Made by a program: the position numbers and the translations under genes. This document shows, piece after piece, positions 1 through 64,000 of a DNA stretch of 64,000 nt. The stretch is from Chryseobacterium sediminis (lineage in GTDB: Bacteria; Bacteroidota; Bacteroidia; Flavobacteriales; Weeksellaceae). The notes below the pieces were generated by a model. That model ran no database searches. It saw only the letters and a list, made by a program, of their open reading frames with translations, and was not told the DNA's origin. Position 1 is the stretch's first letter. Each line of letters opens with the position of its first letter. Where the stretch lies: positions 310,001 through 374,000 of the forward strand of contig NZ_VUNZ01000002.1 in NCBI RefSeq assembly GCF_008386505.1. The letters are read 5' to 3'.

Positions 1-291
1 AGGTTTCACATAAGTATTAACATCATTCAGAACTTTGGTAACGTTGTTATTATTTGAGATATAAGCACGGTTTTTGGAAACATCATAGTTGATATTCGCT
101 GCAAAAATAATGGCAACATCAAAAAGCTGTCTGTTGGTATTTTGCAAAGTATATGAACCTGCGTTCAGCATATTATTGTTGTTCACTTCCACATAGCATA
201 CTCCTAAAGGATCAAGCTGCTGTGCTTTGAGCAACGGAGCTGACTGAAGCATCAGGGCCATCAAGGGAATAAAAAAGGATTTTTTTCTCAT
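1..291 (-). CDS. Endo F1/H-like GH18 protein, second copy (3' part outside window)
   Basis: The first 97 codons of a minus-strand gene that leaves the window at position 1. The start ATG is at 289-291. The protein begins with a signal peptide (MRKKSFFIPLMALMLQS...) and continues with the motif CYVEVNNNN, then a stretch reading IFAANINYD and NNNVTKVL. All of these recur at the same positions in the complete GH18 gene just upstream, so this is a tandem paralogue. The catalytic DxxDxDxE region lies outside the window, so activity cannot be judged. A hairpin terminator at 313-340 separates it from the upstream copy, so it may be transcribed separately or only by read-through. Confidence in the family is high because of the close similarity to its neighbour. 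Confidence 0.85.
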   Translation of the reverse strand, partial: MRKKSFFIPLMALMLQSAPLLKAQQLDPLGVCYVEVNNNNMLNAGSYTLQNTNRQLFDVAIIFAANINYDVSKNRAYISNNNNVTKVLNDVNTYVKP

Positions 292-310
292 AGTTATATC
301 AATTTTGTAG

Positions 311-340
311 TAGAAAAATCATTGGGCCGAAGCCCAATGA
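311..340 (-). terminator. Intrinsic terminator after the GH18 gene
   Basis: A 9-base-pair stem (319-327 with 332-340) closes on a short loop. On the minus strand it is followed by a run of T residues at about 313-318. It lies just past the stop codon of the GH18 gene. Confidence 0.75.
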
Positions 341-349
341 CTGAGGTTA

Positions 350-2503
350 TTATTTTACAATTAGTTTTTCGGATTGTTTTAAGCTTCCATCATGAGATTC
401 AAACTGAACGATATAGTTCCCTGCTGAAAGCCTGGTCAATTCATATTGATTATCTCCGGAATTCAGTGATTTTGTGTCTACAATTCTTCCATTAAGATCA
501 TATACCGTTAATTTTCCTTTGCTGTATTCATCCGGAACAGAAACTGTAAGTGATGAAGATTTGCTTACCGGATTCGGATATAATTTTATTTGATTTTTAA
601 TGTTTACCTGCCCTGCGCTTATAGCTTTCTGGCTTCCCGCAGTCCTTGCCAATAGTGAACTTCCTGTAGTACACGGCAGATCGGTTCCCCAATTGGAAGC
701 ATCAACACCTGTCAATGTTAAGGTCACTCCATTTCCTGAGGTATCCTGAACCGTAGAACCGCTGCCTTCATTAAACTTCCAATAGGCAGCCAGTGAAGTA
801 GCCGGAACGGACACATTACACATATTCTGACTGATTTCTGTCTGGCTCAATGCACGTTTCCAAACTCTTACCTCATCTATCTTTCCATTGAAGTTTCTGG
901 AAGTGTTATACAAATATCCTACGTTGAACGCTCCGTTTGAATTCACACTTCCTGTCTGTGCTTTAGTTGCATCCAGAACTCCATTGATGTAAATTTTCAT
1001 ATTGGCTCCATCATAAGTAGCTGCCACATGATACCAGGTATTGGCATTCAAAGCTGTTACAGAAGCAAGTTTTTGCTGTACATTATTAATGCTTACTACA
1101 AACTGAAGCTTATTATTGGCAAGGCTGGCATCTCCCAATCGCAAGAATGCGGAATTGCTGTCACCTGCTTCAGTTCCCATGATAGAAGAAATGTATGGGG
1201 AAGCTGATTTGAATGATGAAGGTTTGATCCAGCCTTCAAAAGATAATGCAGAACCGCTCAGATTCATACTTCCGGCAGCTCCTGATTCAGTGCTTCCATC
1301 CAGAGACAGAGCATAAGAACCTGTAGGCGTTGTTCCTGAAGTGCTTGTAAATCTTGGGGCAAACATGTAAGCACTTTTTACACTGCAGTTTGTTCTGATT
1401 CTCCAGTCATATTCAGTATTTGCTGTTAAACCTGAAACCGTTACGGAAGTAGAGCTGGTTGCAGATACAGCATTCGTCCATGTTGTTGAGGAAGCTGGTT
1501 TATAATCAATATCATACGTATTGGTTCCTACTGCAGACCAGTTCAGTTTTGCAGAAGTTCCTGTAAGATTGCTTGTATACAATCCGATAGGAGCATCACA
1601 ATTTGCACCTTGTGTCCACGATTGTAAAGGAGTGCTTAAAACAGTTTGTTCTCCGTATAATGTCTGAGTTCCTGCTGAAAGTTGTGTCGCTTCGTTAGTT
1701 CCATGTAAATCATACCACATAAATACTCCGTATCCACCATTTTTAGTTTGGGTAGCTAGACTGGTGGTGGTAGAATTGGAAGTATTTCCCATCCATACGG
1801 CAGCAGGAGAAATCTGTGCTTTGGTAAGAGGAGGTACATTGGGAGCGGAGAATGTTCCGTACATAGCGTTCCAGCTGTAGTTGACATTGTCTCCCACTCT
1901 GGCTCCGTTCCATGAAAGCCTTGAAGCTGCAGGGCCATAATAATAGAATGAAATAATCTTATTCGGTAATAATGCTCTGAGTTCCTGAACAAGCATTACA
2001 AAAGAGCTGTCATTAGGCTGCCCAGTTCCGTTATTTCCGTATTCTGAGTATTCATCATCAAAATCAATTCCATCAAGACCATAGGTATTCACTGTATTGG
2101 CAAGCTGTAATGCAAAATCTTTTGCCGCTTCACGAGTAGGAAAATTACAGATCCCTGCTCCCTGGTGGTTTCCCAAAATAGTCAGAACTACTTTCATCCC
2201 TTTTTGCTGGAGTGGCTTGATGTAGGTATCTGCATTGGTAAGCACTTTCGTGACATTATTATTGGAGTACAGATACGCTCTGCCACGGCTGGTATCATAA
2301 TTAATATTAGCCGCAAAAATATTCACCACATTGAACAGATAACTGTTCGATGTCTGCAGTTTGTACGATCCTGCATTCAGGATGTTGTTGTTGTTCACTT
2401 CCACATAGCAAATTCCTGTAGGATTAAGCTGTTGTGCGTTAATCAGAGAACCTGACTGAAGCATCACTGCCATCAGTGCGGTAAGGATGGATTTTTTTTT
2501 CAT
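350..2503 (-). CDS. Endo-beta-N-acetylglucosaminidase, GH18 (Endo F1/H type), T9SS cargo
   Basis: A 717-residue secreted enzyme predicted to cut the chitobiose core of high-mannose or hybrid N-glycans and release them from glycoproteins. A signal peptide covers residues 1-23. The GH18 domain covers about 25-290 and carries DGIDFDDE at 144-151, the DxxDxDxE signature, with Glu151 as acid/base. The following EYGNNGTGQPNDSSF closely resembles Endo H and Endo F1. A fibronectin type III domain (about 303-390) and a LamG/concanavalin-like lectin domain (about 395-565) come next. The C-terminal 75 residues are a type A T9SS sorting domain (LYPNPVS...). The enzyme is therefore probably exported across the outer membrane and surface-attached or released. 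It is the last complete gene of the N-glycan locus. The fold assignment is firm; exact glycan specificity is inference. Confidence 0.93.
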   Translation of the reverse strand: MKKKSILTALMAVMLQSGSLINAQQLNPTGICYVEVNNNNILNAGSYKLQTSNSYLFNVVNIFAANINYDTSRGRAYLYSNNNVTKVLTNADTYIKPLQQKGMKVVLTILGNHQGAGICNFPTREAAKDFALQLANTVNTYGLDGIDFDDEYSEYGNNGTGQPNDSSFVMLVQELRALLPNKIISFYYYGPAASRLSWNGARVGDNVNYSWNAMYGTFSAPNVPPLTKAQISPAAVWMGNTSNSTTTSLATQTKNGGYGVFMWYDLHGTNEATQLSAGTQTLYGEQTVLSTPLQSWTQGANCDAPIGLYTSNLTGTSAKLNWSAVGTNTYDIDYKPASSTTWTNAVSATSSTSVTVSGLTANTEYDWRIRTNCSVKSAYMFAPRFTSTSGTTPTGSYALSLDGSTESGAAGSMNLSGSALSFEGWIKPSSFKSASPYISSIMGTEAGDSNSAFLRLGDASLANNKLQFVVSINNVQQKLASVTALNANTWYHVAATYDGANMKIYINGVLDATKAQTGSVNSNGAFNVGYLYNTSRNFNGKIDEVRVWKRALSQTEISQNMCNVSVPATSLAAYWKFNEGSGSTVQDTSGNGVTLTLTGVDASNWGTDLPCTTGSSLLARTAGSQKAISAGQVNIKNQIKLYPNPVSKSSSLTVSVPDEYSKGKLTVYDLNGRIVDTKSLNSGDNQYELTRLSAGNYIVQFESHDGSLKQSEKLIVK

Positions 2504-2537
2504 TGTATAATTTTTTTAAGGTGTTTTGGTGTCTGAA

Positions 2538-2604
2538 TTTTATATAGCGTTCCCCTGATACCTTCTTTCCGGAAAGTATCTCAGATGAATAAAACTATAT
2601 AAAA
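2538..2604 (-). other. Long intergenic RNA hairpin between GH125 and GH18 genes
   Basis: A perfect 10-base inverted repeat (TTTTATATAG at 2538-2547 and CTATATAAAA at 2595-2604) encloses a second pair, GATAC at 2557-2561 and GTATC at 2576-2580, around TTTCCGGAAA. It fills most of the gap between the two genes. There is no T run after it, so it fits an mRNA processing or stability element better than a terminator. Confidence 0.5.
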
Positions 2605-2611
2605 GGGAGGG

Positions 2612-4039
2612 CTATGTCAGTAGCTCAGGGTTTTCGTTAAAGGTTTTCCATAACAATTCACCGAATAACGTATTTGCCCATGCAAACCATTCTCTGGTGA
2701 ATTTTTTGTCATTGTCTTTATGGAAGGATTCATGCATAAAGCCTGTCCCACCGTGCGTTTTCTGTAGAGTATTGATACACCATTTGATCTCACTTTTGTC
2801 TTTTGTAGTGAGCGCTTTCATAATAATACTCATTGGCCAGATCATGTCAAGTCCGATATGTGGACCTCCTATCCCTTCTGCCAGTTTACCTTTGAAGAAG
2901 AACGGGTTATTTTCTGACCACACGAATTTTCTTGTATTCAAATAAACAGGGTCATCAGCTTTCACCGCATCCAGATAAGGCAATCCCAACAAGCTTGGAC
3001 AGTTCGCATCATCCATCAGGTTGTAGCTTCCGAAACCGTTTACTTCAAAAGCATAGATTTTTCCAAATTCAGGATGGTTATAAATTCCGTATTTTTTGAT
3101 GGCTGCATCTACCTCATCAGCAAGACTATTCAGTTGTTGAGCCAATGCTTTTTCATTTTTAATCTGAGAAACCATTTCCGCGGCCTGACGTAGGCTTACC
3201 ACTGCAAATAAGTTAGACGGGATCAGGAATCCATAGATAGTAGCATCATCACTTGGACGGAACATAGAGCTGATAAGACCAACCGGTTTTGTCGGATAAC
3301 CATATCCTCCCATAGGAACTCCATCGGTTGCCCAAGCTGTTGTACGCTCAAATTTGTAAGGTCCAAGATCATTTTTTCTCTGCTGCTCTTTGAAAGTCTG
3401 CAGAGTAAGTTGTATTCCTTTTAACCAATTGGCATCAAATGGTTTTGTATCTCCTGTTGTTTTCCAGAAGTGGTACGCAAGGCGGATAGGATAACAAAGC
3501 GAGTCAATTTCCCATTTTCTTTCATGGGTTCCCGGTTTCATGTCAGTATGGTCATATTCTTTCCATTTACTGATCTTCTGATCATCGTTATAAAAAGCGT
3601 TTGCATAAGGGTCTTTCAGGATGAAAGTAGTCTGCTTATGAATAACTCCTGAAATAAGTTTGTGCAGTTTTTCGTCTTTTTGGGAGAACTGCAGATAGGG
3701 AAAAACCTGTGCGGAACTGTCACGAAGCCACATAGCATCAATATCCCCAGTGATCACATATGTATCCGGTGTTCCGCTGGTTTCTGTATAGTAAACAGTA
3801 GTATCTAATGTATTGGGGAAACTGTTTTCAAAGAGCCAGCCGAGTTCTTTGTTTTTAACCTTCTTTTTAAAAGTAGCGATCGCATTTTCTACGGATTCGC
3901 TGGTAAAATGTCTTTTTTCTTTAGGAACACGGACAACAGGAAAATCATCCAGTACTAAGTTTTTAGCAAAAACATTTTGAGTAAACAGCAATCCAGCTCC
4001 TGCCAATGCACTTGTTTTAATAAAATTTCTCCTTTCCAT
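2612..4039 (-). CDS. Exo-alpha-1,6-mannosidase, GH125 family
   Basis: A 475-residue glycoside hydrolase of family 125 (formerly DUF1237), a metal-independent inverting exo-alpha-1,6-mannosidase. The block GDIDAMWLRDS at 98-108 is a hallmark of the family, and the later EGIGGPHIGLDMIWPMS block also fits. The N-terminus (MERRNFIKTSALAGAGLLF) has paired arginines before a hydrophobic stretch, so export to the periplasm is likely, possibly by Tat although the motif is not a full twin-arginine consensus. The gene follows the GH92 gene by 32 bases. Together the two would strip alpha-1,2/1,3 and then alpha-1,6 mannose from the glycan released by the GH18 enzyme. Confidence 0.92.
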   Translation of the reverse strand: MERRNFIKTSALAGAGLLFTQNVFAKNLVLDDFPVVRVPKEKRHFTSESVENAIATFKKKVKNKELGWLFENSFPNTLDTTVYYTETSGTPDTYVITGDIDAMWLRDSSAQVFPYLQFSQKDEKLHKLISGVIHKQTTFILKDPYANAFYNDDQKISKWKEYDHTDMKPGTHERKWEIDSLCYPIRLAYHFWKTTGDTKPFDANWLKGIQLTLQTFKEQQRKNDLGPYKFERTTAWATDGVPMGGYGYPTKPVGLISSMFRPSDDATIYGFLIPSNLFAVVSLRQAAEMVSQIKNEKALAQQLNSLADEVDAAIKKYGIYNHPEFGKIYAFEVNGFGSYNLMDDANCPSLLGLPYLDAVKADDPVYLNTRKFVWSENNPFFFKGKLAEGIGGPHIGLDMIWPMSIIMKALTTKDKSEIKWCINTLQKTHGGTGFMHESFHKDNDKKFTREWFAWANTLFGELLWKTFNENPELLT

Positions 4040-4071
4040 TGATACTTTTGTTTCGTTTATTTTTATTAGTC

Positions 4072-6303
4072 TTATTTTACTGGCTTACTTCCCATTACAA
4101 ACCTCAGCTCTCCACCGTTCATGATATCGCTGTGGTTTAGTTCCCAGCTTTTGTATTCCTTTCCGTTCAGGAACATTTTCTGTACATAGATATTCTTGTC
4201 AGATATTTTGTCTGCAATCACGGTGAATGTCTTTCCGTTTTCCAGCTTTAAAGAAGCTTTTGGGAATTGTGGGGCTCCAATGGCATAAACAGGTTTTCCT
4301 GGTGTCACAGGATAGAATCCCAGTGATGAGAAAATATACCATGCTGACATTTGTCCGCAATCCTCGTTATTCACAATTCCATCCGGTTTAGCCGCATACA
4401 TATTATCACGGATATATTTTACCATTTTCTGAGTCTTATAAGGGCTTCCTGCATAATTGTACAGGTATGGAACATGATGTCCCGGCTCATCCCCGAATCC
4501 TAAAGACCCGATGAATCCTGAGATATCCACATGCTGTTCTCCTTCCATATGCAGCGCTTCTGTAAAGGTTTTATCCAGTTTTTCTTCAAATCCTTTTTTC
4601 CCTCCGTACAGATTCATCATTTCATCAATCTGATGGGGTACAAAGAAATCATATGCCCAGATGTTTCCGGAAACCCAATGTGGCTGAAGTTTTTTCCAGT
4701 CGTTAAGGGTGAAATCTGCTAAGAACTTCCCGTCTTTTTGTCTTGGCCAGAAATGATTATTTTCTTTATTGAAAGTATTCAGGAAGTTCATAGAACGCTT
4801 TTTATACACTTCTGATTCATCTTTCTTCCCTAGTTTTTCAGCAAGCTGTTGAATGCACCAGTCATCATATGAATATTCCAGTGTTGCAGAAACAGAAGCT
4901 CCGTTTTCTGATGGGGTATATCCTAGTTTGATATAATCATTAAGACCTCCGCCACCATCGCTGCTGCTCATTTTATCTGTTAAAGAGGCATCTTTCATAG
5001 CAGCAAACGCTTTTTCAGCATCAATACCAGGAACTCCTTTTGAGATAGCATCCCAGATTACCGAAGCACTGTGATATCCTAGCATACAGAAATTATCATA
5101 TCCACAAAGCTCCCAGATTGGCATGTGATCTTTACGGTCTGTATATCTGCTGATCAAAGAGTTGGCAAATTCTTTTGTATGTTTCTGATCCATGATGGTC
5201 AACAGCGGGTGTGTTGCTCTGAATCCGTCCCAGTAAGAATAGGTACTGTAGTTGGTGAACCATTTGGTATTCATGTTTTCCTGAGCGGCAACATAGTCTC
5301 CATTTACATCCATGTAAAGGTTGGGTGCAATGAATGTATGGTAAACTCCGGTATAGAAAATTTTTCTCTGGCTGTCTGTACCGCCTGTCACCTGGAATCT
5401 TCCGATCAGATCTCTCCATGTCTTTTGAGCTGTTTCTTTCGCTTTAGCAAAGTCAATATTTTTAGCTTCGGTATCGAAATTTTCCTGTGCATTTTCTGTA
5501 CTCACCGGAGATAAAGATACTTTTACTTCAATACTTTCCTGGTCTTCGGTTGAAAACCTTACAAAAGCTTTCGCATCCTTGGCAAGGGCAATTTTTTCAT
5601 CATTTTTGATTTTTCCGTCAGCATAAACGCCGTAAGACTTAAACGGTTTGGAAAACTCCATCACGAAGTAAGCAAATCGTTTACCTCCCCAGCCGTTGCT
5701 GTAACAGTATCCTTTGATTTTATTATTGCCTTCTACACTCACTAATGTATGGTAGATATTTCCGAAAATTTTATTGGTAGGATCAATAATGATATTAGAT
5801 TCATCACTTTTCGGGAAAGTATATTTATGAAATCCTACTCTTGGAGAAGCAGTAAGTTCTGCTTTAATTCCATAGCTGTCCAGCATTACGGAATAATATC
5901 CCGGGGACGCTATTTCTTTATCATGCGTAAATTTTGAACGGTAGCCTGTTTCAGGATTCTCTTCCGTTCCTGGAACCATTTTTACCTGTCCCACGGTAGG
6001 CATTACCAGAATATCTCCAAGGTCTGCCCAACCTGTTCCGCTAAGATGATTATGACTGAATCCCATGATCGTCTTACTGCTGTAGTGATATCCGGAACAC
6101 CAGTCCCAGTCACCACTTTTCGTATTCTGATCCGGACTCAACTGTATCATCCCGAATGGTGTAGTTGCTCCCGGAAATGTATGCCCATGTCCTCCTGTCC
6201 CTATGAAAGGATCTACCCAGGATAAAACATCATTTTTATTTTGCTGGGCACTGGCTACAGAAATCAGGGTTGTAAAAAAGCAGATAAGCAGTTCTTTTTT
6301 CAT
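4072..6303 (-). CDS. Alpha-mannosidase, GH92 family
   Basis: A 743-residue calcium-dependent exo-alpha-mannosidase. A signal peptide (residues 1-19, ending SVASAQQ) directs it to the periplasm or surface. The N-terminal beta-sandwich begins with VDPFIGTGGHGHTFPGA at about 30-46, the GH92 hallmark. The (alpha/alpha)6 domain carries GDEPGHHVPYLYNYAG and NNEDCGQMSAWYIFSSLGF, which are family blocks with substrate- and calcium-binding residues. Length is typical for GH92. Most characterised members act on alpha-1,2-linked mannose; some act on 1,3 or 1,4 linkages, so exact linkage is not readable here. It sits between the GH130 and GH125 genes in one orientation. No T9SS domain is present. Confidence 0.95.
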   Translation of the reverse strand: MKKELLICFFTTLISVASAQQNKNDVLSWVDPFIGTGGHGHTFPGATTPFGMIQLSPDQNTKSGDWDWCSGYHYSSKTIMGFSHNHLSGTGWADLGDILVMPTVGQVKMVPGTEENPETGYRSKFTHDKEIASPGYYSVMLDSYGIKAELTASPRVGFHKYTFPKSDESNIIIDPTNKIFGNIYHTLVSVEGNNKIKGYCYSNGWGGKRFAYFVMEFSKPFKSYGVYADGKIKNDEKIALAKDAKAFVRFSTEDQESIEVKVSLSPVSTENAQENFDTEAKNIDFAKAKETAQKTWRDLIGRFQVTGGTDSQRKIFYTGVYHTFIAPNLYMDVNGDYVAAQENMNTKWFTNYSTYSYWDGFRATHPLLTIMDQKHTKEFANSLISRYTDRKDHMPIWELCGYDNFCMLGYHSASVIWDAISKGVPGIDAEKAFAAMKDASLTDKMSSSDGGGGLNDYIKLGYTPSENGASVSATLEYSYDDWCIQQLAEKLGKKDESEVYKKRSMNFLNTFNKENNHFWPRQKDGKFLADFTLNDWKKLQPHWVSGNIWAYDFFVPHQIDEMMNLYGGKKGFEEKLDKTFTEALHMEGEQHVDISGFIGSLGFGDEPGHHVPYLYNYAGSPYKTQKMVKYIRDNMYAAKPDGIVNNEDCGQMSAWYIFSSLGFYPVTPGKPVYAIGAPQFPKASLKLENGKTFTVIADKISDKNIYVQKMFLNGKEYKSWELNHSDIMNGGELRFVMGSKPVK

Positions 6304-6430
6304 GATAAGAGAGGTATCGAAGATTTTTTTATTTAAAGTTGGTTTAAAAATAGGAAAACCATTATAAAATTCCCAGAAAAAGGGAAAATTAAGATGATTA
6401 ACCTATTTTCCTAAACTTTATATTACTGTA

Positions 6431-7402
6431 TTAAATTGAATTCTTTTTCATAAAATCAATGATTTCTGAGATATATCCAAAGGCAATAGCAACTACGGTA
6501 TCAGCTGCACCATAATATACTGTTACTTTGTCTCCCTCGGTCAATGCTGCACAAGGGAAAACCACATTCGGTACATCTCCTGTCAGTTCATACACTTCAG
6601 CCGGAGCCAACAGATAAGGCTTCGTTCTGTACAATACTTTTGTAGGATCTTCAAGGTCCAGCAAAGCAGCTCCCATTGAATATCTGAACCCTCTGCAGGT
6701 ATTGATCACTCCATGATAGAAAAGCAGCCATCCTTCTTCTGTTTTAATAGGAACCGGCCCTCCTCCTATTTTTGTACACTGCCAAGCACTGTCTTCAAAA
6801 GGAGTTACTTTCATCACGCAACGGTGTTCACCCCAGTATTTCATATCAGGACTATAGCTGATATAAATGTCACCGAAAGGCGTATGTCCGTTATCACTAG
6901 GACGGCTCAGCATGGCATATTTACCATTGATTTTTTCAGGGAACAAAACTCCGTTTCTGTTGAAGGGAAGAAATGCATTTTCACACTGAAAAAATTCTTT
7001 AAAATCAAAAGTATATCCAATACCGATGGTAGGACCATTGTATCCGTTGCACCATGTGATCCAGTAGCGGTCTTCTATAAAGGTTACACGAGGATCATAT
7101 TTGTAATCGGATTCAATCATATCCGTATTTCCTGCCTGCATTTCAATAGGATCATGATTGATGTCCCAATTGATTCCGTCTTTACTGAAACCAGCAAAAA
7201 TATTCATCTGTACTGCCTTATTATCGCAACGGAACACACCGGCAAATCCATCCTCAAAAGGAATCACCGCACTATTGAATATACTGTTGGATGTTGGTAT
7301 CGCATATCTGTTAATGATCGGGTTTTCGGAAAACCTCCACATGATATCATTGCAATCTTCCGGGCGATCCTGCCAAGGGATCATTACTGATTGAGCTGTC
7401 AT
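6431..7402 (-). CDS. Beta-1,4-mannoside phosphorylase, GH130 family
   Basis: A 323-residue protein with the five-bladed propeller pattern of GH130. Recognisable blocks are [10 protein letters not shown] near the start, [29 protein letters not shown] and [19 protein letters not shown]. No signal peptide is present, so it is cytoplasmic. Family members phosphorolyse beta-mannosides and yield mannose 1-phosphate. In Bacteroides N-glycan loci the substrate is mannosyl-beta-1,4-N-acetylglucosamine, the core disaccharide left after endoglycosidase and alpha-mannosidase action. The GH18, GH92, GH125 and MFS neighbours make that substrate the best inference here. The mannosyl-glucose or mannobiose specificities known in the family cannot be excluded. 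Confidence 0.9.
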
Positions 7403-7435
7403 AAAGTATTTTTTACTTTTTATTTTTAATTATTA

Positions 7436-8734
7436 TTAGTTGATTTGTTGTTCTTTCTGATTTTCCGGATAAGGGAAAGGAACGAATAAAGTGGCTAAAA
7501 ATGCAGGAATGGTAGCAATCAAGACCCAGATAAAGAACATTTTATACCCGATCCAGTCACTGATCATTCCACTGAACATTCCGGGAATCATTACCCCAAG
7601 GTTCATAATCCCTGTTGCAAAAGCGTAATGGGCCGTTTTGTGTTTTCCGGGAGCAATCTGCTGCATCATGTAGAGCATTAATCCTACAAAACCAAATCCG
7701 TATCCGAAATATTCCACTACCACGGCAATTCCTACGGGTAAAAGATCTGCCGGCTGATAATAAGCCAGTAATGCATACACCACAAATGGAATATTGAATG
7801 CACTGCACAGCCATATCAAAGATCTTTTCAATCCACGGGCTGAGATAAAATATCCTGCCAGTACAGATCCTAAAATGAATGCTGCAGAACCATAAGTTCC
7901 ATATACAAGTCCTATATCAGAAGTGGATAATCCCAGTCCTCCTGAAGTTCTTGGAGCTTTAAAGAATAAAGGAGCTATTTTGATCGCAAATCCTTCTGCA
8001 AAACGGTACAGAATAATGAAGAGTATACACCACAGGATCTTCTTTTTGGTGAAGAAAGAGGTAATTACTTCCAACAGTTCTTTACGAACGTTTCCGGCCG
8101 TTTTCTCATCTTTTGGTTCTTCTTTATTTTCTTTTGGAAGAATAAAATAGTGGTAAATAGCCAATACAAAAAACAGGAGTGCATAGATCACCATAATGAT
8201 CATCCAGGCATGAGTAACTCCTTTTGTCTTTTCTAAAACACCTGCAAAATAGACGAGTGCCCCACTGCTGATAATCTTAGCCAGATTGTAAAAAGCGCCC
8301 TGCCAGCCAATATATTTTGCCTGCTCTTTATTGGTAAGAAAACCAATATACGTTCCGTCCGCTACTACATCATGGGTAGCTCCACAAAATGCTATTACTG
8401 CAAAAAGTGCAATACTGTATTTGAAAAAATCATGCACTGGCAGACTTAAGGCCACCAAAGCAAACAGAATTCCTATTGCAAACTGGGTAAAAACAACAAA
8501 GAATTTTTTTGTTTTATAGATCTCCAGAAACGGACTCCAAAGTGGCTTTAACGTCCAGGAGAATAAGATAAGGGCAGTCCAGAATGTGATCTGCGAATCC
8601 GAAACTCCCATATCTTTATACATGATTCCTGAAACCGCATTAATGGTTACAAAGGGAACACCCATTGCAAAGTATAATGTGGAAATCCAGAGAATTGGCT
8701 GAATCCGACGGGTTCCGGAGTTGTTTTTTCCCAT
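7436..8734 (-). CDS. MFS transporter, probably for the N-glycan core disaccharide
   Basis: A 432-residue inner-membrane protein with about twelve hydrophobic segments and charged central and cytoplasmic loops (KENKEEPKDEKT near residue 205). It follows the major facilitator pattern and is somewhat like the AmpG/sugar-porter branch, but I cannot name a subfamily. It ends 33 bases before the GH130 gene. The natural role is to import the mannosyl-GlcNAc disaccharide, or mannose, made in the periplasm and hand it to the cytoplasmic phosphorylase. The substrate is inferred from context only. A large hairpin lies between this gene and susD and may lower its expression relative to susCD. Confidence 0.82.
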   Translation of the reverse strand: MGKNNSGTRRIQPILWISTLYFAMGVPFVTINAVSGIMYKDMGVSDSQITFWTALILFSWTLKPLWSPFLEIYKTKKFFVVFTQFAIGILFALVALSLPVHDFFKYSIALFAVIAFCGATHDVVADGTYIGFLTNKEQAKYIGWQGAFYNLAKIISSGALVYFAGVLEKTKGVTHAWMIIMVIYALLFFVLAIYHYFILPKENKEEPKDEKTAGNVRKELLEVITSFFTKKKILWCILFIILYRFAEGFAIKIAPLFFKAPRTSGGLGLSTSDIGLVYGTYGSAAFILGSVLAGYFISARGLKRSLIWLCSAFNIPFVVYALLAYYQPADLLPVGIAVVVEYFGYGFGFVGLMLYMMQQIAPGKHKTAHYAFATGIMNLGVMIPGMFSGMISDWIGYKMFFIWVLIATIPAFLATLFVPFPYPENQKEQQIN

Positions 8735-8758
8735 ATTTGAAAATAAATTCTAAATAAA

Positions 8759-8880
8759 AGAGAACATCTCAAAAGTTCATTCAGGCTAAAAAAACGAAAC
8801 TATAAATTTTTTGGAGATTCTACTCTATTCTCCTGCCTCAATGAATGTATCAAATAAAAATCTGATTTTGAGATGTCTCT
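8759..8880 (-). terminator. Large hairpin between susD and the MFS gene, partial terminator or attenuator
   Basis: An outer stem pairs 8759-8771 (AGAGAACATCTCA) with 8869-8880 (TGAGATGTCTCT), with one bulged base. Inside it CATTCAGGC at 8778-8786 pairs with GCC at 8835-8837 and TGAATG at 8842-8847. On the minus strand the 3' arm is followed by TTTTATTT. It can act as a leaky terminator that keeps susCD mRNA more abundant than the downstream enzyme genes. The role is inferred. Confidence 0.6.
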
Positions 8881-8907
8881 TTATTAATGAGTGATTCTGA
8901 ATATTTT

Positions 8908-10533
8908 TTATTTCTTATCCCACCATAGCTTAGTGCCTCCGGTATCAGGTCCATTCAGCATTTGTGCAGCCTGCTGGTAGTTATATAATGAAGTTTTGGT
9001 ATCAATAGTGAAAGGAATTCTTCTGATCATTGCTTCCGTACTGATCGCTCCACCGCTGTCATTTTTTCTTACCTTGAAAAGAATCGGATATCCTGTTCTT
9101 CTCTGCTCTGCCCATGCTTCCGGTCCGTTTGGATAAAGAGAAAGCCATTTTTGGGTAATAATTCTTTCTAATTTTCTTTCGTTGGTATCCCCGTTATTCC
9201 ATGCAATAGTAATGGTACTTAATTGTGGGTTTCCAGCAAGTACGTTATTGTCTGCATTTTTGGGATCAAGATAAGGTGCTTCTGTAGAAGTTGTATCAGC
9301 AAGATAAGCAGCAACATTAGCACTTTTTCCCCATTCTCCGAAAGACTGCTGAACTCCGGTAGTATAATTCGTTTGAATATCTCCTGCCCCTGCATATCCT
9401 CTCAAAGCAGCTTCAGCTTTCAGGAACCATGTTTCTGCCGCAGTGAATAATTTCATTTTCCCATCAGTACCGGAAAAATAATCTCCATTGGCTGATTTTG
9501 CCTGTGGTTGTGAGAATCCTCCGTATGTTGATTTACCATTTAACAGATCAATTCCCTGACGTATTCCTATGTATTTTCCCTGTAGACTAGCATCTGATGC
9601 CGGAATAGCGTATGCAGGAAGTCTTGGGTCATTATATCCGTTCATATAAGCCATCAAAGGTGCGCCGATCAGACAGTCTCCCCATGAATAAATGATGAAG
9701 CTTAATTCTGACTGTCCTACACTGATCAAAGCGTTATCTGCATTGTCAGTAATCAATCCTGCAGGTGAAGCTAATGCCTCTTCTGCATATTGTTTAGATT
9801 TTGCAGGGTCTGCATAGCTTATTCTCATCGCTAACCTCAGCTTCAATGAATTAGCAAGTTTTGCCCACTGAGCCATATTTCCGCCATACACCAAGTCAGC
9901 ATTTTTCAGAGAAGCTTTATCTTCTACATTCTTTGTTGCCGGCATGGCAATTACCTTCTGCAAATCTGTAATAGCTGCACTAAGGTCAGCAATAAAATAA
10001 TTGTAGGCATCTTGCTGAGAATCAAAATCTGTAACTCCGTTAGAATTCGGTGTTTCATATTTACTGTAGACTACAGGCCCATGGTTGTCTGAAACTCTTG
10101 CCGCCGTAATTACTTTAAGAATTTTCTTCACGGCAAATGTTCCTGTAAAATCTACCCCTTGATAATTATTTTTAGCAGCATTATCAATAATGATAGAATA
10201 ATTAAAAATATCCTGCTGTCTGGCAATAATCCTGTTGTTCCATCCATCCATCATAGAATAAGTAAGGTTATTTACCCCTCCATTAAATGGTGTTGCTGTA
10301 CTGAACATCCCGCTGTACATATCTGCACTCAGGTTTGGGTACAGCTGATAATCTGCCTGCAGCCCTCTTTGAATAGATTTCATAGGATTAACAACAGCGA
10401 TAAAATCTGCATAAAAATTTTCAGGGCCTCCCAGCTTTTCCTGATTATATTGATCAAAGTCATTGGTACATCCTGATGCGGAAAACAGCACTGCTGCTCC
10501 GAATACCAATGTTTTAATAGTATTGATTTTCAT
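8908..10533 (-). CDS. SusD/RagB-like glycan-binding lipoprotein
   Basis: A 541-residue surface lipoprotein of the SusD family (SusD-like_2 type). The N-terminus has a short hydrophobic signal followed by the lipobox FSASGC, with Cys22 as lipidation site. The alpha-helical TPR-like repeats are in the first half. The C-terminal part carries ETWFLKAEAALRG, typical of the family, and KLERIITQKWLSLYPNGPEAWAEQRRTGYP, a strongly conserved SusD-like block. It would form the lid of the SusC barrel and bind the released glycan. It starts 18 bases after susC in the same orientation, which is the usual arrangement. The ligand, a high-mannose N-glycan, is inferred from the adjacent hydrolases. Confidence 0.94.
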   Translation of the reverse strand: MKINTIKTLVFGAAVLFSASGCTNDFDQYNQEKLGGPENFYADFIAVVNPMKSIQRGLQADYQLYPNLSADMYSGMFSTATPFNGGVNNLTYSMMDGWNNRIIARQQDIFNYSIIIDNAAKNNYQGVDFTGTFAVKKILKVITAARVSDNHGPVVYSKYETPNSNGVTDFDSQQDAYNYFIADLSAAITDLQKVIAMPATKNVEDKASLKNADLVYGGNMAQWAKLANSLKLRLAMRISYADPAKSKQYAEEALASPAGLITDNADNALISVGQSELSFIIYSWGDCLIGAPLMAYMNGYNDPRLPAYAIPASDASLQGKYIGIRQGIDLLNGKSTYGGFSQPQAKSANGDYFSGTDGKMKLFTAAETWFLKAEAALRGYAGAGDIQTNYTTGVQQSFGEWGKSANVAAYLADTTSTEAPYLDPKNADNNVLAGNPQLSTITIAWNNGDTNERKLERIITQKWLSLYPNGPEAWAEQRRTGYPILFKVRKNDSGGAISTEAMIRRIPFTIDTKTSLYNYQQAAQMLNGPDTGGTKLWWDKK

Positions 10534-10551
10534 TTTTCGTAATTGTAAAAG

Positions 10552-13512
10552 TTAGAAGTTAGCTTTTAATGATAATCCGATAGATCTGGTAACCGGCAGA
10601 CCGAATGAGTCTACTCCCACTCCACCAGGTGTATTCCCTGATACCTGCTCAGGATCAAACGGTGCTTTTTTATAGAAGAAAAATAAATTGGTTCCTACTA
10701 AGCTTACCGTTGCATTTTTGAGATATTTTGAATTGACATCAAATGTATATGAAACAGATGCCTGACGTAGACGTACAGTTGTAGCACTGTACAGATAAGC
10801 TTCATCAACTCCTTTTCCAAATCCTTCTGTAGTTCCTACTGCTTTATAATAATCTTTTGCATTGGTCAAACCAGTATAAGCCTGTCCTGCGTTTGGAGTT
10901 CCGGGTGCATATACTGCATTGGGTATAGATACTCCTCCTGCATCTCTTGCATCAGCTGTGGACTGGCTTACCCCATAAATATCATTTGCTTTTTCTGTTA
11001 AGGAAAGTACCTTTCCTCCAAATTTACCATCGATAAGGAAAGAGATTCCCAATTTACCAATATTGAATGCGTTATTGAATCCAAGAATAAATTTAGGGTT
11101 CGGATTACCCAAATAAGAAGGGGTAGTTTCTGCTAAAGGAACTCCTTTTTCATTCACCAAAATACGTCCCTGATCATCTCTTTTGAATTTAATTCCGTAA
11201 AGATCTCCAAAAGAACCTCCCAGCTTAAGTCTTGTATAATCTCCCCCACCTGTCAATGAGAAAAGCTGATTTTCAGGAATACTCAGACTTGGCGGAAACA
11301 ATTCAACAATTTTATTTTTGTTTGCAGAAGCATTCACAGTAGCTGTCCATCCGAATTTCTCTGAACCAAAGATTTTATAAGAAAGAGATGATTCAAAACC
11401 TGTATTTCGGATTTTCCCTGCATTCAGATAATATGATCCCGGTGCCAGTCCTCCTAAGTTTGAAAAGACTGTTGTTTCAAGCAACTGGTTACTTGTATTA
11501 GAATTATAATAGGTAATATCGAAGTTTAATCTGTTGTTTAATAACCTTAGCTCTGTTCCTGCTTCAAATGTTTTATTCAGCTCCGGTCTTGGAAGCAATG
11601 CTTCAAAACCAGCACCTGTTGCAAAAGAACTCTTAGGATATACAATTGTTCCCGCATCTACTCCATACGTATATCCTTTGTTGTATTCAAGCATTGCGTT
11701 GGAAATATTGGTAGGTAATCCCAATCCTACAGTTGCATAAGAACCTCTTACTTTCCAGAAATTAATCACTTCCGGAAGTTTAAAGATAGAAGACAATATA
11801 GCATTAGCTCCTACAGATTCATAGTCGAATCCTGTTCTTCCAGTTAATGCTAAAGTAGAATCCCAGTCATTTCTGAAGGTCATATCTACATAGAACATAT
11901 TTTTGTACCCTACGGAAGCACTTGCAAATACAGATTGTACCTGCTTTTTCATATTTGTATAGGTATTGTGATATCCATCTCCCGGCGATCTGTTGATATT
12001 CCACTGAAGATTATTCGCTGTAAAAAGGTTTGGATTCGCCAAATAAGCGTTATCAATCTGCCCTATTTTATTTCTTGTTGTATTGATACTTCCTCCTACA
12101 GTAAAATCTAAAGAGATGTTTTCACTTATTTTGGGACTACCAATTAATAAAACATCGCCATAAGTAGATGTATTTTCGTAGGTATTTTTAAGCATTCTGC
12201 CATTAGTACCATTAGCCAGTAAGCTTGGTGCTGAAAAAGCTGCAATATCACGCTGACTGTCTGAAATATTCCAGCTATAATTCCCTCTTACTCTTGCTGT
12301 TAACCAAGGATTGATCTGGTATGATAGGGAAAGCGCTCCATATGTATTTTTATTGCTTACTGTAACCGGATTTCGGTTTAAAATCCAGTAAGGATTCTGT
12401 GTTACCGGATTTCCTTTGAAGCTTCCGTCCGGGTTTACTTCCCACCAGTTCTGAGCCGGCAAGAATCTTGTTTTATCTATATAAGAATAATTATCAGGTC
12501 CGTATTGATCAAAATCTACTCCTCTAGGTAACCAATATAAACTCGTCAAAGGAGAAAAAGATGCTCCCGGAGTCTGTCTGTTTTTACTTTCCTGTAATGA
12601 GCCAATAAAATTAGCATCTAATGTCAGTTTGTCATCAAGAAACTTACTTGAATTCCTGAAAGAGACATTATACTGATCAAAATAAGACATCGGAACCACT
12701 CCTTTATTGGTTGTATTACCAATGGAGAAATAGCTGGTTGATCTTTCATTTCCTGACTGGAAAGAGAGACTGTTTACCCATGTAGTTCCTGTCTGTAGGA
12801 AATCCTTAAGATAATCCTTAGATTCTCCCTTTGCACCCCAACTGTCCACAGATTGTCCAGGCTGTGATCCGGATACAGATGGGTCATAAGACAAATAACT
12901 GTGTTGCAGCTTTGGAAGACTATAAGCCCTGTCTACAGTAAGGCTGGAACTGTAAGTAATTGTACTTTTTCCTGCACGTCCTTTTTTAGTGGTAATCAAA
13001 ATGGCTCCGTTTCCTCCTGCAGAACCATATAATGCTGAAGCAGATGCTCCTTTCAGGAAATTGATGCTTTCAATATCATCAGGGTTAATAGAACTCAGTA
13101 CATCTCCCGGATCCGGCATATTGGAATACTGTCCGATATCCGCAGATTTCCCTGTTCCGTTGATAATGGGAATTCCATCTATTACATACAGGGGCTGTGT
13201 ATTGTTTACAGACTTATTCCCTCTCATAATCACCCTTACGGAGCTTCCTACACCATTGGTTCTGTTGATCTGTACGTTGGATACCTTTCCATTGATCGAA
13301 TTTAATAGATTGGGAGTTTTCACTTCTGTAAGCTCATCTCCACCAATCTGCTGACTGGAATACGTCAAAGAGCGGGCCTGCCTTTTTATCCCCAAAGAGG
13401 TGACTACGACCTCCTCAATACTGTTTGTCTTCGTAGTGTCGGCCGATTTTTTCTCCTGTGCATTCGCGGTAAGTGAAAAAACGAACAGAACAGGTATAAC
13501 TGCTTTTCTCAT
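10552..13512 (-). CDS. SusC/RagA-family TonB-dependent glycan transporter
   Basis: A 986-residue outer-membrane barrel. The signal peptide (1-18, ending TANAQ) is followed at once by a TonB box-like stretch (SIEEVVVTSLG, about 31-41) and the plug domain with the LYVIDGIPI block near residue 105 and SINPDDIESINFLKGASASALYGSAG. The barrel then runs to a C-terminal LKANF ending in aromatic Phe. The N-terminal carboxypeptidase-like (CarboxypepD_reg) domain that most SusC proteins carry is absent, so it is a short-form SusC. With SusD it would import oligomannose glycans into the periplasm. It is the first structural gene of the locus and follows a 387-base upstream region. Confidence 0.95.
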   Translation of the reverse strand: MRKAVIPVLFVFSLTANAQEKKSADTTKTNSIEEVVVTSLGIKRQARSLTYSSQQIGGDELTEVKTPNLLNSINGKVSNVQINRTNGVGSSVRVIMRGNKSVNNTQPLYVIDGIPIINGTGKSADIGQYSNMPDPGDVLSSINPDDIESINFLKGASASALYGSAGGNGAILITTKKGRAGKSTITYSSSLTVDRAYSLPKLQHSYLSYDPSVSGSQPGQSVDSWGAKGESKDYLKDFLQTGTTWVNSLSFQSGNERSTSYFSIGNTTNKGVVPMSYFDQYNVSFRNSSKFLDDKLTLDANFIGSLQESKNRQTPGASFSPLTSLYWLPRGVDFDQYGPDNYSYIDKTRFLPAQNWWEVNPDGSFKGNPVTQNPYWILNRNPVTVSNKNTYGALSLSYQINPWLTARVRGNYSWNISDSQRDIAAFSAPSLLANGTNGRMLKNTYENTSTYGDVLLIGSPKISENISLDFTVGGSINTTRNKIGQIDNAYLANPNLFTANNLQWNINRSPGDGYHNTYTNMKKQVQSVFASASVGYKNMFYVDMTFRNDWDSTLALTGRTGFDYESVGANAILSSIFKLPEVINFWKVRGSYATVGLGLPTNISNAMLEYNKGYTYGVDAGTIVYPKSSFATGAGFEALLPRPELNKTFEAGTELRLLNNRLNFDITYYNSNTSNQLLETTVFSNLGGLAPGSYYLNAGKIRNTGFESSLSYKIFGSEKFGWTATVNASANKNKIVELFPPSLSIPENQLFSLTGGGDYTRLKLGGSFGDLYGIKFKRDDQGRILVNEKGVPLAETTPSYLGNPNPKFILGFNNAFNIGKLGISFLIDGKFGGKVLSLTEKANDIYGVSQSTADARDAGGVSIPNAVYAPGTPNAGQAYTGLTNAKDYYKAVGTTEGFGKGVDEAYLYSATTVRLRQASVSYTFDVNSKYLKNATVSLVGTNLFFFYKKAPFDPEQVSGNTPGGVGVDSFGLPVTRSIGLSLKANF

Positions 13513-13899
13513 AAGGTTTAGATTCGTTAGATTTAATTGAGAATCAATTACATTGCTTTATTTTTCAATACAAAAAAAATTATTGTTTTTTCAGCAAAAT
13601 TTTGCCGTTTATGTATTAAATTATTTAAAGTTTTGTTAAGATTTAATTCACATTCACAAATCTAAATTTTGTAGCCAGTCTGATATAATACTATTTTATC
13701 ATAAAACGATATTATTTTTTCAGCAATTTTATTTAAAAGCCATTAAAGCACTACATATCAACAAAATACACTACCTTTAAATCAATCAAAAAAAGAGGAT
13801 TTATCATTATTTTTAAGTAAAAATAAACCCAGATACAGATATCCGGATTTTTATTTTATTGGTGACTGAGCAGGCAGAAAAGTGAATTTTAAGAGTAGA
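13513..13899 (-). promoter_or_regulatory. Upstream region of susC with a candidate promoter
   Basis: A 387-base AT-rich stretch without a gene. On the minus strand TAGATTTG (13657-13664) fits the TAnnTTTG element and would leave a leader of roughly 140 bases before susC. No clear -33 TTTG lies at the proper distance, which would fit dependence on an activator such as the AraC protein encoded just upstream. I see no convincing repeat that could be named as its binding site. Confidence 0.45.
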
Positions 13900-14778
13900 T
13901 TATTCAATTTTTTTGACTCCTTTAAATTGTTCTTTAAATTCAGTAGGAGTTGTCTTTTTTATGGACTTAAATACCTTATTGAAGTTCGCAATATTATTAA
14001 AACCTGCTTCAAAAGCAATTTCAAAGACCGTAAGATTTTTTTCCATCAGCCAGCGTGCTGCATAGCTGATTCTTATTTCATTCAGATAATTAATGAAAGT
14101 CTTTCCTGTTCTTTTTTTAATGAACCTGTTGAATGTTACATTGCTCATATTCACCATGGAAGCTACTTTATCCAGTGTGATCTTATTTTCAAAATTTTTA
14201 TGAACAAAATCGTGAATAATCTTCATTTTATCATTATCAGCAAAAGTCTCAAGTTCAATACTATAAGATGAAAGAAGTATTTTATTTTCAGCAACAGCCA
14301 GTTCATTCAGAATTTTCATGATTTCTATGAATGATTCAAAACTGTTCATCTTTGACAGATTGAGAAACGAATCTTTTAGTTTTTCAGCCGTTTCAGAAGA
14401 AAAAAGAATCCCTCTGATAGAGTCTTTCATCAGATTGTTAATGGGTTTCAGAATATTTTTTTCCATCAGGGACTGTTGAAAGAAATCCTGGTTAAACTGT
14501 ATTGTAATTTCGTGGGTTTTTCTGTTTTTGCATCTGTAATTCGCCCAGCAATGCGGTAGATTGGGGCCTACCAATACCAGTTCTATATTGCCTATTTCTC
14601 CCGTGTGATCTCCAACCATTCTGCGGTATCCCTTCCCTTTGTAGATAAAGTTGATTTCAATTTCCGGATGATAGTGATAGGGAAAGTCAAAAGAGGCTTT
14701 GATCCTGTCAAACACAAGAAAACTGTCCTCAGGAGATAGTGGAGTTATTTCTCTTAGAATATTTTCTAATTCGCTCAT
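13900..14778 (-). CDS. AraC-family transcriptional regulator of the N-glycan locus
   Basis: A 292-residue regulator. The N-terminal half is a cupin-like sensor domain: FDFPYHYHPEIEINFIYKG at about 30-48 holds the usual HxHxxxE pattern, and GPNLPHCW follows. The C-terminal hundred residues are two helix-turn-helix units of the AraC/XylS type (ITLDKVASMVNMSNVTFNRF and VFEIAFEAGFNNIANFNKVFK), ending in the canonical TPTEFKEQF. It lies directly upstream of susC in the same direction and is the obvious candidate to activate the locus in response to a mannosyl sugar. That regulatory link is inference. No two-component or sigma/anti-sigma pair is present in the locus. Confidence 0.88.
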   Translation of the reverse strand: MSELENILREITPLSPEDSFLVFDRIKASFDFPYHYHPEIEINFIYKGKGYRRMVGDHTGEIGNIELVLVGPNLPHCWANYRCKNRKTHEITIQFNQDFFQQSLMEKNILKPINNLMKDSIRGILFSSETAEKLKDSFLNLSKMNSFESFIEIMKILNELAVAENKILLSSYSIELETFADNDKMKIIHDFVHKNFENKITLDKVASMVNMSNVTFNRFIKKRTGKTFINYLNEIRISYAARWLMEKNLTVFEIAFEAGFNNIANFNKVFKSIKKTTPTEFKEQFKGVKKIE

Positions 14779-14980
14779 GCAGGCAGTTTTGAAAAAGGGT
14801 TAATTAATAATGGGGCTTAGTACAAATCTTTGTAAAAATGATAAAATAATATCAATGTAAAAATATATTTCCAATTTATTTTATCCTAATTCTTTATGTA
14901 AGACATCAGAATTTGGGGTTTCAATAATTTATTGCAGCTCAAACCCATGCTTTTTTGTATCTTTAAACTAAAGTTAAAGT

Positions 14981-15847
14981 ATGCCGCAACAGCTTATTTT
15001 TGAAGATCACTATAAAAGACTCGGACTGGAAATATTCTCAGAAGACAATCTGGAGAATTTTAACGGGAATCATTTCAAAACTGATATCAAAGTATTCTTC
15101 ATTCCATCGGGATACGAACTTACAGTAGACTTTAACCATTACAAAACAAAGAAACCTTCGCTGTTTTTTCTCACCAACCAACACCTGAGCCTTCAAAAAG
15201 GAAAAGACGAGTCTATACTTCTTTTCTACAACCGTGATTTTTATTGCATTCAGATTCATGATAAAGAAGTAGCCTGCGATGGTCTTCTGTTTCATAATGT
15301 ATTTGAAATCCCTTTTGTGGAACTTGACCCTACCGAAACGATTCTTATAAAAGGACTGTTTCAAAATATTCTGGATGAGCTTGAATGGAAAGATTCGTCT
15401 GCTGAAGAAATGATCAGAACGTATGTAAAACAGATCATCATCCGGGCAACAAGAAAATGGAAACAACAGAATTTAGACAATAGTACGATAAGAATTCCAG
15501 GCACTGAACTAGATGTTTTCAGAGACTTCAGCAGACATCTGGAAATTCATTTCAGAGAAAAACATAATGTAGCAGAGTATGCAGACCTGCTTCATATGGC
15601 ACCAAAAACTTTAACGCATAAGTTTAAAAATTTAAATCTGGATTCTCCCAACCAGTTTATCATCAACAGAATCTTGTTAGAAGCAAAAAGATTATTATTC
15701 TACACCGATAAACCTGTTAAAGAAATCGCCTACGATCTCGGATATGAAGACCCTGCCTATTTCAACCGGCTTTTTACCAATAAAACAGGAAGCACACCGG
15801 CAAATTTTAAAAAAAATTACTCGTCGGGAAAAAAGTACAATATTTAG
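14981..15847 (+). CDS. AraC-family transcriptional regulator
   Basis: A 288-residue AraC/XylS protein. The first 170 residues form a beta-rich effector domain with no obvious signature. The DNA-binding part occupies about 190-285: VAEYADLLHMAPKTLTHKFK is the first helix-turn-helix and PVKEIAYDLGYEDPAYFNRLF the second, followed by TGSTPANFKK. It is divergent from the other AraC gene, with about 200 bases between the two starts. An element TATCTTTA at 14958-14965 resembles the TAnnTTTG element except for the last base. The OsmC gene follows on the same strand but has its own promoter. Target genes are unknown. Confidence 0.87.
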   Translation: MPQQLIFEDHYKRLGLEIFSEDNLENFNGNHFKTDIKVFFIPSGYELTVDFNHYKTKKPSLFFLTNQHLSLQKGKDESILLFYNRDFYCIQIHDKEVACDGLLFHNVFEIPFVELDPTETILIKGLFQNILDELEWKDSSAEEMIRTYVKQIIIRATRKWKQQNLDNSTIRIPGTELDVFRDFSRHLEIHFREKHNVAEYADLLHMAPKTLTHKFKNLNLDSPNQFIINRILLEAKRLLFYTDKPVKEIAYDLGYEDPAYFNRLFTNKTGSTPANFKKNYSSGKKYNI

Positions 15848-15860
15848 GTCTTTTTATCTA

Positions 15861-15891
15861 TTGAATCTGCTGTTTTGCAGACATACCTTTG
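15861..15891 (+). promoter_or_regulatory. Promoter of the OsmC gene
   Basis: TACCTTTG at 15884-15891 matches the Bacteroidota -7 element, and TTG at 15861-15863 lies 20 bases upstream, within the normal spacing for the -33 element. The start codon is 43 bases downstream. Confidence 0.65.
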
Positions 15892-15934
15892 TATCATCAA
15901 AATCAAACAACATTAAATACAAAAAACAAACATT

Positions 15935-16354
15935 ATGAGACGTAACGCAACAGCCGTTTGGAACGGTACCATCAAAGAAGGAAAAGGACATTTAACTACT
16001 CAGAGTACTACTTTAAACCAAACTCAATATTCTTTCAACAGCCGTTTTGCAGATGGTGTAGGTACGAATCCTGAAGAATTACTGGCAGCAGCCCACGCAG
16101 GATGTTTCACCATGAAACTGGATGCTGAGTTGTCACAGGCAGGATACAATCCTGAGGAGTTAAAAACAACTTCTGTTATCACTTTAGACCCAAACATTGG
16201 AAAGATTACAAAATCTGAACTGACATTAACAGCTAAGGTTCCGGGAATCTCTGAAGAAGAATTCCAGAAATTTGCTAAAATCGCTGAAGAAGGATGTCCG
16301 GTAAGTGCAGCATTCAATTTTGAGATTACCTTGAATGCTACTTTAGAAAATTAA
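15935..16354 (+). CDS. OsmC/Ohr family peroxiredoxin-like protein
   Basis: A 139-residue OsmC-family protein. The sequence NPEELLAAAHAGCFTMKLDAEL at about 47-68 contains the first catalytic cysteine (AHAGCF), and CPVSAAF near residue 121 contains the second. Members reduce organic hydroperoxides with these two cysteines. The opening WNGTIKEGKGHL is typical of the OsmC branch rather than Ohr. The protein has no signal peptide and is cytoplasmic. It follows an AraC regulator gene and is closed by a terminator at 16379-16405. The substrate range is inferred from the family. Confidence 0.92.
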   Translation: MRRNATAVWNGTIKEGKGHLTTQSTTLNQTQYSFNSRFADGVGTNPEELLAAAHAGCFTMKLDAELSQAGYNPEELKTTSVITLDPNIGKITKSELTLTAKVPGISEEEFQKFAKIAEEGCPVSAAFNFEITLNATLEN

Positions 16355-16378
16355 AAATCTTAATTTCAACATCAATAG

Positions 16379-16405
16379 GAACGGGCTAAAGCCCGTTTTT
16401 TATTT
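16379..16405 (+). terminator. Terminator after the OsmC gene
   Basis: Stem AACGGGC/GCCCGTT (16380-16386 with 16391-16397), loop TAAA, followed by a T run. Confidence 0.85.
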
Positions 16406-16476
16406 TAAAAGTAATTCTATTGGCTTTAGCTAAAACTTAAGAAGTCCAATATCTTTATCAGGGTAAGTTTTTAAAT

Positions 16477-16500
16477 AAAATATACCAATTGGTATATTTT
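16477..16500. promoter_or_regulatory. Perfect 24-base palindrome, probable TetR operator
   Basis: Two 12-base arms (AAAATATACCAA and TTGGTATATTTT) form an uninterrupted palindrome. It ends two bases before the -7 element TATATTTG (16503-16510) of the tetR gene, so a bound repressor would cover the promoter. Size, symmetry and position fit an autoregulatory TetR-family operator. Confidence 0.8.
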
Positions 16501-16528
16501 TGTATATTTGCATATAATAAGCATTTAA

Positions 16529-17134
16529 ATGTCGAAGGCAGAAAAAACAAAACAACACATCATCGAGAAAACAGCTACTCTTTTTAACACCAAGGGTTAT
16601 ATTTCCACATCATTATCCGACATAACTCAGACAACCGGGCTTACAAAAGGCAGTATCTATGGAAATTTTGAAAACAAAGATGAAGTTGCTATCGAGGTTT
16701 ATAAATACAATGCCGGATTATTGGGTAAAACTCTTAGCCGATCTTTTGGTGATGAGTTCCCTACTTCTCTGGATAAACTTCATGCTTTTGTAGATTTTTA
16801 CCGAAAAAACTGGAAGTTTGTTTTTTCAAACGGAGGTTGTCCTATAATGAATGCTGCCACGGAAGCAGATGATTCTTTCCCTGCTTTAAAAAATCAGGTT
16901 AAAAAGTCTTTTGAGCAATGGATGACCAAAATATCAACAGCTATTCTGGAAGGACAAAAGAAAGGAGAAATTAATACAAAAGTAAATGCAGAGCAATTCG
17001 CTTCTCTATTCATTATGCTTATTGAAGGCGGAATCCTGCTTTCAAAAACCATGGGTGATCAAAGCTTTCTAAACCACGCTTTAGACAAAATTACCTATAT
17101 GATTGATCATGAACTCAATATTCTTCCATCATAA
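16529..17134 (+). CDS. TetR/AcrR-family repressor of the adjacent lipid operon
   Basis: A 201-residue TetR-family protein. The N-terminal helix-turn-helix occupies about 8-55 (IIEKTATLFNTKGYISTSLS, then GLTKGSIYGNFENKDEV), the most conserved family block. The C-terminal ligand domain contains the GGCPIMNAATEADDSFP stretch seen in a broad group of TetR regulators. The gene stops 10 bases before the thiolase gene, so the regulator is the first gene of its own operon. The palindrome at 16477-16500 overlaps its promoter. By context the ligand may be an acyl-CoA or fatty acid; this is inference. Confidence 0.9.
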   Translation: MSKAEKTKQHIIEKTATLFNTKGYISTSLSDITQTTGLTKGSIYGNFENKDEVAIEVYKYNAGLLGKTLSRSFGDEFPTSLDKLHAFVDFYRKNWKFVFSNGGCPIMNAATEADDSFPALKNQVKKSFEQWMTKISTAILEGQKKGEINTKVNAEQFASLFIMLIEGGILLSKTMGDQSFLNHALDKITYMIDHELNILPS

Positions 17135-17144
17135 ATTATACGAT

Positions 17145-18413
17145 ATGGAAACAAAAAAAGTGGCAATTGTAGGATACAACAGAATTCCTTTCGCCAGAAT
17201 GAATACCGCTTATTCAGAACAGGGAAATCAGGATCTGCTGCTCGCTTCTCTGAACGGATTGATAGATCGTTATCACCTTAAGGGAAAAAGACTTGGAGAA
17301 GTTGCCGGAGGTGCTGTTATCAAGCATATTTCTGAAAGCAACCTCATCAGAGAAACTGTGATGAATACAACTCTTGATCCCGCTACTCCTGCTTGTGATC
17401 TTCAACAGGCATGCGATACAGGAATTGAAGCTGCCATTTACATCGGAAATAAAATTGCTTTAGGCCAGATAGACTGCGGCATTGCATGCGGCGTAGAAGC
17501 TATGAGCAATATCCCGTTTGAATCTTCACCCAGATTAAGAAAAGCCTTACTAAAAGCCAATAAAGAAAAATCAGCCTTCGGAAAATTAAAACAACTGCTA
17601 AGTCCGAAATTGAAAGACTGGATGCCTATTCCTTACAAAGGACAGGAACCTAAAACAGGTATGGTAATGGGTGAACACACAGAAATCACAGCAAAATATT
17701 ATAATATCTCAAGAGAAGAACAGGATCAACTGGCTTTAAAAAGTCATCAGAATATGGCTAAAGCTTATGATGAAGGGTTTTTTGATGACATGATAACTCC
17801 TGCATTTGGTTTAGATAAAGATAATAATATGCGCCGTGACAGCAGTATTGAAAAACTATCACAGCTAAAACCTGCCTTTGATAAGCAAAACGGAACTTTA
17901 ACAGCCGGAAACTCAACACCTTTTACCGATGGAGCTTCTTCGGTTTTACTTGCAAGCGAAGAATGGGCAAAAGCCAACAACCTCCCTATTTTAGCTTATA
18001 TCAGTTTTTCCGAGCTGGCAGGGATAGAATATGTTGAAAATAAACAGGATTTACTTCTTGCACCTGTTTTTGCAGCAGAGAGAATGCTAAAAAAAGCAGG
18101 CATGAATCTCTCGGACTTTGATTATTATGAAATTCACGAAGCCTTTGCAGCACAGGTTTTAGCGACCATAAAAATCTGGGAAAATGAAGAGCTTGCTAAA
18201 AAATTCGGACTGGAGAAAGCATTAGGTAAGATTGACCGAAGCAAACTGAATGTAAAAGGAGGAAGCTTAGCCGCAGCCCACCCTTTTGCAGCAACAGGAG
18301 GAAGAATAATCGCAACGCTGGCAAAATTACTTCACGAAAAAGGCAGCGGAAAAGGATTTATCTCTATCTGCGCAGCCCGTGGACAAGGAGTAACCATGAT
18401 TTTAGAGAAATAA
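17145..18413 (+). CDS. fadI: Thiolase, FadI-like acyl-CoA acetyltransferase
   Basis: A 422-residue thiolase. I chose the ATG at 17145 because METKKVAIVGYNRIPFAR is the normal family N-terminus; an upstream in-frame start would overlap tetR. The nucleophilic cysteine is Cys90 in LQQACDTGIEAA. The catalytic His lies in GGSLAAAHPFAATGGR and the second Cys in ISICAARGQG. The length and the HPFAATG block resemble FadI, the anaerobic beta-oxidation thiolase of E. coli, more than FadA. No FadJ-like partner is adjacent; instead a thioesterase and a ketosynthase follow within 12 bases each. The enzyme could therefore feed condensation as well as degradation. Confidence 0.88.
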   Translation: METKKVAIVGYNRIPFARMNTAYSEQGNQDLLLASLNGLIDRYHLKGKRLGEVAGGAVIKHISESNLIRETVMNTTLDPATPACDLQQACDTGIEAAIYIGNKIALGQIDCGIACGVEAMSNIPFESSPRLRKALLKANKEKSAFGKLKQLLSPKLKDWMPIPYKGQEPKTGMVMGEHTEITAKYYNISREEQDQLALKSHQNMAKAYDEGFFDDMITPAFGLDKDNNMRRDSSIEKLSQLKPAFDKQNGTLTAGNSTPFTDGASSVLLASEEWAKANNLPILAYISFSELAGIEYVENKQDLLLAPVFAAERMLKKAGMNLSDFDYYEIHEAFAAQVLATIKIWENEELAKKFGLEKALGKIDRSKLNVKGGSLAAAHPFAATGGRIIATLAKLLHEKGSGKGFISICAARGQGVTMILEK

Positions 18414-18424
18414 AAACAGAAAGT

Positions 18425-18850
18425 ATGGATAGATTAGCACAATTAAAACAATTCATCGGAAAAGAATTTGATCAGTCGCCATCTCCTTTTATGAAATGGC
18501 TCAACCCTATTGTCCTTTCCGTAGAAGAAGGCGAACTGGAATTTCAGTATACGGTAAGACCGGAATGGCTGAATCCTATTGGAAATCTTCACGGCGGAGT
18601 TACAGCAGCGATTGTAGATGATATCATTGGCGCCACCATGTTTTCTTTAAATGAAAATTCTTTCATTACCACTATAAATAATATCATAGATTATTTTTCA
18701 ACTGCAAAAGAAAATGATAATATTGTAGCTGAAACTAAAATCATTAAAAGAGGTAGGCAATTCGTAAATGCCCAATGCGAAATATGGAATGCAGACAAAA
18801 CGCGATTAATCGCAAGAGGAACCTCTAATTTATTCAAAATCAATAACTAA
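18425..18850 (+). CDS. PaaI-family hotdog thioesterase
   Basis: A 141-residue single hotdog domain. The sequence NPIGNLHGGVTAAIVDDIIGA at about 55-75 carries the PaaI-type HGG motif with the acidic residue further along the helix. These enzymes hydrolyse acyl- or aryl-CoA thioesters. It starts 11 bases after the thiolase gene and ends 2 bases before fabF, so it is translated with both. Its likely job is to release or proofread an intermediate of this operon. The substrate is unknown. Confidence 0.88.
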   Translation: MDRLAQLKQFIGKEFDQSPSPFMKWLNPIVLSVEEGELEFQYTVRPEWLNPIGNLHGGVTAAIVDDIIGATMFSLNENSFITTINNIIDYFSTAKENDNIVAETKIIKRGRQFVNAQCEIWNADKTRLIARGTSNLFKINN

Positions 18851-18852
18851 GT

Positions 18853-20094
18853 ATGAAGAGAGTTGTCATTACAGGTCTTGGCGCAGTGACGCCTTTGGGA
18901 AATAATGTCGAAGAATTTTGGCAAAACAGTATCAACGGAGTGAGTGGAGCTAATAAAATCACCCTTTTTGATACAGAAAAATTTAAAGTTCATTTCGCTT
19001 GTGAGGTTAAAAATTTTGATCCAAAAGTTCATTTAACACACAACGAAATCAAAAGAAGTGATTTATTTTCACAATATGCAATGTATTCTACCGCAGAAGC
19101 ACTCAAAGATTCCGGACTTGAACTGGAAAATATGGATCCATTTGATGTGGGTGTCATCTGGGGAACCGGACAAGGTGGGATGTGGACTTTCGAGAGTGAA
19201 GTCATGAACTTTGCGGCCGGTGACGGAACGCCAAGGTTTAATCCGTTTTTTGTACCAAAATTCATTGCCAATATGGCATCGGGAATGATTTCCATGAAAT
19301 ATGGTTTGCAGGGAATTAATTATACAACAGTTTCTGCATGCGCAACCGGAAATACAGCGTTGATGGATGCCTTCAACTATATCCGTTTGGGAAAAGCAAA
19401 AGTAATTGTAAGCGGTGGTTCTGAGGCAGCAATTTCTCCTGCTTCTATCGGTGGATTTTCCATTATGAAGGCAATGTCTACAAGAAATGATGATTTTGCA
19501 ACCGCCAGTCGTCCGTATGATGCAGACAGAGACGGTTTTGTAATGGGTGAAGGTTCGGGAACATTGATTCTTGAAGAATATGAACATGCTAAAGCCAGAG
19601 GAGCAAAAATCTATGCAGAATTAGTAGGAGCAGCCATGACGGCGGATGCTTATCACATGACGGCACCTCATCCGGACGGAGTGGGAGCTATCAAAGCGAT
19701 GCAGCTGGCTCTTAACGAAGCAGAAATCAATGTAGATGATATTGATTATATTAATCCTCATGCCACTTCTACTCCGCTTGGAGATCTCGTTGAGCTAAAT
19801 GGAATTAATAAATTATTTAAAGGAAGTAAAAACCTTGATATCAGTGCAACGAAATCCATGACAGGCCATCTGTTGGGAGCTGCGGGAGCTGTTGAAGCCA
19901 TTCTTTCTATTAAAGCTATTCAAAACGGAATTATTCCGCCAACAATCAATCTTCACAGTATTGATGAAAACATTCCGCAGGATATCAATATTGTATTTGG
20001 AGAAGCAAAGGAAAAAGATATTACCTATGCTTTAAGCAATGCTTTTGGATTCGGAGGACATAATGCTACTTTAATTTTTAAGAAATTCAGCTAA
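18853..20094 (+). CDS. fabF: Beta-ketoacyl-ACP synthase II (FabF-like)
   Basis: A 413-residue ketosynthase that condenses malonyl-ACP with an acyl chain. The catalytic triad is visible: Cys163 in TVSACATGNTAL, His in NPHATSTPLGD and His in KSMTGHLLGAAGAVEA. The C-terminal SNAFGFGGHNATLIF is the usual family ending. The start ATG follows the thioesterase stop by 2 bases. The link to a TetR regulator, a FadI-like thiolase and a thioesterase suggests a dedicated acyl-chain pathway, not the housekeeping fab cluster, since no fabD, fabG or acpP is adjacent. A strong terminator at 20115-20148 ends the operon. Confidence 0.9.
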   Translation: MKRVVITGLGAVTPLGNNVEEFWQNSINGVSGANKITLFDTEKFKVHFACEVKNFDPKVHLTHNEIKRSDLFSQYAMYSTAEALKDSGLELENMDPFDVGVIWGTGQGGMWTFESEVMNFAAGDGTPRFNPFFVPKFIANMASGMISMKYGLQGINYTTVSACATGNTALMDAFNYIRLGKAKVIVSGGSEAAISPASIGGFSIMKAMSTRNDDFATASRPYDADRDGFVMGEGSGTLILEEYEHAKARGAKIYAELVGAAMTADAYHMTAPHPDGVGAIKAMQLALNEAEINVDDIDYINPHATSTPLGDLVELNGINKLFKGSKNLDISATKSMTGHLLGAAGAVEAILSIKAIQNGIIPPTINLHSIDENIPQDINIVFGEAKEKDITYALSNAFGFGGHNATLIFKKFS

Positions 20095-20114
20095 TTTGAA
20101 TTAAAATAATTGAG

Positions 20115-20148
20115 AATCCCTGTATGAAAAGCCATACAGGGATTTTTT
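20115..20148 (+). terminator. Terminator after fabF
   Basis: A perfect 12-base-pair stem (AATCCCTGTATG at 20115-20126 and CATACAGGGATT at 20133-20144) is followed by T residues. Confidence 0.92.
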
Positions 20149-20172
20149 ATTGTTTTCTATTCATTCATGAAA

Positions 20173-20205
20173 TAAAAGAGCAGCCAAATCTGACTGCTCT
20201 TTTTA
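20173..20205 (-). terminator. Terminator after the L,D-transpeptidase gene
   Basis: A 7-base-pair stem (AGAGCAG at 20177-20183 and CTGCTCT at 20194-20200) is flanked by A and T runs on the two sides. It could serve both strands, but it is closest to the minus-strand stop at 20209. Confidence 0.75.
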
Positions 20206-20208
20206 TCT

Positions 20209-20964
20209 TTATGCTTTCAACCATTCAGAGGAAGAAAGATAGTTCTGATCAGGATAATAGATGAACAGACAGTTTTTACCTTTAATTGTATTGATAATAG
20301 ACTGTGTCAGTTCTCTTGGCACCGCCGGGCATCCCCAGCTTCTTCCGATTCTTTTGTGCATGGCAGCAAATGCATCACTTACATAATCGGCACCGTGCAA
20401 TACAATAGCTCTTCTGTAAGCTGCATCATTAAACCCTTTATCCATTCCCAGTAACTTCAGAGAATATCCGTTGTCACCCTGATAGGTTGCATCCGTAATA
20501 TAAAATCCCAGACTGCTCTGCAGCGAACTTTCCCTGTTAGAAAAATTCGTCGCAAATTCTTCGCCGGTATTTTTTCCGTGTGCTACTAATGAGTTGAACA
20601 GAACTTTTTTGCCTTCCAGGTCAATGATCCAAAGTCTTTTTGTGTTAGAAGACATAGAAAAATCGCAGATAGTTAATAAGTGCGAGTCTTGAGTAAGCAA
20701 TCCTGCTTTTTTTAAATTTTCATAACCAGTTAATGCTTTTGAGAACACTTCATAATTCAATTCGTGTTCAGGGTCAAATGCAATTGATTGGTATAGTGCT
20801 TCTGATGAAGATACAGCTGTTGTACTCTTCTCAGATTTCGTTTCAGCTACTTTTTCAGTTTTCGTTGTTTTTACATTCTCACTTTTCGCCGCTACTCTTG
20901 GGGAAATGTAGAATGAAGTCGTCACCATGTAAACAAGGCCTAATACGCTATAAAATCCTTTCAT
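20209..20964 (-). CDS. Murein L,D-transpeptidase catalytic domain family protein
   Basis: A 251-residue exported protein with the PF13645-type YkuD-like domain. A hydrophobic N-terminal segment (YSVLGLVYMVTTSFYI) acts as signal or anchor, followed by a lysine- and threonine-rich linker to about residue 55. The active site is the block from IVLHGADYVSD to RSWGCPAVP; Cys in SWGCP is the nucleophile and His in LHGADY its partner. Such enzymes cross-link peptidoglycan or anchor proteins to it. It is monocistronic and its stop is close to a hairpin terminator. Confidence 0.88.
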   Translation of the reverse strand: MKGFYSVLGLVYMVTTSFYISPRVAAKSENVKTTKTEKVAETKSEKSTTAVSSSEALYQSIAFDPEHELNYEVFSKALTGYENLKKAGLLTQDSHLLTICDFSMSSNTKRLWIIDLEGKKVLFNSLVAHGKNTGEEFATNFSNRESSLQSSLGFYITDATYQGDNGYSLKLLGMDKGFNDAAYRRAIVLHGADYVSDAFAAMHKRIGRSWGCPAVPRELTQSIINTIKGKNCLFIYYPDQNYLSSSEWLKA

Positions 20965-21091
20965 TCAATACTGTATAAATCCAAATTAGTGGGGCAAAAT
21001 TATAAAAACATAATTACCAAGGGGTAATAACTCTAAAAAGTTTAACGCTATTTAAGAAACTTTAACGTCCTGATTCTGTGAATTAAAAGCC

Positions 21092-21631
21092 TTATTTTTG
21101 AGCATCAGCAACAAATTCCAGGCTTATAGAATTCATGCAGTATCTCAGTCCTGTAGGCTTCGGACCATCATCAAAAACGTGCCCAAGATGGGAGTCACAT
21201 CTTTTGCAAAGCACCTCAACCCTATCCATTCCATAAGACTGATCTCTTACATAATAAACACCTTCCTTATCTGCTTCAAAGAAACTTGGCCAGCCACAGC
21301 TGCTGGAAAATTTGGAGGTAGAACGGAACAGGTGATTTCCGCACACCGCACAGTAATATTCTCCTATCTCATCAAATTCATTATATTTTCCGGTAAAAGC
21401 TCTTTCTGTTGCTGCTTCTCTGGCAATTGCATACAAGTCTGGAGCAAGGAGTTTTTTCCACTCATCGTTGGAAACATTAAGTTTTGTAGTATCAGTTCTG
21501 GAATAGTATGGATTGTTTTTTGCTTCTGTATTTTCCATAGAGGAGGTTTTAATAGGTTCGTATTTCTGAGTACAAGCCTGCAGAAAAAATAATAGGGTGA
21601 TTGAAACTAAAAATTTCATCGTAAATTTCAT
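21092..21631 (-). CDS. msrB: Peptide-methionine (R)-S-oxide reductase, lipoprotein form
   Basis: A 179-residue MsrB that repairs methionine R-sulfoxide. Residues 1-20 form a lipoprotein signal with lipobox FLQAC (Cys20), so it works in the periplasm. Two CxxC zinc sites are present (CAVCGNH and CKRCDSH). SSCGWPSF and the catalytic RYCMNSISLEF near residue 165 complete the family signature. A second Met four residues downstream (start 21619) is a possible alternative start. MsrA is not adjacent. The divergent DUF445 gene begins about 80 bases away. Confidence 0.95.
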   Translation of the reverse strand: MKFTMKFLVSITLLFFLQACTQKYEPIKTSSMENTEAKNNPYYSRTDTTKLNVSNDEWKKLLAPDLYAIAREAATERAFTGKYNEFDEIGEYYCAVCGNHLFRSTSKFSSSCGWPSFFEADKEGVYYVRDQSYGMDRVEVLCKRCDSHLGHVFDDGPKPTGLRYCMNSISLEFVADAQK

Positions 21632-21701
21632 TCTTTAACCGCAAAAGTTTTGAGGTTTAAAAGCTTTTATTAAGATTAAACGGTTTCATAACCAAATTTA
21701 G

Positions 21702-21709
21702 TAAATTTG
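21702..21709 (+). promoter_or_regulatory. -7 promoter element of the DUF445 gene, nearly leaderless
   Basis: TAAATTTG fits the -7 consensus exactly. Only 5 bases separate it from the ATG at 21715, so the transcript would begin at or within a few bases of the start codon. Confidence 0.6.
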
Positions 21710-21714
21710 AGAAT

Positions 21715-22959
21715 ATGAATGACGAAGCAAAAAGAAAACAACTGAGAAAATATAAAGCATTTGCCACGGGCTTATTTGTTCTGATGGCTGTTATTTTCAT
21801 CGTTACCACTATTTTACAGAAGTCTAACACCTCTCATTGGATCGGCTATGTACGAGCTTTTGCCGAAGCTGCCATGGTGGGTGCCTTGGCTGACTGGTTT
21901 GCTGTAACCGCACTATTCCGTCATCCTCTCGGGCTTCCGATTCCTCATACCAACCTGATTGAAAACAGTAAACAGAGACTGGGAGACAATCTTGGGAATT
22001 TTGTAGTAGGTAACTTTCTTTCTCCTCAAAATATACGTCCTTACATCCAAAAGCTTAAAGTTTCCAATTTTGTCGGAGAATGGCTGGTAAAGGAAAAAAG
22101 CCAGGAAATTCTGATTAAAAACCTTTCAGATATTGTTCTTGACATTCTTAATAAACTAGATGATTCTACGGTAAGTCAGTTTATCAGCAAAAAGGTGTCT
22201 GAAATGACAGATGATATCAAACTTAATAAAGTAGTTGGAAACGGAATAGGTTATATTCTGGAAAAAAATGACCATCAGAGAATCATTACCAATCTTTCTA
22301 AACAGATCAAAGAATATATCATTGAAAATGATGAAATGATCCAGGAACGTGTAAAAAAAGGCAGTTATTCATTCATTCCATCTTTTGTAGATAATAAAAT
22401 TGCAGACAAAATTGCAGACGGGCTTTCAGACTTTTTTAAGGAGATAGAAGAAGATCCACAGCACGAAGTAAGAGGGTTGATCACTCAGAAAATCCATGAG
22501 TTTTCCGTAGATCTGAAAGAAGATCCGAAATGGGATGAGGAATTTAAAACTATCAAAAACGGGCTTCTGAAAAATGATAAACTGGATGAATATTCCAATG
22601 ACATCTGGGTTTCTATCAAAAAAACACTGATGAAGGAACTTCAGGAAGAACATTCCGCATTGAAAAACTATCTGTCTAAAAACCTGAATGAGTTTGCACA
22701 AAACTTAAAGACAGATGAAAACCTTCAGAATAAAATTGATCATTGGGTTCAGGTGACAGCTTATAAATATATTCTGAAAAACACTCATCAATTCGGGAAT
22801 CTCATCAGTACAACGGTTGGAAACTGGCAGGGAAAAGAACTTAGTGAGAAACTGGAACTGGAGGTAGGAAAAGACCTACAGTTTATCCGGGTCAACGGAA
22901 CACTGGTCGGCGGCCTGGTCGGGCTGATTATCTACACCATCGCCCATTTCTTCCTCTAA
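21715..22959 (+). CDS. DUF445 family membrane protein
   Basis: A 414-residue protein of the DUF445 family, whose function is not established. An N-terminal transmembrane helix (about 16-36) is followed by the family signature around 48-75 (GALADWFAVTALFRHPLG, then IPHTNLIENSKQRLGDNLGNFV). The long middle part is helical and rich in charged residues, as in coiled stalks. It ends in a second membrane helix (LVGGLVGLIIYTIAHFF). The topology suggests a helical domain anchored to the membrane at both ends. A secreted protein of unknown function follows 18 bases downstream. Confidence 0.9.
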   Translation: MNDEAKRKQLRKYKAFATGLFVLMAVIFIVTTILQKSNTSHWIGYVRAFAEAAMVGALADWFAVTALFRHPLGLPIPHTNLIENSKQRLGDNLGNFVVGNFLSPQNIRPYIQKLKVSNFVGEWLVKEKSQEILIKNLSDIVLDILNKLDDSTVSQFISKKVSEMTDDIKLNKVVGNGIGYILEKNDHQRIITNLSKQIKEYIIENDEMIQERVKKGSYSFIPSFVDNKIADKIADGLSDFFKEIEEDPQHEVRGLITQKIHEFSVDLKEDPKWDEEFKTIKNGLLKNDKLDEYSNDIWVSIKKTLMKELQEEHSALKNYLSKNLNEFAQNLKTDENLQNKIDHWVQVTAYKYILKNTHQFGNLISTTVGNWQGKELSEKLELEVGKDLQFIRVNGTLVGGLVGLIIYTIAHFFL

Positions 22960-22977
22960 AAACTATAACAGCCAACC

Positions 22978-23868
22978 ATGAAAAAAATTTTTACTTTATT
23001 AGTTTCTTTAAGTCTCACATTTTTCCTCGGTCAAAAAGTTGAATTAAAAAAAGTAATCGATTCTTCACAGACTTTCACTGGTGAAATTGGAGGGATACCG
23101 ATTACGATGCAGCTTAACTACACAGGCGTGGTAGATTGTGATCAGTATCAGCATTACGTTGACGGATGGTATTATTACGATAAATACAAAAAGAAAATCC
23201 CCCTCACCGGAATATATGATTATTATGGTGATCTGTCTTTATATAATTTTGGGCCTAAGCAGAAACAAAATTCAAAGATTTTAAAAGATCAGATCACATC
23301 CTTGCAAAAAGTAGAAAAAACAAATGAAATAGCACAGAAGCTAACCCCTCAGGAATCTATTATATTGGAAAAGGTCAGCATGAAGAACAACCCGATTCCC
23401 GGTCTTTTTTCTCTGGGTAAAAAAACTCAGCCCATACAATTATTTACGGGTAACGCAATGATCTACCGCCTTAACAATTATCTGTTTCTGCCTAATAATA
23501 AAAGGATCAATACATTTGACTTCATTAATAAAGCCGGAGGAAATGAACTGGTTTCATACTCTTCGGGAGAAAACGGCAACAGGGTTCTCCTGTATTTTGA
23601 GCAACCTTCTAATTTTAATGCCTGTGGACAATGTGGAGCAAGTGATGGTGAAAAAGGCTACAGAGTGCTTTATTTTACAAAAGACTGGAATTATAAAAAC
23701 TACGAAGAATTCCTTACTGAAAGCTGCTGGGAAAACATTTATGATACTACGAAAACAAAATCAAAGGACAAGGGAACTATACAATATAAAGTAAGCAAAT
23801 CTTACTCTTCTCCCGCCTATACATTTACTGTAGATATAAAAAATGCATCCATTATAAAATCAAAATAA
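22978..23868 (+). CDS. Secreted protein of unknown function
   Basis: A 296-residue protein with a clear signal peptide (residues 1-18, MKKIFTLLVSLSLTFFLG). I do not recognise a family. Residues 25-75 are beta-rich with many Tyr (QHYVDGWYYYDKYKKK), suggesting a compact beta domain. Four cysteines cluster late: two in ACGQCGASDG near residue 216, one at ESCW, and one early in VVDCDQ. The ACGQCG pair could bind metal or form a disulfide. It is 18 bases after the DUF445 gene, probably in one operon, and ends at a bidirectional terminator. Confidence 0.75.
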   Translation: MKKIFTLLVSLSLTFFLGQKVELKKVIDSSQTFTGEIGGIPITMQLNYTGVVDCDQYQHYVDGWYYYDKYKKKIPLTGIYDYYGDLSLYNFGPKQKQNSKILKDQITSLQKVEKTNEIAQKLTPQESIILEKVSMKNNPIPGLFSLGKKTQPIQLFTGNAMIYRLNNYLFLPNNKRINTFDFINKAGGNELVSYSSGENGNRVLLYFEQPSNFNACGQCGASDGEKGYRVLYFTKDWNYKNYEEFLTESCWENIYDTTKTKSKDKGTIQYKVSKSYSSPAYTFTVDIKNASIIKSK

Positions 23869-23898
23869 AAAAGAGAGTTGTGTAAACTCTCTTTATAT
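23868..23898. terminator. Bidirectional terminator between convergent genes
   Basis: A 9- to 10-base-pair stem (AAGAGAGTT at 23871-23879 and AACTCTCTT at 23885-23893) has A-rich 5' and T-rich 3' flanks. It lies between the plus gene ending at 23868 and pyrD ending at 23900. Confidence 0.85.
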
Positions 23899-23899
23899 T

Positions 23900-24937
23900 T
23901 TATCTTGGTAATCTGCTCGCTCTTTTCAGAATTTCCTGATTGATTTCGTTGATCAGTTCCGGACCTTCATAAATAAATCCGGTGTACAGCTGAACCAATG
24001 TAGCTCCTGCATCTAATTTTTCCATCGCATCTTTTGCAGAATGTATTCCTCCTACTCCAATGATTGGGAATGCTCTGTTGCTTTTATCGGAAAGATATTT
24101 GATCATTTTTGTACTTCTTTCACGGATAGGTTTTCCACTTAATCCTCCATTTCCGATTTGTTCTAAAACTTCCGGAGAGGTTTTCAACCCTTCTCTGTTC
24201 ACTGAAGTATTGGAAACTACTATACCATCAATCTTTGTTTCAGCAATCAGTTCAATGATTTCATCTAATTGATTGTTATTAAGATCCGGAGCAATTTTCA
24301 GTAGTATAGGTTTCTGTACAGATTTTGACTGGTTGATCTTCTTCACTTCTGTGATGAGTTCTCTCAGATATTCTACATCTTCAAGTTTGGCGTGGCTTCC
24401 TACATTCGGGCAGCTTACATTGAGTACAAAGTAATCTACATGAGGATGAAGACCTTCAAAACAGTCCAGATAGTCCTGGGTATAGTTTTCCGGGCTTGTA
24501 TCTGTATTTTTTCCGATGTTCCCACCGATGATTATTTTTCCTTTGTTGGATTTCAGTTTTTCAATAGCCGCTTCAAGACCTTCATTATTGAATCCCATTC
24601 TGTTGATAATTCCGCCGTCTTCTATCAGACGAAACAATCTTTTTCTGGGATTTCCTGCCTGGGCTCTTGGTGTTACGGTTCCAATTTCTACAAATCCGAA
24701 ACCTAAGTCTCCCAATTCGTTGAACAACACTGCATTTTTATCAAAACCGGCAGCCAGTCCCACAGGATTTTTAAATTTTAATCCGAAAACTTCTCTTTCC
24801 AGACGTTTGTCTTCAATAGGTTTTGGGAAAAATAATTTAGTGAGAAATCCAAAATTCTTAAGCATTGAAAATGTAAAGTGATGAACATCTTCAGGATCAA
24901 ATTTAAAAAGAATCGGACGAATGAGCGATTTGTACAT
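23900..24937 (-). CDS. pyrD: Dihydroorotate dehydrogenase (quinone), class 2
   Basis: A 345-residue flavoenzyme of de novo pyrimidine synthesis that oxidises dihydroorotate to orotate with a membrane quinone. The N-terminal helical extension ([20 protein letters not shown]) is the membrane-association part that defines class 2. Visible blocks are [47 protein letters not shown] with the catalytic Ser, and [11 protein letters not shown] for FMN phosphate binding. A -7 element TAATTTTG (minus strand, 24953-24960) gives a leader of about 10 bases. Confidence 0.97.
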
Positions 24938-25250
24938 TGAAAAAAAGTTTTACAAAATTACTCATTTTAAAATTAATGCTCGATTGATGTATGATATTTT
25001 ATCGAAACATCTGATAAATAGTATCTATAAGATAGAAAACAATCTGTCCACTCTCCAATGAGTAAGATATTTCAACGCTATGATCGCAAAATACTTCAAC
25101 CATCCTGAAAACATTTTTGTTCGCAAGGGTGTTTCACTAAGCGAAGTGTGCGCTATTAGTTTTTGCTGAACGAAGTGCCTTAGCGGCCGAAAAGTCTCCA
25201 TTTAATACATTCTTAGTGAACGTAGCGTTAAAAAACATTCACAAATAACA
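24938..25250. other. Intergenic region of 313 bases with no gene
   Basis: Apart from the pyrD -7 element at 24953-24960, nothing convincing is seen. The part from about 25120 to 25235 is less AT-rich than its surroundings and has loosely similar pieces (GAACGAAGTGCC and GAACGTAGCG), so it may be the remnant of a decayed gene or repeat. Confidence 0.5.
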
Positions 25251-25946
25251 TTAAGAATAGGAACTCAAATCAAAGTTCAGAATATCCCCTACCCTTTTGA
25301 ACTCCTCATCTATAGTAGCATTTACTGTAATTCTTTCGTTAGAAATAGGATGATTAAAAATCAATTGATGAGCATGAAGCGTCATTTTGTTAATCTCAAA
25401 TGTCTGAAGCCACAGCTTATTTTGTTTATTGCAGCCGTGTTTTCTGCAACCTAAAATAGGATGCAGAATATGTTTAAAATGTTTTCTTAACTGATGAAAT
25501 CTTCCTGTTTCAGGAATTGCTTCTACCAAACAATACCTTGAAGTCTGATGTTTTAAAAAAGGTAAATCTATTTCTGAAGTCTGCAAACGGCGATAGTAGG
25601 TAACAGCATTTTGCTTGACTTCGTTTTCATTTATTAAATCATAATCAATCGTTTCTTCTTCTTTTGCCCAACCACGAAGAATTGCCAGATATTTCTTTTC
25701 CACTTCGCGTGAGGAAAACTGTTCGCTCATGATTCTAAGGGTATCTTTATCTAAAGTAAACAACAGAACCCCTGAGGTTTTCCGATCCAAACGATGTACA
25801 GGAAACACTTTTTGTCCAATCTGTTTCTTCAGCTCCTGAATAGCATAAGTATCTGCTTCTCCTGCATAGAAAGATTTATGAACTAATAGGCCACTGGGTT
25901 TATTGATGGCAATAATATGCTCGTCACGATAAAGAATTTCTAACAT
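25251..25946 (-). CDS. truC: tRNA pseudouridine(65) synthase, TruC/RluA family
   Basis: A 231-residue RluA-type pseudouridine synthase. I set the start at 25946 (MLEILYRDEHIIAINKPSG), which is the family N-terminus; a further upstream in-frame Met would precede the promoter. HRLDRKTSGVLLF at about 57-69 holds the catalytic Asp of the HRLD motif. ETGRFHQLRKHFKHILHPILG and the following HGCNKQNKLWLQTFEI resemble E. coli TruC, which modifies U65 in some tRNAs. The -7 element TACTTTTG (25951-25958, minus) ends only 4 bases before the ATG, so the mRNA is nearly leaderless. Confidence 0.85.
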   Translation of the reverse strand: MLEILYRDEHIIAINKPSGLLVHKSFYAGEADTYAIQELKKQIGQKVFPVHRLDRKTSGVLLFTLDKDTLRIMSEQFSSREVEKKYLAILRGWAKEEETIDYDLINENEVKQNAVTYYRRLQTSEIDLPFLKHQTSRYCLVEAIPETGRFHQLRKHFKHILHPILGCRKHGCNKQNKLWLQTFEINKMTLHAHQLIFNHPISNERITVNATIDEEFKRVGDILNFDLSSYS

Positions 25947-26105
25947 GGTGCAAAAGTAGAAATTTTCGATTGATCTAGCCCTGATTGTAACGGCATCCTT
26001 TTGCAAAGCAAAAGATATAGTGAAAAGCAGGTTCCCGGCTCCTTTATTAGCCTTTAAATAAAATGTTTATATTAGTATAAGATATTGCTTTAATTTTTTA
26101 AAAAA

Positions 26106-26306
26106 ATGACGGATTATTTTGGCTTTTTTGTAAAATTGATCGTAATCGCTGTTATTATAACGATTGCTGCGATAATTTTTGTACCCATAAAAAAATACAG
26201 AATAGCAAAGATATTACTGTTTGTTATTGCCGGTATTTTATTTGTCATTGGTGCAGGAGGATGCATCTTAATGACAATCTCTAATGTAGGTTCTTACAGG
26301 TATTAA
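26106..26306 (+). CDS. Small membrane protein of unknown function
   Basis: A 66-residue protein with two hydrophobic helices (about 6-27 and 35-57) joined by the basic turn KKYRIAK. Codon use and the A-rich spacer before the ATG fit a real gene. No family is recognised. It sits 50 bases upstream of glyS, which has its own promoter. Confidence 0.6.
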   Translation: MTDYFGFFVKLIVIAVIITIAAIIFVPIKKYRIAKILLFVIAGILFVIGAGGCILMTISNVGSYRY

Positions 26307-26327
26307 TATTTTCCCAATAAAAAACAT

Positions 26328-26335
26328 TATTTTTG
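26328..26335 (+). promoter_or_regulatory. -7 promoter element of glyS
   Basis: TATTTTTG matches TAnnTTTG and lies 21 bases before the glyS start codon. Confidence 0.6.
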
Positions 26336-26356
26336 CATATCAGACGTTAAAAAATT

Positions 26357-27898
26357 ATGGCAAAGCAAGAAGATGTTTTCAAGAAAGTGATTTCTCACGC
26401 TAAAGAATATGGTTTTATTTTCCCATCGAGTGAAATCTATGATGGTTTATCCGCTGTTTATGATTATGGACAGAACGGGGCCGAACTTAAAAATAATATC
26501 AAACAATACTGGTGGAAAGCTATGGTACAGCTTAACGAAAATATTGTGGGTATTGATTCGGCAATTTTGATGCACCCAACAACATGGAAGGCATCAGGCC
26601 ACGTAGACGCTTTCAACGATCCATTGATTGATAATAAAGATTCTAAAAAACGTTTCAGAGCAGACGTTTTGGTGGAAGACTACTGCGCTAAAATTGAAGA
26701 TAAAGAGAATAAAGAAATCGAAAAAGCAGCGAAAAGATTCGGTGAGGCTTTCGATAAAGATCAGTTTGTTGCAACAAATCCAAAAATTCTGGAATACAGA
26801 GCAAAAAGAGAGGCTATTCTTTCGAGACTGGCAAAATCTCTTGAGAACGAAGATCTTGCTGATGTAAAAGCTTTGATTGAAGAACTTGAAATTGCAGATC
26901 CTGATACAGGTTCTAAAAACTGGACGGAAGTAAGACAGTTCAACCTGATGTTCGGAACGAAGCTGGGAGCTTCAGCAGACAGTGCAATGGATCTTTACCT
27001 TAGACCGGAAACGGCTCAGGGTATTTTCGTTAACTTCTTAAATGTACAGAAAACTTCACGTCATAAACTTCCTTTCGGTATTGCTCAGATTGGTAAGGCA
27101 TTCCGAAATGAGATTGTTGCAAGACAGTTTATTTTCAGAATGCGTGAATTTGAACAGATGGAAATGCAGTTCTTCGTTGCTCCGGGAACAGAACTTGAAT
27201 TCTACGAGAAGTGGAAACAGAAACGTCTGAACTGGCACTTAGCTTTAGGTCTTGGAAATGATAATTACAGATTCCATGATCATGAGAAATTGGCTCACTA
27301 TGCGAATGCTGCTGCTGATATTGAGTTTAACTTCCCATTCGGGTTTAAAGAACTGGAAGGTATTCACTCAAGAACAGATTTCGATTTAAAGGCGCATGAA
27401 GAATTCTCAGGAAGAAAACTTCAGTTCTTTGATCCTGAAAGAAACGAAAACTACGTTCCTTATGTAGTGGAAACTTCAGTAGGTTTAGACAGATTATTCC
27501 TTTCTATATTCTCTCACTGCTTAAAAGATGAAGTACTGGAAGACGGTTCAGAAAGAACAGTTTTATCTTTACCTCCGGCTATTGCTCCAATTAAAGCGGC
27601 TATCCTTCCTTTGATGAAGAAAGATGGTTTAGCAGAATATGCTGAAAAGATCTTCAATGATCTGAAGTATGACTTCAATCTGTTCTACGAAGAGAAGGAT
27701 GCTATTGGAAAACGTTACAGAAGACAGGATGCCATCGGTACTCCATACTGTATTACAATTGACCACGACTCTCTTACTGATCATACTGTGACCATCAGAG
27801 ACAGAGATACAATGCAGCAGGAAAGAGTTCCTGTTTCAGAGTTGAGACGAATCATTGATGAAAAAACGAACTTCAGAAATTTACTTTCTCAATTATAA
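26357..27898 (+). CDS. glyS: Glycine-tRNA ligase, single-chain alpha2 type
   Basis: A 513-residue class II aminoacyl-tRNA synthetase that charges tRNA-Gly. The N-terminal block from EYGFIFPSSEIYDGLSAVYDYG to LHPTTWKASGHVDAFNDPL is diagnostic for the dimeric, eukaryote-like GlyRS rather than the alpha2beta2 form. Class II motif 2 appears as FRNEIVARQFIFRMREFEQME and motif 3 as TSVGLDRLFLSI. The C-terminal anticodon-binding domain starts near residue 415 (PIKAAILPLMKK). A hairpin terminator follows at 27902-27928. Confidence 0.97.
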   Translation: MAKQEDVFKKVISHAKEYGFIFPSSEIYDGLSAVYDYGQNGAELKNNIKQYWWKAMVQLNENIVGIDSAILMHPTTWKASGHVDAFNDPLIDNKDSKKRFRADVLVEDYCAKIEDKENKEIEKAAKRFGEAFDKDQFVATNPKILEYRAKREAILSRLAKSLENEDLADVKALIEELEIADPDTGSKNWTEVRQFNLMFGTKLGASADSAMDLYLRPETAQGIFVNFLNVQKTSRHKLPFGIAQIGKAFRNEIVARQFIFRMREFEQMEMQFFVAPGTELEFYEKWKQKRLNWHLALGLGNDNYRFHDHEKLAHYANAAADIEFNFPFGFKELEGIHSRTDFDLKAHEEFSGRKLQFFDPERNENYVPYVVETSVGLDRLFLSIFSHCLKDEVLEDGSERTVLSLPPAIAPIKAAILPLMKKDGLAEYAEKIFNDLKYDFNLFYEEKDAIGKRYRRQDAIGTPYCITIDHDSLTDHTVTIRDRDTMQQERVPVSELRRIIDEKTNFRNLLSQL

Positions 27899-27901
27899 TT
27901 T

Positions 27902-27928
27902 AAAAGCCCTGTTTTCAGGGCTTTTTTA
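27902..27928 (+). terminator. Terminator after glyS
   Basis: A 10-base-pair stem (AAAAGCCCTG and CAGGGCTTTT) with a TTTT loop, followed by a T run. Confidence 0.92.
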
Positions 27929-27980
27929 TTTTTATCAACATATGGGTTAATTTATTATTTTTATCCCTCAAATTTTAACC

Positions 27981-29510
27981 ATGAAAAAAATAACACTCAT
28001 AATGTTTGGGCTGATCCAGACATTTGCATTTTCCCAAACCCAGGATCTTACAACACTTGCCGCCGGGGACCACGTGGGAATGAATGCTTTATTCGATGAT
28101 AAAGACAATCTTTACGGCTACGTTTCTCTATATTCTTACGGAAAATCTGGTGATAAGACCAAAAAATTTGAATATGTAATCTTAGACAAAAACCTCAACC
28201 CTGTTGCCAATAAAGAGTTTGAGGGAGATATCACTGCTGCCTCTTATTTAGGATATGTTGATTTTAAAGGGCAGATTATCTTAAAACCATCAATGATGGA
28301 TTATTCTCTGGTAAAAAGCAGAGAAGTATTTACACCGGTTTCTATGGTGATTGACCCTAAAACAAACTCTATTACCAGAAAAATATATTATGACTATCTG
28401 GAAAACGGCACTTTCAAAGAGATCAACGAACCTAAGAGCTGGAAAGAACAGCGCAAGGAAAACCGTGATGAGAAAAAAGATAAAGGGTACAACTACGTTT
28501 CTGCTGTAGGCGAGCTGAAAGAAGGCGGTTACTTTGCTGTGGAATATAAAGACTACGGGAAGTATGAAAATAACAACAGCCTTATGAGATTTGATGAAAA
28601 TAAAAAGGAGGTCTGGAGATATAAATACAATACTGACGGAAGCAAGAAAATTTATTCTACTTTATCTGTTCTGGAAAGAGATGAGAATTACATGTACTGC
28701 ATCATGAAGAAAGTGAATGAAAAGCAGAAAACATTCAGTCTTCTGGTTCTTGATATGAAAACCGGAAAAGAAGCGTCCAACAAGCCGGTAACCGGATTAT
28801 CTGATGAGACCATTGATAATATTGAATCCTTCTACTCGAATTACAGAAAGCTTGATAATGACAAAAATTTTGATGACAAAGTAGTTCTGCTGGGAAGAAA
28901 CTATGATGATTATGAGGCGATAGGATTTGCAAGAATGCTGGTAGACAAAAAAAACTTTACTGCAGATACTAAAATAATCAATTATGAGCCGAATATCTCT
29001 GCATTCCTTCCAAAATTGAATAAGAATGGCATGGTGGAAAGCGGATATATGCTTCAGACCAAGGACATGTATTTTATGAATGATGGAAGTGTGGGAATCT
29101 TGTCTGAAAAATACAAACCTGCAGGACAATATAATGCCCCAAAAACTACAGACCTTGTTTACATCTACACAGATAAAGACTTCAAAGTGAAAAATGTACA
29201 GGTCTTTGAAAAAGAAAAATCAAAATGGGTAAACAGTGATTATCTGTTCTCTCAATACCTCAACGGTGGAAAAGACGTGGTATTTTTCTACCGCGACTAT
29301 CAGAAAGATGAAGTGACAAAACAGAAAAGATGGAACCTATTTATCAATACCATTATTGACGGAAAATTCAAACAGGAAATTATTCCAATTTCTGAAAAAG
29401 ACAATTATGCAGTAACTCCGTATGTGGGAAAAGAAGGCTATATTCTGCTTCGTGAATATAATGAAAAAGAAAAATTCAATAAAATCCGTTTGGAAAAATT
29501 AAATTACTAG
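27981..29510 (+). CDS. Secreted protein of unknown function, 509 residues
   Basis: A signal peptide (1-18, MKKITLIMFGLIQTFAFSQ) is followed by a long beta-rich protein. Many short strands end in aromatic or charged residues (VILDKNLNPV, LLVLDMKTGKE, VLLGRNYDDYEA, YIYTDKDFKVK), a spacing that suggests a beta-propeller; this is inference from pattern, not a recognised domain. No catalytic motif and no T9SS sorting domain are seen, so it is probably periplasmic. It stands alone between the glyS terminator and a bidirectional terminator shared with the M48 gene. Confidence 0.8.
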   Translation: MKKITLIMFGLIQTFAFSQTQDLTTLAAGDHVGMNALFDDKDNLYGYVSLYSYGKSGDKTKKFEYVILDKNLNPVANKEFEGDITAASYLGYVDFKGQIILKPSMMDYSLVKSREVFTPVSMVIDPKTNSITRKIYYDYLENGTFKEINEPKSWKEQRKENRDEKKDKGYNYVSAVGELKEGGYFAVEYKDYGKYENNNSLMRFDENKKEVWRYKYNTDGSKKIYSTLSVLERDENYMYCIMKKVNEKQKTFSLLVLDMKTGKEASNKPVTGLSDETIDNIESFYSNYRKLDNDKNFDDKVVLLGRNYDDYEAIGFARMLVDKKNFTADTKIINYEPNISAFLPKLNKNGMVESGYMLQTKDMYFMNDGSVGILSEKYKPAGQYNAPKTTDLVYIYTDKDFKVKNVQVFEKEKSKWVNSDYLFSQYLNGGKDVVFFYRDYQKDEVTKQKRWNLFINTIIDGKFKQEIIPISEKDNYAVTPYVGKEGYILLREYNEKEKFNKIRLEKLNY

Positions 29511-29517
29511 TATAAAC

Positions 29518-29550
29518 AAAGAACCCTGATGAGTCATCAGGGTTCTTTGT
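29518..29550. terminator. Bidirectional terminator between convergent genes
   Basis: An 11-base-pair stem (GAACCCTGATG at 29521-29531 and CATCAGGGTTC at 29535-29545), extended by AAA/TTT pairs, works on both strands. Confidence 0.92.
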
Positions 29551-29567
29551 TTAAAATCTTGTTTAAA

Positions 29568-30905
29568 TCAGTTTACTTTCGCTATCGGTTCATTCGTCTG
29601 ATAATAGTCTGCAATATTTTTTATTTCATCCAGACTTAAGTTCCACATAAAGTTCAGGAACTGCTGATAACTTTCGCTTTGATTTTTAGGTTCTATCCGG
29701 TCCAGATACCGGTTCAGATTATAGTTTTTTCGAGCTTCATATATTTTGGAAAAGCATCTTCCCAACCAGCTTTTATAATATTTTTCTTCCTCTTCATCCT
29801 GCAGAAACTGCATGGCCGCATAAATCCCCTGCCCATAATCTTCTGAGTGAAAATAATTGGGTAATATTTCCATTCTTGCTGTTTTCCTTAATGTTACAAA
29901 CAGCTCCGAAGGTTTTTCCGGAGCAATGGGACTTTTAAGCTCAGCAAATGTTTTTTTAAGCATCTCAATTCTTATGGAGATTTCAGGATGTGATGCGAGA
30001 GAATCTTTGTTCAGCTTTTCTTTGTAGAAATTATAATTGTACAGGGAAAAATCTTCCTTCTTCATCCATTTTTCATTAAAAGCCTGCTTTGGAAGATTAA
30101 AAAGCTTTTTATATGTCTCCATCTTCAGCGCTCTTGGCGAAATAGTATCAAAATCTTGCAGTCTTTGAAGCGCATTTACAAATTCAGCTTTCTTAAAATC
30201 ACTGTTTTTAAAAATAACATACCCCAAAGAATCTGCCTGCATTTCGCTTTGTCTTTTTTCCACCCCTTTTTTATACACTGTATTTTTAAAGATATCAAAA
30301 GCTTTCTGGTTCTGTCCCTGGCTTCGGCTTGTGGTAGTTGATTTTATATTCTCCACCAGTATCTTATCCAGTTTATCCTGTTCGATAATTTTTAAAAAAG
30401 TTTTCAGGGAATGTTCTTCTATTTTATGACCCAGCTCATGAGAAATTACAGCAGCAATCTGTTCCTCATTATTGAGCCAGCTGTAAAGCCCCATATTGAT
30501 GACAAAAGTTCCGTCCGCAAGGCAGTAAGCATTGGGCGTATTGTCTTTTGCGATCAGAATCTTCAGGTCCTGAGGAATTTTAGGATTATTCTTTTTAAGA
30601 CGTTGAATAATAGACTGTATACTGGTTTCAAATTCAGATGTAAAGATAAAATCCTTATTTTTCACCTGCTTTTGAAAGTCTGTTCCGAATTCTTTATAGA
30701 TTTTGGACAATTCAGAGCCCGTTTTCCCGGAATATTGAGACTTTAACTTCTTTACGGTTGCTTCATTATTCCCTTCAAAATTCTTTAAAAATGCTTTTCG
30801 CTGTATGTAATCTGCAGTGTCTATCGGTTTATAAATCTGGGCTATTCCCATGATTGAAAATAGGAAGTACCCCAATACAATAAGTTTTCTGGTCATAGTT
30901 TTCAT
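29568..30905 (-). CDS. M48-family zinc metalloprotease
   Basis: An exported protease of 445 residues with this start. The zinc motif HELGH is at about 156-160 (AVISHELGHKIEEHS) and the third ligand Glu lies in QSEMQADSLGY. The N-terminus has a hydrophobic signal (KLIVLGYFLFSIMGIAQ). I placed the start at 30905 (MKTMTRK) because a -7 element, TATTTTTG on the minus strand at 30915-30922, overlaps the first possible Met at 30917; Met at 30896 is equally possible. M48 proteases of this size in Bacteroidota are thought to be periplasmic, BepA-like. The substrate is unknown. Confidence 0.85.
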   Translation of the reverse strand: MKTMTRKLIVLGYFLFSIMGIAQIYKPIDTADYIQRKAFLKNFEGNNEATVKKLKSQYSGKTGSELSKIYKEFGTDFQKQVKNKDFIFTSEFETSIQSIIQRLKKNNPKIPQDLKILIAKDNTPNAYCLADGTFVINMGLYSWLNNEEQIAAVISHELGHKIEEHSLKTFLKIIEQDKLDKILVENIKSTTTSRSQGQNQKAFDIFKNTVYKKGVEKRQSEMQADSLGYVIFKNSDFKKAEFVNALQRLQDFDTISPRALKMETYKKLFNLPKQAFNEKWMKKEDFSLYNYNFYKEKLNKDSLASHPEISIRIEMLKKTFAELKSPIAPEKPSELFVTLRKTARMEILPNYFHSEDYGQGIYAAMQFLQDEEEEKYYKSWLGRCFSKIYEARKNYNLNRYLDRIEPKNQSESYQQFLNFMWNLSLDEIKNIADYYQTNEPIAKVN

Positions 30906-30965
30906 CAATAAGAACAAAAATAACGTATTTGATGATTCATTTTAATATTTATAGCCAAATTATTC

Positions 30966-30973
30966 TAAATTTG
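30966..30973 (+). promoter_or_regulatory. -7 promoter element of the serine hydrolase gene
   Basis: TAAATTTG matches the consensus and lies 22 bases before the start codon. A three-codon reading frame (ATG AAA AAA TGA, 30988-30999) lies between them and its stop overlaps the gene's ATG. Confidence 0.6.
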
Positions 30974-30995
30974 TTAAAGACCCATTTATGAAAAA

Positions 30996-32129
30996 ATGAG
31001 AATACTAAAGTATATGATAGGCGGAGCGGCAGCCGGTGCTGCAACGGCTTATTTTCTGGGATACGATTATTTATTTAATGGTATTTCCAAAACCTATCTT
31101 AAAGGAAAATCAAGTGCGCATATTGATGACGGAAATCTTTTCCCAAGCAATCCTATTGCCACAGAAGAACCTGAACTCTGGGAAGAAGATCCGGATTACA
31201 ATAAAAAAGACTTACCTAAACATTTAGTTGAAAACTTAAAACATTCCAGAACAGCAGCTTTTGTGGTGATACGGAATGGAAAAATTCTTCATGAACAATA
31301 TTGGAAAGGTTATAATCAGCTTTCACAGACCAACTCTTTTTCGATGGCAAAAGCAGTGACTGTCATGTTATTGGGAAAAGCATTGGAAGAAGGAATGATC
31401 TCTGCTATTGATGAAAAGTTTTCTGATTTTTATCCTGAGTTTAAAAATAAAGCATTCGGAAATCAGGTAACCCTGAAAAACCTTGCTCAAATGGAATCCG
31501 GGCTGGACTGGGATGAAAATTACAATAATCCGTTTCTTCCCAACGCCAAAGCTTATTATGGAAAAAGCCTTGTAAAAGCTGTATTCTCAAGAAAATTTAA
31601 AGAAGAACCGGGAACAAGATTCGAGTATCAAAGCGGTTCTACACAGCTTCTTGGTTTTGCCCTTCGGAAAGCTCTGAATCAACCTTTGGCAAGCTATTTA
31701 TCAGAAAAATTCTGGATTCCTCTGGGAATGGAACAGAATGCAAAATGGAGTACAGACGATTATGGTATGGAGAAAACGTATTGCTGCATTCATTCCAATG
31801 CAAGAGATTTTGCTAAACTAGGACAGCTCTTCCTGAATGATGGTAAGGTTGGGGATCAGCAGATTCTTAACGCTGATTTCATTGAACAGATGAGAACTCC
31901 CACAGAAAAGTCTGAAAATATTTATGGAATGGGGCTTTGGATCAACCATGACAATCCCATCAAACATTATTATTTTCTGGGATTACAGGGACAGTATATT
32001 ATTATGGTTCCTGAACACAATATCGTCATTGTAAAAACCGGAAGCTACTCCAACAACCCTAAAAATGACAGAGGAAGACCTGATCAGGTAAAATTCTTTG
32101 TGAACGAAATTGTACAATTATTCCAATAA
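30996..32129 (+). CDS. Class C beta-lactamase-like serine hydrolase
   Basis: A 377-residue enzyme of the beta-lactamase class C/penicillin-binding fold. The SxxK motif is SMAK at 116-119 (Ser116 nucleophile) and the YxS motif is YQS at 211-213. The N-terminal hydrophobic stretch (MIGGAAAGAATAYFLG) can anchor it in the membrane. The fold covers many esterases and D-aminopeptidases, and this is not a recognisable AmpC. Its start overlaps the stop of the upstream three-codon frame. A DUF1801/YdeI-like gene starts 5 bases downstream and is probably co-transcribed. Confidence 0.87.
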   Translation: MRILKYMIGGAAAGAATAYFLGYDYLFNGISKTYLKGKSSAHIDDGNLFPSNPIATEEPELWEEDPDYNKKDLPKHLVENLKHSRTAAFVVIRNGKILHEQYWKGYNQLSQTNSFSMAKAVTVMLLGKALEEGMISAIDEKFSDFYPEFKNKAFGNQVTLKNLAQMESGLDWDENYNNPFLPNAKAYYGKSLVKAVFSRKFKEEPGTRFEYQSGSTQLLGFALRKALNQPLASYLSEKFWIPLGMEQNAKWSTDDYGMEKTYCCIHSNARDFAKLGQLFLNDGKVGDQQILNADFIEQMRTPTEKSENIYGMGLWINHDNPIKHYYFLGLQGQYIIMVPEHNIVIVKTGSYSNNPKNDRGRPDQVKFFVNEIVQLFQ

Positions 32130-32134
32130 ACACT

Positions 32135-32746
32135 ATGGAAAAACACAGTCCAAAAATTGATGCATATATTGAAAAATCACAGGATTTTGCAAAACCCATC
32201 CTACATTACATCCGTGAAACCGTTCATGAATTCTGTCCTGATGCTGAAGAAACTATGAAGTGGAGTTTTCCCCATTTTATTTATAAAGGGAAAAATCTTT
32301 GTGCTATGGCTTCTTTCAAACAGCACTGCACTTTTGGATTCTGGCTGGAAAAGGAAATGAAAACCATGCAGGAGATCACTCAGGATATTGAGAAAAACTC
32401 GATGTTCAGTTTAGGAAAAATTATGCAGGTAGGAGATCTTCCCTCCAAACCTCAGCTGAAAAAAGCAATTAAGGAAGCAATGGAACTTACGGATATGGGA
32501 GTTACTATGAAGAAAGCGGCACCTTCTAAAACAGAAATGGAAGTTCCGGATTATTTTAAGGCTGCTTTAAAGGCTCATTCAAAGGCTTCAGATATTTTTG
32601 AAAAGGCTTCACCATCATTCAGAAAGGAATATATTTCCTGGATAATAGAAGCTAAAACCGAAGCAACCCGAAATAAAAGACTGGAGCAATCTTTGGAGTG
32701 GATAGCGGAAGGGAAAAGCCGTAACTGGAAATACCAAAAAAAATAA
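32135..32746 (+). CDS. DUF1801/YdeI-OmdA-like cytoplasmic protein
   Basis: A 203-residue protein with an N-terminal DUF1801 domain (KPILHYIRETVHEFCPDAEE near 20, then MKWSFPHFIYKGKNL) and a C-terminal bacteriocin-protection YdeI/OmpD-associated part (SPSFRKEYISWIIEAKTEAT, RNKRLEQSLEWIAEGK). Homologues of the C-terminal part have been linked to resistance to antimicrobial peptides, but the mechanism is unclear. No signal peptide is present. It forms a two-gene unit with the serine hydrolase. Confidence 0.85.
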   Translation: MEKHSPKIDAYIEKSQDFAKPILHYIRETVHEFCPDAEETMKWSFPHFIYKGKNLCAMASFKQHCTFGFWLEKEMKTMQEITQDIEKNSMFSLGKIMQVGDLPSKPQLKKAIKEAMELTDMGVTMKKAAPSKTEMEVPDYFKAALKAHSKASDIFEKASPSFRKEYISWIIEAKTEATRNKRLEQSLEWIAEGKSRNWKYQKK

Positions 32747-32768
32747 AACACAATGAAGAAAAAGATTA

Positions 32769-33041
32769 TTAGAAAAAAGATTGAAGGTCATGAATAAGTT
32801 CACTGTAGGATTTATTTTCTCCTGATTTCAATATTTTACCTGTCTCAAGTTCTTCAACAATGATGTCATAATGATTGCTTTTAGGATTGTAAAATGTTGA
32901 AATATAAACAACAATATTTTCTTTCTGCAATCCTAGGGCTGCAGTATCACCATCCCAATAATCAACCATCTCATATCCGAAAAAATTTTCCCGAGACAAC
33001 TGCTTTACTAAATTATTGATTTCAGTCGTTTTATTTTTCAT
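32769..33041 (-). CDS. Small hypothetical protein, 90 residues
   Basis: A 90-residue cytoplasmic-looking protein, net acidic, without signal or membrane segment. The middle (GLQKENIVVYISTFYNPKSNHYDIIVEELETG) reads like four beta strands between two helices. No family is recognised. It stands alone, convergent with the gene ending at 32746 and followed by umuC on the same strand side. Confidence 0.6.
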   Translation of the reverse strand: MKNKTTEINNLVKQLSRENFFGYEMVDYWDGDTAALGLQKENIVVYISTFYNPKSNHYDIIVEELETGKILKSGENKSYSELIHDLQSFF

Positions 33042-33089
33042 TCAAAAAGAAAGACGAAAATACGCAGAATTTTTGAAGGAGGAATAGTG

Positions 33090-34361
33090 TTAATGAAACC
33101 TGAAGTTAGCTTCCGGCAATGTATTTTTTTTCAGGAAAGCCTCATATTCCGGAGACAGCTTTGCCCGTCCAAAGGTATTTTCACCACTCATGCTTCCAAG
33201 ACGTACCTTATCCTTCCCATATTTCCGGTTCATAGCATCCATAGCTTTCATCACAGGAAGATGCTGGTTTTGTGTATCTTCTTCAAAAAGGCCAATTTGT
33301 CTCTGATCTTCGGGTACAAAATCATTCACCATCACACCTGCTCTTTTATAATGAAACCCCTCTCTGTAAATAGCTTCAAAAAGTTCATTAACCACTCTTC
33401 CTATTAAGATTGATGAATTGGTAGGATTGGATAAAATCCGGGTCATTGCATTTCTGTATTCGGGAAGATCTTTCCTAAAACGGTTAGTCTGTACAAAAAC
33501 AGTAATCATTTTACAACAGGTATTCTGCTTTCTTAATCTTTCTGAGCAGTACATTCCAAAAGTTTCTACCCGTTCTCTTACTTCTTCTTTTTTCGTAAGC
33601 ATCTGCATAAAGCTTCGGGTAACCGCTATGGATTTTTTAGGCGAGGGAGCATCCAGTTCCAGCTGTCGAATGCCCTTCAGCTCATTGATCATCCTTACTC
33701 CATGAATTCCCATAATCTTCCGAACCCATATTTCAGGTTTCTGAAGAAGATCCCAGGCCTTATAGACACCACTGTCATTCATTTTGACAGCCAGCCTTCT
33801 TCCGATTCCCCAAACGTCTCCGATATTAAGCCATTTCAGTGCTTTTTCAATTTTTTCAGGAGTATCCAGAATATAAACTCCGTTAAAATTATCCGGAAAC
33901 TCTTTTACAATTCTGTTCGCAACTTTGCATAAAGTCTTGGTAGCAGCAATTCCGATACTTACAGGAATATTTTCTTTCTCGTCAATCTCTTTTTTGATTT
34001 TAGAACAGTATTCATAAATATCAATATACTTAAATCCTGTTAAATCAAGAAAAAGTTCATCGATACTGTAGACTTCATGATCAAGAACATAGGATTTGGC
34101 GATGTTAATAACCTGTTGGCTCTTATAATTATACAATTCAAATTTTGCAGAAAAACTTTTCACATTATGTTTTTGAAAAAGCTCTTTGTACTTGAATGCC
34201 GGGGCTGCCATAGGAATTCCAAGATCTTTTGCTTCTTTACTTCTGGATACAACACACCCATCGTTGTTGGAAAGAACCACAACGGGTCTGCCTTCAAGAT
34301 CAGGATCTAAAGTCCTTTCACAGGAAACAAAAAAGTTATTACAATCTACGAGTGCATACAT
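33090..34361 (-). CDS. umuC: Y-family DNA polymerase, UmuC type
   Basis: A 423-residue translesion polymerase. The metal-binding acids are Asp6 (MYALVDCNNFF) and Asp101-Glu102 (SIDELFLDLTGF). SNNDGCVVSRS at 31-41 and the SIGIAATKTLCKVANR block are UmuC hallmarks, with DVWGIGRRLAVKM as the helix-hairpin-helix. The C-terminal ends in a beta-clamp-binding-like region (QIGLFEEDTQNQ). UmuC normally works with processed UmuD, but no umuD is adjacent. The gene has its own -7 element at 34387-34394, without the box found in the genes on its other side. Position next to the WYL regulon suggests a damage-response role. Confidence 0.95.
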   Translation of the reverse strand: MYALVDCNNFFVSCERTLDPDLEGRPVVVLSNNDGCVVSRSKEAKDLGIPMAAPAFKYKELFQKHNVKSFSAKFELYNYKSQQVINIAKSYVLDHEVYSIDELFLDLTGFKYIDIYEYCSKIKKEIDEKENIPVSIGIAATKTLCKVANRIVKEFPDNFNGVYILDTPEKIEKALKWLNIGDVWGIGRRLAVKMNDSGVYKAWDLLQKPEIWVRKIMGIHGVRMINELKGIRQLELDAPSPKKSIAVTRSFMQMLTKKEEVRERVETFGMYCSERLRKQNTCCKMITVFVQTNRFRKDLPEYRNAMTRILSNPTNSSILIGRVVNELFEAIYREGFHYKRAGVMVNDFVPEDQRQIGLFEEDTQNQHLPVMKAMDAMNRKYGKDKVRLGSMSGENTFGRAKLSPEYEAFLKKNTLPEANFRFH

Positions 34362-34386
34362 GACAATTGCATGGTAAAAATCTATA

Positions 34387-34394
34387 CAAAATTA
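34387..34394 (-). promoter_or_regulatory. -7 promoter element of umuC
   Basis: TAATTTTG on the minus strand lies 25 bases before the umuC start. The 20-base WYL-regulon box is not present at the expected distance upstream (34403-34422). Confidence 0.55.
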
Positions 34395-34480
34395 GAACTT
34401 TTAAAGAATAAAATCACCTTTTAGACTATAATTAACACCATATTTAACAACCTGAAAAACAAATGGATAAAATTTTTAAA

Positions 34481-34516
34481 TACGACATGTTTTGTCGCAT
34501 TAGCATTATAATTTTG
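34481..34516 (+). promoter_or_regulatory. WYL-regulon promoter A: box and -7 element
   Basis: Box TACGACATGTTTTGTCGCAT at 34481-34500, 8 bases, then TAATTTTG at 34509-34516. The box has inverted arms CGACA and TGTCG around a 5-base centre. No gene follows immediately; it is a second promoter for the endolysin gene, or, because the box is nearly symmetric, may also influence umuC 120 bases away. Confidence 0.8.
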
Positions 34517-34580
34517 CTCACAAAAACTTTCAAACACTCAGGTTAAGCAATGCAAATTTTCCCATAAAAATTAAATAAAA

Positions 34581-34616
34581 CACGTCAAGTTCCGTCGCTT
34601 CCGTTCTATACTTTTG
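34581..34616 (+). promoter_or_regulatory. WYL-regulon promoter B: box and -7 element before the M15 peptidase gene
   Basis: Box CACGTCAAGTTCCGTCGCTT at 34581-34600, 8 bases, then TACTTTTG at 34609-34616. The M15 peptidase ATG is at 34638, leaving a leader of about 15 bases. Confidence 0.85.
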
Positions 34617-34637
34617 TGTTATAACAAAATAAGAAAT

Positions 34638-35138
34638 ATGGATAAAGTAACCTTAGAACGAATTCAGAAGCTTCACCCAATGGTAAGAGATGAAGCAAAG
34701 CAAATTGTACAAGAGTGTAATGAAGCACTTACCGGAAGAGCCAAGATACGGATTACTCAGGGGTTAAGATCTTTTGAAGAGCAGGAAAAGCTATATGCGA
34801 TCGGAAGAATTACTTCGGGAAAAAAGGTGACCAATGCAAAGGCGGGACAAAGCATTCACAATTATGGTCTCGCTGTAGACATCTGCCTGATAATTGACAG
34901 AAAAACGGTAAGCTGGGATACAGCAAAAGACTGGGATAATGACAAAGTTGCGGATTGGTACGAGTGTGTAAAAATCTTTGCCCGCCATGGCTGGGACTGG
35001 GGTGGAAACTGGAAAACCTTCAAAGATCTTCCTCACTTTGAAAAAAAGAATATTCCCTCTAAAAAAGGTCCTGTAAAAACCAGCTGGAGAACACTCTTGA
35101 AGATGCCCAGAGATCAGCAGAATTATGTTATTTTTTAG
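34638..35138 (+). CDS. M15-family peptidase, endolysin-like L-Ala-D-Glu endopeptidase
   Basis: A 166-residue zinc peptidase. I set the start at 34638 because an upstream in-frame Met (34614) overlaps the -7 element. Zinc ligands fit His74 and Asp81 in SIHNYGLAVDI and His133 in LPHFE; RHGWDWGGNW at 116-125 is a substrate-site block of phage-type enzymes such as the T5 endolysin. It has no signal peptide and no membrane segment, so the enzyme is made in the cytoplasm and would need help to reach the wall, as phage endolysins need a holin. It is one of four genes with the WYL box; a patatin phospholipase follows. Confidence 0.92.
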   Translation: MDKVTLERIQKLHPMVRDEAKQIVQECNEALTGRAKIRITQGLRSFEEQEKLYAIGRITSGKKVTNAKAGQSIHNYGLAVDICLIIDRKTVSWDTAKDWDNDKVADWYECVKIFARHGWDWGGNWKTFKDLPHFEKKNIPSKKGPVKTSWRTLLKMPRDQQNYVIF

Positions 35139-35231
35139 TTCTCACGTATTTAAAATTTTAAAAACACAAATAACCTAACTTACTGATATACAATTCTATT
35201 TTTTAATAAAAAAAATTAAAACCATTTATAA

Positions 35232-35267
35232 TACGACACGTTCTGTCGCTTCCTCCATCTATCTTTG
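35232..35267 (+). promoter_or_regulatory. WYL-regulon promoter C: box and -7 element before the patatin gene
   Basis: Box TACGACACGTTCTGTCGCTT at 35232-35251, 8 bases, then TATCTTTG at 35260-35267. The patatin start is 125 bases further on, so the transcript has an unusually long leader with a hairpin. Confidence 0.85.
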
Positions 35268-35308
35268 CTTTATAAGAAAACACCAAAAGCAATCCTTATA
35301 ATAAGCTG

Positions 35309-35344
35309 AAACCAATAGACATTTTTCGGAAATCTATTGGTTTT
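35309..35344 (+). promoter_or_regulatory. Hairpin in the 5' leader of the patatin mRNA
   Basis: An 11-base-pair stem (AAACCAATAGA at 35309-35319 and TCTATTGGTTT at 35333-35343) with a 13-base loop, ending in a short T run. It lies between promoter C and the patatin ATG, where it could act as an attenuator or stabilise the leader. Confidence 0.65.
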
Positions 35345-35392
35345 ACTTGTCTAAAGTTGCTAATGTTTCTTTAAAAAACAAAAAAAAATAAC

Positions 35393-36430
35393 ATGAAAAA
35401 GACAACCATTCTTTCTTTGGACGGAGGCGGAATAAGAGGAATCATCACCTGCATTATTCTACGCTACATAGAAGAACAGCTCCAGTATTATGATAAACCC
35501 ACAGCAAAGCTTGGAGATTATTTTGATCTGGTAGCAGGCAGCAGCACCGGAGGTCTGATTGCCTGTATTATTCTATGTCCCGACGAAGCCCGAAAAGCAA
35601 AATATTCTATTCAGAAAGGATTAGAATTATATGCGGAAAAGGGCGGCGACATCTTCCAGGTTTCCTTTTGGGAAAAACTGGTTAATCCATTCGGATTATT
35701 GAATGAAAAAATTCCACAGGAATCACTTCAAAGGAATTTAAATGACTTTTTTGGAAATTTAGAATTAAAAGAATTAATAAAACCATGTTTAATAACAAGT
35801 TATGATATTGAGAACAGAAGAGCAAAACTTTTCAACTCATGGAAAGCCAATCTCAGCACAGATAATTTCTATGTAAAAGATATTTGCAGGGCGACTTCGG
35901 CGGCTCCAACCTATTTTAGTCCGGTACAGATCAAATCGATGTATGGACAGATTTTCAGCCTTATTGATGGAGGAATGTTTGCCAATAATCCTGCTCTTTG
36001 TGCCTATGCAGAAGCAAGAAAGATTCCTTTTGCAGAAGTTTTAAAAAACCATCAGAAAGCCAACCACCCGAGTGTAAATGATATGATTATTGTTTCTATT
36101 GGAACAGGAATTGAAGCCAGACCTTATCCTTTTAAAAAACTTGAAAAAGCAGGAAAAATTGGCTGGGTAAGCCCGATTATTGATATTTTAATGTCTGCCA
36201 ATGCAGAAACAGTAGATTATCAGCTTGAACAGATGTTTCAGACCCTGGGTTTGAGAAATCAAAAAAACTATTACCGTCTCAATCCTTCACTGAAAAACGC
36301 TTCGCCTGCAATGGATAACGTAAAAAGATCCAATATTGAAAATCTGATACAGGCCGGACTGAGCTATATTGATGACAACAGAGAAATGCTGAACCAAATT
36401 GTTCAGAAACTCATCAAAAATAAAATATAA
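35393..36430 (+). CDS. Patatin-like phospholipase
   Basis: A 345-residue patatin-domain lipid hydrolase. The oxyanion-hole motif is GGGIRG at 11-16, the nucleophile elbow is GSSTG with Ser51, and the catalytic Asp192 is in DGGMFANNP. These three make an intact Ser-Asp dyad. No signal peptide or membrane helix is present, so it acts on the cytoplasmic face of the inner membrane. In CBASS systems related CapV phospholipases destroy the membrane, but there is no cyclic-nucleotide synthase gene here. Expression from promoter C places it with the endolysin, the acidic protein and the WYL regulator. Its membrane attack could admit the endolysin to the wall; this is a hypothesis. Confidence 0.93.
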   Translation: MKKTTILSLDGGGIRGIITCIILRYIEEQLQYYDKPTAKLGDYFDLVAGSSTGGLIACIILCPDEARKAKYSIQKGLELYAEKGGDIFQVSFWEKLVNPFGLLNEKIPQESLQRNLNDFFGNLELKELIKPCLITSYDIENRRAKLFNSWKANLSTDNFYVKDICRATSAAPTYFSPVQIKSMYGQIFSLIDGGMFANNPALCAYAEARKIPFAEVLKNHQKANHPSVNDMIIVSIGTGIEARPYPFKKLEKAGKIGWVSPIIDILMSANAETVDYQLEQMFQTLGLRNQKNYYRLNPSLKNASPAMDNVKRSNIENLIQAGLSYIDDNREMLNQIVQKLIKNKI

Positions 36431-36500
36431 GCTTTGCACCTTATAACTATCCAATATAAGCTTTAAAGATTATATTTTAAATCAGAAAATAATTTTTTAA

Positions 36501-36536
36501 CACGTCAAGTTCTGTCGTTTTGCCCTATTACCTTTG
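36501..36536 (+). promoter_or_regulatory. WYL-regulon promoter D: box and -7 element before the small acidic gene
   Basis: Box CACGTCAAGTTCTGTCGTTT at 36501-36520, 8 bases, then TACCTTTG at 36529-36536. A 12-codon frame starting at 36541 lies directly after the element; the acidic protein frame follows. Confidence 0.85.
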
Positions 36537-36645
36537 GGGCATGAGAAGAGACAAAATAACCCTCCATAAAAACTTTTAAAAGCCTTTGAATTCAACATTC
36601 ACTTATGCTGAACAGACTGAAATATGTTCAAAATCTAACCAAAAC

Positions 36646-36816
36646 ATGAGAATGCCCAACATGGAAACACCAGATCATAAAATAGAAGTACTCTTTGATA
36701 AAAGCCGCTATACCATAGAATGGAGCGATATTGAAAATGCTGAGATGGATTATGAAGACTATCTCAATGATATTGAAAACTTCTTCAGAGAAGATTTTGA
36801 AGAAGATGCTTTTTAG
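36646..36816 (+). CDS. Small acidic protein of the WYL regulon
   Basis: A 56-residue protein if it starts at the ATG at 36646; ATGs at 36652 and 36661, or a TTG at 36586 that would give 76 residues, are alternatives. The C-terminal half is very acidic (DIENAEMDYEDYLNDIENFF, then REDFEEDAF) and has no cysteine. No family is recognised. Strong acidity is a feature of DNA-mimic and inhibitor proteins, but that is a guess. It has its own regulon box (promoter D) and lies between the patatin and the WYL genes, which argues that it is a real and co-regulated gene. Confidence 0.65.
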   Translation: MRMPNMETPDHKIEVLFDKSRYTIEWSDIENAEMDYEDYLNDIENFFREDFEEDAF

Positions 36817-36829
36817 ATAAAAAATAAAA

Positions 36830-36865
36830 CACGACACGTTTTGTCGTATTAACCGCATATATTTG
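36830..36865 (+). promoter_or_regulatory. WYL-regulon promoter E: box and -7 element before the WYL gene
   Basis: Box CACGACACGTTTTGTCGTAT at 36830-36849, 8 bases, then TATATTTG at 36858-36865. The regulator start is at 36919. A box here implies autoregulation. Confidence 0.85.
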
Positions 36866-36918
36866 TCTTATAAAACTTTACCCTGAAACGCAGTTCTGCT
36901 GCAGCATAAAAAAAAGAA

Positions 36919-37839
36919 ATGAAGAAAGATTTTTATCTGACAAGATATGCCTTAATTATTAAAAGATTAGAAAGTTCTCCAGCTACTTATTCTCAGCTGG
37001 AGGACTATCTTTTGAACTCTTTTGAATTTCAGGATGCCGAGATCAAGAGCTATTCTATCCGTACCCTACAGAGAGATATCCGGGAGATTTCCGATCTTTT
37101 TAACCTTTCTATTCACAACAAGAAAAAGGGTGACAACCGATATTATATTGAGAGTCGTCCAATTATGGAAGTGGATGAATACAATCAAAAACTGCTTGAA
37201 TCTTTCCAGGTAAGCAATGCTCTGAATCTGCATCCGGATTTTTCAGATTTTATCTTTTTTGAAAGCCGTAAACCAACCGGCGTAGAACATTTTTATGATC
37301 TGTTCTTCGCCATCCGAAATAAAAGGGTTGTAAGTTTTGAACATTACAATTACAAAAATAAACTGATGACCTCCAGAAAAGTACATCCTTTAGCCTTAAA
37401 AGAATCCAAAGACCGGTGGTATCTTATTGCTATTGATACAAAAGATAAAGCCTTAAAATCTTTCGGGCTTGATAGAATCAACTATCTTGATGTAGCAGAC
37501 AATCAGTTTAGAGAGAAGTACAAATATAATTTCAGAGAGCATTTTAAAAATGCATTCGGAGTTATGAATCTTACGGAACAGAAACCACAGAATATTGTAT
37601 TGAAATGCAGCCGCCATCAGGGAGAATATATCAAAAGCTTCCCTCTGCATCAATCCCAGAAAGAGACCAAAGAAACTCCGGAAGAAATGTATTTTGAGTT
37701 CTTCCTCCATCCTACTTATGACTTTATGCAGGAAATTCTTTCTTATGGAAAAGAAGTTACTGTTCTGGAACCTAAAGGTTTAGTTGATGACATCCGCAAT
37801 CACTTGCAGGAATCTTTGAACCGTTATCTAGAAAACTGA
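36919..37839 (+). CDS. WYL-domain transcriptional regulator
   Basis: A 306-residue regulator with an N-terminal winged helix (about 1-75; YSIRTLQRDIREISDLF contains the recognition helix), a WYL domain (about 125-195, with Trp167-Tyr168-Leu169 in KDRWYLIAID) and a C-terminal WCX domain (about 220-300). Known relatives include PafBC (activators of the mycobacterial DNA-damage response), DriD of Caulobacter and the BrxR/CapW repressors of phage-defence loci; several sense single-stranded DNA or nucleotides. The box at its own promoter and at three neighbouring genes identifies it as the likely regulator of this regulon. Activator or repressor action cannot be settled from sequence alone. Confidence 0.92.
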   Translation: MKKDFYLTRYALIIKRLESSPATYSQLEDYLLNSFEFQDAEIKSYSIRTLQRDIREISDLFNLSIHNKKKGDNRYYIESRPIMEVDEYNQKLLESFQVSNALNLHPDFSDFIFFESRKPTGVEHFYDLFFAIRNKRVVSFEHYNYKNKLMTSRKVHPLALKESKDRWYLIAIDTKDKALKSFGLDRINYLDVADNQFREKYKYNFREHFKNAFGVMNLTEQKPQNIVLKCSRHQGEYIKSFPLHQSQKETKETPEEMYFEFFLHPTYDFMQEILSYGKEVTVLEPKGLVDDIRNHLQESLNRYLEN

Positions 37840-37843
37840 TCAT

Positions 37844-37866
37844 AAAAAATATATTTCATATTTTTT
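37844..37866 (+). terminator. Weak AT-only hairpin after the WYL gene
   Basis: A 9-base-pair AT stem (37844-37852 with 37858-37866) whose 3' arm is itself a T run. It is a possible but weak terminator. Confidence 0.35.
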
Positions 37867-37892
37867 GTTATATTTACATAAATATACCGTTA

Positions 37893-38510
37893 TTGAAAAC
37901 TTTATTTGTTGGCATCAGCTGCTTTATCACCACCTTTTTTCTTGCGCAGCAGAAAGAAGAATTCCGGCTTGTAAAGAGCTATTACAACCAGCACAGAAAT
38001 ATGCTGAATAAAGAGTTCAAAAAAAAGTTTGACGCTGAATCCAATGCTGATAAAAAGGTAGCCATAAAAGGAGACTTTCTCTTTTTCATGAAAAAAATGG
38101 ACAGCATTGAAAACAACGCTTTGATTGGAGCTTTATTGAAAGTCAGAAATCTGGAAGACCTCCAAACCATCAAAAATCCAAAATTAATCCCATCTGAAAA
38201 ATTTTCAGACGCAGAAAAAATTGCAGATTACCCCGGAGGACTTAATTCTTTGAGACAGGAGGTAGCCAATCTGCTATATGTTGATGGAGTCTATTCCTTA
38301 GAAAAAATGATAAAAACAGATGTTGATTTTATTGTGGAAAAGGATGGTACAGTAAGTAATGTTCATGCACAGGGCGATAATTTCACCTTCAACAGGCAGG
38401 CAGAAATTGCATTATATTCCCTGGCAGAAAAGTTTTCTCCCGCAATGATAAAAGGTGATCCTACAACCTACCGTTTTAAACTTCCTTTAACTTTAACGAT
38501 AACTGAATAA
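37893..38510 (+). CDS. Secreted TonB-C-terminal-domain-like protein, TTG start
   Basis: A 205-residue protein that begins with TTG at 37893. I accept this start because MKTLFVGISCFITTFFLAQQ is a good signal peptide and no ATG lies near. The C-terminal 90 residues (VDFIVEKDGTVSNVHAQGDN, then FNRQAEIALYSLAEKFSPA) match the TonB C-terminal domain pattern. There is no uncleaved N-terminal membrane helix or proline-rich linker, so it is not a normal TonB. A -7-like TATATTTA is at 37869-37876. Its stop overlaps the ATG of a paralogue by one base. Confidence 0.82.
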   Translation: MKTLFVGISCFITTFFLAQQKEEFRLVKSYYNQHRNMLNKEFKKKFDAESNADKKVAIKGDFLFFMKKMDSIENNALIGALLKVRNLEDLQTIKNPKLIPSEKFSDAEKIADYPGGLNSLRQEVANLLYVDGVYSLEKMIKTDVDFIVEKDGTVSNVHAQGDNFTFNRQAEIALYSLAEKFSPAMIKGDPTTYRFKLPLTLTITE

Positions 38511-39109
38511 TGAAAAAAGTTTGCAGTGCAATCCTGCTTTTCATCTTCAATTTTTATTTCTCGCAGCAAGTAGAAAGGCTTAAAATTATCAAAGAAAAAT
38601 ATGATGCTGAAATTCAGAATATGGAAAGCAGCTACAAAGATGCCCTTACAAAAGCTTCTTTAAGAAAACGTGCCAAAATAGCCTTAAAAAAAGATAATGA
38701 AATAAGTTCTCTGAAGCTTAAAAGAGATCAGGAATACGAAAAAGAACTGCAAAATATGCAGTCTGCTTATCCTATTTCCGATAGTAATTTAACAGCACCC
38801 AAAGATGAAAGATATATCCTGCCTGAATATCCAGATGGCATGGATGCTTTCAAAAAAGAAATTGCCAATAATTTCAATGCAGAATCACAGGGTATTCAAG
38901 GTAAAGGGACTCTTCAGAGTATTGTAATATTCATTATAGAAAAAGACGGCAGCATTATTACAGCAAAAGGTTTTGGGGAAAATCCAACGTTTAACAGAGA
39001 GGCGGAAATTGCTGTTTTACTTACCCAAAAGAAATGGCAGCCTGCTACAAAAGACGGAATTCCTCAAAGAGCCCGTTTGAGAGTTCCTTTCACATTAAAA
39101 TTTGATTAA
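38510..39109 (+). CDS. Secreted TonB-C-terminal-domain-like protein, paralogue
   Basis: A 199-residue paralogue of the preceding gene, with a signal peptide (MKKVCSAILLFIFNFYFSQQ), a charged helical part (about 20-80, heptad-like; KYDAEIQNMESSYKDAL) and a TonB-C-like domain (FIIEKDGSIITAKGFGENPT, then FNREAEIAVLLTQKKWQPA). Its ATG overlaps the upstream stop by one base, so the two are translationally coupled. Function is unknown; they may be periplasmic scaffold proteins. The tadA gene starts 5 bases downstream. Confidence 0.82.
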   Translation: MKKVCSAILLFIFNFYFSQQVERLKIIKEKYDAEIQNMESSYKDALTKASLRKRAKIALKKDNEISSLKLKRDQEYEKELQNMQSAYPISDSNLTAPKDERYILPEYPDGMDAFKKEIANNFNAESQGIQGKGTLQSIVIFIIEKDGSIITAKGFGENPTFNREAEIAVLLTQKKWQPATKDGIPQRARLRVPFTLKFD

Positions 39110-39114
39110 ACAAA

Positions 39115-39546
39115 ATGTTTACAGACGAATATTACATGAAAATGGCTCTGCAGGAAGCAGAAACGGCCTTAGAAAAAGATGAAGTCCCTATTGGATGTGT
39201 AGTAGTTTCCAACAACAGAATTATTGCAAGGGCCCACAATCTCACTGAGACACTGAATGATGTTACTGCTCATGCAGAAATGCAGGCCATCACCTCAGCT
39301 GCAAATTTCCTTGGAGGAAAGTATTTAAAAGACTGTACATTGTATGTAACCATGGAACCATGTGTGATGTGTTCAGGGGCACTTTCCTGGTCTCAGATCT
39401 CAAAAGTAGTGATTGGTGCGCGGGATGAACAAAGAGGGTTTATCAATAAACACCTTTCTCTCCACCCGAAAACAGAAATTATTACAGGGATCATGGAAGC
39501 CGAATGCTCTTCTATTGTTAAAGATTTTTTTAAAAGTAAAAGATAA
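39115..39546 (+). CDS. tadA: tRNA-specific adenosine deaminase
   Basis: A 143-residue cytidine-deaminase-fold enzyme that converts A34 to inosine in tRNA-Arg. The zinc and catalytic residues are His53 and Glu55 (TAHAEMQAI) and the PCVMC motif at 82-86. The sequence EVPIGCVVVSNNRIIARAHN near the start is typical of TadA. It follows two TonB-C-like genes by 5 bases, so it is the last gene of a three-gene unit, closed by a strong terminator. Confidence 0.95.
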   Translation: MFTDEYYMKMALQEAETALEKDEVPIGCVVVSNNRIIARAHNLTETLNDVTAHAEMQAITSAANFLGGKYLKDCTLYVTMEPCVMCSGALSWSQISKVVIGARDEQRGFINKHLSLHPKTEIITGIMEAECSSIVKDFFKSKR

Positions 39547-39548
39547 AA

Positions 39549-39590
39549 AAAGCCAGAGAACATTTTTAATATTCTCTGGCTTTTATTTTT
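39549..39590. terminator. Strong terminator between tadA and the GNAT gene
   Basis: A 12-base-pair stem (AAAGCCAGAGAA at 39549-39560 and TTCTCTGGCTTT at 39572-39583) has A and T runs on the two sides and serves both convergent genes. Confidence 0.92.
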
Positions 39591-39603
39591 ATAGAAGCTA
39601 GAA

Positions 39604-40131
39604 TCAGTTTTTAAAAATAGAATATCTCACAATATCAAAATATTCTCCGTCTTTCTTTATTTCCTGCTTTAAAACAGCCTCCTGCTCCATTCCTATTTTC
39701 TCCATTATTCTTCCAGATGCCGGATTATGAAAAAAATGGGTAGCAAATATTTTATGGAAACCAAGACCATTAAAACCAAAATCTACGATTGCTCTTGCGG
39801 CTTCTGTTACATATCCTTTATTCCAATAAGACATTCCTATCCAGTATCCCAGCTCTGCTTTATCATCATCCCTGTCATGCAGCCCAATAGCACCTATTAT
39901 ATGCCCTTCTTTATTTCTGATAGCAAAAGTATATCCTGTTTGATTATCAAAAGCTTCTTTCGACATTTTCAGCCAGCCTCTGGCATCATTTTCCACATAT
40001 GGATAAGGAATATTAGAGGTAAGATCAGAAAAAATCCTATGCTGAAGATATTCAACGATGAAAGGAATATCCTTTTCTTCCAGTTGGGAGAGAATAAGTC
40101 TTTCGGTTTCTATGATGGGAAATTTTTCCAT
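39604..40131 (-). CDS. GNAT-family N-acetyltransferase, RimJ/RimL type
   Basis: A 175-residue acetyltransferase. ETERLILSQLEEKDIPFIVE at about 8-27 is the typical RimJ/RimL opening; LGYWIGMSYWNKGYVTEAARAIVDFGF holds the acetyl-CoA-binding loop, and HNPASGRIMEKIGMEQE is the substrate and cofactor end. These enzymes acetylate N-termini of ribosomal proteins or small amines. The exact substrate is unknown. It is a separate gene, convergent with tadA. Confidence 0.88.
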   Translation of the reverse strand: MEKFPIIETERLILSQLEEKDIPFIVEYLQHRIFSDLTSNIPYPYVENDARGWLKMSKEAFDNQTGYTFAIRNKEGHIIGAIGLHDRDDDKAELGYWIGMSYWNKGYVTEAARAIVDFGFNGLGFHKIFATHFFHNPASGRIMEKIGMEQEAVLKQEIKKDGEYFDIVRYSIFKN

Positions 40132-40195
40132 GCTATTAAGGTTAAAGTTGAGAATAAAACTAAGGGTATGACCTGAAGTCAGTCTTAATTTTTCA

Positions 40196-40960
40196 TTATA
40201 AATCTTTCCCCAGGAAATAAAGACCTTTCAATGTATGGAGCCTGTCCATCACATGAATCTTATCCGTAAGGGGCTTATAAACGTGGGAAACACCACCTGT
40301 TGCTACCACAAAACACTCATCATTTACCTCTTCATTGATGCGATTCACAAAACCTTCTACCATTCCAAGGAAGCCATATACCATTCCGCTTTGCATGCAT
40401 GTTACCGTATCCAGGCCCAAAACAGATTTTGGCTTTTTCAGTTCAATGTCCGGAAGCTGTGCCGTCTGGTTGATCAGCGAATTTAAGGAAGTAACAATTC
40501 CCGGAGCAATAATCACTCCCAGAGTTTCTCCTGTTTCTGCCACACAACTGGCTGTAAGAGCGGTTCCGAAATCTATAACAATTTTTTTCCTGTTGGGATA
40601 CAGATTGTGTGCTGCCACAAGATTTGCATAGATATCTGTTCCCATCTGCTTTGACTTTGCCTGAACCTCTGAAGGAGTTGTACGGTCAACAATCACGGGA
40701 GAAACCCCATGAATTTTTTTGATCCCGGAACTCATTACTTTGGTAAGCTGAGGTACTACTGACCCGATAATTACTTTATCAATTTCTGTTGGCTCAATTT
40801 TATAGGTTTGATAAAGCATCAGCATCTGTACATAAAGTTCATCTGCAGTTCTGTAAGGTTTTGTATTGATTACCCACGAAATATCACAATTATCACCATT
40901 GAAAAGACCAAATCTGATATTGCTGTTCCCTACGTTGATTACGATTGAATTCATTGACAT
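40196..40960 (-). CDS. coaX: Type III pantothenate kinase
   Basis: A 254-residue kinase that makes phosphopantothenate, the first step of coenzyme A synthesis. The N-terminal INVGNSNIRFGLF carries the phosphate-binding motif of the acetate/sugar kinase-Hsp70 fold. GTDIYANLVAAH and VIDFGTALTASCVAETG are CoaX blocks, and the C-terminal VATGGVSHVY completes the fold. A second Met at 40954 is an alternative start. The usual partner birA is not visible in the window. Confidence 0.95.
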   Translation of the reverse strand: MSMNSIVINVGNSNIRFGLFNGDNCDISWVINTKPYRTADELYVQMLMLYQTYKIEPTEIDKVIIGSVVPQLTKVMSSGIKKIHGVSPVIVDRTTPSEVQAKSKQMGTDIYANLVAAHNLYPNRKKIVIDFGTALTASCVAETGETLGVIIAPGIVTSLNSLINQTAQLPDIELKKPKSVLGLDTVTCMQSGMVYGFLGMVEGFVNRINEEVNDECFVVATGGVSHVYKPLTDKIHVMDRLHTLKGLYFLGKDL

Positions 40961-41161
40961 ATTTTTCAGAAGAAATTCAAGATTTATAATTGAAATTCCC
41001 GCTTGATTTTGAGGGATTAAATTTAATCATTTTTATAAAAACCCGATCTCAAATCTCTTATAAATTAAGGTTATCTTAAAAATACTTCTCTAAAAAGCTT
41101 TTAAATGCAAAACAAGTCTGTTTAAACAAACCGACATTTATTAAGTCTCTGTTCTTTACAT

Positions 41162-41200
41162 TAAACGGCGCGGAAATTTTATTCCCGCGCCGTTTATATC
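41162..41200. terminator. GC-rich hairpin downstream of the M1 peptidase gene
   Basis: A 12-base-pair stem (TAAACGGCGCGG at 41162-41173 with the complementary arm at 41185-41196), much more GC-rich than the surroundings. The following T tract is short. Confidence 0.75.
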
Positions 41201-41215
41201 ATTATTTTCTATGAA

Positions 41216-43054
41216 TTATTTCACCTCTACAAAATTATTCTCCACATTCACGTCTGCAATTCTCTGACTGAAATCAATTCCCAAAACAGATAACTGAGAT
41301 TTTGTGTAAGGAATAGTAAGAGTATACTCTTTCTGAGTCCAAGGCCAGTAAGGCATTGTTTTAAACTCTCCGTAGATATCTTTCTCTTTCCATGTATGAG
41401 TCATATTCAACGGAATCTGATAAGTCACTACTTTTTTATCCGCTGTCATCACTCCAAAATCTATCGGCATTGGAACCTGACCATTGTTGATTAAAGTAAT
41501 GGTTGTAGATTTTGCATCATATTTTACATCCTTTATTCCGTAATCAATCGTCTTTGTAGTATTGATCCAATAGTTATGGAACCATTTCAGATCCATCCCG
41601 GAAACTTTCTGTGCAATGTGAAGGAAATCTCTGTCTGAAGGATGCTTCATACTCCACTGATCATAATATTGCTTCAAGGTTTCTGCAAGATTCTGCTCTC
41701 CCATAATATATCCAAGCTGTACAAGATATAACTCCCCTTTTACATAGGATGCATACGTGTAAGCTGTACCATTATCATGGTGATCACCAAGCCAGACTGC
41801 CGGCTCTTCAATTCCTTTCTTAATAAAATTTCTGTAAGCATCTATTGTTTTAGCAAATGGGTTCGGCATATCTTCAGGGAATAGCTGATACATGGTATAT
41901 CCTTCTGCATAGCTTGTAAAGCCTTCATCCATCCATGGACGTACAGATTCATTGGTAGCAAGCATTTGCTGATACCATGAGTGAGATCCTTCGTGAGCCA
42001 TTAAGCCCATTAAATCTTTAACGCTTTTAGCTTCCCCTAAAATCATGGTACACATTCCGTATTCCATTCCACCGTCACCTCCCTGAATGAACGCATATGT
42101 AGGATATACATATTTTCCAAAGTGATCATTCATGATCTGGAAATATTTGGTGATATAAGGCTGGGATTCACCCCATGCTTTTGTTTTATCATTTTTCTGA
42201 TATACCAGATAAACTTTTGGCCCTTCCGGAACATTGAAGCTTTCTACAGAATAATCTCTGTCTGCACTCCATGCAAAATCAAGAATATTTTTTGCGGTCC
42301 ATTTCCATGTAACTTTATTATCTTTATCTACTACAAGTAGACTTTTAGTTTCATATCCTTTCACGCCTTTAGGGTTTTCAAGGATACCTCCTGCTCCTAC
42401 TACATAATCTTTATTGATTTTAATTGTAACATCAAAGTCTGAAAATGGAGCATGAAATTCTCTTCCCAAATAATCGAAAGTTGCCCAACCGTCATAATCG
42501 TACTCTGCAATTTTCGGATACCACTGAGTCATCGTCATATCTACCCCTTCTCTGTTGTTTCTTCCGCTTCTTCTGATCTGCTGAGGAATCACAGAGTCCC
42601 AGTCCATTGTAAAAGTAGTTGTAGAATTCGGTTTGATAGGTTCTGCCAGATATACTTTCATAATGGTTTCCTGAACTTCAAATTTCAGGTCTTTTCCATT
42701 TTGTTTAATCCAGTGGATATTCTGAGCCCCTTCCTGATCTTTTGGAATGGAAGCCAGTCTTGAAATACCGTCTTTCTGCAACCTTCCGTCACCATTCTTG
42801 CCTTGGGAAGCCACTCTTTGGTCCATCATAGAATTAGGCTTGAAAGCGTTCCAATATAGATGGAAATACACTACATTCAGCTCATCCGGCGAATTGTTGG
42901 TGTATTCTAAAGTCTGTTTTCCCTGATAGGTAAATTTTTCAGCATTCACATCAATATCCATCTTGTACTTCGCAGCCTGCTGATAATAAGCTCCTTGCTG
43001 AGCCTGAAATTGTGAAATGATAAACGCAAAAATGATTGCAGCCGATTTTCTCAT
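41216..43054 (-). CDS. M1-family metallopeptidase (aminopeptidase N-like), secreted
   Basis: A 612-residue gluzincin. A signal peptide (1-19, ending FQAQ) is followed by the N-terminal beta domain. GGMEYG at 328-333 corresponds to the GAMEN substrate motif, the zinc motif is HEGSH at 354-358, and the third ligand Glu377 lies in MDEGFTSYAEGY. HEGSH replaces the more usual HELAH but keeps the ligands. There is no T9SS domain; location is probably periplasmic. It is a single gene. Confidence 0.93.
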   Translation of the reverse strand: MRKSAAIIFAFIISQFQAQQGAYYQQAAKYKMDIDVNAEKFTYQGKQTLEYTNNSPDELNVVYFHLYWNAFKPNSMMDQRVASQGKNGDGRLQKDGISRLASIPKDQEGAQNIHWIKQNGKDLKFEVQETIMKVYLAEPIKPNSTTTFTMDWDSVIPQQIRRSGRNNREGVDMTMTQWYPKIAEYDYDGWATFDYLGREFHAPFSDFDVTIKINKDYVVGAGGILENPKGVKGYETKSLLVVDKDNKVTWKWTAKNILDFAWSADRDYSVESFNVPEGPKVYLVYQKNDKTKAWGESQPYITKYFQIMNDHFGKYVYPTYAFIQGGDGGMEYGMCTMILGEAKSVKDLMGLMAHEGSHSWYQQMLATNESVRPWMDEGFTSYAEGYTMYQLFPEDMPNPFAKTIDAYRNFIKKGIEEPAVWLGDHHDNGTAYTYASYVKGELYLVQLGYIMGEQNLAETLKQYYDQWSMKHPSDRDFLHIAQKVSGMDLKWFHNYWINTTKTIDYGIKDVKYDAKSTTITLINNGQVPMPIDFGVMTADKKVVTYQIPLNMTHTWKEKDIYGEFKTMPYWPWTQKEYTLTIPYTKSQLSVLGIDFSQRIADVNVENNFVEVK

Positions 43055-43242
43055 TTAAAATTTTATTTTTTTTAAAGGTAGGTAATTTAAACAAGACCCT
43101 CAAATAGGAGTTATTTTGAGATTTTATTTTGTTTAATATGGTTTTAGATAAGTTTTCATCTGGTTTGTTAAATTTTCTTTGAGCTTTATTTGCTATGATC
43201 CTTGTCAAGGTGGAGTCCTTTGGGAATATCTCTGCAAATAGC

Positions 43243-43713
43243 TTATTCGTTTTTCAAAAGTTTCTTCATTAAAGTAATCTGTCCCAGATGATAATAGCTA
43301 TGCTCAATCATACCATCGATATTTCTTCGGTAAGTGCCGTATTTTTCGTCAACAAATACCTCATCAAGTTTAGATTCAGGCATCTGTTCCAGGAATACTG
43401 CGAATTTTTCGGAGTCCATCCATAGTTTATTTAGCAATTCTTCCCATTGTTCCTGAGACTCTATAGGAGGAAGATCAAAACTGAATTTATCTTTGATCTC
43501 GAGATCACCCCCTTCAAAAACATTAACAATCCCAGCAATATAATAATCAATGTGAAAAGTGAGCATGGCAATGGTATTTAAAGAATCAATCTTCTTCACT
43601 GCCTGTTCCCAGGTAACGTCTGAAAGCTGGTCTTTAAAATTGGTATTGGCGATCCACAGACCATCAAGTAGAACTTCTCTGAATCTTTTCGCAAGTTGTG
43701 AAACTGAGCTCAT
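43243..43713 (-). CDS. DinB-like four-helix protein (DUF1572 type)
   Basis: A 156-residue protein of the DinB/YfiT four-helix group. MLTFHIDYYIAGIVNVFEGG at about 52-71 supplies the first metal-ligand His. The later region RRNIDGMIEHSYYHLGQITLMKKLL supplies the other histidines, EHSYYHLGQ being the family hallmark. Members bind a divalent metal and include thiol-dependent transferases, but most have no known substrate. The name comes from a Bacillus SOS gene and does not by itself show damage control here. A -7-like TATCTTTA lies on the minus strand at 43734-43741. Confidence 0.85.
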   Translation of the reverse strand: MSSVSQLAKRFREVLLDGLWIANTNFKDQLSDVTWEQAVKKIDSLNTIAMLTFHIDYYIAGIVNVFEGGDLEIKDKFSFDLPPIESQEQWEELLNKLWMDSEKFAVFLEQMPESKLDEVFVDEKYGTYRRNIDGMIEHSYYHLGQITLMKKLLKNE

Positions 43714-43906
43714 GGATATTTATTTATGTTTCCTAAAGATAGGTTTTTATTTAAACACAAATTTCACCAATGAAAACCACTATTTTAAACACAATAAAAT
43801 AGTGCAATTTGTGCAAATAAATTTGTGATATTCGTGTTTAACTAATTACAAAAAAACCTCAAATGCAAAATACATCTGAGGTTGATATAATAATATTAAA
43901 TTACAA

Positions 43907-45598
43907 TTATTTTTTAGCAGAAACTTCTTTCTTTCCGCTTCTTAGAATCTTTTCAAGGATTCTCAAAGTGATCAGATAAGTTGGTTTTACTCCTGTAAGA
44001 CCCAGCCCTCCTGAAGATAATGTACTTCCTGTTTCCAACGGATTATCAGAAGCGTAATAAGCATACATTACAAACAGATCCGGTGAAATGTGATGTCTGA
44101 TCTTGGATGCTACCTGAATTGCTTTCTGATAATGCGCTCCTTCCATTTCAAGACCAATCGCCTTCCATGAAGTGTTCATAAAATAGGATAAGATATCTCT
44201 GTTTTGCAGTGAAGTTCCCAAAACAGTAATCATTGGACCTTCAAAGGCTTTTAATTCATCATCTTTGAAATCTTCCAGCTTCAGTGTATTCTCAAATGGA
44301 TAGTTGTCCGCAGTTCCTTCAAAAATATGAGAAGTAGGAATCATAATATCTCCTTTTTCTCCTGTAAGAATGCCAGCTTTCCCCATGATAGAAACGGATT
44401 TCACTTTCATCATATAGATTTCCCCTTTATGTTCAAAAGGCCTTAAAAGCTCATCCATCACCTCAAAAGCCTGCTCTCCGAAAGCATAATCGAAGACCAT
44501 TACAACATCATCTCCTCCGAATTTGCAATCTGCAAATGGTGTATTCTTCAGATCTGTTTTGCTCAGGTCTATAATCTGAACATCTATATTACTTCCGCTT
44601 TTATCAGCGATATGAATCATTCCTTCGTCCAAAGCATATTTTAATACTTTGTCGCGAAGTTCTTTTTTGTTGGAGATATCTTCGTATAGTTTATAGTCGA
44701 TCTCGTGATGCTGTTTCTTTTTAAGAGCGTTATTGGCATACAGCATATTTTTCACAGAGTGCATATTGGCAGAAATAATGTGCAAAGGTCTCATATGAAG
44801 ATCATTTTCAAATAAAACCTCTTTCACTTTATTTGCCCATTTCTCCCCAAAATAATGGTGCCCTACTCTTTCCTTTAATATAGAACTGAAATGAATTTCT
44901 CTTTCTCTGGTGCTTTTAGCGTCTTCAAGACTTACTTTTCCTAAGTTGTAGATGATTTTGAATAAACGGTCAGGATTATGATCATCACCGAAAGTATTGT
45001 AAGCTCTTAATGTTTCATCAAAAGATCTTCCTATTAAAGAAGAAAGATGAATAAGTGCCACCTCTTTTTCTTTTCTGCTGAATTTCTTTTCCCCTTTCAC
45101 AACCTCTTCAATAATCTTAAAGGCACGTGTCGGCTTCCAGTTTTCATCCTGAATAAATGCCAGGTTACGGATTTTATCAGCTTCTATAAATAGGAATGTA
45201 AGGTGGGTAAGAATGTCATAAATTTCGGAACGGCCCAAAAGAACCTCAATATTCATCTGGTGTTCGTCTATTCTATAACAGTTTCTTCTTCTTTTCTTTG
45301 GAACAATAGGCTCGAAACTTCCTTTATCAAAACCTTCATCTGATGTAAGATGAATAAAAGCACATTCTTCAATTCCTTCCGGAAGCCTGTCTAAAACATA
45401 CATCAACCCGTCAAGCTCCAATTTACTTGGAATATTCATGGTTCCATAAATTTCCGGATTGATGGTCTTTAACAAACTTCTGATACTCTCTCCTGAAACT
45501 CCTCCCGGCTTGAAAAACCCTCTATAAAATAAGTGTCTCATAGAGATGTATAGTCTTTCAATAGCCTCCGTTGTTTCTCTTGCTCTAGAATTTGTCAT
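43907..45598 (-). CDS. Conserved protein of unknown function (DUF6909-like), 563 residues
   Basis: Start chosen at 45598 (MTNSRARETTEAIERLYISM) because the -7 element TATATTTG lies at 45614-45621; an in-frame Met further upstream would precede it. The protein has no signal peptide. The N-terminal 280 residues are helical. The C-terminal half has VVMVFDYAFGEQAFEVMDEL, then KAGILTGEKGDIMIPTSHIF, and GLEMEGAHYQKAI, which recalls the MEGxA motif of nucleoside phosphorylases and MTA/SAH nucleosidases. I believe it belongs to a Bacteroidota-specific family (DUF6909), but I cannot confirm that. Possible nucleoside or phosphosugar binding is inference. Confidence 0.75.
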   Translation of the reverse strand: MTNSRARETTEAIERLYISMRHLFYRGFFKPGGVSGESIRSLLKTINPEIYGTMNIPSKLELDGLMYVLDRLPEGIEECAFIHLTSDEGFDKGSFEPIVPKKRRRNCYRIDEHQMNIEVLLGRSEIYDILTHLTFLFIEADKIRNLAFIQDENWKPTRAFKIIEEVVKGEKKFSRKEKEVALIHLSSLIGRSFDETLRAYNTFGDDHNPDRLFKIIYNLGKVSLEDAKSTREREIHFSSILKERVGHHYFGEKWANKVKEVLFENDLHMRPLHIISANMHSVKNMLYANNALKKKQHHEIDYKLYEDISNKKELRDKVLKYALDEGMIHIADKSGSNIDVQIIDLSKTDLKNTPFADCKFGGDDVVMVFDYAFGEQAFEVMDELLRPFEHKGEIYMMKVKSVSIMGKAGILTGEKGDIMIPTSHIFEGTADNYPFENTLKLEDFKDDELKAFEGPMITVLGTSLQNRDILSYFMNTSWKAIGLEMEGAHYQKAIQVASKIRHHISPDLFVMYAYYASDNPLETGSTLSSGGLGLTGVKPTYLITLRILEKILRSGKKEVSAKK

Positions 45599-45902
45599 AA
45601 AATAAATTTCACACAAATATACAAAATCTCCGCTCAACTTATTTTAACTGTCTTTTAATAAGTAGCTTAATCCCATCATATAGTTGTAATTTGTAAAATA
45701 TATAGTATATTTACGTTCATACCCTATAAAACAGGCCCAGAACACCATGATTTAAATAGTAAATCACAAAACACCCTGTTAAAAAACACCAAACAATTGT
45801 TTAAATTACATAAATTTTCACAACACCCCTAAAAATTTTAGGGTCAAAATGTTTTCGATTCATTTTTTTTGTAAATTTGCCCTGTAAAAAATCAACCCAA
45901 TT
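45599..45902. promoter_or_regulatory. Divergent intergenic region with promoters and a palindrome before glnN
   Basis: A 304-base AT-rich region. It holds the minus-strand -7 element of the unknown protein (45614-45621), the plus-strand -7 element TAAATTTG of glnN (45872-45879) and a 17-base palindrome CCCTAAAAATTTTAGGG (45827-45843). The palindrome lies just upstream of where the -33 element is expected, so it is a candidate site for control of glutamine synthetase. The rest shows no other structure. Confidence 0.55.
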
Positions 45903-48098
45903 ATGTCAACCTTAAGATTCAAAGCATTAGAAACCCTTCCATTTAAGGATTTCAGAAAAGACAACTCTGTTGAGATCCCTGCGAAATTATCAGAGCTATT
46001 CTGTAAAAATGTTTTCTCAGAAGAAACCATGAGAGAATATTTAACGAAAGAAGCATTCGGTTCTATCATGGACGCAATTAAAAAAGGAACTAAGATCCAA
46101 AGACATATTGCAGATCAGGTAGCGGTAGCAATGAAAGACTGGGCAATGAGCAAAGGGGTAACACACTATACTCACTGGTTTCAGCCTTTAACAGGTACTA
46201 CTGCAGAAAAGCACGATTCTTTCTTCACTCCAATTGAAGGAGGCAGAGCTATTGAAAGATTCAGCGGAAACATGCTTATTCAACAGGAGCCAGACGCATC
46301 GTCTTTCCCTAACGGAGGTATCAGAAACACTTTTGAGGCAAGAGGGTATACAGCTTGGGATCCTACATCTCCGGCATTCATTATGGGAACTACATTATGT
46401 ATTCCTTCCATCTTTATCTCTTATACAGGAGAGACTTTAGATTATAAGGCTCCACTTTTAAGAGCGTTGAATGCTGTAGACGAAGCTGCAACTAATGTAA
46501 TGCAGTATTTTGACAAAAACGTAACAAAGGTAACTCCTACTTTAGGCTGGGAACAGGAATATTTCCTTGTAGATTCAGCATTATACCAATCTCGTCCGGA
46601 CCTTGTATTAACAGGTAAGACATTACTTGGACATTCTCCAGCAAAAGGACAGCAGTTAGATGACCACTATTTCGGTTCTATTCCTACAAGAGTAATGAAC
46701 TTCATGAAAGAGTTGGAAATCGAGTGTATGAAATTGGGTATCCCTGCAACAACAAGACACAACGAGGTTGCACCTAACCAGTTTGAGCTTGCTCCAATGT
46801 TTGAGGAAGTAAACGTTGCTGTAGACCACAACTCTTTATTGATGGATATCATGGCAAGAGTAGCTCATAAACACCACTTCCACATTCTTTTCCACGAAAA
46901 ACCATTCGCAGGAGTAAACGGAAGCGGAAAGCACAATAACTGGTCTTTGGCAACTGATACAGGAGAAAACCTTCTAAGCCCGGGAAGAAATCCGAAGAAA
47001 AACCTTCAGTTCTTAACATTCTTTGTTAACACGATCAAAGCGGTTCATGAATATGCAGATCTTTTAAGAGCAAGTATTGCTTCTGCAAGCAATGACCACA
47101 GACTTGGTGCCAACGAAGCTCCACCGGCAATTATTTCCGTATTCATCGGAAGCCAGCTTTTCAGTGTTCTAGAAGAACTTGAAAAAGTAACCAATGGAAA
47201 ACTATCTCCGGAAGAGAAAACAGAATTAAAATTAAATGTAGTTGGAAAGATTCCTGAAATCTTATTAGATAACACAGATAGAAACAGAACTTCTCCATTT
47301 GCATTTACAGGAAATAAATTTGAAATCAGAGCGGTAGGTTCTTCTGCGAACTGTGCAGAATCTATGACAGTAATGAACACAATTGCGGCAAAACAATTAA
47401 ATGATTTCAAGAAAGAAGTTGATGCTTTAATTGAGACAGGCCTTAAAAAGGATGAAGCAATCTTCAATGTATTGAGAGAATACATCAAACAGTGTAAAAA
47501 CATTATGTTTGAAGGTGACGGATATTCTGATGACTGGGCAAAAGAAGCTAAGAAAAGAGGATTGAACAACCTTAAAACAACTCCTGAAGCTTTAAAACAG
47601 GAAATGGATAAGAAATTCTTAGATCTATATGAAGAGATGGGAATCTTTAACCACAGAGAAGTTGAAGCAAGAAACGAAATTAAATTAGAGAAATACTCTA
47701 CGGTTATTGATATTGAATCAAGAGTTTTAGGTGATATCGCAAGAAACCACATTATTCCTTCTGCATTAAATTATCAGAACAGATTAATCGAGAACGTAAA
47801 AGGTCTTAAAGAAATCTTTGGTGACAAAGAGTTCAAAACTTTGGCAAAAGAACAAATGAGTTTAATTACAAGCATTTCTGAAAATGTTTCTAAAATTAAG
47901 CTTGGTGTTGAAGATCTTCTGAAAGCCAGAGATACAGCAAAAAGCATATCAGACAGCCAAAAACAGGCAGAAAGCTATTGTAATAAAGTAAAGCCATTAT
48001 TTGACCCAATCAGAGAAGCTTCTGATGCATTGGAAATGATGGTAGACGATGAGCTTTGGCCGATGACAAAATACAGAGAAATGTTGTTTACAAAATAA
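45903..48098 (+). CDS. glnN: Glutamine synthetase type III
   Basis: A 731-residue GlnN that makes glutamine from glutamate, ammonia and ATP. The large GSIII N-terminal segment (YTHWFQPLTGTTAEKHDSFF at about 93-112) is present. TTRHNEVAPNQFELAP and VNGSGKHNNWSLATDTGENL form the active site, and NRTSPFAFTGNKFEIRAVGSS covers the ATP-binding and latch region. GSIII is the common form in Bacteroidota. Regulation by a nitrogen-sensing protein is plausible through the palindrome upstream, but no regulator is adjacent. A strong hairpin terminator follows. Confidence 0.97.
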   Translation: MSTLRFKALETLPFKDFRKDNSVEIPAKLSELFCKNVFSEETMREYLTKEAFGSIMDAIKKGTKIQRHIADQVAVAMKDWAMSKGVTHYTHWFQPLTGTTAEKHDSFFTPIEGGRAIERFSGNMLIQQEPDASSFPNGGIRNTFEARGYTAWDPTSPAFIMGTTLCIPSIFISYTGETLDYKAPLLRALNAVDEAATNVMQYFDKNVTKVTPTLGWEQEYFLVDSALYQSRPDLVLTGKTLLGHSPAKGQQLDDHYFGSIPTRVMNFMKELEIECMKLGIPATTRHNEVAPNQFELAPMFEEVNVAVDHNSLLMDIMARVAHKHHFHILFHEKPFAGVNGSGKHNNWSLATDTGENLLSPGRNPKKNLQFLTFFVNTIKAVHEYADLLRASIASASNDHRLGANEAPPAIISVFIGSQLFSVLEELEKVTNGKLSPEEKTELKLNVVGKIPEILLDNTDRNRTSPFAFTGNKFEIRAVGSSANCAESMTVMNTIAAKQLNDFKKEVDALIETGLKKDEAIFNVLREYIKQCKNIMFEGDGYSDDWAKEAKKRGLNNLKTTPEALKQEMDKKFLDLYEEMGIFNHREVEARNEIKLEKYSTVIDIESRVLGDIARNHIIPSALNYQNRLIENVKGLKEIFGDKEFKTLAKEQMSLITSISENVSKIKLGVEDLLKARDTAKSISDSQKQAESYCNKVKPLFDPIREASDALEMMVDDELWPMTKYREMLFTK

Positions 48099-48124
48099 CG
48101 TCCTGTAAAGTTCCATATTAGTTT

Positions 48125-48155
48125 AAATTCCCCGGAAAACCGGGGAATTTTTTTG
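48125..48155 (+). terminator. Terminator after glnN
   Basis: An 11-base-pair stem (AAATTCCCCGG and CCGGGGAATTT) with an AAAA loop, then a T run. Confidence 0.93.
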
Positions 48156-48249
48156 TTTTATTAACAGACTTGAAAATGAGGACTTTAAATTAAGAAACCT
48201 TATATATAGAAGAAAATCGACATCGTTTGTTAAAGAATCTTAATAAAAA

Positions 48250-48295
48250 AAACCGCATACTTACCAAAAATAGGCCGTTGCGGTTTATTTTTCTT
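48250..48295 (+). terminator. Second hairpin downstream of glnN
   Basis: An 8-base-pair stem (AAACCGCA at 48250-48257 and TGCGGTTT at 48279-48286) followed by ATTTTTCTTT. It is terminator-like but about 100 bases after the main glnN terminator, so it may end an independent short transcript. Confidence 0.6.
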
Positions 48296-48378
48296 TAACA
48301 TATGTAAACAATATGTTAAAATGTGTTAAAATAAGATCCTGACAATTATCATATCAGGGGTCTTTTACTCGGAATCTC

Positions 48379-48386
48379 TACTTTTG
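48379..48386 (+). promoter_or_regulatory. -7 promoter element of the C40 peptidase gene
   Basis: TACTTTTG fits TAnnTTTG and lies 51 bases before the start codon. Confidence 0.6.
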
Positions 48387-48437
48387 TATTGCTTTTGAAA
48401 ATAAATATTCCTTTTTAACACGGATAATCAAATATAT

Positions 48438-49148
48438 ATGAAGAAAAGAGTTTTGTTTTATTTAGTTGCTTTAGTTACTACAGTTTCATTGCAATCGTGT
48501 GCTACAAATTATGTGGTTTCAAAACCAGCAACTTACACAAAAGAATACAAAACAGATGCCAAACTAGCTTCTATAGATAACAAAAGAATGGAGCAGGATA
48601 AGCAGAAACTTATCGACTCTTTCTTAGCTGAAAAGGCTGCATCTATCGCTAGTGCTAAAAAAGCAGTTAAGAATTCTGAGATTGCAAAAGCAATCAAACA
48701 TAATAAAACCATTGACGGTATCCTTGAAGAAGCTGAAACATACCTTGGAACTCCTTACAGATACGGAGGTACTACAAGAAACGGTATAGATTGTTCAGCT
48801 TTCGTTCTTTCTGTATTCGGGGCAGCTGCAGGTCTTAGCTTACCTAGAGTAGCAGCATCTCAGGCTCAGGAAGGAGAAAGAATTGAAAAAGGAGAACTAC
48901 AGAAAGGAGATTTGATTTTCTTTTCTCACGGAAGAAGAATTTCTCACGTAGGTATTGTAGAAAGTGTTACTGAAGAGGGGGAGATTAAGTTTATCCACGC
49001 AGCAACATCAAAAGGAGTAATGATTTCTTCACTGAATGATTCTTATTGGGGACCTAAGTTCAGATTCGCTAAAAGAGTAATCAACGAAGAAGGAGAAGCT
49101 TACAATAACTTAGCTTCAACGACTCCCACTACACCAGCAAATTTTTAA
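48438..49148 (+). CDS. C40-family (NlpC/P60) peptidoglycan endopeptidase, lipoprotein
   Basis: A 236-residue lipoprotein hydrolase. The lipobox is SLQSC with Cys21. A helical, lysine-rich spacer (about 45-100) leads to the NlpC/P60 domain: catalytic Cys119 in NGIDCSAFVLS, His in RRISHVGIVESV and a second His in KFIHAATSKGVM. It cuts the stem peptide of peptidoglycan, probably in the periplasm. The Ser/Thr/Pro-rich tail is short. It is a single gene with its own promoter and a strong terminator. Confidence 0.93.
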   Translation: MKKRVLFYLVALVTTVSLQSCATNYVVSKPATYTKEYKTDAKLASIDNKRMEQDKQKLIDSFLAEKAASIASAKKAVKNSEIAKAIKHNKTIDGILEEAETYLGTPYRYGGTTRNGIDCSAFVLSVFGAAAGLSLPRVAASQAQEGERIEKGELQKGDLIFFSHGRRISHVGIVESVTEEGEIKFIHAATSKGVMISSLNDSYWGPKFRFAKRVINEEGEAYNNLASTTPTTPANF

Positions 49149-49175
49149 TTTTATAAATAATTGATTTAAATAATG

Positions 49176-49205
49176 AAGCCATCAGAGTTCTGATGGCTTT
49201 TTTAT
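49176..49205 (+). terminator. Terminator after the C40 peptidase gene
   Basis: A 10-base-pair stem (AAGCCATCAG at 49176-49185 and CTGATGGCTT at 49190-49199) with an AGTT loop and a T run. Confidence 0.92.
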
Positions 49206-49259
49206 TTGCTATTTACAATACGTTTTGCCTAAAGTCATTGGATAGAATGTACCAAAGAG

Positions 49260-49283
49260 AAAAGCAGGCTAAAACCCGCTTTT
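49260..49283 (-). terminator. Terminator-like hairpin after the pentapeptide gene
   Basis: A 9-base-pair stem with one wobble pair (49260-49268 with 49275-49283), AAAAGC/GCTTTT at its base. On the minus strand it lies about 40 bases past the stop codon. Confidence 0.6.
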
Positions 49284-49325
49284 ATTCAATTAGTATGTAT
49301 GATTTATTATTACACAATTAAGATA

Positions 49326-49919
49326 TCAGCTATTCTTATCAATTTCAATGTCCAGTTTATACAATAGTCCATATATTTCAGAAAGTGAAAATCTGGCCTT
49401 TTTAAGCCTGTTTAAGGCCGGATCTATTGAATAATTAACCGATGTTCTGAAATCAGCTTTTTCAAGTTTTGAAGTGTCAAAAACAGCACCCGAGAGATCA
49501 CAATTACTAAAGACAGCATTTGAGGCATCACATTCTGTGAAATCGACCTCAATTAATCTGGAATTTTTGAAAACAGTTTTCTTAATAGAGGTCTGATAGA
49601 AAACGGAATTATTTAAAGCGCATCCATCAAATCTAAAAGATAGCCCGAATGCATTACAATCATTAAACTGAAGCCCAAACATTTTACATTCTTTAAAAAT
49701 CACATCATGAAAAGCCGTCTTCACTAGCTTTACCATGCTGAGGTTACACTCTGTAAATTCACAGTCTGTAAAGCTGAATCCGGAAAAGTTTGCATATTCA
49801 AAATTACAGTTTCGGAAAGTACAGTTTTCATACTCTCCTTTTTCCAGTTGAGAAAAATCTGTGTTTTCAAAATCCTGATCCAGGAAATAAGCTTCTTTCA
49901 TATTTTTATGATTTATCAA
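49326..49919 (-). CDS. Pentapeptide-repeat protein
   Basis: A 197-residue right-handed quadrilateral beta helix. Repeats of the A(D/N)LXX type run from about residue 17 to 160 (for example DFSQLEKGEYENCTFRNCNF and AVFSNCDLSGAVFDTSKLEK), with phenylalanine at many central positions. The C-terminal helix NRLKKARFSLSEIYGLLYKL may form the dimer cap. Such proteins include Qnr-like DNA-gyrase protectors, but this sequence is not clearly Qnr. A second Met at 49901 (MKEAYFLDQ) is a possible start. Function unknown. Confidence 0.88.
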   Translation of the reverse strand: MINHKNMKEAYFLDQDFENTDFSQLEKGEYENCTFRNCNFEYANFSGFSFTDCEFTECNLSMVKLVKTAFHDVIFKECKMFGLQFNDCNAFGLSFRFDGCALNNSVFYQTSIKKTVFKNSRLIEVDFTECDASNAVFSNCDLSGAVFDTSKLEKADFRTSVNYSIDPALNRLKKARFSLSEIYGLLYKLDIEIDKNS

Positions 49920-50005
49920 TGACAGGATACTCCACCCTTTGGCAGATTTTAAATAAGAATAAAAATTTCAGCTTTTAGCCGTTGATTTTTTGATCTTAAA
50001 GACCT

Positions 50006-51235
50006 TTACACCAAGCTGTTTTTATCCGAATAATTAAGTTTAAAGAAAATAAAAGTCATCATAGAGAACGCCAACAGAGAACTTCCTCCATAACTGAAAT
50101 ACGGAAGAGGAATACCAACCGTAGGGAAAAGCCCCATAACCATCCCTAAATTGATCGAAAAGTGCATCAGAAGAATTGAGGCAAAACAATATCCAAAGAC
50201 ACGGTTAAAAGTAGATTTCTGCCTTTCTGCGAGATAATATATTCTTCCGATATAAACCATGTAGCATAAAATAAGAATTGCACTTCCTAAAAAGCCCCAT
50301 TCTTCTCCCACTGTACAAAAGATATAATCCGTTTCCTGTTCAGGTACAAATTTCCCCTGGGTAACTGACCCTTCACGGTATCCTTTCCCCCAAAGCCCGC
50401 CAGATCCGATTGCTGTTTTGGAATATAATAAATTGTATCCTGAAGTATCTCTAAACGCCTTTTCGCCTTTATAAAGAACATCAATTCTTTCTCTCTGGTG
50501 CTTAGGCAGTTTTTCTAAAATAGTAGGAGATGCAAAAGCCAGTCCGCACAATAAAAGAATAGATCCTGAAATCCCTGAAATAGAAATAACATCCCAGGAC
50601 ATTCTATGATAATTCATAGCTATCAGAATACCGGCAATTATCAGAACTGTCACTGCAACATAGATAGGAGGTATAGCTAATGAAATCAGAAAAACTCCGG
50701 CAAAAAGAAATCCTATTCCAAACAAAAGGCCACTCAGTCCTTCTCTGTATAAAGCAATGAAAAATGCAATAAATACAAGCATGGAACCTACATCCGGAAT
50801 AGCAAGAACAACAACCGCAGGAACACCAATAATGGCTAAAGTAGTCAATAAAGACTTCCTATTTTTAAGATTAAAATCAGGTCCGGAAACATAGTTGGCA
50901 AGCATCAGCGCCGTTCCTATCTTCGCAAATTCTACAGGTTGCATGGTAAAACTTCCAAATTTATACCAGTTCTTCTGTCCCAGAATTTCTTTTCCAAAGG
51001 GAAATAATCCTATCAGCAACAAGACTCCGCCAATGTAAATAATCCCTGCCATATTTTCAAAGAACTTACTTCTGCTGAAAAATATAATAAGTCCCACGAA
51101 CAGCGAAATACAGAAAAAGATCAATTGCTTTTCCCCTAACTTCTGGTCAACGCTGTAAATATTTGCAATGGCAAAAACACAAAGCAGGAAATACAGCCCA
51201 AGGCCCAGTTTATCTATTCCTTCAGTCCATTTCAT
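50006..51235 (-). CDS. rodA: Peptidoglycan glycosyltransferase RodA
   Basis: A 409-residue SEDS protein that polymerises glycan strands for cell elongation. About ten membrane helices are visible. The block KFGSFTMQPVEFAKIGTALMLA at about 90-111 and the later QETDYIFCTVGEEWGFLGS and PTVGIPLPYFSYGGSSLL are SEDS hallmarks. Its start overlaps the mrdA stop by 4 bases (ATGA), so RodA and PBP2 are translationally coupled as their partnership requires. It is the last gene of the mre operon. Confidence 0.96.
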   Translation of the reverse strand: MKWTEGIDKLGLGLYFLLCVFAIANIYSVDQKLGEKQLIFFCISLFVGLIIFFSRSKFFENMAGIIYIGGVLLLIGLFPFGKEILGQKNWYKFGSFTMQPVEFAKIGTALMLANYVSGPDFNLKNRKSLLTTLAIIGVPAVVVLAIPDVGSMLVFIAFFIALYREGLSGLLFGIGFLFAGVFLISLAIPPIYVAVTVLIIAGILIAMNYHRMSWDVISISGISGSILLLCGLAFASPTILEKLPKHQRERIDVLYKGEKAFRDTSGYNLLYSKTAIGSGGLWGKGYREGSVTQGKFVPEQETDYIFCTVGEEWGFLGSAILILCYMVYIGRIYYLAERQKSTFNRVFGYCFASILLMHFSINLGMVMGLFPTVGIPLPYFSYGGSSLLAFSMMTFIFFKLNYSDKNSLV

Positions 51236-53277
51236 TGCTTGACAGTTTTTTTAGCAGTGTTATTCTTTTTAGCTTCTTCTTCTATTTTCTTTTGCAGCTT
51301 GGCTTTTTGCTGTTTTACCAGCTCCAGACTATCCTTTATTCTTTTTTGTTTAATTGAGTCCGGCTTAGGATCAACGTATAAGCCCTTACGTTTCAAATCT
51401 GCAATCCACTGCCTTTTATACTCCGGCATGAAACTCGAGGTGATCATTTTTTTATAAAGATTTTCTCTTTTCAGATCACCTGTAATATATTTTTCAGCAA
51501 TTACCGTACAAGCTGGTCCTGCCCACGTTGCTCCGAATCCGGCATGTTCCATTACTGCAACCACCACAATTTTTGGTTTTTCGGCAGGGGCAATCAATAC
51601 AAAGATAGAATTATCTTTTCCTTGCGGAACCTGTGCTGTTCCCGTTTTGGCTAATTGTGTAAAGTCATTGGATTTCAATCCTCTTGCCGTTCCTCTCAGA
51701 ACCACCGCTTCCATACCTTTCAAAACAGGTTCAAAATGCTTTGGATCAACTAACGTTTTGTGTTTAACTTTAAATCTTGGATCAGGATTAGGCTTTCCGT
51801 CAATTGCTTTAACGATATGTGGCGTATAATACCATCCTTTGTTAGCAATCGCCCCAACATAATTGGCAAGCTGAATAGGAGTTACCAAAACATCTCCCTG
51901 TCCCATTCCATTATAGATAGCTCCGGTTGACATCTCATCCCAGTTTTTAAAATCAGTTCTCTGAGAACCGCTTGCTTTCATGATGGCTTTAAACCTTTTT
52001 TCATAAAAATCTCCTGAAGGTATTCTTCCTCTTGCACCCACAGCAAAATCATTATTCAAAAATTCTCCCACTCCAAAGCTGCTCATGATCTTTTTCCATT
52101 CATCAACACCTTTTGAAGGATTTCCCGGATATTTTTTGATGATTGCAATAAATGCGTAAGTAAAAAAACAGTTACTGGAAACCTGAATTGAAGGAATAAG
52201 CGGATCTGCTCCACCATGGCCTTTAATTCTTTTTCCTTTATAGAAAAATCCGCCTCCACAAGGGAAAATAGTCTTTTCATCCATTACACCCATCTGCATA
52301 GCTGCCAAAGCAGTTAATAATTTAAATGTTGATCCCGGAGGATATCCTGCCTGTAAGGAACGGTCAAAAGTGGGCTTATTTTCGTAAAGCGTATCTTTTG
52401 ACAGAGCATATAGATTTTTTGATTTATAAGGACCTGTGAAAAGATTCGGGTCAATATCCGGTCCTGTAGCGGCAACCAGTACTTCCCCATTATTAGGGTC
52501 TAAAGCAACAATGGCACCGTGTTTATTTACAAGCATTTCTTCAGCGGTTCTCTGAAGATCATAGTCAATGGTTAAAGTAATATCTTTACCTGTAATCACA
52601 TCTTTATCCAAAGATCCGTTTTTATAAGGACCAATGTTTCGGAGTCTGATATCTTTTTGGATATATTTAACCCCTTTTACTCCACGAAGTTCTTTTTCGT
52701 AGGATTTTTCAACTCCTGTTTTTCCGATAAAATCTCCAGGTAAGTAGTACGCAGAATCTTTTTTTATTTCACGCTCATTTACTTCACTGGTGTATCCCAG
52801 AAGGTTCCCCGAAGTGGAAACTTCATATTGACGCTGAGGTCTTTGTACAATATTAAAAGCCGGATATTTAAAAATAATTTCCTGAACTCTTGCTATATCT
52901 TCTCTGCTCAGGTCCTTCAGAAAAGTCATCGGAGTCAGTTTGGAATAGTATTTTTCCTTTTTAATAACAGCAATTCTTTTGATAAAATCTGCTTTGGAGA
53001 TCTTCATAAGACTACAGAATCCGAGAGTATCAAAATCCGGCCGCATTAAAGCCTGTGTAAAAGAGACTTCATAAGCGGGCTGGTTTCCTACCATGATTTT
53101 ACCATTCCTGTCAAAAATGACTCCACGCTGTGGAATAACATATTCGGTTTTGATGGAGGTATTCGCTGCATTTAATGCATAACGGTCTGTAAAGAGTTGT
53201 AAATAGGCAAGCCTCGCCACAAAAATAAGGGCGATGACAACAAGGATGGAAAAAATTTTAAAATAACGTGTGTTCAA
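51232..53277 (-). CDS. mrdA: Penicillin-binding protein 2, transpeptidase of elongation
   Basis: A 681-residue class B PBP. An N-terminal membrane helix (about 7-25) is followed by the pedestal domain and the transpeptidase. The motifs are visible: SxxK as STFK in GYPPGSTFKLLTAL, SxN as SSN in QVSSNCFFTYAF, and KTG as AKTGTAQVP. The C-terminal 50 residues are lysine-rich and low-complexity. The gene overlaps mreD by 4 bases and rodA by 4. It cross-links the glycan that RodA makes. Confidence 0.96.
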   Translation of the reverse strand: MNTRYFKIFSILVVIALIFVARLAYLQLFTDRYALNAANTSIKTEYVIPQRGVIFDRNGKIMVGNQPAYEVSFTQALMRPDFDTLGFCSLMKISKADFIKRIAVIKKEKYYSKLTPMTFLKDLSREDIARVQEIIFKYPAFNIVQRPQRQYEVSTSGNLLGYTSEVNEREIKKDSAYYLPGDFIGKTGVEKSYEKELRGVKGVKYIQKDIRLRNIGPYKNGSLDKDVITGKDITLTIDYDLQRTAEEMLVNKHGAIVALDPNNGEVLVAATGPDIDPNLFTGPYKSKNLYALSKDTLYENKPTFDRSLQAGYPPGSTFKLLTALAAMQMGVMDEKTIFPCGGGFFYKGKRIKGHGGADPLIPSIQVSSNCFFTYAFIAIIKKYPGNPSKGVDEWKKIMSSFGVGEFLNNDFAVGARGRIPSGDFYEKRFKAIMKASGSQRTDFKNWDEMSTGAIYNGMGQGDVLVTPIQLANYVGAIANKGWYYTPHIVKAIDGKPNPDPRFKVKHKTLVDPKHFEPVLKGMEAVVLRGTARGLKSNDFTQLAKTGTAQVPQGKDNSIFVLIAPAEKPKIVVVAVMEHAGFGATWAGPACTVIAEKYITGDLKRENLYKKMITSSFMPEYKRQWIADLKRKGLYVDPKPDSIKQKRIKDSLELVKQQKAKLQKKIEEEAKKNNTAKKTVKQ

Positions 53278-53780
53278 ACTTTTTGTTTGATTTTAAATAT
53301 TAATGCGTAAATGACTATAAATATAAATGAAATTACACTAGTCACCAACACATTAAACAATATTTCGAAAAATCTGCTAAACTTAAAAAATTCTATATAC
53401 TGCACTAAAAGCTGGTGCAGGAAAATACTGGAAAATAAAAACAGCAAAAACTGCGCCCATTGAAGGGACTGAAAAGAGAAAAAGTCCGTAGATGTATCGG
53501 TAGAAGTCCTGAAGATCAACGTTCTGAAATACGCAATCAGCGTTGTTGCAAATGCATTGATGCCCCATGAATAAAGAAAACCATCAATAGATAATCCTAT
53601 TAAAAAGCTCAATGCCAGGAACTGAAATTTATTCCTGAAAAAAGGATAGAACATGACAAATACGGGATACAATACCGGAGTATATTTCCCGAAAAGCGTA
53701 ATCCTGTTCAATACAAATATCTGTAATGCCACAAGAAAAATCATGATCAATATATCAGTAAATAAAGTCCTGCTAATCAT
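53274..53780 (-). CDS. mreD: Rod shape-determining protein MreD
   Basis: A 168-residue integral membrane protein with five to six hydrophobic helices and no catalytic motif. MreD sequences are poorly conserved; I assign it by topology, size and position between mreC and mrdA. Overlaps of 8 bases with mreC and 4 bases with mrdA show tight coupling in one operon. Confidence 0.9.
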   Translation of the reverse strand: MISRTLFTDILIMIFLVALQIFVLNRITLFGKYTPVLYPVFVMFYPFFRNKFQFLALSFLIGLSIDGFLYSWGINAFATTLIAYFRTLIFRTSTDTSTDFFSFQSLQWAQFLLFLFSSIFLHQLLVQYIEFFKFSRFFEILFNVLVTSVISFIFIVIYALIFKIKQKV

Positions 53781-54627
53781 TTTCTTTTTTTATTACAGCC
53801 TGCATAGTGTCCTGAATCTTCTGCACTTCTGCTTTTTTAAGATTCTTCACTACATACACTTTGTTCAACGCTCCCATTTTTTCACTCAGCTCAACGGAAA
53901 TATCCCAAAAGCCGGTTTTATTATCTACAGAATATCCTGCAATAGTACCAATGGTAACTCCTTTAGGGAAGATTGCAGATTTACCGTCTGTAACCACAGT
54001 ATCCCCTACTTTCAATGCAACATATTTTGGAATATCTGCAAGATGCATCACTCTGGAGTTATCACCATTCCACGTTAAAGTACCGAAATATCCTGAGTTT
54101 TTGAGTGCTGCATTAATTCTGATCTTATTGACACTTAAGACCGACTGAACTAATGCATAACTGTCTGTAGAGTTAATTACAATTCCCGCAATACCTCTTG
54201 GCGCCATTACCCCCATCTGAGGGAAGACTCCGTCTCTACGGCCACGGTTGATTGTAAAATAGTTGTTTCTTCTGTTGATACTGTTGAAAACAATTTCTCC
54301 ATCAACAAAAGTATAGATTTGCCCACCTCCAATGGTATCATGAACTCTTTTGAAAACAGGATTTTTTGATCCGTCTTTTCCATAAAGTTCAGTCATAAGG
54401 GCTTTATTCTGAACTACAAGATCTTCATTGATCTGTTTTAGTTTCAGATAAGAAACTCCTTCATCAATATATCCGGAAACCCATGAATTGAAAGCAGCTG
54501 TCTGCCCGGCAATCCAGGATTTCTGCATGGCATTTCTTGAGAATATCAAAACCAGAGCAATAATTTGCAGGAATATAAAGAAGACGAAAAGAGTATTCTT
54601 CGAAAATAATCTCAGCAAAAATCCCAT
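53773..54627 (-). CDS. mreC: Rod shape-determining protein MreC
   Basis: A 284-residue bitopic protein. A membrane helix (about 12-30) is followed by a short coiled part and the beta-domain. GVFPQMGVMAPRGIAGIVI at about 135-153 and the later VGDTVVTDGKSAIFPKGVTIG are MreC hallmarks. It links cytoplasmic MreB to the periplasmic PBP2/RodA machine. It starts 28 bases after mreB. Confidence 0.95.
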   Translation of the reverse strand: MGFLLRLFSKNTLFVFFIFLQIIALVLIFSRNAMQKSWIAGQTAAFNSWVSGYIDEGVSYLKLKQINEDLVVQNKALMTELYGKDGSKNPVFKRVHDTIGGGQIYTFVDGEIVFNSINRRNNYFTINRGRRDGVFPQMGVMAPRGIAGIVINSTDSYALVQSVLSVNKIRINAALKNSGYFGTLTWNGDNSRVMHLADIPKYVALKVGDTVVTDGKSAIFPKGVTIGTIAGYSVDNKTGFWDISVELSEKMGALNKVYVVKNLKKAEVQKIQDTMQAVIKKEND

Positions 54628-54655
54628 TCAGATATAAAGTCGTAAAAAGTTAAAA

Positions 54656-55681
54656 TTATTTAATTAAGAAATTGAACTTATCCATATTCTTAAGGGCAAT
54701 ACCTGTTCCGCGAACTACAGCTCTCAACGGATCTTCAGCAACAAATACTGGAAGACCTGTTTTTTTGTGAATTCTGTCCGCAAGACCTCTTAATAACGCT
54801 CCTCCTCCGGCAAGATAAATACCAGTCTTGTAAATATCAGCAGCCAATTCCGGTGGTGTAAGAGAAAGTGTTTCCATTACAGCATCTTCGATTCTGATGA
54901 TCGACTTGTCTAATGCACGTGCAATCTCTTTGTATCCAACCATAATTTCTTTAGGTTTCCCTGTAATAAGGTCTCTACCCTGTACCGGGATATCCTCGAT
55001 GTCTACATCAAGATCTTCTACTGCAGAACCTACTTCAATTTTGATTCTTTCAGCAGTTCTCTCCCCGATATAAAGGTTATGGTGAGTTCTTAAGTAATAA
55101 GCAATATCATTGGTAAATACATCTCCTGCAATTTTCACAGATTTATCACATACGATACCTCCTAAAGCTACTACCGCAATTTCCGTAGTACCTCCACCTA
55201 TATCGATGATCATGTTTCCTTCAGGCTTCTGTACGTCTATTCCAACCCCAATTGCTGCTGCCATTGGCTCATAGATTAGTCTTACTTCTTTTGCATTTAC
55301 TTTTTGAGCAGAATCTCTTACCGCTCTTTTTTCAACTTCAGTAATACCAGAAGGAATACAGATTACAATTCGTAATGCCGGTTGTATGAATTTACCTTTA
55401 ATTCCAGGAATTTTTTTGATAAATTCCTTGATCATATGTTCAGAAGCATGGAAATCAGCAATTACCCCATCTTTCAAAGGACGGATTGTCTTGATATCCT
55501 CGTGAGTTTTACCCTGCATATGCTTGGCCTGCTCCCCGACGGCAATCGGCTTACCCGATGAACGTTCAATCGCAACAATTGAAGGTTGATCTATAACAAT
55601 TTTATTATTATGGATGATTAGGGTATTAGCAGTTCCAAGGTCTATCGCAATTTCTTGCGTAAACATATCAAATAAACTCAT
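54656..55681 (-). CDS. mreB: Actin-like cell-shape protein MreB
   Basis: A 341-residue actin homologue. The phosphate loops are visible: AIDLGTANTLI near residue 13, MIIDIGGGTTEIAVVALGG near 160 and GIYLAGGGALLRGL near 287. IPSGITEVEKRAVRDSAQ is a typical MreB stretch. It forms membrane-bound filaments that direct the elongation machine. The -7 element TATCTTTG (55706-55713, minus) gives a leader of about 18 bases. It is the first gene of the five-gene elongation operon. Confidence 0.97.
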   Translation of the reverse strand: MSLFDMFTQEIAIDLGTANTLIIHNNKIVIDQPSIVAIERSSGKPIAVGEQAKHMQGKTHEDIKTIRPLKDGVIADFHASEHMIKEFIKKIPGIKGKFIQPALRIVICIPSGITEVEKRAVRDSAQKVNAKEVRLIYEPMAAAIGVGIDVQKPEGNMIIDIGGGTTEIAVVALGGIVCDKSVKIAGDVFTNDIAYYLRTHHNLYIGERTAERIKIEVGSAVEDLDVDIEDIPVQGRDLITGKPKEIMVGYKEIARALDKSIIRIEDAVMETLSLTPPELAADIYKTGIYLAGGGALLRGLADRIHKKTGLPVFVAEDPLRAVVRGTGIALKNMDKFNFLIK

Positions 55682-56123
55682 ATTTTTCTTCTGATTTTAA
55701 GTTTACAAAGATATAAATTTAACACTACTAAAGAAATTTCCCACCAACTTAATTTGGTTAAAATTTTATTAAAATTTATAATTCTTTATTAACTTTCAAT
55801 TTAGATGTTTACAGACTTTGAGTTAAACTAAAATTAATGGGTTGTTTAAAGGATAAAAAAGCCATATCGCCGAACGGTGAAAAGATATGTACACAACAGA
55901 CAAACAGGTTTTCCAAGTACCTCGGCATTCCATTTAAATTCTATACGCTTCTTAAAAAAATTAATAAATCAAAGTAAAAATTAAAGAAAACTCCCTCATA
56001 GAAAGCAATTCTTTTTTTTCCACTCTGCTTTTTCTTCTTTACCACCTTATAGTTTTTTACGATAATTATCATATACACTATCTGAGAGTGATTAATTAAA
56101 AAAAGCGTAAATTTGCACTGCTT
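55682..56123. promoter_or_regulatory. Divergent mreB-hemA intergenic region, 442 bases
   Basis: The region holds the mreB -7 element (55706-55713, minus strand) and the hemA -7 element TAAATTTG (56108-56115, plus strand). The latter ends 8 bases before the hemA ATG, so hemA is nearly leaderless. CATATC/GATATG (55863-55868 and 55884-55889) enclose a small inner hairpin (GCCGAACGG). No gene is seen in the middle 390 bases. Confidence 0.5.
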
Positions 56124-57398
56124 ATGTTACAGTATTCCAACATTCATCGAACGTCAAATTTTGCCGTGCTTTCTATAAGCTACGAAAAAGCCGACGTAGA
56201 AACGAGAGGAAAGTTTGCATTCTTTGATGAAAACATCAAAAACTTTGTTTCCAGGGTCCACCAGGAAGATCTTGGAGATGCATTTGTGGTTTCCACCTGT
56301 AACAGGACCGAAATTTATACCACTTCTCCCAATTATCTTTTAGTTGCTGAAGAGTATTGCAAAACCATTGGAGTTCATCTTACGGATTTTCTTCAGTTTG
56401 CCAATATTCTCACCAAAGAGGAAGCCCTGATCCATCTTTTCAGAGTTGCTGCAGGTCTTGAAAGTCAGATTATTGGAGATTTTGAAATTATCGGACAGAT
56501 CAAAAAAGCATACAGCCGTTTCAAAAAAGAGAGACAAAATTCTAATCCTTATCTTGAAAGAGCTATCAACGCAGCGATTCAGATTTCGAAAAGAATAAAA
56601 AACGAAACCGGAATTTCCAATGGCGCCGCTTCTGTTTCTTATGCCGCAGTCCATTATATTTTAAACAACCAGAAAAGAATTGCTGAAAAAAACATTCTTC
56701 TATTGGGAGTAGGTGAGATTGGACAGAACACTGTTGAAAATCTGGTGAAGCATGTCTTTCAGCCGAAAATTAAAATCGCGAACAGAACTCAGGAGAAAGC
56801 TGAAAAGATTTCCCAGAAATATAATATTCCTCATGTTGATTATTCTGATTTTGACAAGGAATTAAAAAATACTGATATTCTTATTGTGGCAACAGGAGCT
56901 AAACATCCTATTGTCAACCAGTCTCACTTCCCGAACGGAAAAGAAACACTGGTCATTGATCTTTCTATTCCTCATAACGTTGAAAAAAATGTTACCGAAA
57001 ATGAAAACGTAACATTGATTGATGTGGATGAGCTTTCAAAACAGATTCAGGAAACGATTCAGCAGCGTGAAAGAGAAATCCCGAAAGCTGAAAAAATCAT
57101 CAAGGAACTGATGAAAGACTTTATTGAATGGGAGAAAAAGAGAAAGCTAGCACCGAATATCCATCATTTCAAAGCCGTTTTAAAGAACATGGAACGCAAT
57201 GAAATGCATAATTTTTATAAAAAGAATAAATACATAAACATCACGGACATGGAACTTTCTGACAAAATGATCCAGAAAATCACCAACCGTTTTGCAAAAT
57301 ACATCATTGATAATCCTTTGAAAGCCGAAGAAATTAGTAAATTAATGCACGAAATATTAGTTGAACAACCAAACAACGAATTCAATGAAAAGCATTAG
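56124..57398 (+). CDS. hemA: Glutamyl-tRNA reductase
   Basis: A 424-residue enzyme that makes glutamate-1-semialdehyde, the first step of the C5 tetrapyrrole pathway. The nucleophile is Cys59 in VSTCNRTEIY. The AGLESQIIGDFEIIGQIKKAY and SYAAVHYIL blocks and the NADPH site GVGEIGQNTVENL follow. The C-terminal dimerisation domain is present. The gene overlaps hemC by 14 bases and leads the hemA-hemC-hemD-hemE set. It is transcribed from a promoter almost touching its ATG. Confidence 0.97.
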   Translation: MLQYSNIHRTSNFAVLSISYEKADVETRGKFAFFDENIKNFVSRVHQEDLGDAFVVSTCNRTEIYTTSPNYLLVAEEYCKTIGVHLTDFLQFANILTKEEALIHLFRVAAGLESQIIGDFEIIGQIKKAYSRFKKERQNSNPYLERAINAAIQISKRIKNETGISNGAASVSYAAVHYILNNQKRIAEKNILLLGVGEIGQNTVENLVKHVFQPKIKIANRTQEKAEKISQKYNIPHVDYSDFDKELKNTDILIVATGAKHPIVNQSHFPNGKETLVIDLSIPHNVEKNVTENENVTLIDVDELSKQIQETIQQREREIPKAEKIIKELMKDFIEWEKKRKLAPNIHHFKAVLKNMERNEMHNFYKKNKYINITDMELSDKMIQKITNRFAKYIIDNPLKAEEISKLMHEILVEQPNNEFNEKH

Positions 57399-58293
57399 AA
57401 TCGGAACGAGAAATTCCGCACTTGCACTTTGGCAGGCTAGAGAGGTTGCAAGGCACCTTCAGAACAACAATTATTTAACGGAGATTGTTCCTATCGTTTC
57501 TTCTGGCGATAAGAATCTCAATCAACCTTTATATTCCTTAGGAATCACCGGGGTCTTCACAAGAGACCTTGATATTGCCTTATTGAATGACGAAATTGAT
57601 ATTGCCGTACATTCTTTAAAAGACGTTCCTACTCAATTGCCTCAAAATATTGAGATGATTGCTTACCTGGAAAGAGATTTTCCACAGGACATTCTGATCA
57701 GAAAAGAATCTGCAAGGAATAAAGAATTCCATGAGCTTAAACTGGCGACCAGCAGTTTGAGAAGAAGAGCTTTCTGGCTGAGAAATTATCCGACTACTGA
57801 TTTTTCGGATATCCGCGGAAATATTCAAACCAGACTTCAAAAACTGGAAGACGGAGATTTCGATGCAACGATTCTTTCTTTGGCTGGTATCAAAAGAATG
57901 AAAATGGAGATCGATTACGAGATGCTTCCATTAATGATTTGCGCTCCATCGCAAGGGGTAATTTCTGTAGCAGGACATACTGACAAACCAGAGATCAACG
58001 AGATTGTACGTAAGATCAACCACAATCCAACCCAGATCTGCGTAGAGATTGAAAGAAACTTCTTAAGCACTTTGGAAGGCGGCTGTACTGCCCCTATCGG
58101 AGCTTTTGCTGAAATCATTGGTGATCAGATCCGTTTCAAGGCAGCACTTTGCTCTTTGGATGGGAAAAACTGCATTGCTGTGGATGAAAACTTTGTTTAT
58201 ACTCCAACAGAAAATTTTGGAGAAAAGTTTGCAAAAGTCGTTCTTGAAAACGGAGGAAAGGAATTAATGGCTGAAATCAAAAGCCAGATCTAA
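57385..58293 (+). CDS. hemC: Hydroxymethylbilane synthase (porphobilinogen deaminase)
   Basis: A 302-residue enzyme that joins four porphobilinogens. I set the start at the ATG 57385 (MKSIRIGTRNSALALWQA), the standard N-terminus, although a TTG at 57361 is in frame. The dipyrromethane cofactor cysteine is in LEGGCTAPIGAFA near residue 234, and NLHSLKDVPTQLP-type substrate residues are present (HSLKDVPTQLPQN). The start overlaps hemA by 14 bases. Confidence 0.97.
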   Translation: MKSIRIGTRNSALALWQAREVARHLQNNNYLTEIVPIVSSGDKNLNQPLYSLGITGVFTRDLDIALLNDEIDIAVHSLKDVPTQLPQNIEMIAYLERDFPQDILIRKESARNKEFHELKLATSSLRRRAFWLRNYPTTDFSDIRGNIQTRLQKLEDGDFDATILSLAGIKRMKMEIDYEMLPLMICAPSQGVISVAGHTDKPEINEIVRKINHNPTQICVEIERNFLSTLEGGCTAPIGAFAEIIGDQIRFKAALCSLDGKNCIAVDENFVYTPTENFGEKFAKVVLENGGKELMAEIKSQI

Positions 58294-58344
58294 TTTCAGA
58301 TTCAGTTTTTTTACTGCTCTTTTCATCTTCTTAACTGTACAGAC

Positions 58345-59028
58345 ATGAAAATCTTATTTACCAAAAATATAGACCAGACAACGATATCCAAAGAATTAGG
58401 AGAGGATACTTTGGCTGACTGTGTTGAGGTAATTAAGACCAAGCCTATTATGATCAGTCCTTTTGATCTGAAGAATTACTCATTGATTTTTACAAGTGTT
58501 AATGGAGTCATTTCATTTTTTAAAAACAAGTTTAAGCCTAATGAGGATTTTACAGCCAAGAATTACAATAAGATCTACTGTGTTGGTGAAAAAACGAAGA
58601 GGGAATTAAGGAAACATGGTTTCGGAACATTTAAGGTTTTGAAAAATGCTGATACGCTTTCCAAATTTATTATCGGAAAATGCCAGCACGAGCAGTTTCT
58701 TCATTTCTGCGGCAATCTTGCCATCAATGTTCTGGATAAAGAACTTCCTTTACAAAACATTAAGTACAAAAAAGTTACGATATACAATACTGAGGAAACT
58801 CATCCTTTAATAAATGAAAAATATCATGCTGCAGTATTTTTTAGTCCGAGCGGAGTTCGTAGTTTTGCAAGGCGAAATTCTCTGGAAGGCATGAAGCTTT
58901 TTTCGATTGGCGAAACCACTTCCGGTGAGTTGAGAAATTATACGCAGGAAGAAATTTTCACTTCTGAAGAAAATACACTGACTTCGATCTTTGAGCTGAT
59001 AAGAAGAGAAATCAGAAGTAGAATTTAG
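58345..59028 (+). CDS. hemD: Uroporphyrinogen-III synthase
   Basis: A 227-residue two-domain enzyme that inverts ring D and closes the tetrapyrrole. HemD sequences are weakly conserved; the assignment rests on the IFTSVNGVISFF block near residue 50, the CVGEKTKRELRKHGF stretch and the FFSPSGVRSFARR block near 166, and on its position between hemC and hemE. It starts 51 bases after hemC. Confidence 0.9.
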   Translation: MKILFTKNIDQTTISKELGEDTLADCVEVIKTKPIMISPFDLKNYSLIFTSVNGVISFFKNKFKPNEDFTAKNYNKIYCVGEKTKRELRKHGFGTFKVLKNADTLSKFIIGKCQHEQFLHFCGNLAINVLDKELPLQNIKYKKVTIYNTEETHPLINEKYHAAVFFSPSGVRSFARRNSLEGMKLFSIGETTSGELRNYTQEEIFTSEENTLTSIFELIRREIRSRI

Positions 59029-59075
59029 AATATTTGTTACCGAATATAGCCGGTAATATTAGTTTACAATAGATT

Positions 59076-60107
59076 ATGATAAAAAACGACCTATATTTAA
59101 AAGCACTTCGCGGAGAAACCGTTGAAAGACCTCCTGTCTGGATGATGAGGCAGGCTGGAAGATATCTGCCGGAATTCATTGCTTTGAGAGATCAGTATGA
59201 TTTCTTTACGAGATGTCAGACTCCTGAACTTGCGGCTGAGATTACATTACAGCCTATTCGCAGATTTCCTCTGGATGCAGCGATTCTGTTTTCTGATATC
59301 CTGGTAGTTCCACAGGCTATGGGAATTGATTTCAAGATGAAAGAATCCGTTGGACCATGGTTAGATACTCCTATCAGAACAATGGAACAGGTTCAGAATA
59401 TTGAAACTCCGGATGTGAATGACACTTTAGGATACGTTTTTGATGCTATTGAGCTTACGCTGCAGAAACTGGATAATGATATTCCGTTGATTGGTTTTGC
59501 AGGTTCTCCATGGACAATCCTTTGTTACTGTGTAGAAGGAAAAGGAAGTAAAGCATTTGACATTGCAAAGTCTTTCTGCTTCCAACAGCCTGAGGCTGCT
59601 CATTTATTATTGCAAAAAATCACTGATACTACAATTGCTTATTTAAAGAGAAAAGTAGAAAAAGGAGTTTCTGCTGTACAGGTTTTTGATTCTTGGGGAG
59701 GAATGCTTTCTCCTACGGATTATCAGGAATTCTCATGGCAGTACATCAATCAGATTGTTGAAGCTTTAAGCCCGCTTACCCATGTAGTTGTATTTGGAAA
59801 AGGATGCTGGTTTGCTCTGGAAGATATGACTATGTCTAAAGCTTCTGCTCTTGGTGTAGACTGGACTATTAAGCCGGAATTCGCAAGAACATTAACCAAT
59901 CACACGATGACTTTACAAGGTAACTTTGATCCTGCAAGACTTCACTCTACTCCTGAGACAATCAAGAAGATGGTGAACGAAATGATCAACCGTTTTGGAA
60001 AAGACAGATATATTGCAAATCTAGGTCACGGAATTTTACCAAATGTTCCTGTAGAAAATGCCGAAGCATTCATCAGAGCAGTGGTTGACTGGAAACCGAA
60101 TTTATAA
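59076..60107 (+). CDS. hemE: Uroporphyrinogen decarboxylase
   Basis: A 343-residue enzyme that removes four carboxyls to give coproporphyrinogen [19 protein letters not shown] at about 19-34 is the family signature, with Arg and Asp substrate contacts, and [12 protein letters not shown] and [14 protein letters not shown] follow. A small inverted repeat (TTACCG at 59037-59042 and CGGTAA at 59051-59056) lies in the gap before it. A terminator follows the gene. Confidence 0.97.
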
Positions 60108-60130
60108 AAATTATTTCTTTTGAAAATATA

Positions 60131-60165
60131 AAAACCCTTATAGAATGTTCTACAAGGGTTTTTTG
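60131..60165. terminator. Bidirectional terminator after hemE
   Basis: Stem AACCCTT (60133-60139) with AAGGGTT (60154-60160), continued inward by TAGAA/TTCTA after one mismatch, with A and T runs outside. It can serve hemE and the convergent T9SS gene. Confidence 0.85.
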
Positions 60166-60181
60166 TTCCTTTTTTCAATGA

Positions 60182-61003
60182 TTATTCCTTCATTATTTTC
60201 TTCTTAACAATTTTCCCATCATGATTGATGATTATTATAATATAGACTCCTTTCGGCAGATCTGATATATCATAAGAATCTGATCCTTTACTAAATACCT
60301 TCACTAGCTTCCCTGACTGATCAACCACAGAAATCTTTTCAAATTTATTTTGAGAGTTTTGTTTAATATAAAGATTTCCCTTAACCGGATTTGGATATAC
60401 CTCTATATGATCAGCATATGAAACCTCTGAAGTTGCCAAAACTCCACTTGTAATCATCACATTATCTACGACAACACCGTAAGAATAGTCTCCGGCATCA
60501 TCATAAACAAATCTGAGTTTAAAAGCCGCGTTAGCATAGGGTGTCAGATCTATATTTGCCGCAGTATCATAACTTGTTACTACAAATGTAAAGGTGTTAA
60601 AATCAAGATCCCACACTCCTGCGTCACCTGAAAAAGTAAAAACCTGAATCCACGAAGTTCCATTGAAAACTTCAACTTTTAAAGTAGAATCCAGATTATC
60701 AATCATATTGGCATAATTAAACGACAGCTTTGGGTTTACTACTCCGGTAAGGTTAATTACAGGAGAAATCAGTCTGGCATTCGTGTTAATTCCGGTTGGC
60801 CCTGCATCATCATCATCAAAAAAAGCCGCCCCATCGGGAAAACTTGCGAAACCATTCTGTGAACCCACATTCCAGTTAAAAGAGTTATCCGGATTCTCAA
60901 CCGTCCACGCGGTCGGCAAAGTATTACCGTTGAAGTTTTCAGAAAAAATCTGCGCATTACACAGACCACAAATGGATAAAAATAGTATAAATAGTTTTTT
61001 CAT
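60182..61003 (-). CDS. T9SS-secreted choice-of-anchor J domain protein
   Basis: A 273-residue secreted protein. A signal peptide (1-17, ending LCNAQ) is followed by a cleaved-adhesin/MAM-like beta-sandwich (SENFNGNTLPTAWTVENPDN near the start, then FDDDDAGPTGINTNARLISP), a choice-of-anchor J type domain. The last 75 residues (VYPNPVKGNLYIKQ, ending KGVYIIIIINHDGKIV) are a type A T9SS sorting domain. Function is probably adhesion or substrate binding. No enzyme domain is seen. It stands alone. Confidence 0.88.
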   Translation of the reverse strand: MKKLFILFLSICGLCNAQIFSENFNGNTLPTAWTVENPDNSFNWNVGSQNGFASFPDGAAFFDDDDAGPTGINTNARLISPVINLTGVVNPKLSFNYANMIDNLDSTLKVEVFNGTSWIQVFTFSGDAGVWDLDFNTFTFVVTSYDTAANIDLTPYANAAFKLRFVYDDAGDYSYGVVVDNVMITSGVLATSEVSYADHIEVYPNPVKGNLYIKQNSQNKFEKISVVDQSGKLVKVFSKGSDSYDISDLPKGVYIIIIINHDGKIVKKKIMKE

Positions 61004-61131
61004 AATAAAATATTTGATGTTTATATAAAATTAATGAATTATATTTCACAAAACACAATTACATACAAAATAAATACACTACATCTATTTTAAAAAGGAT
61101 GAGAATTTTATCTATAATTTATACCTTTATG

Positions 61132-61139
61132 TTTAAACT
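61132..61139 (+). promoter_or_regulatory. -7-like element before the small peptide gene
   Basis: TACCTTTA differs from TAnnTTTG only in the last base and lies 14 bases before the ATG of the double-glycine peptide. Confidence 0.4.
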
Positions 61140-61153
61140 TTAAATCACATCAT

Positions 61154-61279
61154 ATGAAAAAACTAAACAAAGAAAAATTGAAAAGCATTATGGCAGGAGG
61201 AGAAATCTGCCTTGAATGTGCCATCGGATATTATCAGGTTATTATTGACGGCCGTTGTTATTGCATTCCATGGGAATAA
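61154..61279 (+). CDS. Double-glycine leader peptide, bacteriocin-like (RiPP precursor candidate)
   Basis: A 41-residue peptide. The first 16 residues, MKKLNKEKLKSIMAGG, form a typical double-glycine (ComC/bacteriocin-type) leader: basic and helical, with a hydrophobic face and GG at the end. The remaining 25 residues contain four cysteines as CLEC and CYC (Cys19, Cys22, Cys35, Cys37) and end in PWE. The Cys-rich core suggests disulfides or thioether crosslinks. Similar short peptides are annotated as bacteriocin-like in Chryseobacterium. No peptidase-containing ABC exporter, radical SAM or lanthionine enzyme is adjacent, so processing would be done elsewhere. Confidence 0.72.
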   Translation: MKKLNKEKLKSIMAGGEICLECAIGYYQVIIDGRCYCIPWE

Positions 61280-61282
61280 TAA

Positions 61283-61308
61283 AAAAAGCAGCTCTACAGC
61301 TGCTTTTT
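61283..61308. terminator. Bidirectional terminator after the small peptide gene
   Basis: A perfect 11-base-pair stem (61283-61293 with 61298-61308; core AGCAGCT/AGCTGCT) with loop CTAC, and A/T flanks. It can serve the peptide gene and sufS. Confidence 0.9.
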
Positions 61309-61330
61309 AGTTTATATGATAAAGAATAAA

Positions 61331-62551
61331 TTAGCTCAACATTCGTTGTGCTTTCTTCACTCCTTCTACCAGAATATCAATTTCCTCGAAAGTATTATAA
61401 ACAGCAAAACTGGCTCTTACTGTCCCTGCAATATTAAAGAAGTTCATGATCGGCTGTGTACAGTGATGCCCTGTTCTTACAGCAATTCCCATTTTATCCA
61501 GGATCATCCCTACATCAGAGGCAATCCCCACCCCTTCAAGATTAAAGGAAACAACACCAGTTCTTTTTGCTTTTTCACCATAGATTTTAATTCCTTCTAT
61601 TTCCAAAAGCTGTTTCTGGGCATATTCCAACAAAGCATTTTCATGATTCTGAATATTAGCATGGCCTATCTTATTCATAAAATCAACAGCTGCTCCTAAA
61701 GCGATATTCCCACCTACATTCGGCGTTCCTGCTTCATATTTAAATGGAAGTCCCGCATAAGTAGTTCCTTCAAAAGAACATGTTGCAATCATCTCTCCTC
61801 CGCCATGAAATGGTGGCAAAGCTTCTAATATTTCACGTTTCCCGTACAGGATACCTGTTCCCATCGGAGCATACATTTTATGGCCTGAGAATACAAAGAA
61901 ATCACAATCCAGTTTCTGTACATCAATATTAAAATGCGGAGCAGACTGAGCGCCATCAATCACAATATAAGCGTTTGTATTCTTTCTTGTTTTTGCAATA
62001 ATTTCTTCAATAGGATTCACAATTCCCAAAGCATTGGAAACCTGATTTACAGAAACAACCTTTGTCTTTTCGCTTAAAAACTGGTCAAAATGATCCATCT
62101 GAAGAATTCCGTTTTCATCGATAGGAATTACACGAAGTTTTGCTCCGGTCCTTTCACAAAGCATCTGCCATGGAACAATATTAGAATGATGCTCCAGATA
62201 GGAAATAATAATTTCGTCATCTTTCTGCAGTTTCTGTGTTAAAATATAAGCAATAAGATTCAACCCTTCTGTTGTTCCTTTTGTAAAAATAACTTCAAAA
62301 TCATGCTCAGCATTGATGAATTTCTGAATCTTTCTTCTTGAAAGCTCCATTTCTTCCGTTGCCAGCTGGCTTAGGGTATGAATTCCTCTGTGAACGTTGG
62401 CATTAAGTTCTGTATAATATGCGTGACAGACTTCTAAAACCGAATTTGGCTTTTGAGATGTAGCTGCATTATCCAGGTAAACCAATGGTTTACCATTCAC
62501 TTCTCTGTCCAATATAGAAAACTGGCTTCTTATTTCCTGAATGTCAAACAT
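61331..62551 (-). CDS. sufS: Cysteine desulfurase SufS
   Basis: A 406-residue PLP enzyme that mobilises sulfur for iron-sulfur clusters. The PLP lysine is in FSGHKMYAPMGTG and the catalytic cysteine in RTGHHCTQPIM near residue 366. YLDNAATSQKP at the start and YLEHHSNIVPWQ fit the SufS/NifS class II type. No other suf gene (sufE, sufB, sufC) is in the window. The -7 element TAAATTTG (62594-62601, minus) precedes it. Confidence 0.95.
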   Translation of the reverse strand: MFDIQEIRSQFSILDREVNGKPLVYLDNAATSQKPNSVLEVCHAYYTELNANVHRGIHTLSQLATEEMELSRRKIQKFINAEHDFEVIFTKGTTEGLNLIAYILTQKLQKDDEIIISYLEHHSNIVPWQMLCERTGAKLRVIPIDENGILQMDHFDQFLSEKTKVVSVNQVSNALGIVNPIEEIIAKTRKNTNAYIVIDGAQSAPHFNIDVQKLDCDFFVFSGHKMYAPMGTGILYGKREILEALPPFHGGGEMIATCSFEGTTYAGLPFKYEAGTPNVGGNIALGAAVDFMNKIGHANIQNHENALLEYAQKQLLEIEGIKIYGEKAKRTGVVSFNLEGVGIASDVGMILDKMGIAVRTGHHCTQPIMNFFNIAGTVRASFAVYNTFEEIDILVEGVKKAQRMLS

Positions 62552-62747
62552 TTATTTATTTTTTAAATTAAGACGTCCTTATTTAGAACACTTCAAATTT
62601 ACGGCTTTTTTTCCGAAAGAAAGCACGAGGCTAAGAGCTGATAGTTGTCAGTTGATAGAAATATTCGATGGCATATAGCGAAACAAGTCAATAACCGATA
62701 AAGTAAAAGTCATATTTGTAAATTCTCTTATTCTTTTGACACTGCAC

Positions 62748-62777
62748 AAAAAAACCCGTCAAAAAATGACGGGTTTT
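62748..62777 (-). terminator. Terminator after rplY
   Basis: A 10-base-pair stem (AAAACCCGTC at 62751-62760 and GACGGGTTTT at 62768-62777), with a T run following on the minus strand. Confidence 0.9.
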
Positions 62778-62799
62778 ATATTGTTTAAATAAGCAATTC

Positions 62800-63441
62800 T
62801 TATTCTGCTGCAGTTTCTTCTGCTGGAGCTGCTCCTTCTTCAGTTGCAACTTCTTCTTCATCTTCATCATCCATTGCTGCTGCACCTCCTTTCATTGCAT
62901 TTCTAGACATCTTAACAGCAACTACTACTGCATTGTCTGGGTGCATGAAAGAATATCCTTCTGTTTTGATACCACCGATGTAAAGTTTGTTACCAATTCT
63001 TAATGGAGTAACATCTACAACGATTTCGTCAGGTAGGTTAGCAGGGATAGCTTTTACTTTTAGTTTTCTGAAAGACTGACGTAAAACACCACCAGCTACA
63101 ACACCTTTTGAACGTCCAGTAATTCTTACAGGAACCTCCATAACTACTGGCTTATCGTCAGATAGTTGGTAGAAGTCAATGTGAAGAATTTTGTCAGTGA
63201 TTGGGTGAAACTGAATGTCCTGAAGAACAGCTGGAATTGTTTTTCCGTCAACCTCAATAGATACCGTGTGTGCTTCAGGAGTGTATACTAATCCTTTAAA
63301 AGCTTTCTCTTCAGCAGAGAAGTTTAAAGGAGCTTCACCTCCATAAACAACACAAGGAACTAATTCAGCATCACGTAAAGCTTTTGTAGACTTTTTGCCC
63401 ACGTTTTCTCTTTTTGTACCTTGAATTGTAATAGATTTCAT
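62800..63441 (-). CDS. rplY: 50S ribosomal protein L25/Ctc
   Basis: A 213-residue long-form L25 (Ctc, TL5). The N-terminal domain ([27 protein letters not shown]) binds 5S rRNA; the C-terminal domain (about 95-180) is the beta-rich Ctc extension. A highly acidic, Ala/Glu-rich tail (from MDDEDEEE) ends the protein, as is common in Bacteroidota. It starts 56 bases after prs, probably co-transcribed. A strong terminator follows. Confidence 0.95.
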
Positions 63442-63497
63442 TTATAATAAATTTAAAAAATTATTCTTATTTGAATTTGCAATTTTCTCAAAATCAA

Positions 63498-64000
63498 TTA
63501 AATAACAAACTTACTACTAATTGATTTATGCTCATGAACCATGGTCATAACATCTGCAAATAACGGGGCGCAAGATAGCACTTTTATTTTAGATGACAAA
63601 TTATTTTTAACAGGAATTGAGTCAGTTACAATAACTTCCAGTAATTTTGAGTTCTCAATATTCTCGTAAGCCTTTCCTGAAAGCACTCCGTGAGTTGCCA
63701 TAGCTCTTACTGTTTTCGCTCCCTTTTCAATTAAGATATCTGCTGCTTTACAAAGTGTCCCCGCAGTATCAATCATATCATCGATAAGGATTACGTTTTT
63801 ACCGGTAACATCACCAATAAGGAACATTTCTTCTACAACATTTGCCTTTTTTCTTTCTTTATAAGCAATTACTACTTCAGCACCTAAGTGACCTGCATAG
63901 TTCTTTGCTCTTTTCGCACCTCCCATATCCGGAGAAGCAATGGTAAGACTATCAAGATTTAAAGATCTGATATAGTCTACGAAAATACTGGAAGCATACA
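63498..64000 (-). CDS. prs: Ribose-phosphate pyrophosphokinase, C-terminal part (5' part outside window)
   Basis: The last 166 or so codons of Prs, which makes PRPP. The reading frame is open to the window edge at 64000. The PRPP-binding loop VILIDDMIDTAGTLC near residue 67 of the visible part and the SPDMGGAKRAKNYAG block are diagnostic, and the C-terminus ends SSKFVI. The N-terminal half, including the first ATP-binding loop, lies beyond the window. The gene heads rplY, the usual order in this phylum. Confidence 0.95.
   Translation of the reverse strand, partial: YASSIFVDYIRSLNLDSLTIASPDMGGAKRAKNYAGHLGAEVVIAYKERKKANVVEEMFLIGDVTGKNVILIDDMIDTAGTLCKAADILIEKGAKTVRAMATHGVLSGKAYENIENSKLLEVIVTDSIPVKNNLSSKIKVLSCAPLFADVMTMVHEHKSISSKFVI

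What the first reader, a model, noticed from the sequence alone, without database searches (positions are those of the whole stretch)
34492..34516. The box and spacing resemble the mycobacterial PafBC (RecA-NDp) DNA-damage promoter
The right half of the box reads YYGTCGYWT, then 8 bases, then TA of the -7 element. The mycobacterial RecA-NDp consensus, as I recall it, is TTGTCRGTG-N8-TAnnnT: the same 9+8 spacing and the same GTC core. PafB and PafC are WYL proteins that act as sigma adaptors. In all five copies the usual -33 TTG is missing, which would fit an activator-dependent promoter. That a WYL protein in this phylum uses the same geometry would be a striking parallel.
Basis: partly seen in the sequence, partly recalled or inferred. 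Interest (0 to 1): 0.8.

Follow-up and report, generated by a model that had tools for sequence, protein, structure and literature searches.

The report
WYL-activator promoters driving lysis genes
Five near-identical control sites in this bacterium closely match, in letters and spacing, the DNA-damage switch sites of a distant bacterium, and here they sit in front of cell-bursting genes, with toxin-like genes added in its relatives, which suggests that stressed cells may burst on command.

Summary
Five boxes (CGWCA-N5-YGTCG) lie in the window, each exactly 11 bases before a TAnnTTTG -7 element. Genome-wide, 8 of 8 perfect boxes have that element at N11. Of 98 genus genomes, 97 have both site and WYL ortholog; the one without sites lacks the ortholog too. 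In other genera of the family, 20 of 22 genomes with the ortholog have at least 3 sites, against 3 of 125 without.

The PafBC parallel is half right. GTC-N12-TA is the RecA-NDp geometry. But the box is a palindrome, and the closer match is the Caulobacter WYL homodimer DriD: consensus ATACGAC-N7-GTCGTAT, box 1 ATACGAC-N7-GTCGCAT. DriD's promoters show the same N11 to -12 in my alignment. The WYL model's best structural match is DriD.

The targets are mostly not repair genes: an endolysin-like peptidase, a CapV-like phospholipase, the WYL gene itself and, in relatives, toxin and tail-spike-like genes.

Best reading: a DriD-type autoregulated activator of a lysis and toxin-release programme. Binding, activation and the damage signal are inferred, not shown.

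The parts
34483..34516 (+). Box 1 (34483-34497, CGACATGTTTTGTCG) + N11 + TAATTTTG (34509-34516)
   Evidence: A perfect box lies 116-125 bp from the polY start codon in 12 of 12 loci that hold that start; in 3 of them (L148, L157, L158) it lacks TAnnTTTG at N11.
34583..34616 (+). Box 2 + N11 + TACTTTTG, promoter of the M15 peptidase
34638..35138 (+). M15 peptidase, 166 aa, endolysin-like; no signal peptide seen in its orthologs by a crude check
   Evidence: Pfam Peptidase_M15_4 2e-19; PHROGs endolysin 1.3e-30; ATG at 34638
35234..35267 (+). Box 3 + N11 + TATCTTTG, promoter of the patatin gene
35393..36430 (+). Patatin-like phospholipase, 345 aa, related to CBASS CapV-type effectors
   Evidence: Pfam Patatin 1.3e-25; NCBIfam CBASS lipase 2.1e-47 but 161.9 bits, below its cut-off of 200; PADLOC phospholipase effector 2.4e-61
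36503..36536 (+). Box 4 + N11 + TACCTTTG, promoter of the small acidic ORF
36661..36816 (+). Small acidic ORF, 51 aa (18 D/E, 4 K/R)
   Evidence: Found by tblastn in 13 of 16 loci; the other 3 end before this place; composition
36832..36865 (+). Box 5 + N11 + TATATTTG, promoter of the WYL gene
   Evidence: same site (at most 2 mismatches) directly upstream of 17 of 20 diverse WYL orthologs
36919..37839 (+). WYL regulator, 306 aa: wHTH - WYL - WCX
   Evidence: Pfam WYL 3.3e-14 and WCX 4e-8; AF2 model pLDDT 82.3, pTM 0.60; DriD best structural match
33090..34361 (-). UmuC-type Y-family polymerase, divergent; membership in the regulon open
   Evidence: Pfam IMS, IMS_C, DUF4113; no TAnnTTTG at N11 from box 1 in its direction, own promoter-like TAATTTTG close to its ATG

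Best explanation
The box is the operator of the WYL protein encoded next to it (36919-37839), a DriD-type activator. A dimer would bind both half-sites, from -38 to -24, astride the place of the missing -33 element, and help sigma-A RNA polymerase start at TAnnTTTG (-12 to -5). The fixed N11 puts the promoter-proximal half-site (GTC, -27 to -25) where DriD and PafBC promoters have theirs. The protein would activate its own gene and eight further sites in this genome: those of the M15 endolysin-like peptidase, the CapV-like phospholipase, a small acidic ORF, box 1 beside the Y-family polymerase, a 231-aa orphan, and three genes of a family whose relative in G032 carries a T9SS sorting domain. 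The most likely output is controlled lysis, with release of toxin-like proteins where a genome has them: the phospholipase opens the inner membrane and the peptidase the wall. Shown here: the sites, their strict spacing, co-occurrence with the WYL ortholog, likeness of box and spacing to DriD promoters, and the gene content. Inferred: binding, dimerisation, activation, the ssDNA/DNA-damage signal, and lysis.
For: Spacing: 8 of 8 perfect boxes in the own genome have -7 at N11; in 41 loci 78 of 81 distinct perfect boxes have TAnnTTTG or TAnnTTTA at N11 (20 of these loci were picked from genomes by a pattern that includes the -7). Co-occurrence: 97 of 98 genus genomes have site and ortholog, and G060 has neither; outside the genus 20 of 22 against 3 of 125 genomes with at least 3 sites. 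Autoregulation: site directly upstream of 17 of 20 orthologs at 60-80% identity and, at 0-4 mismatches to the 34-base pattern, within 150 bp of the start of 10 of 20 homologs at 31-39% identity, the best match of the other 10 being at 6 or more. The two other WYL genes of this genome have no such site. DriD: consensus ATACGAC-N7-GTCGTAT; oligos of three DriD promoters align with N11 to -12, with G at -14 as that paper says (my alignment). The flank AYA before CGWC, which was not in my search pattern, is recovered in 209 sites (A 0.87, T 0.56 or C 0.39, A 0.80). Fold: DriD Z 17.8 over 201 aa, 16.8 over 251 aa, its cryo-EM chains 13.3-13.4; BrxR 13.5, PafB 13.0, CapW 12.7. Single-chain profile matches: DriD 2e-15, PafB 9e-14, BrxR and CapW 2e-7 or weaker. 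R48 (nearly invariant) and R52 (invariant) in the recognition helix over 38 sequences, as R44/R48 in PafB and R38/R42 in SiwR. Targets.
Against: No binding, expression or damage data. The WYL ligand loop keeps one of two arginines: FGLDR here against WRLDR in DriD and FRLSR in PafB, so the ligand may not be ssDNA. No classic repair gene is a clear target; box 1 beside the polymerase has its -7 pointing away from it. PafB is not far behind: the fused PafBC heads the profile list (3.6e-23, summed over two copies), PafB heads phmmer and Foldseek by E-value. G212 has an ortholog at 60% identity but 0 sites by the pattern, with variant boxes ending GGCA/GACA; G143 has 2; three genomes without the ortholog (G106, G173, G184) have 3-4 sites. 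L098, L104 and L113 have no site directly upstream of the WYL gene. Of 29 boxes with one mismatch, 18 have -7 at N11, 2 at N5 and 9 none. The own genome has no toxin cassette between box 4 and box 5, so toxin release is argued from relatives. The Fisher test is not corrected for phylogeny. Full-chain rmsd to DriD is 10-11 A.
Confidence: 0.75

Rival explanations
1. PafBC-like sigma adaptation: one HTH reads the -26 half-site and the other HTH docks on sigma region 4, replacing the -33 contact.
For: GTC-N12-TA is shared with RecA-NDp; PafB heads phmmer and Foldseek by E-value and is close to DriD by profile.
Against: The distal half-site is present in all five window boxes, and the flank before it is conserved too (conservation inside the pattern is partly by construction). 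PafBC is a heterodimer with a non-palindromic motif, while a single WYL gene lies here and the other two lie on other contigs without boxes.
Confidence: 0.12
2. The WYL protein is a repressor, like CapW, that blocks polymerase at these promoters until a ligand releases it.
For: The box overlaps the promoter and the WYL gene's own promoter carries it, as in many autorepressed systems; the -7 elements are near consensus.
Against: CapW palindromes overlap -10, not -38 to -24. A repressor needs no fixed distance, yet N11 is kept in 8 of 8 perfect boxes of the genome, in 78 of 81 in 41 loci and in 10 of 20 distant homologs.
Confidence: 0.12
3. The box is read by another regulator, for instance a Bacteroidetes LexA-type repressor; the WYL gene is only one of its targets.
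For: Bacteroidetes have non-canonical LexA-type SOS regulators; a Y-family polymerase lies beside box 1.
Against: Their reported motifs GGA-N5-TCC, CTAA-N5-TTAG and TTAC-AAATT-GTAA are unlike this box; sites follow the WYL ortholog across genomes; the box resembles the site of a WYL protein in Caulobacter.
Confidence: 0.06
4. Same regulator and geometry, but the module is anti-phage abortive infection rather than toxin release: phage-made ssDNA switches on phospholipase and endolysin to kill the infected cell. (Not exclusive with the best explanation as to the regulator.)
For: The phospholipase is of the CBASS effector kind; WYL proteins CapW and BrxR sit with defence systems.
Against: In relatives sites also stand before tail-spike-like proteins, a Tox-MPTase4 protein and T9SS-sorted proteins, and the region holds Ntox28 and SUKH immunity genes, which point to competition between bacteria.
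Confidence: 0.3

Closest known systems
DriD regulon of Caulobacter crescentus (homodimeric WYL activator; didA, bapE, driD/CCNA_03891 promoters)
   Same: Palindrome ACGAC-N7-GTCG, N11 to -12 by my alignment, overlap with -35/-33, wHTH-WYL-WCX protein, site at its own gene.
   Different: Other phylum and other -10 element (TAnnTTTG). Here the site at the WYL gene faces that gene, whereas DriD activates the divergent operon and not driD. 4-26 sites per genome in the genus; targets are lysis and toxin-like genes, not didA/recJ/dnaG. WYL loop has GxxR in place of RxxR.
PafBC / RecA-NDp of mycobacteria
   Same: GTC-N12-TA; WYL-WCX proteins; R-x3-R recognition helix.
   Different: PafBC is a heterodimer with a non-palindromic motif and acts by sigma adaptation; regulon is DNA repair.
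SiwR of rapidly growing mycobacteria
   Same: WYL homodimer, 19-bp palindrome between -35 and -10, activator.
   Different: Conserved GGA at -26, one adjacent operon studied, different targets.
CapW / CBASS with CapV phospholipase
   Same: WYL regulator with a palindromic site; phospholipase effector.
   Different: CapW is a repressor with a site over -10; CapW scores below DriD in profile and fold searches.
Bacteroidetes LexA-type SOS regulons
   Same: Phylum and possibly the signal.
   Different: Motif, protein family and targets differ (passages of PMC8565304; the word WYL does not occur in its main text).

Membership tests
Homodimeric WYL activators of the DriD kind | wHTH + WYL + WCX in one chain | tested here: met
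   Pfam WYL and WCX; AF2 model aligns with full-length DriD, Z 16.8 over 251 aa, rmsd 11. Pfam reported no HTH; the wHTH rests on the model and the fold match.
Homodimeric WYL activators of the DriD kind | Pseudo-palindrome ATACGAC-N7-GTCGTAT | tested here: met
   Box 1 reads ATACGAC-N7-GTCGCAT, 13 of 14; 209 distinct sites give AAYACGWCAAGTTYTGTCGC, of which the CGWCA..TT.YGTCG part was in the search pattern.
Homodimeric WYL activators of the DriD kind | Site at a fixed distance from -10, over the -35 | tested here: met
   N11 in 8 of 8 perfect boxes; N11 in three DriD promoter oligos by my alignment.
Homodimeric WYL activators of the DriD kind | Homodimer | not testable with these tools
   Only a monomer was modelled.
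Homodimeric WYL activators of the DriD kind | ssDNA ligand held by arginines of the WYL loop | tested here: inconclusive
   R186 is invariant in 38 sequences; the other arginine is Gly (G183, nearly invariant).
Homodimeric WYL activators of the DriD kind | Activates transcription on DNA damage; contacts beta and alpha-CTD | not testable with these tools
   Needs expression data or a complex structure.
PafBC | RecA-NDp spacing GTC-N12-TA | tested here: met
PafBC | Non-palindromic motif | tested here: not met
   Both half-sites present in all five window boxes; three of them also match the pattern on the other strand at 3 mismatches.
PafBC | Two WYL subunits, adjacent or fused | tested here: not met
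   One WYL gene in the window; the two others of the genome are on other contigs. A heterodimer between distant genes is not excluded.
PafBC | HTH of PafC docks on sigma region 4 | not testable with these tools
   Needs a complex structure.
Bacteroidetes LexA-type SOS | GGA-N5-TCC or CTAA-N5-TTAG operator | tested here: not met
   Box letters against the motifs.
CBASS with CapW | Palindrome over -10 and a cyclase gene in the operon | tested here: inconclusive
   The palindrome lies at -38 to -24 (not met); absence of a cyclase was judged only from the ORF list of 28-41 kb, of which four proteins were run through Pfam.

The most novel reading that the evidence does not exclude
GTC-N12-(-12) is a common architecture of WYL activators in three phyla (DriD, PafBC and this protein), and in this Bacteroidota family an ssDNA-sensing DriD-type activator commands programmed lysis (endolysin + CapV-like phospholipase) together with a variable arsenal of toxins: a colicin-like, LexA-independent suicide-and-release regulon.
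Probability: 0.4. Interest if true: 0.85.

Novelty: new variant of a known kind. Interest (0 to 1): 0.72.

Why it matters
DriD's binding sites are known from a handful of Caulobacter promoters. Here nearly the same operator, at the same spacing, occurs 4 to 26 times per genome in 97 of 98 genomes of a genus, under a different -10 element, with one natural co-loss (G060). That makes the WYL-activator geometry testable by comparison and by simple promoter mutants. If the targets are what they look like, a damage-type signal is wired to lysis and toxin release without LexA.

Tried and rejected
PafBC as the model: kept as a rival; not preferred because of the palindrome and the closer DriD match.

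'-33 TTG missing' as proof of activator dependence: true literally, but TTG at 17-22 is also rare (17 of 102) before other TAnnTTTG, so it was dropped as strong evidence.

Degenerate boxes: at up to 2 mismatches the box alone is rarer (52) than its reversed control (145) in the own genome; only perfect boxes, or boxes with the -7, carry weight.

Conservation inside the 209-site logo is partly by construction, since those sites were chosen by pattern; only positions outside the pattern are independent.

Box 1 as the promoter of the Y-family polymerase: no TAnnTTTG at N11 in that direction; but a box stays 116-125 bp from the polymerase start in 12 of 12 loci, so the link is open.

Wider spread: the strict pattern outside the own family is at background in the order and phylum samples (0-1 per genome, control similar), except G354 (3), G419 (2) and G653 (2); some single sites also look box-like (G412, G272, G360, G442).

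231-aa orphan: no Pfam, PHROGs, NCBIfam or PADLOC family, no solved relative at E below 0.2, model pLDDT 70, no significant fold match. That shows nothing more.

Corrections to my notebook: entry 1 says that C5:156841 and C1:387897 have the N11 -7 (they do not) and calls the T9SS-type genes RHS toxins (no call supports that); entry 2 says 4 control hits (recount: 3).

Literature: searches listed no paper on a WYL regulon in Bacteroidota, judging by the titles and abstract openings shown; several lists were cut (37: 20 of 43; 63: 20 of 21; 87: 10 of 12; 97: 20 of 99). The library lacks most subscription papers. Papers seen: PMC12340889 (outline with abstract, passages, sections 3, 7, 11, 16); PMC11804915, PMC5656591, PMC6789036, PMC8223512, PMC2897130, PMC10693628, PMC9122588, PMC4211646, PMC8565304, PMC9723704 (passages only). 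Recalled, from no call: that the genome looks like Chryseobacterium/Weeksellaceae, that the gene between box 1 and M15 in some relatives is a Na+/H+ antiporter, and that colicins are SOS-controlled.

Full report
What is there. The window lies in a 4.9 Mb genome (unnamed), Bacteroidota by its TAnnTTTG promoters and, from recall, its proteins. Five boxes with the pattern CGWCANGTTNYGTCG lie on the + strand at 34483, 34583, 35234, 36503 and 36832. Each is followed after exactly 11 bases by TAnnTTTG. They stand before an M15 peptidase (boxes 1 and 2), a patatin-like phospholipase (box 3), a 51-aa acidic ORF (box 4) and a WYL protein (box 5). Box 1 is also 122 bp from the start of a divergent UmuC-type polymerase.

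Is it more than chance? The box alone, with up to 2 mismatches, occurs at 52 places in the own genome, fewer than the reversed control (145), so degenerate boxes prove nothing. But all 8 perfect boxes have TAnnTTTG at N11, against 7.6e-4 per position; of the 22 imperfect boxes that were read (of 44), 1 has it. The full site with at most 1 mismatch is in 97 of 98 genomes of the genus, 4 to 26 per genome, against 3 hits of the reversed control in all 98.

Who reads it? The WYL protein was searched in the same 98 genomes: 97 have an ortholog of 74% identity or more (one, G063, with stops in a 75%-complete assembly). G060, the only genome without a site, has only a paralog-level match, E 5e-16. 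In a family sample of 197 genomes, outside the own genus, 20 of 22 genomes with an ortholog of at least 60% identity have 3 or more sites, against 3 of 125 without (Fisher 1.7e-19, not corrected for phylogeny). Within one other genus (g9) all 9 genomes with the ortholog have 3-11 sites and the 14 without have 0-2. Exceptions: G212 has the ortholog and 0 sites, but variant boxes; G143 has 2 sites; G106, G173 and G184 have 3-4 sites and only homologs of 34-37% identity.

Autoregulation and depth. The site lies directly upstream of the WYL gene in 17 of 20 diverse orthologs (60-80% identity; at most 2 mismatches); L098, L104 and L113 lack it there. Of 20 more distant homologs (31-39% identity), 10 have a match of 0-4 mismatches to the 34-base pattern within 150 bp of the start, and the best of the other 10 is at 6 or more. 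The two other WYL genes of this genome have none. So the geometry belongs to a branch of WYL proteins, not to one gene.

What it resembles. TAnnTTTG sits at -12 to -5 in Flavobacterium psychrophilum, so the box spans -38 to -24 and its GTC lies at -27 to -25, where PafB reads its -26 motif. But the box is a palindrome. The DriD consensus is ATACGAC-N7-GTCGTAT; box 1 is ATACGAC-N7-GTCGCAT. The oligos of three DriD promoters can be aligned with exactly 11 bases between GNCG and the base at -12, which puts G at -14 in all three, as the paper reports. The alignment is mine; the driD oligo is read on its lower strand; bapE matches the left half poorly. As single chains, DriD (2e-15) stands beside PafB (9e-14) and above BrxR and CapW (2e-7 or weaker); the fused PafBC heads the list with 3.6e-23 summed over its two copies. 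The AF2 model (38 sequences, pLDDT 82) matches DriD best by Z: 17.8 over 201 residues (rmsd 3.5) and 16.8 over 251 (rmsd 11), with DriD's cryo-EM chains at 13.3-13.4, BrxR 13.5, PafB 13.0, CapW 12.7. By Foldseek E-value PafB 9fnd_X is first and DriD second. The recognition helix keeps R-x3-R, as in PafB and SiwR. One difference: the ligand loop reads FGLDR, with one of the two arginines of DriD and PafB.

Activator or repressor? No expression data exist here. The fixed N11 speaks for a protein that must touch polymerase in one register: 8 of 8, and 78 of 81 distinct perfect boxes in 41 loci (counting TAnnTTTG or TAnnTTTA; 20 of these loci come from places picked with the -7 in the pattern). 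The three without it are all the box beside the polymerase. Of 29 boxes with one mismatch 18 have it. The missing -33 TTG is real (0 of 75) but weak (17 of 102 elsewhere).

The regulon. In the own genome nine sites match the strict pattern: the five here, three before paralogs of a protein family whose G032 member has a T9SS sorting domain, and one before a 231-aa orphan. The orphan is in 24 of 24 genus genomes and 0 of 15 others searched, and has a site (at most 2 mismatches) 19-21 bases before its ATG in 23 of 24. In two relatives I read the first ORF after 19 of 19 sites (G032) and 20 of 22 sites (G242). They include the M15 peptidase, patatin, WYL, the small ORF, the orphan, proteins sharing an N-terminus of which one matches a PHROGs tail spike (1.9e-29), large 'SQTLFRF' proteins without a family, a Tox-MPTase4 protein and T9SS-sorted proteins; several first ORFs have no family or may be spurious, and only part of them was scanned. 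Of 12 loci of the genus that span both the small ORF and the WYL gene, 7 hold 7-13 kb between them with a large SQTLFRF protein (L153, L154, L156, L158-L161); the own genome, L151, L152, L155 and L167 hold 0.1-2.3 kb. Single proteins of the region match Ntox28 (L160), SUKH immunity (L151) and DUF2589 (L153; this one between patatin and the small ORF). M15 and patatin genes lie within 5 kb of the WYL gene in 6 of 20 ortholog loci, 5 of them in other genera; M15 alone in 2 more. So endolysin-like peptidase, phospholipase and WYL form the core.

Mechanism proposed. A DriD-type dimer, woken by a ligand (ssDNA by analogy), binds the box and recruits sigma-A polymerase to the -7 element; the WYL gene's own site gives positive feedback; phospholipase and M15 peptidase then open the cell, releasing proteins that seem to lack signal peptides (crude check). 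Shown: sites, spacing, co-occurrence, similarity, gene content. Inferred: everything that happens in the cell. The Y-family polymerase is not a safe member: box 1 points away from it and it has its own promoter-like sequence, yet a box stays 116-125 bp from its start in 12 of 12 loci.

Spread and novelty. Outside the own family the strict pattern is at background in the order (196 genomes in all) and phylum (296) samples, with a few box-like sites. The reported Bacteroidetes LexA-type operators differ. The paper searches named in Tried and rejected showed nothing on such a regulon. I rate it a new variant of a known kind: the DriD-type activator in another phylum, with more sites and a different, lysis-centred output.

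Noticed in passing
window 34431-34449 (- strand), upstream of the Y-family polymerase: A direct repeat TGTTAAATRTGRTGTTAA lies between box 1 and the polymerase in 8 of 11 promoters aligned; it may be the operator of another regulator.
   Followed up: no
window 36661-36816: A 51-aa ORF with 18 acidic and 4 basic residues and its own box, found in 13 of 16 loci; could be an inhibitor or DNA mimic.
   Followed up: no
L214-L237 (own copy G000:C7:243991-244683): 231-aa orphan in 24 of 24 genus genomes and 0 of 15 others, with a site 19-21 bases before ATG in 23 of 24; no family and no significant fold match.
   Followed up: partly
L012-L015 (G000:C1:22431-22746): Four box-like CGTCAAGTTGCTTCGC copies spaced 100 bases apart, without a -7 element.
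   Followed up: no
L148, L149, L150, L152: In four relatives the box near the polymerase and the M15 promoter are about 1.8-2 kb apart; in L147 (same genome as L148) and L152 a convergent 527-aa membrane-protein-like ORF fills the gap.
   Followed up: partly
L152 5608-6104; L154 15532-15657 (flipped): The M15 gene of G038 is split in two overlapping matches, as if frameshifted, and G012 has a second, truncated WYL start (42 aa) behind a perfect site.
   Followed up: no
L113 (G212): The most distant ortholog with M15 and patatin neighbours has boxes ending GGCA/GACA and a changed wing (NDRSNLFKY for NKKKGDNRY): possible co-evolution of regulator and site.
   Followed up: partly
L153, L161, L152: A DUF2589 gene (scanned in L153; look-alikes in L161 and L152) followed by two genes without a Pfam family (scanned in L153), behind box sites between patatin and the small ORF.
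   Followed up: partly
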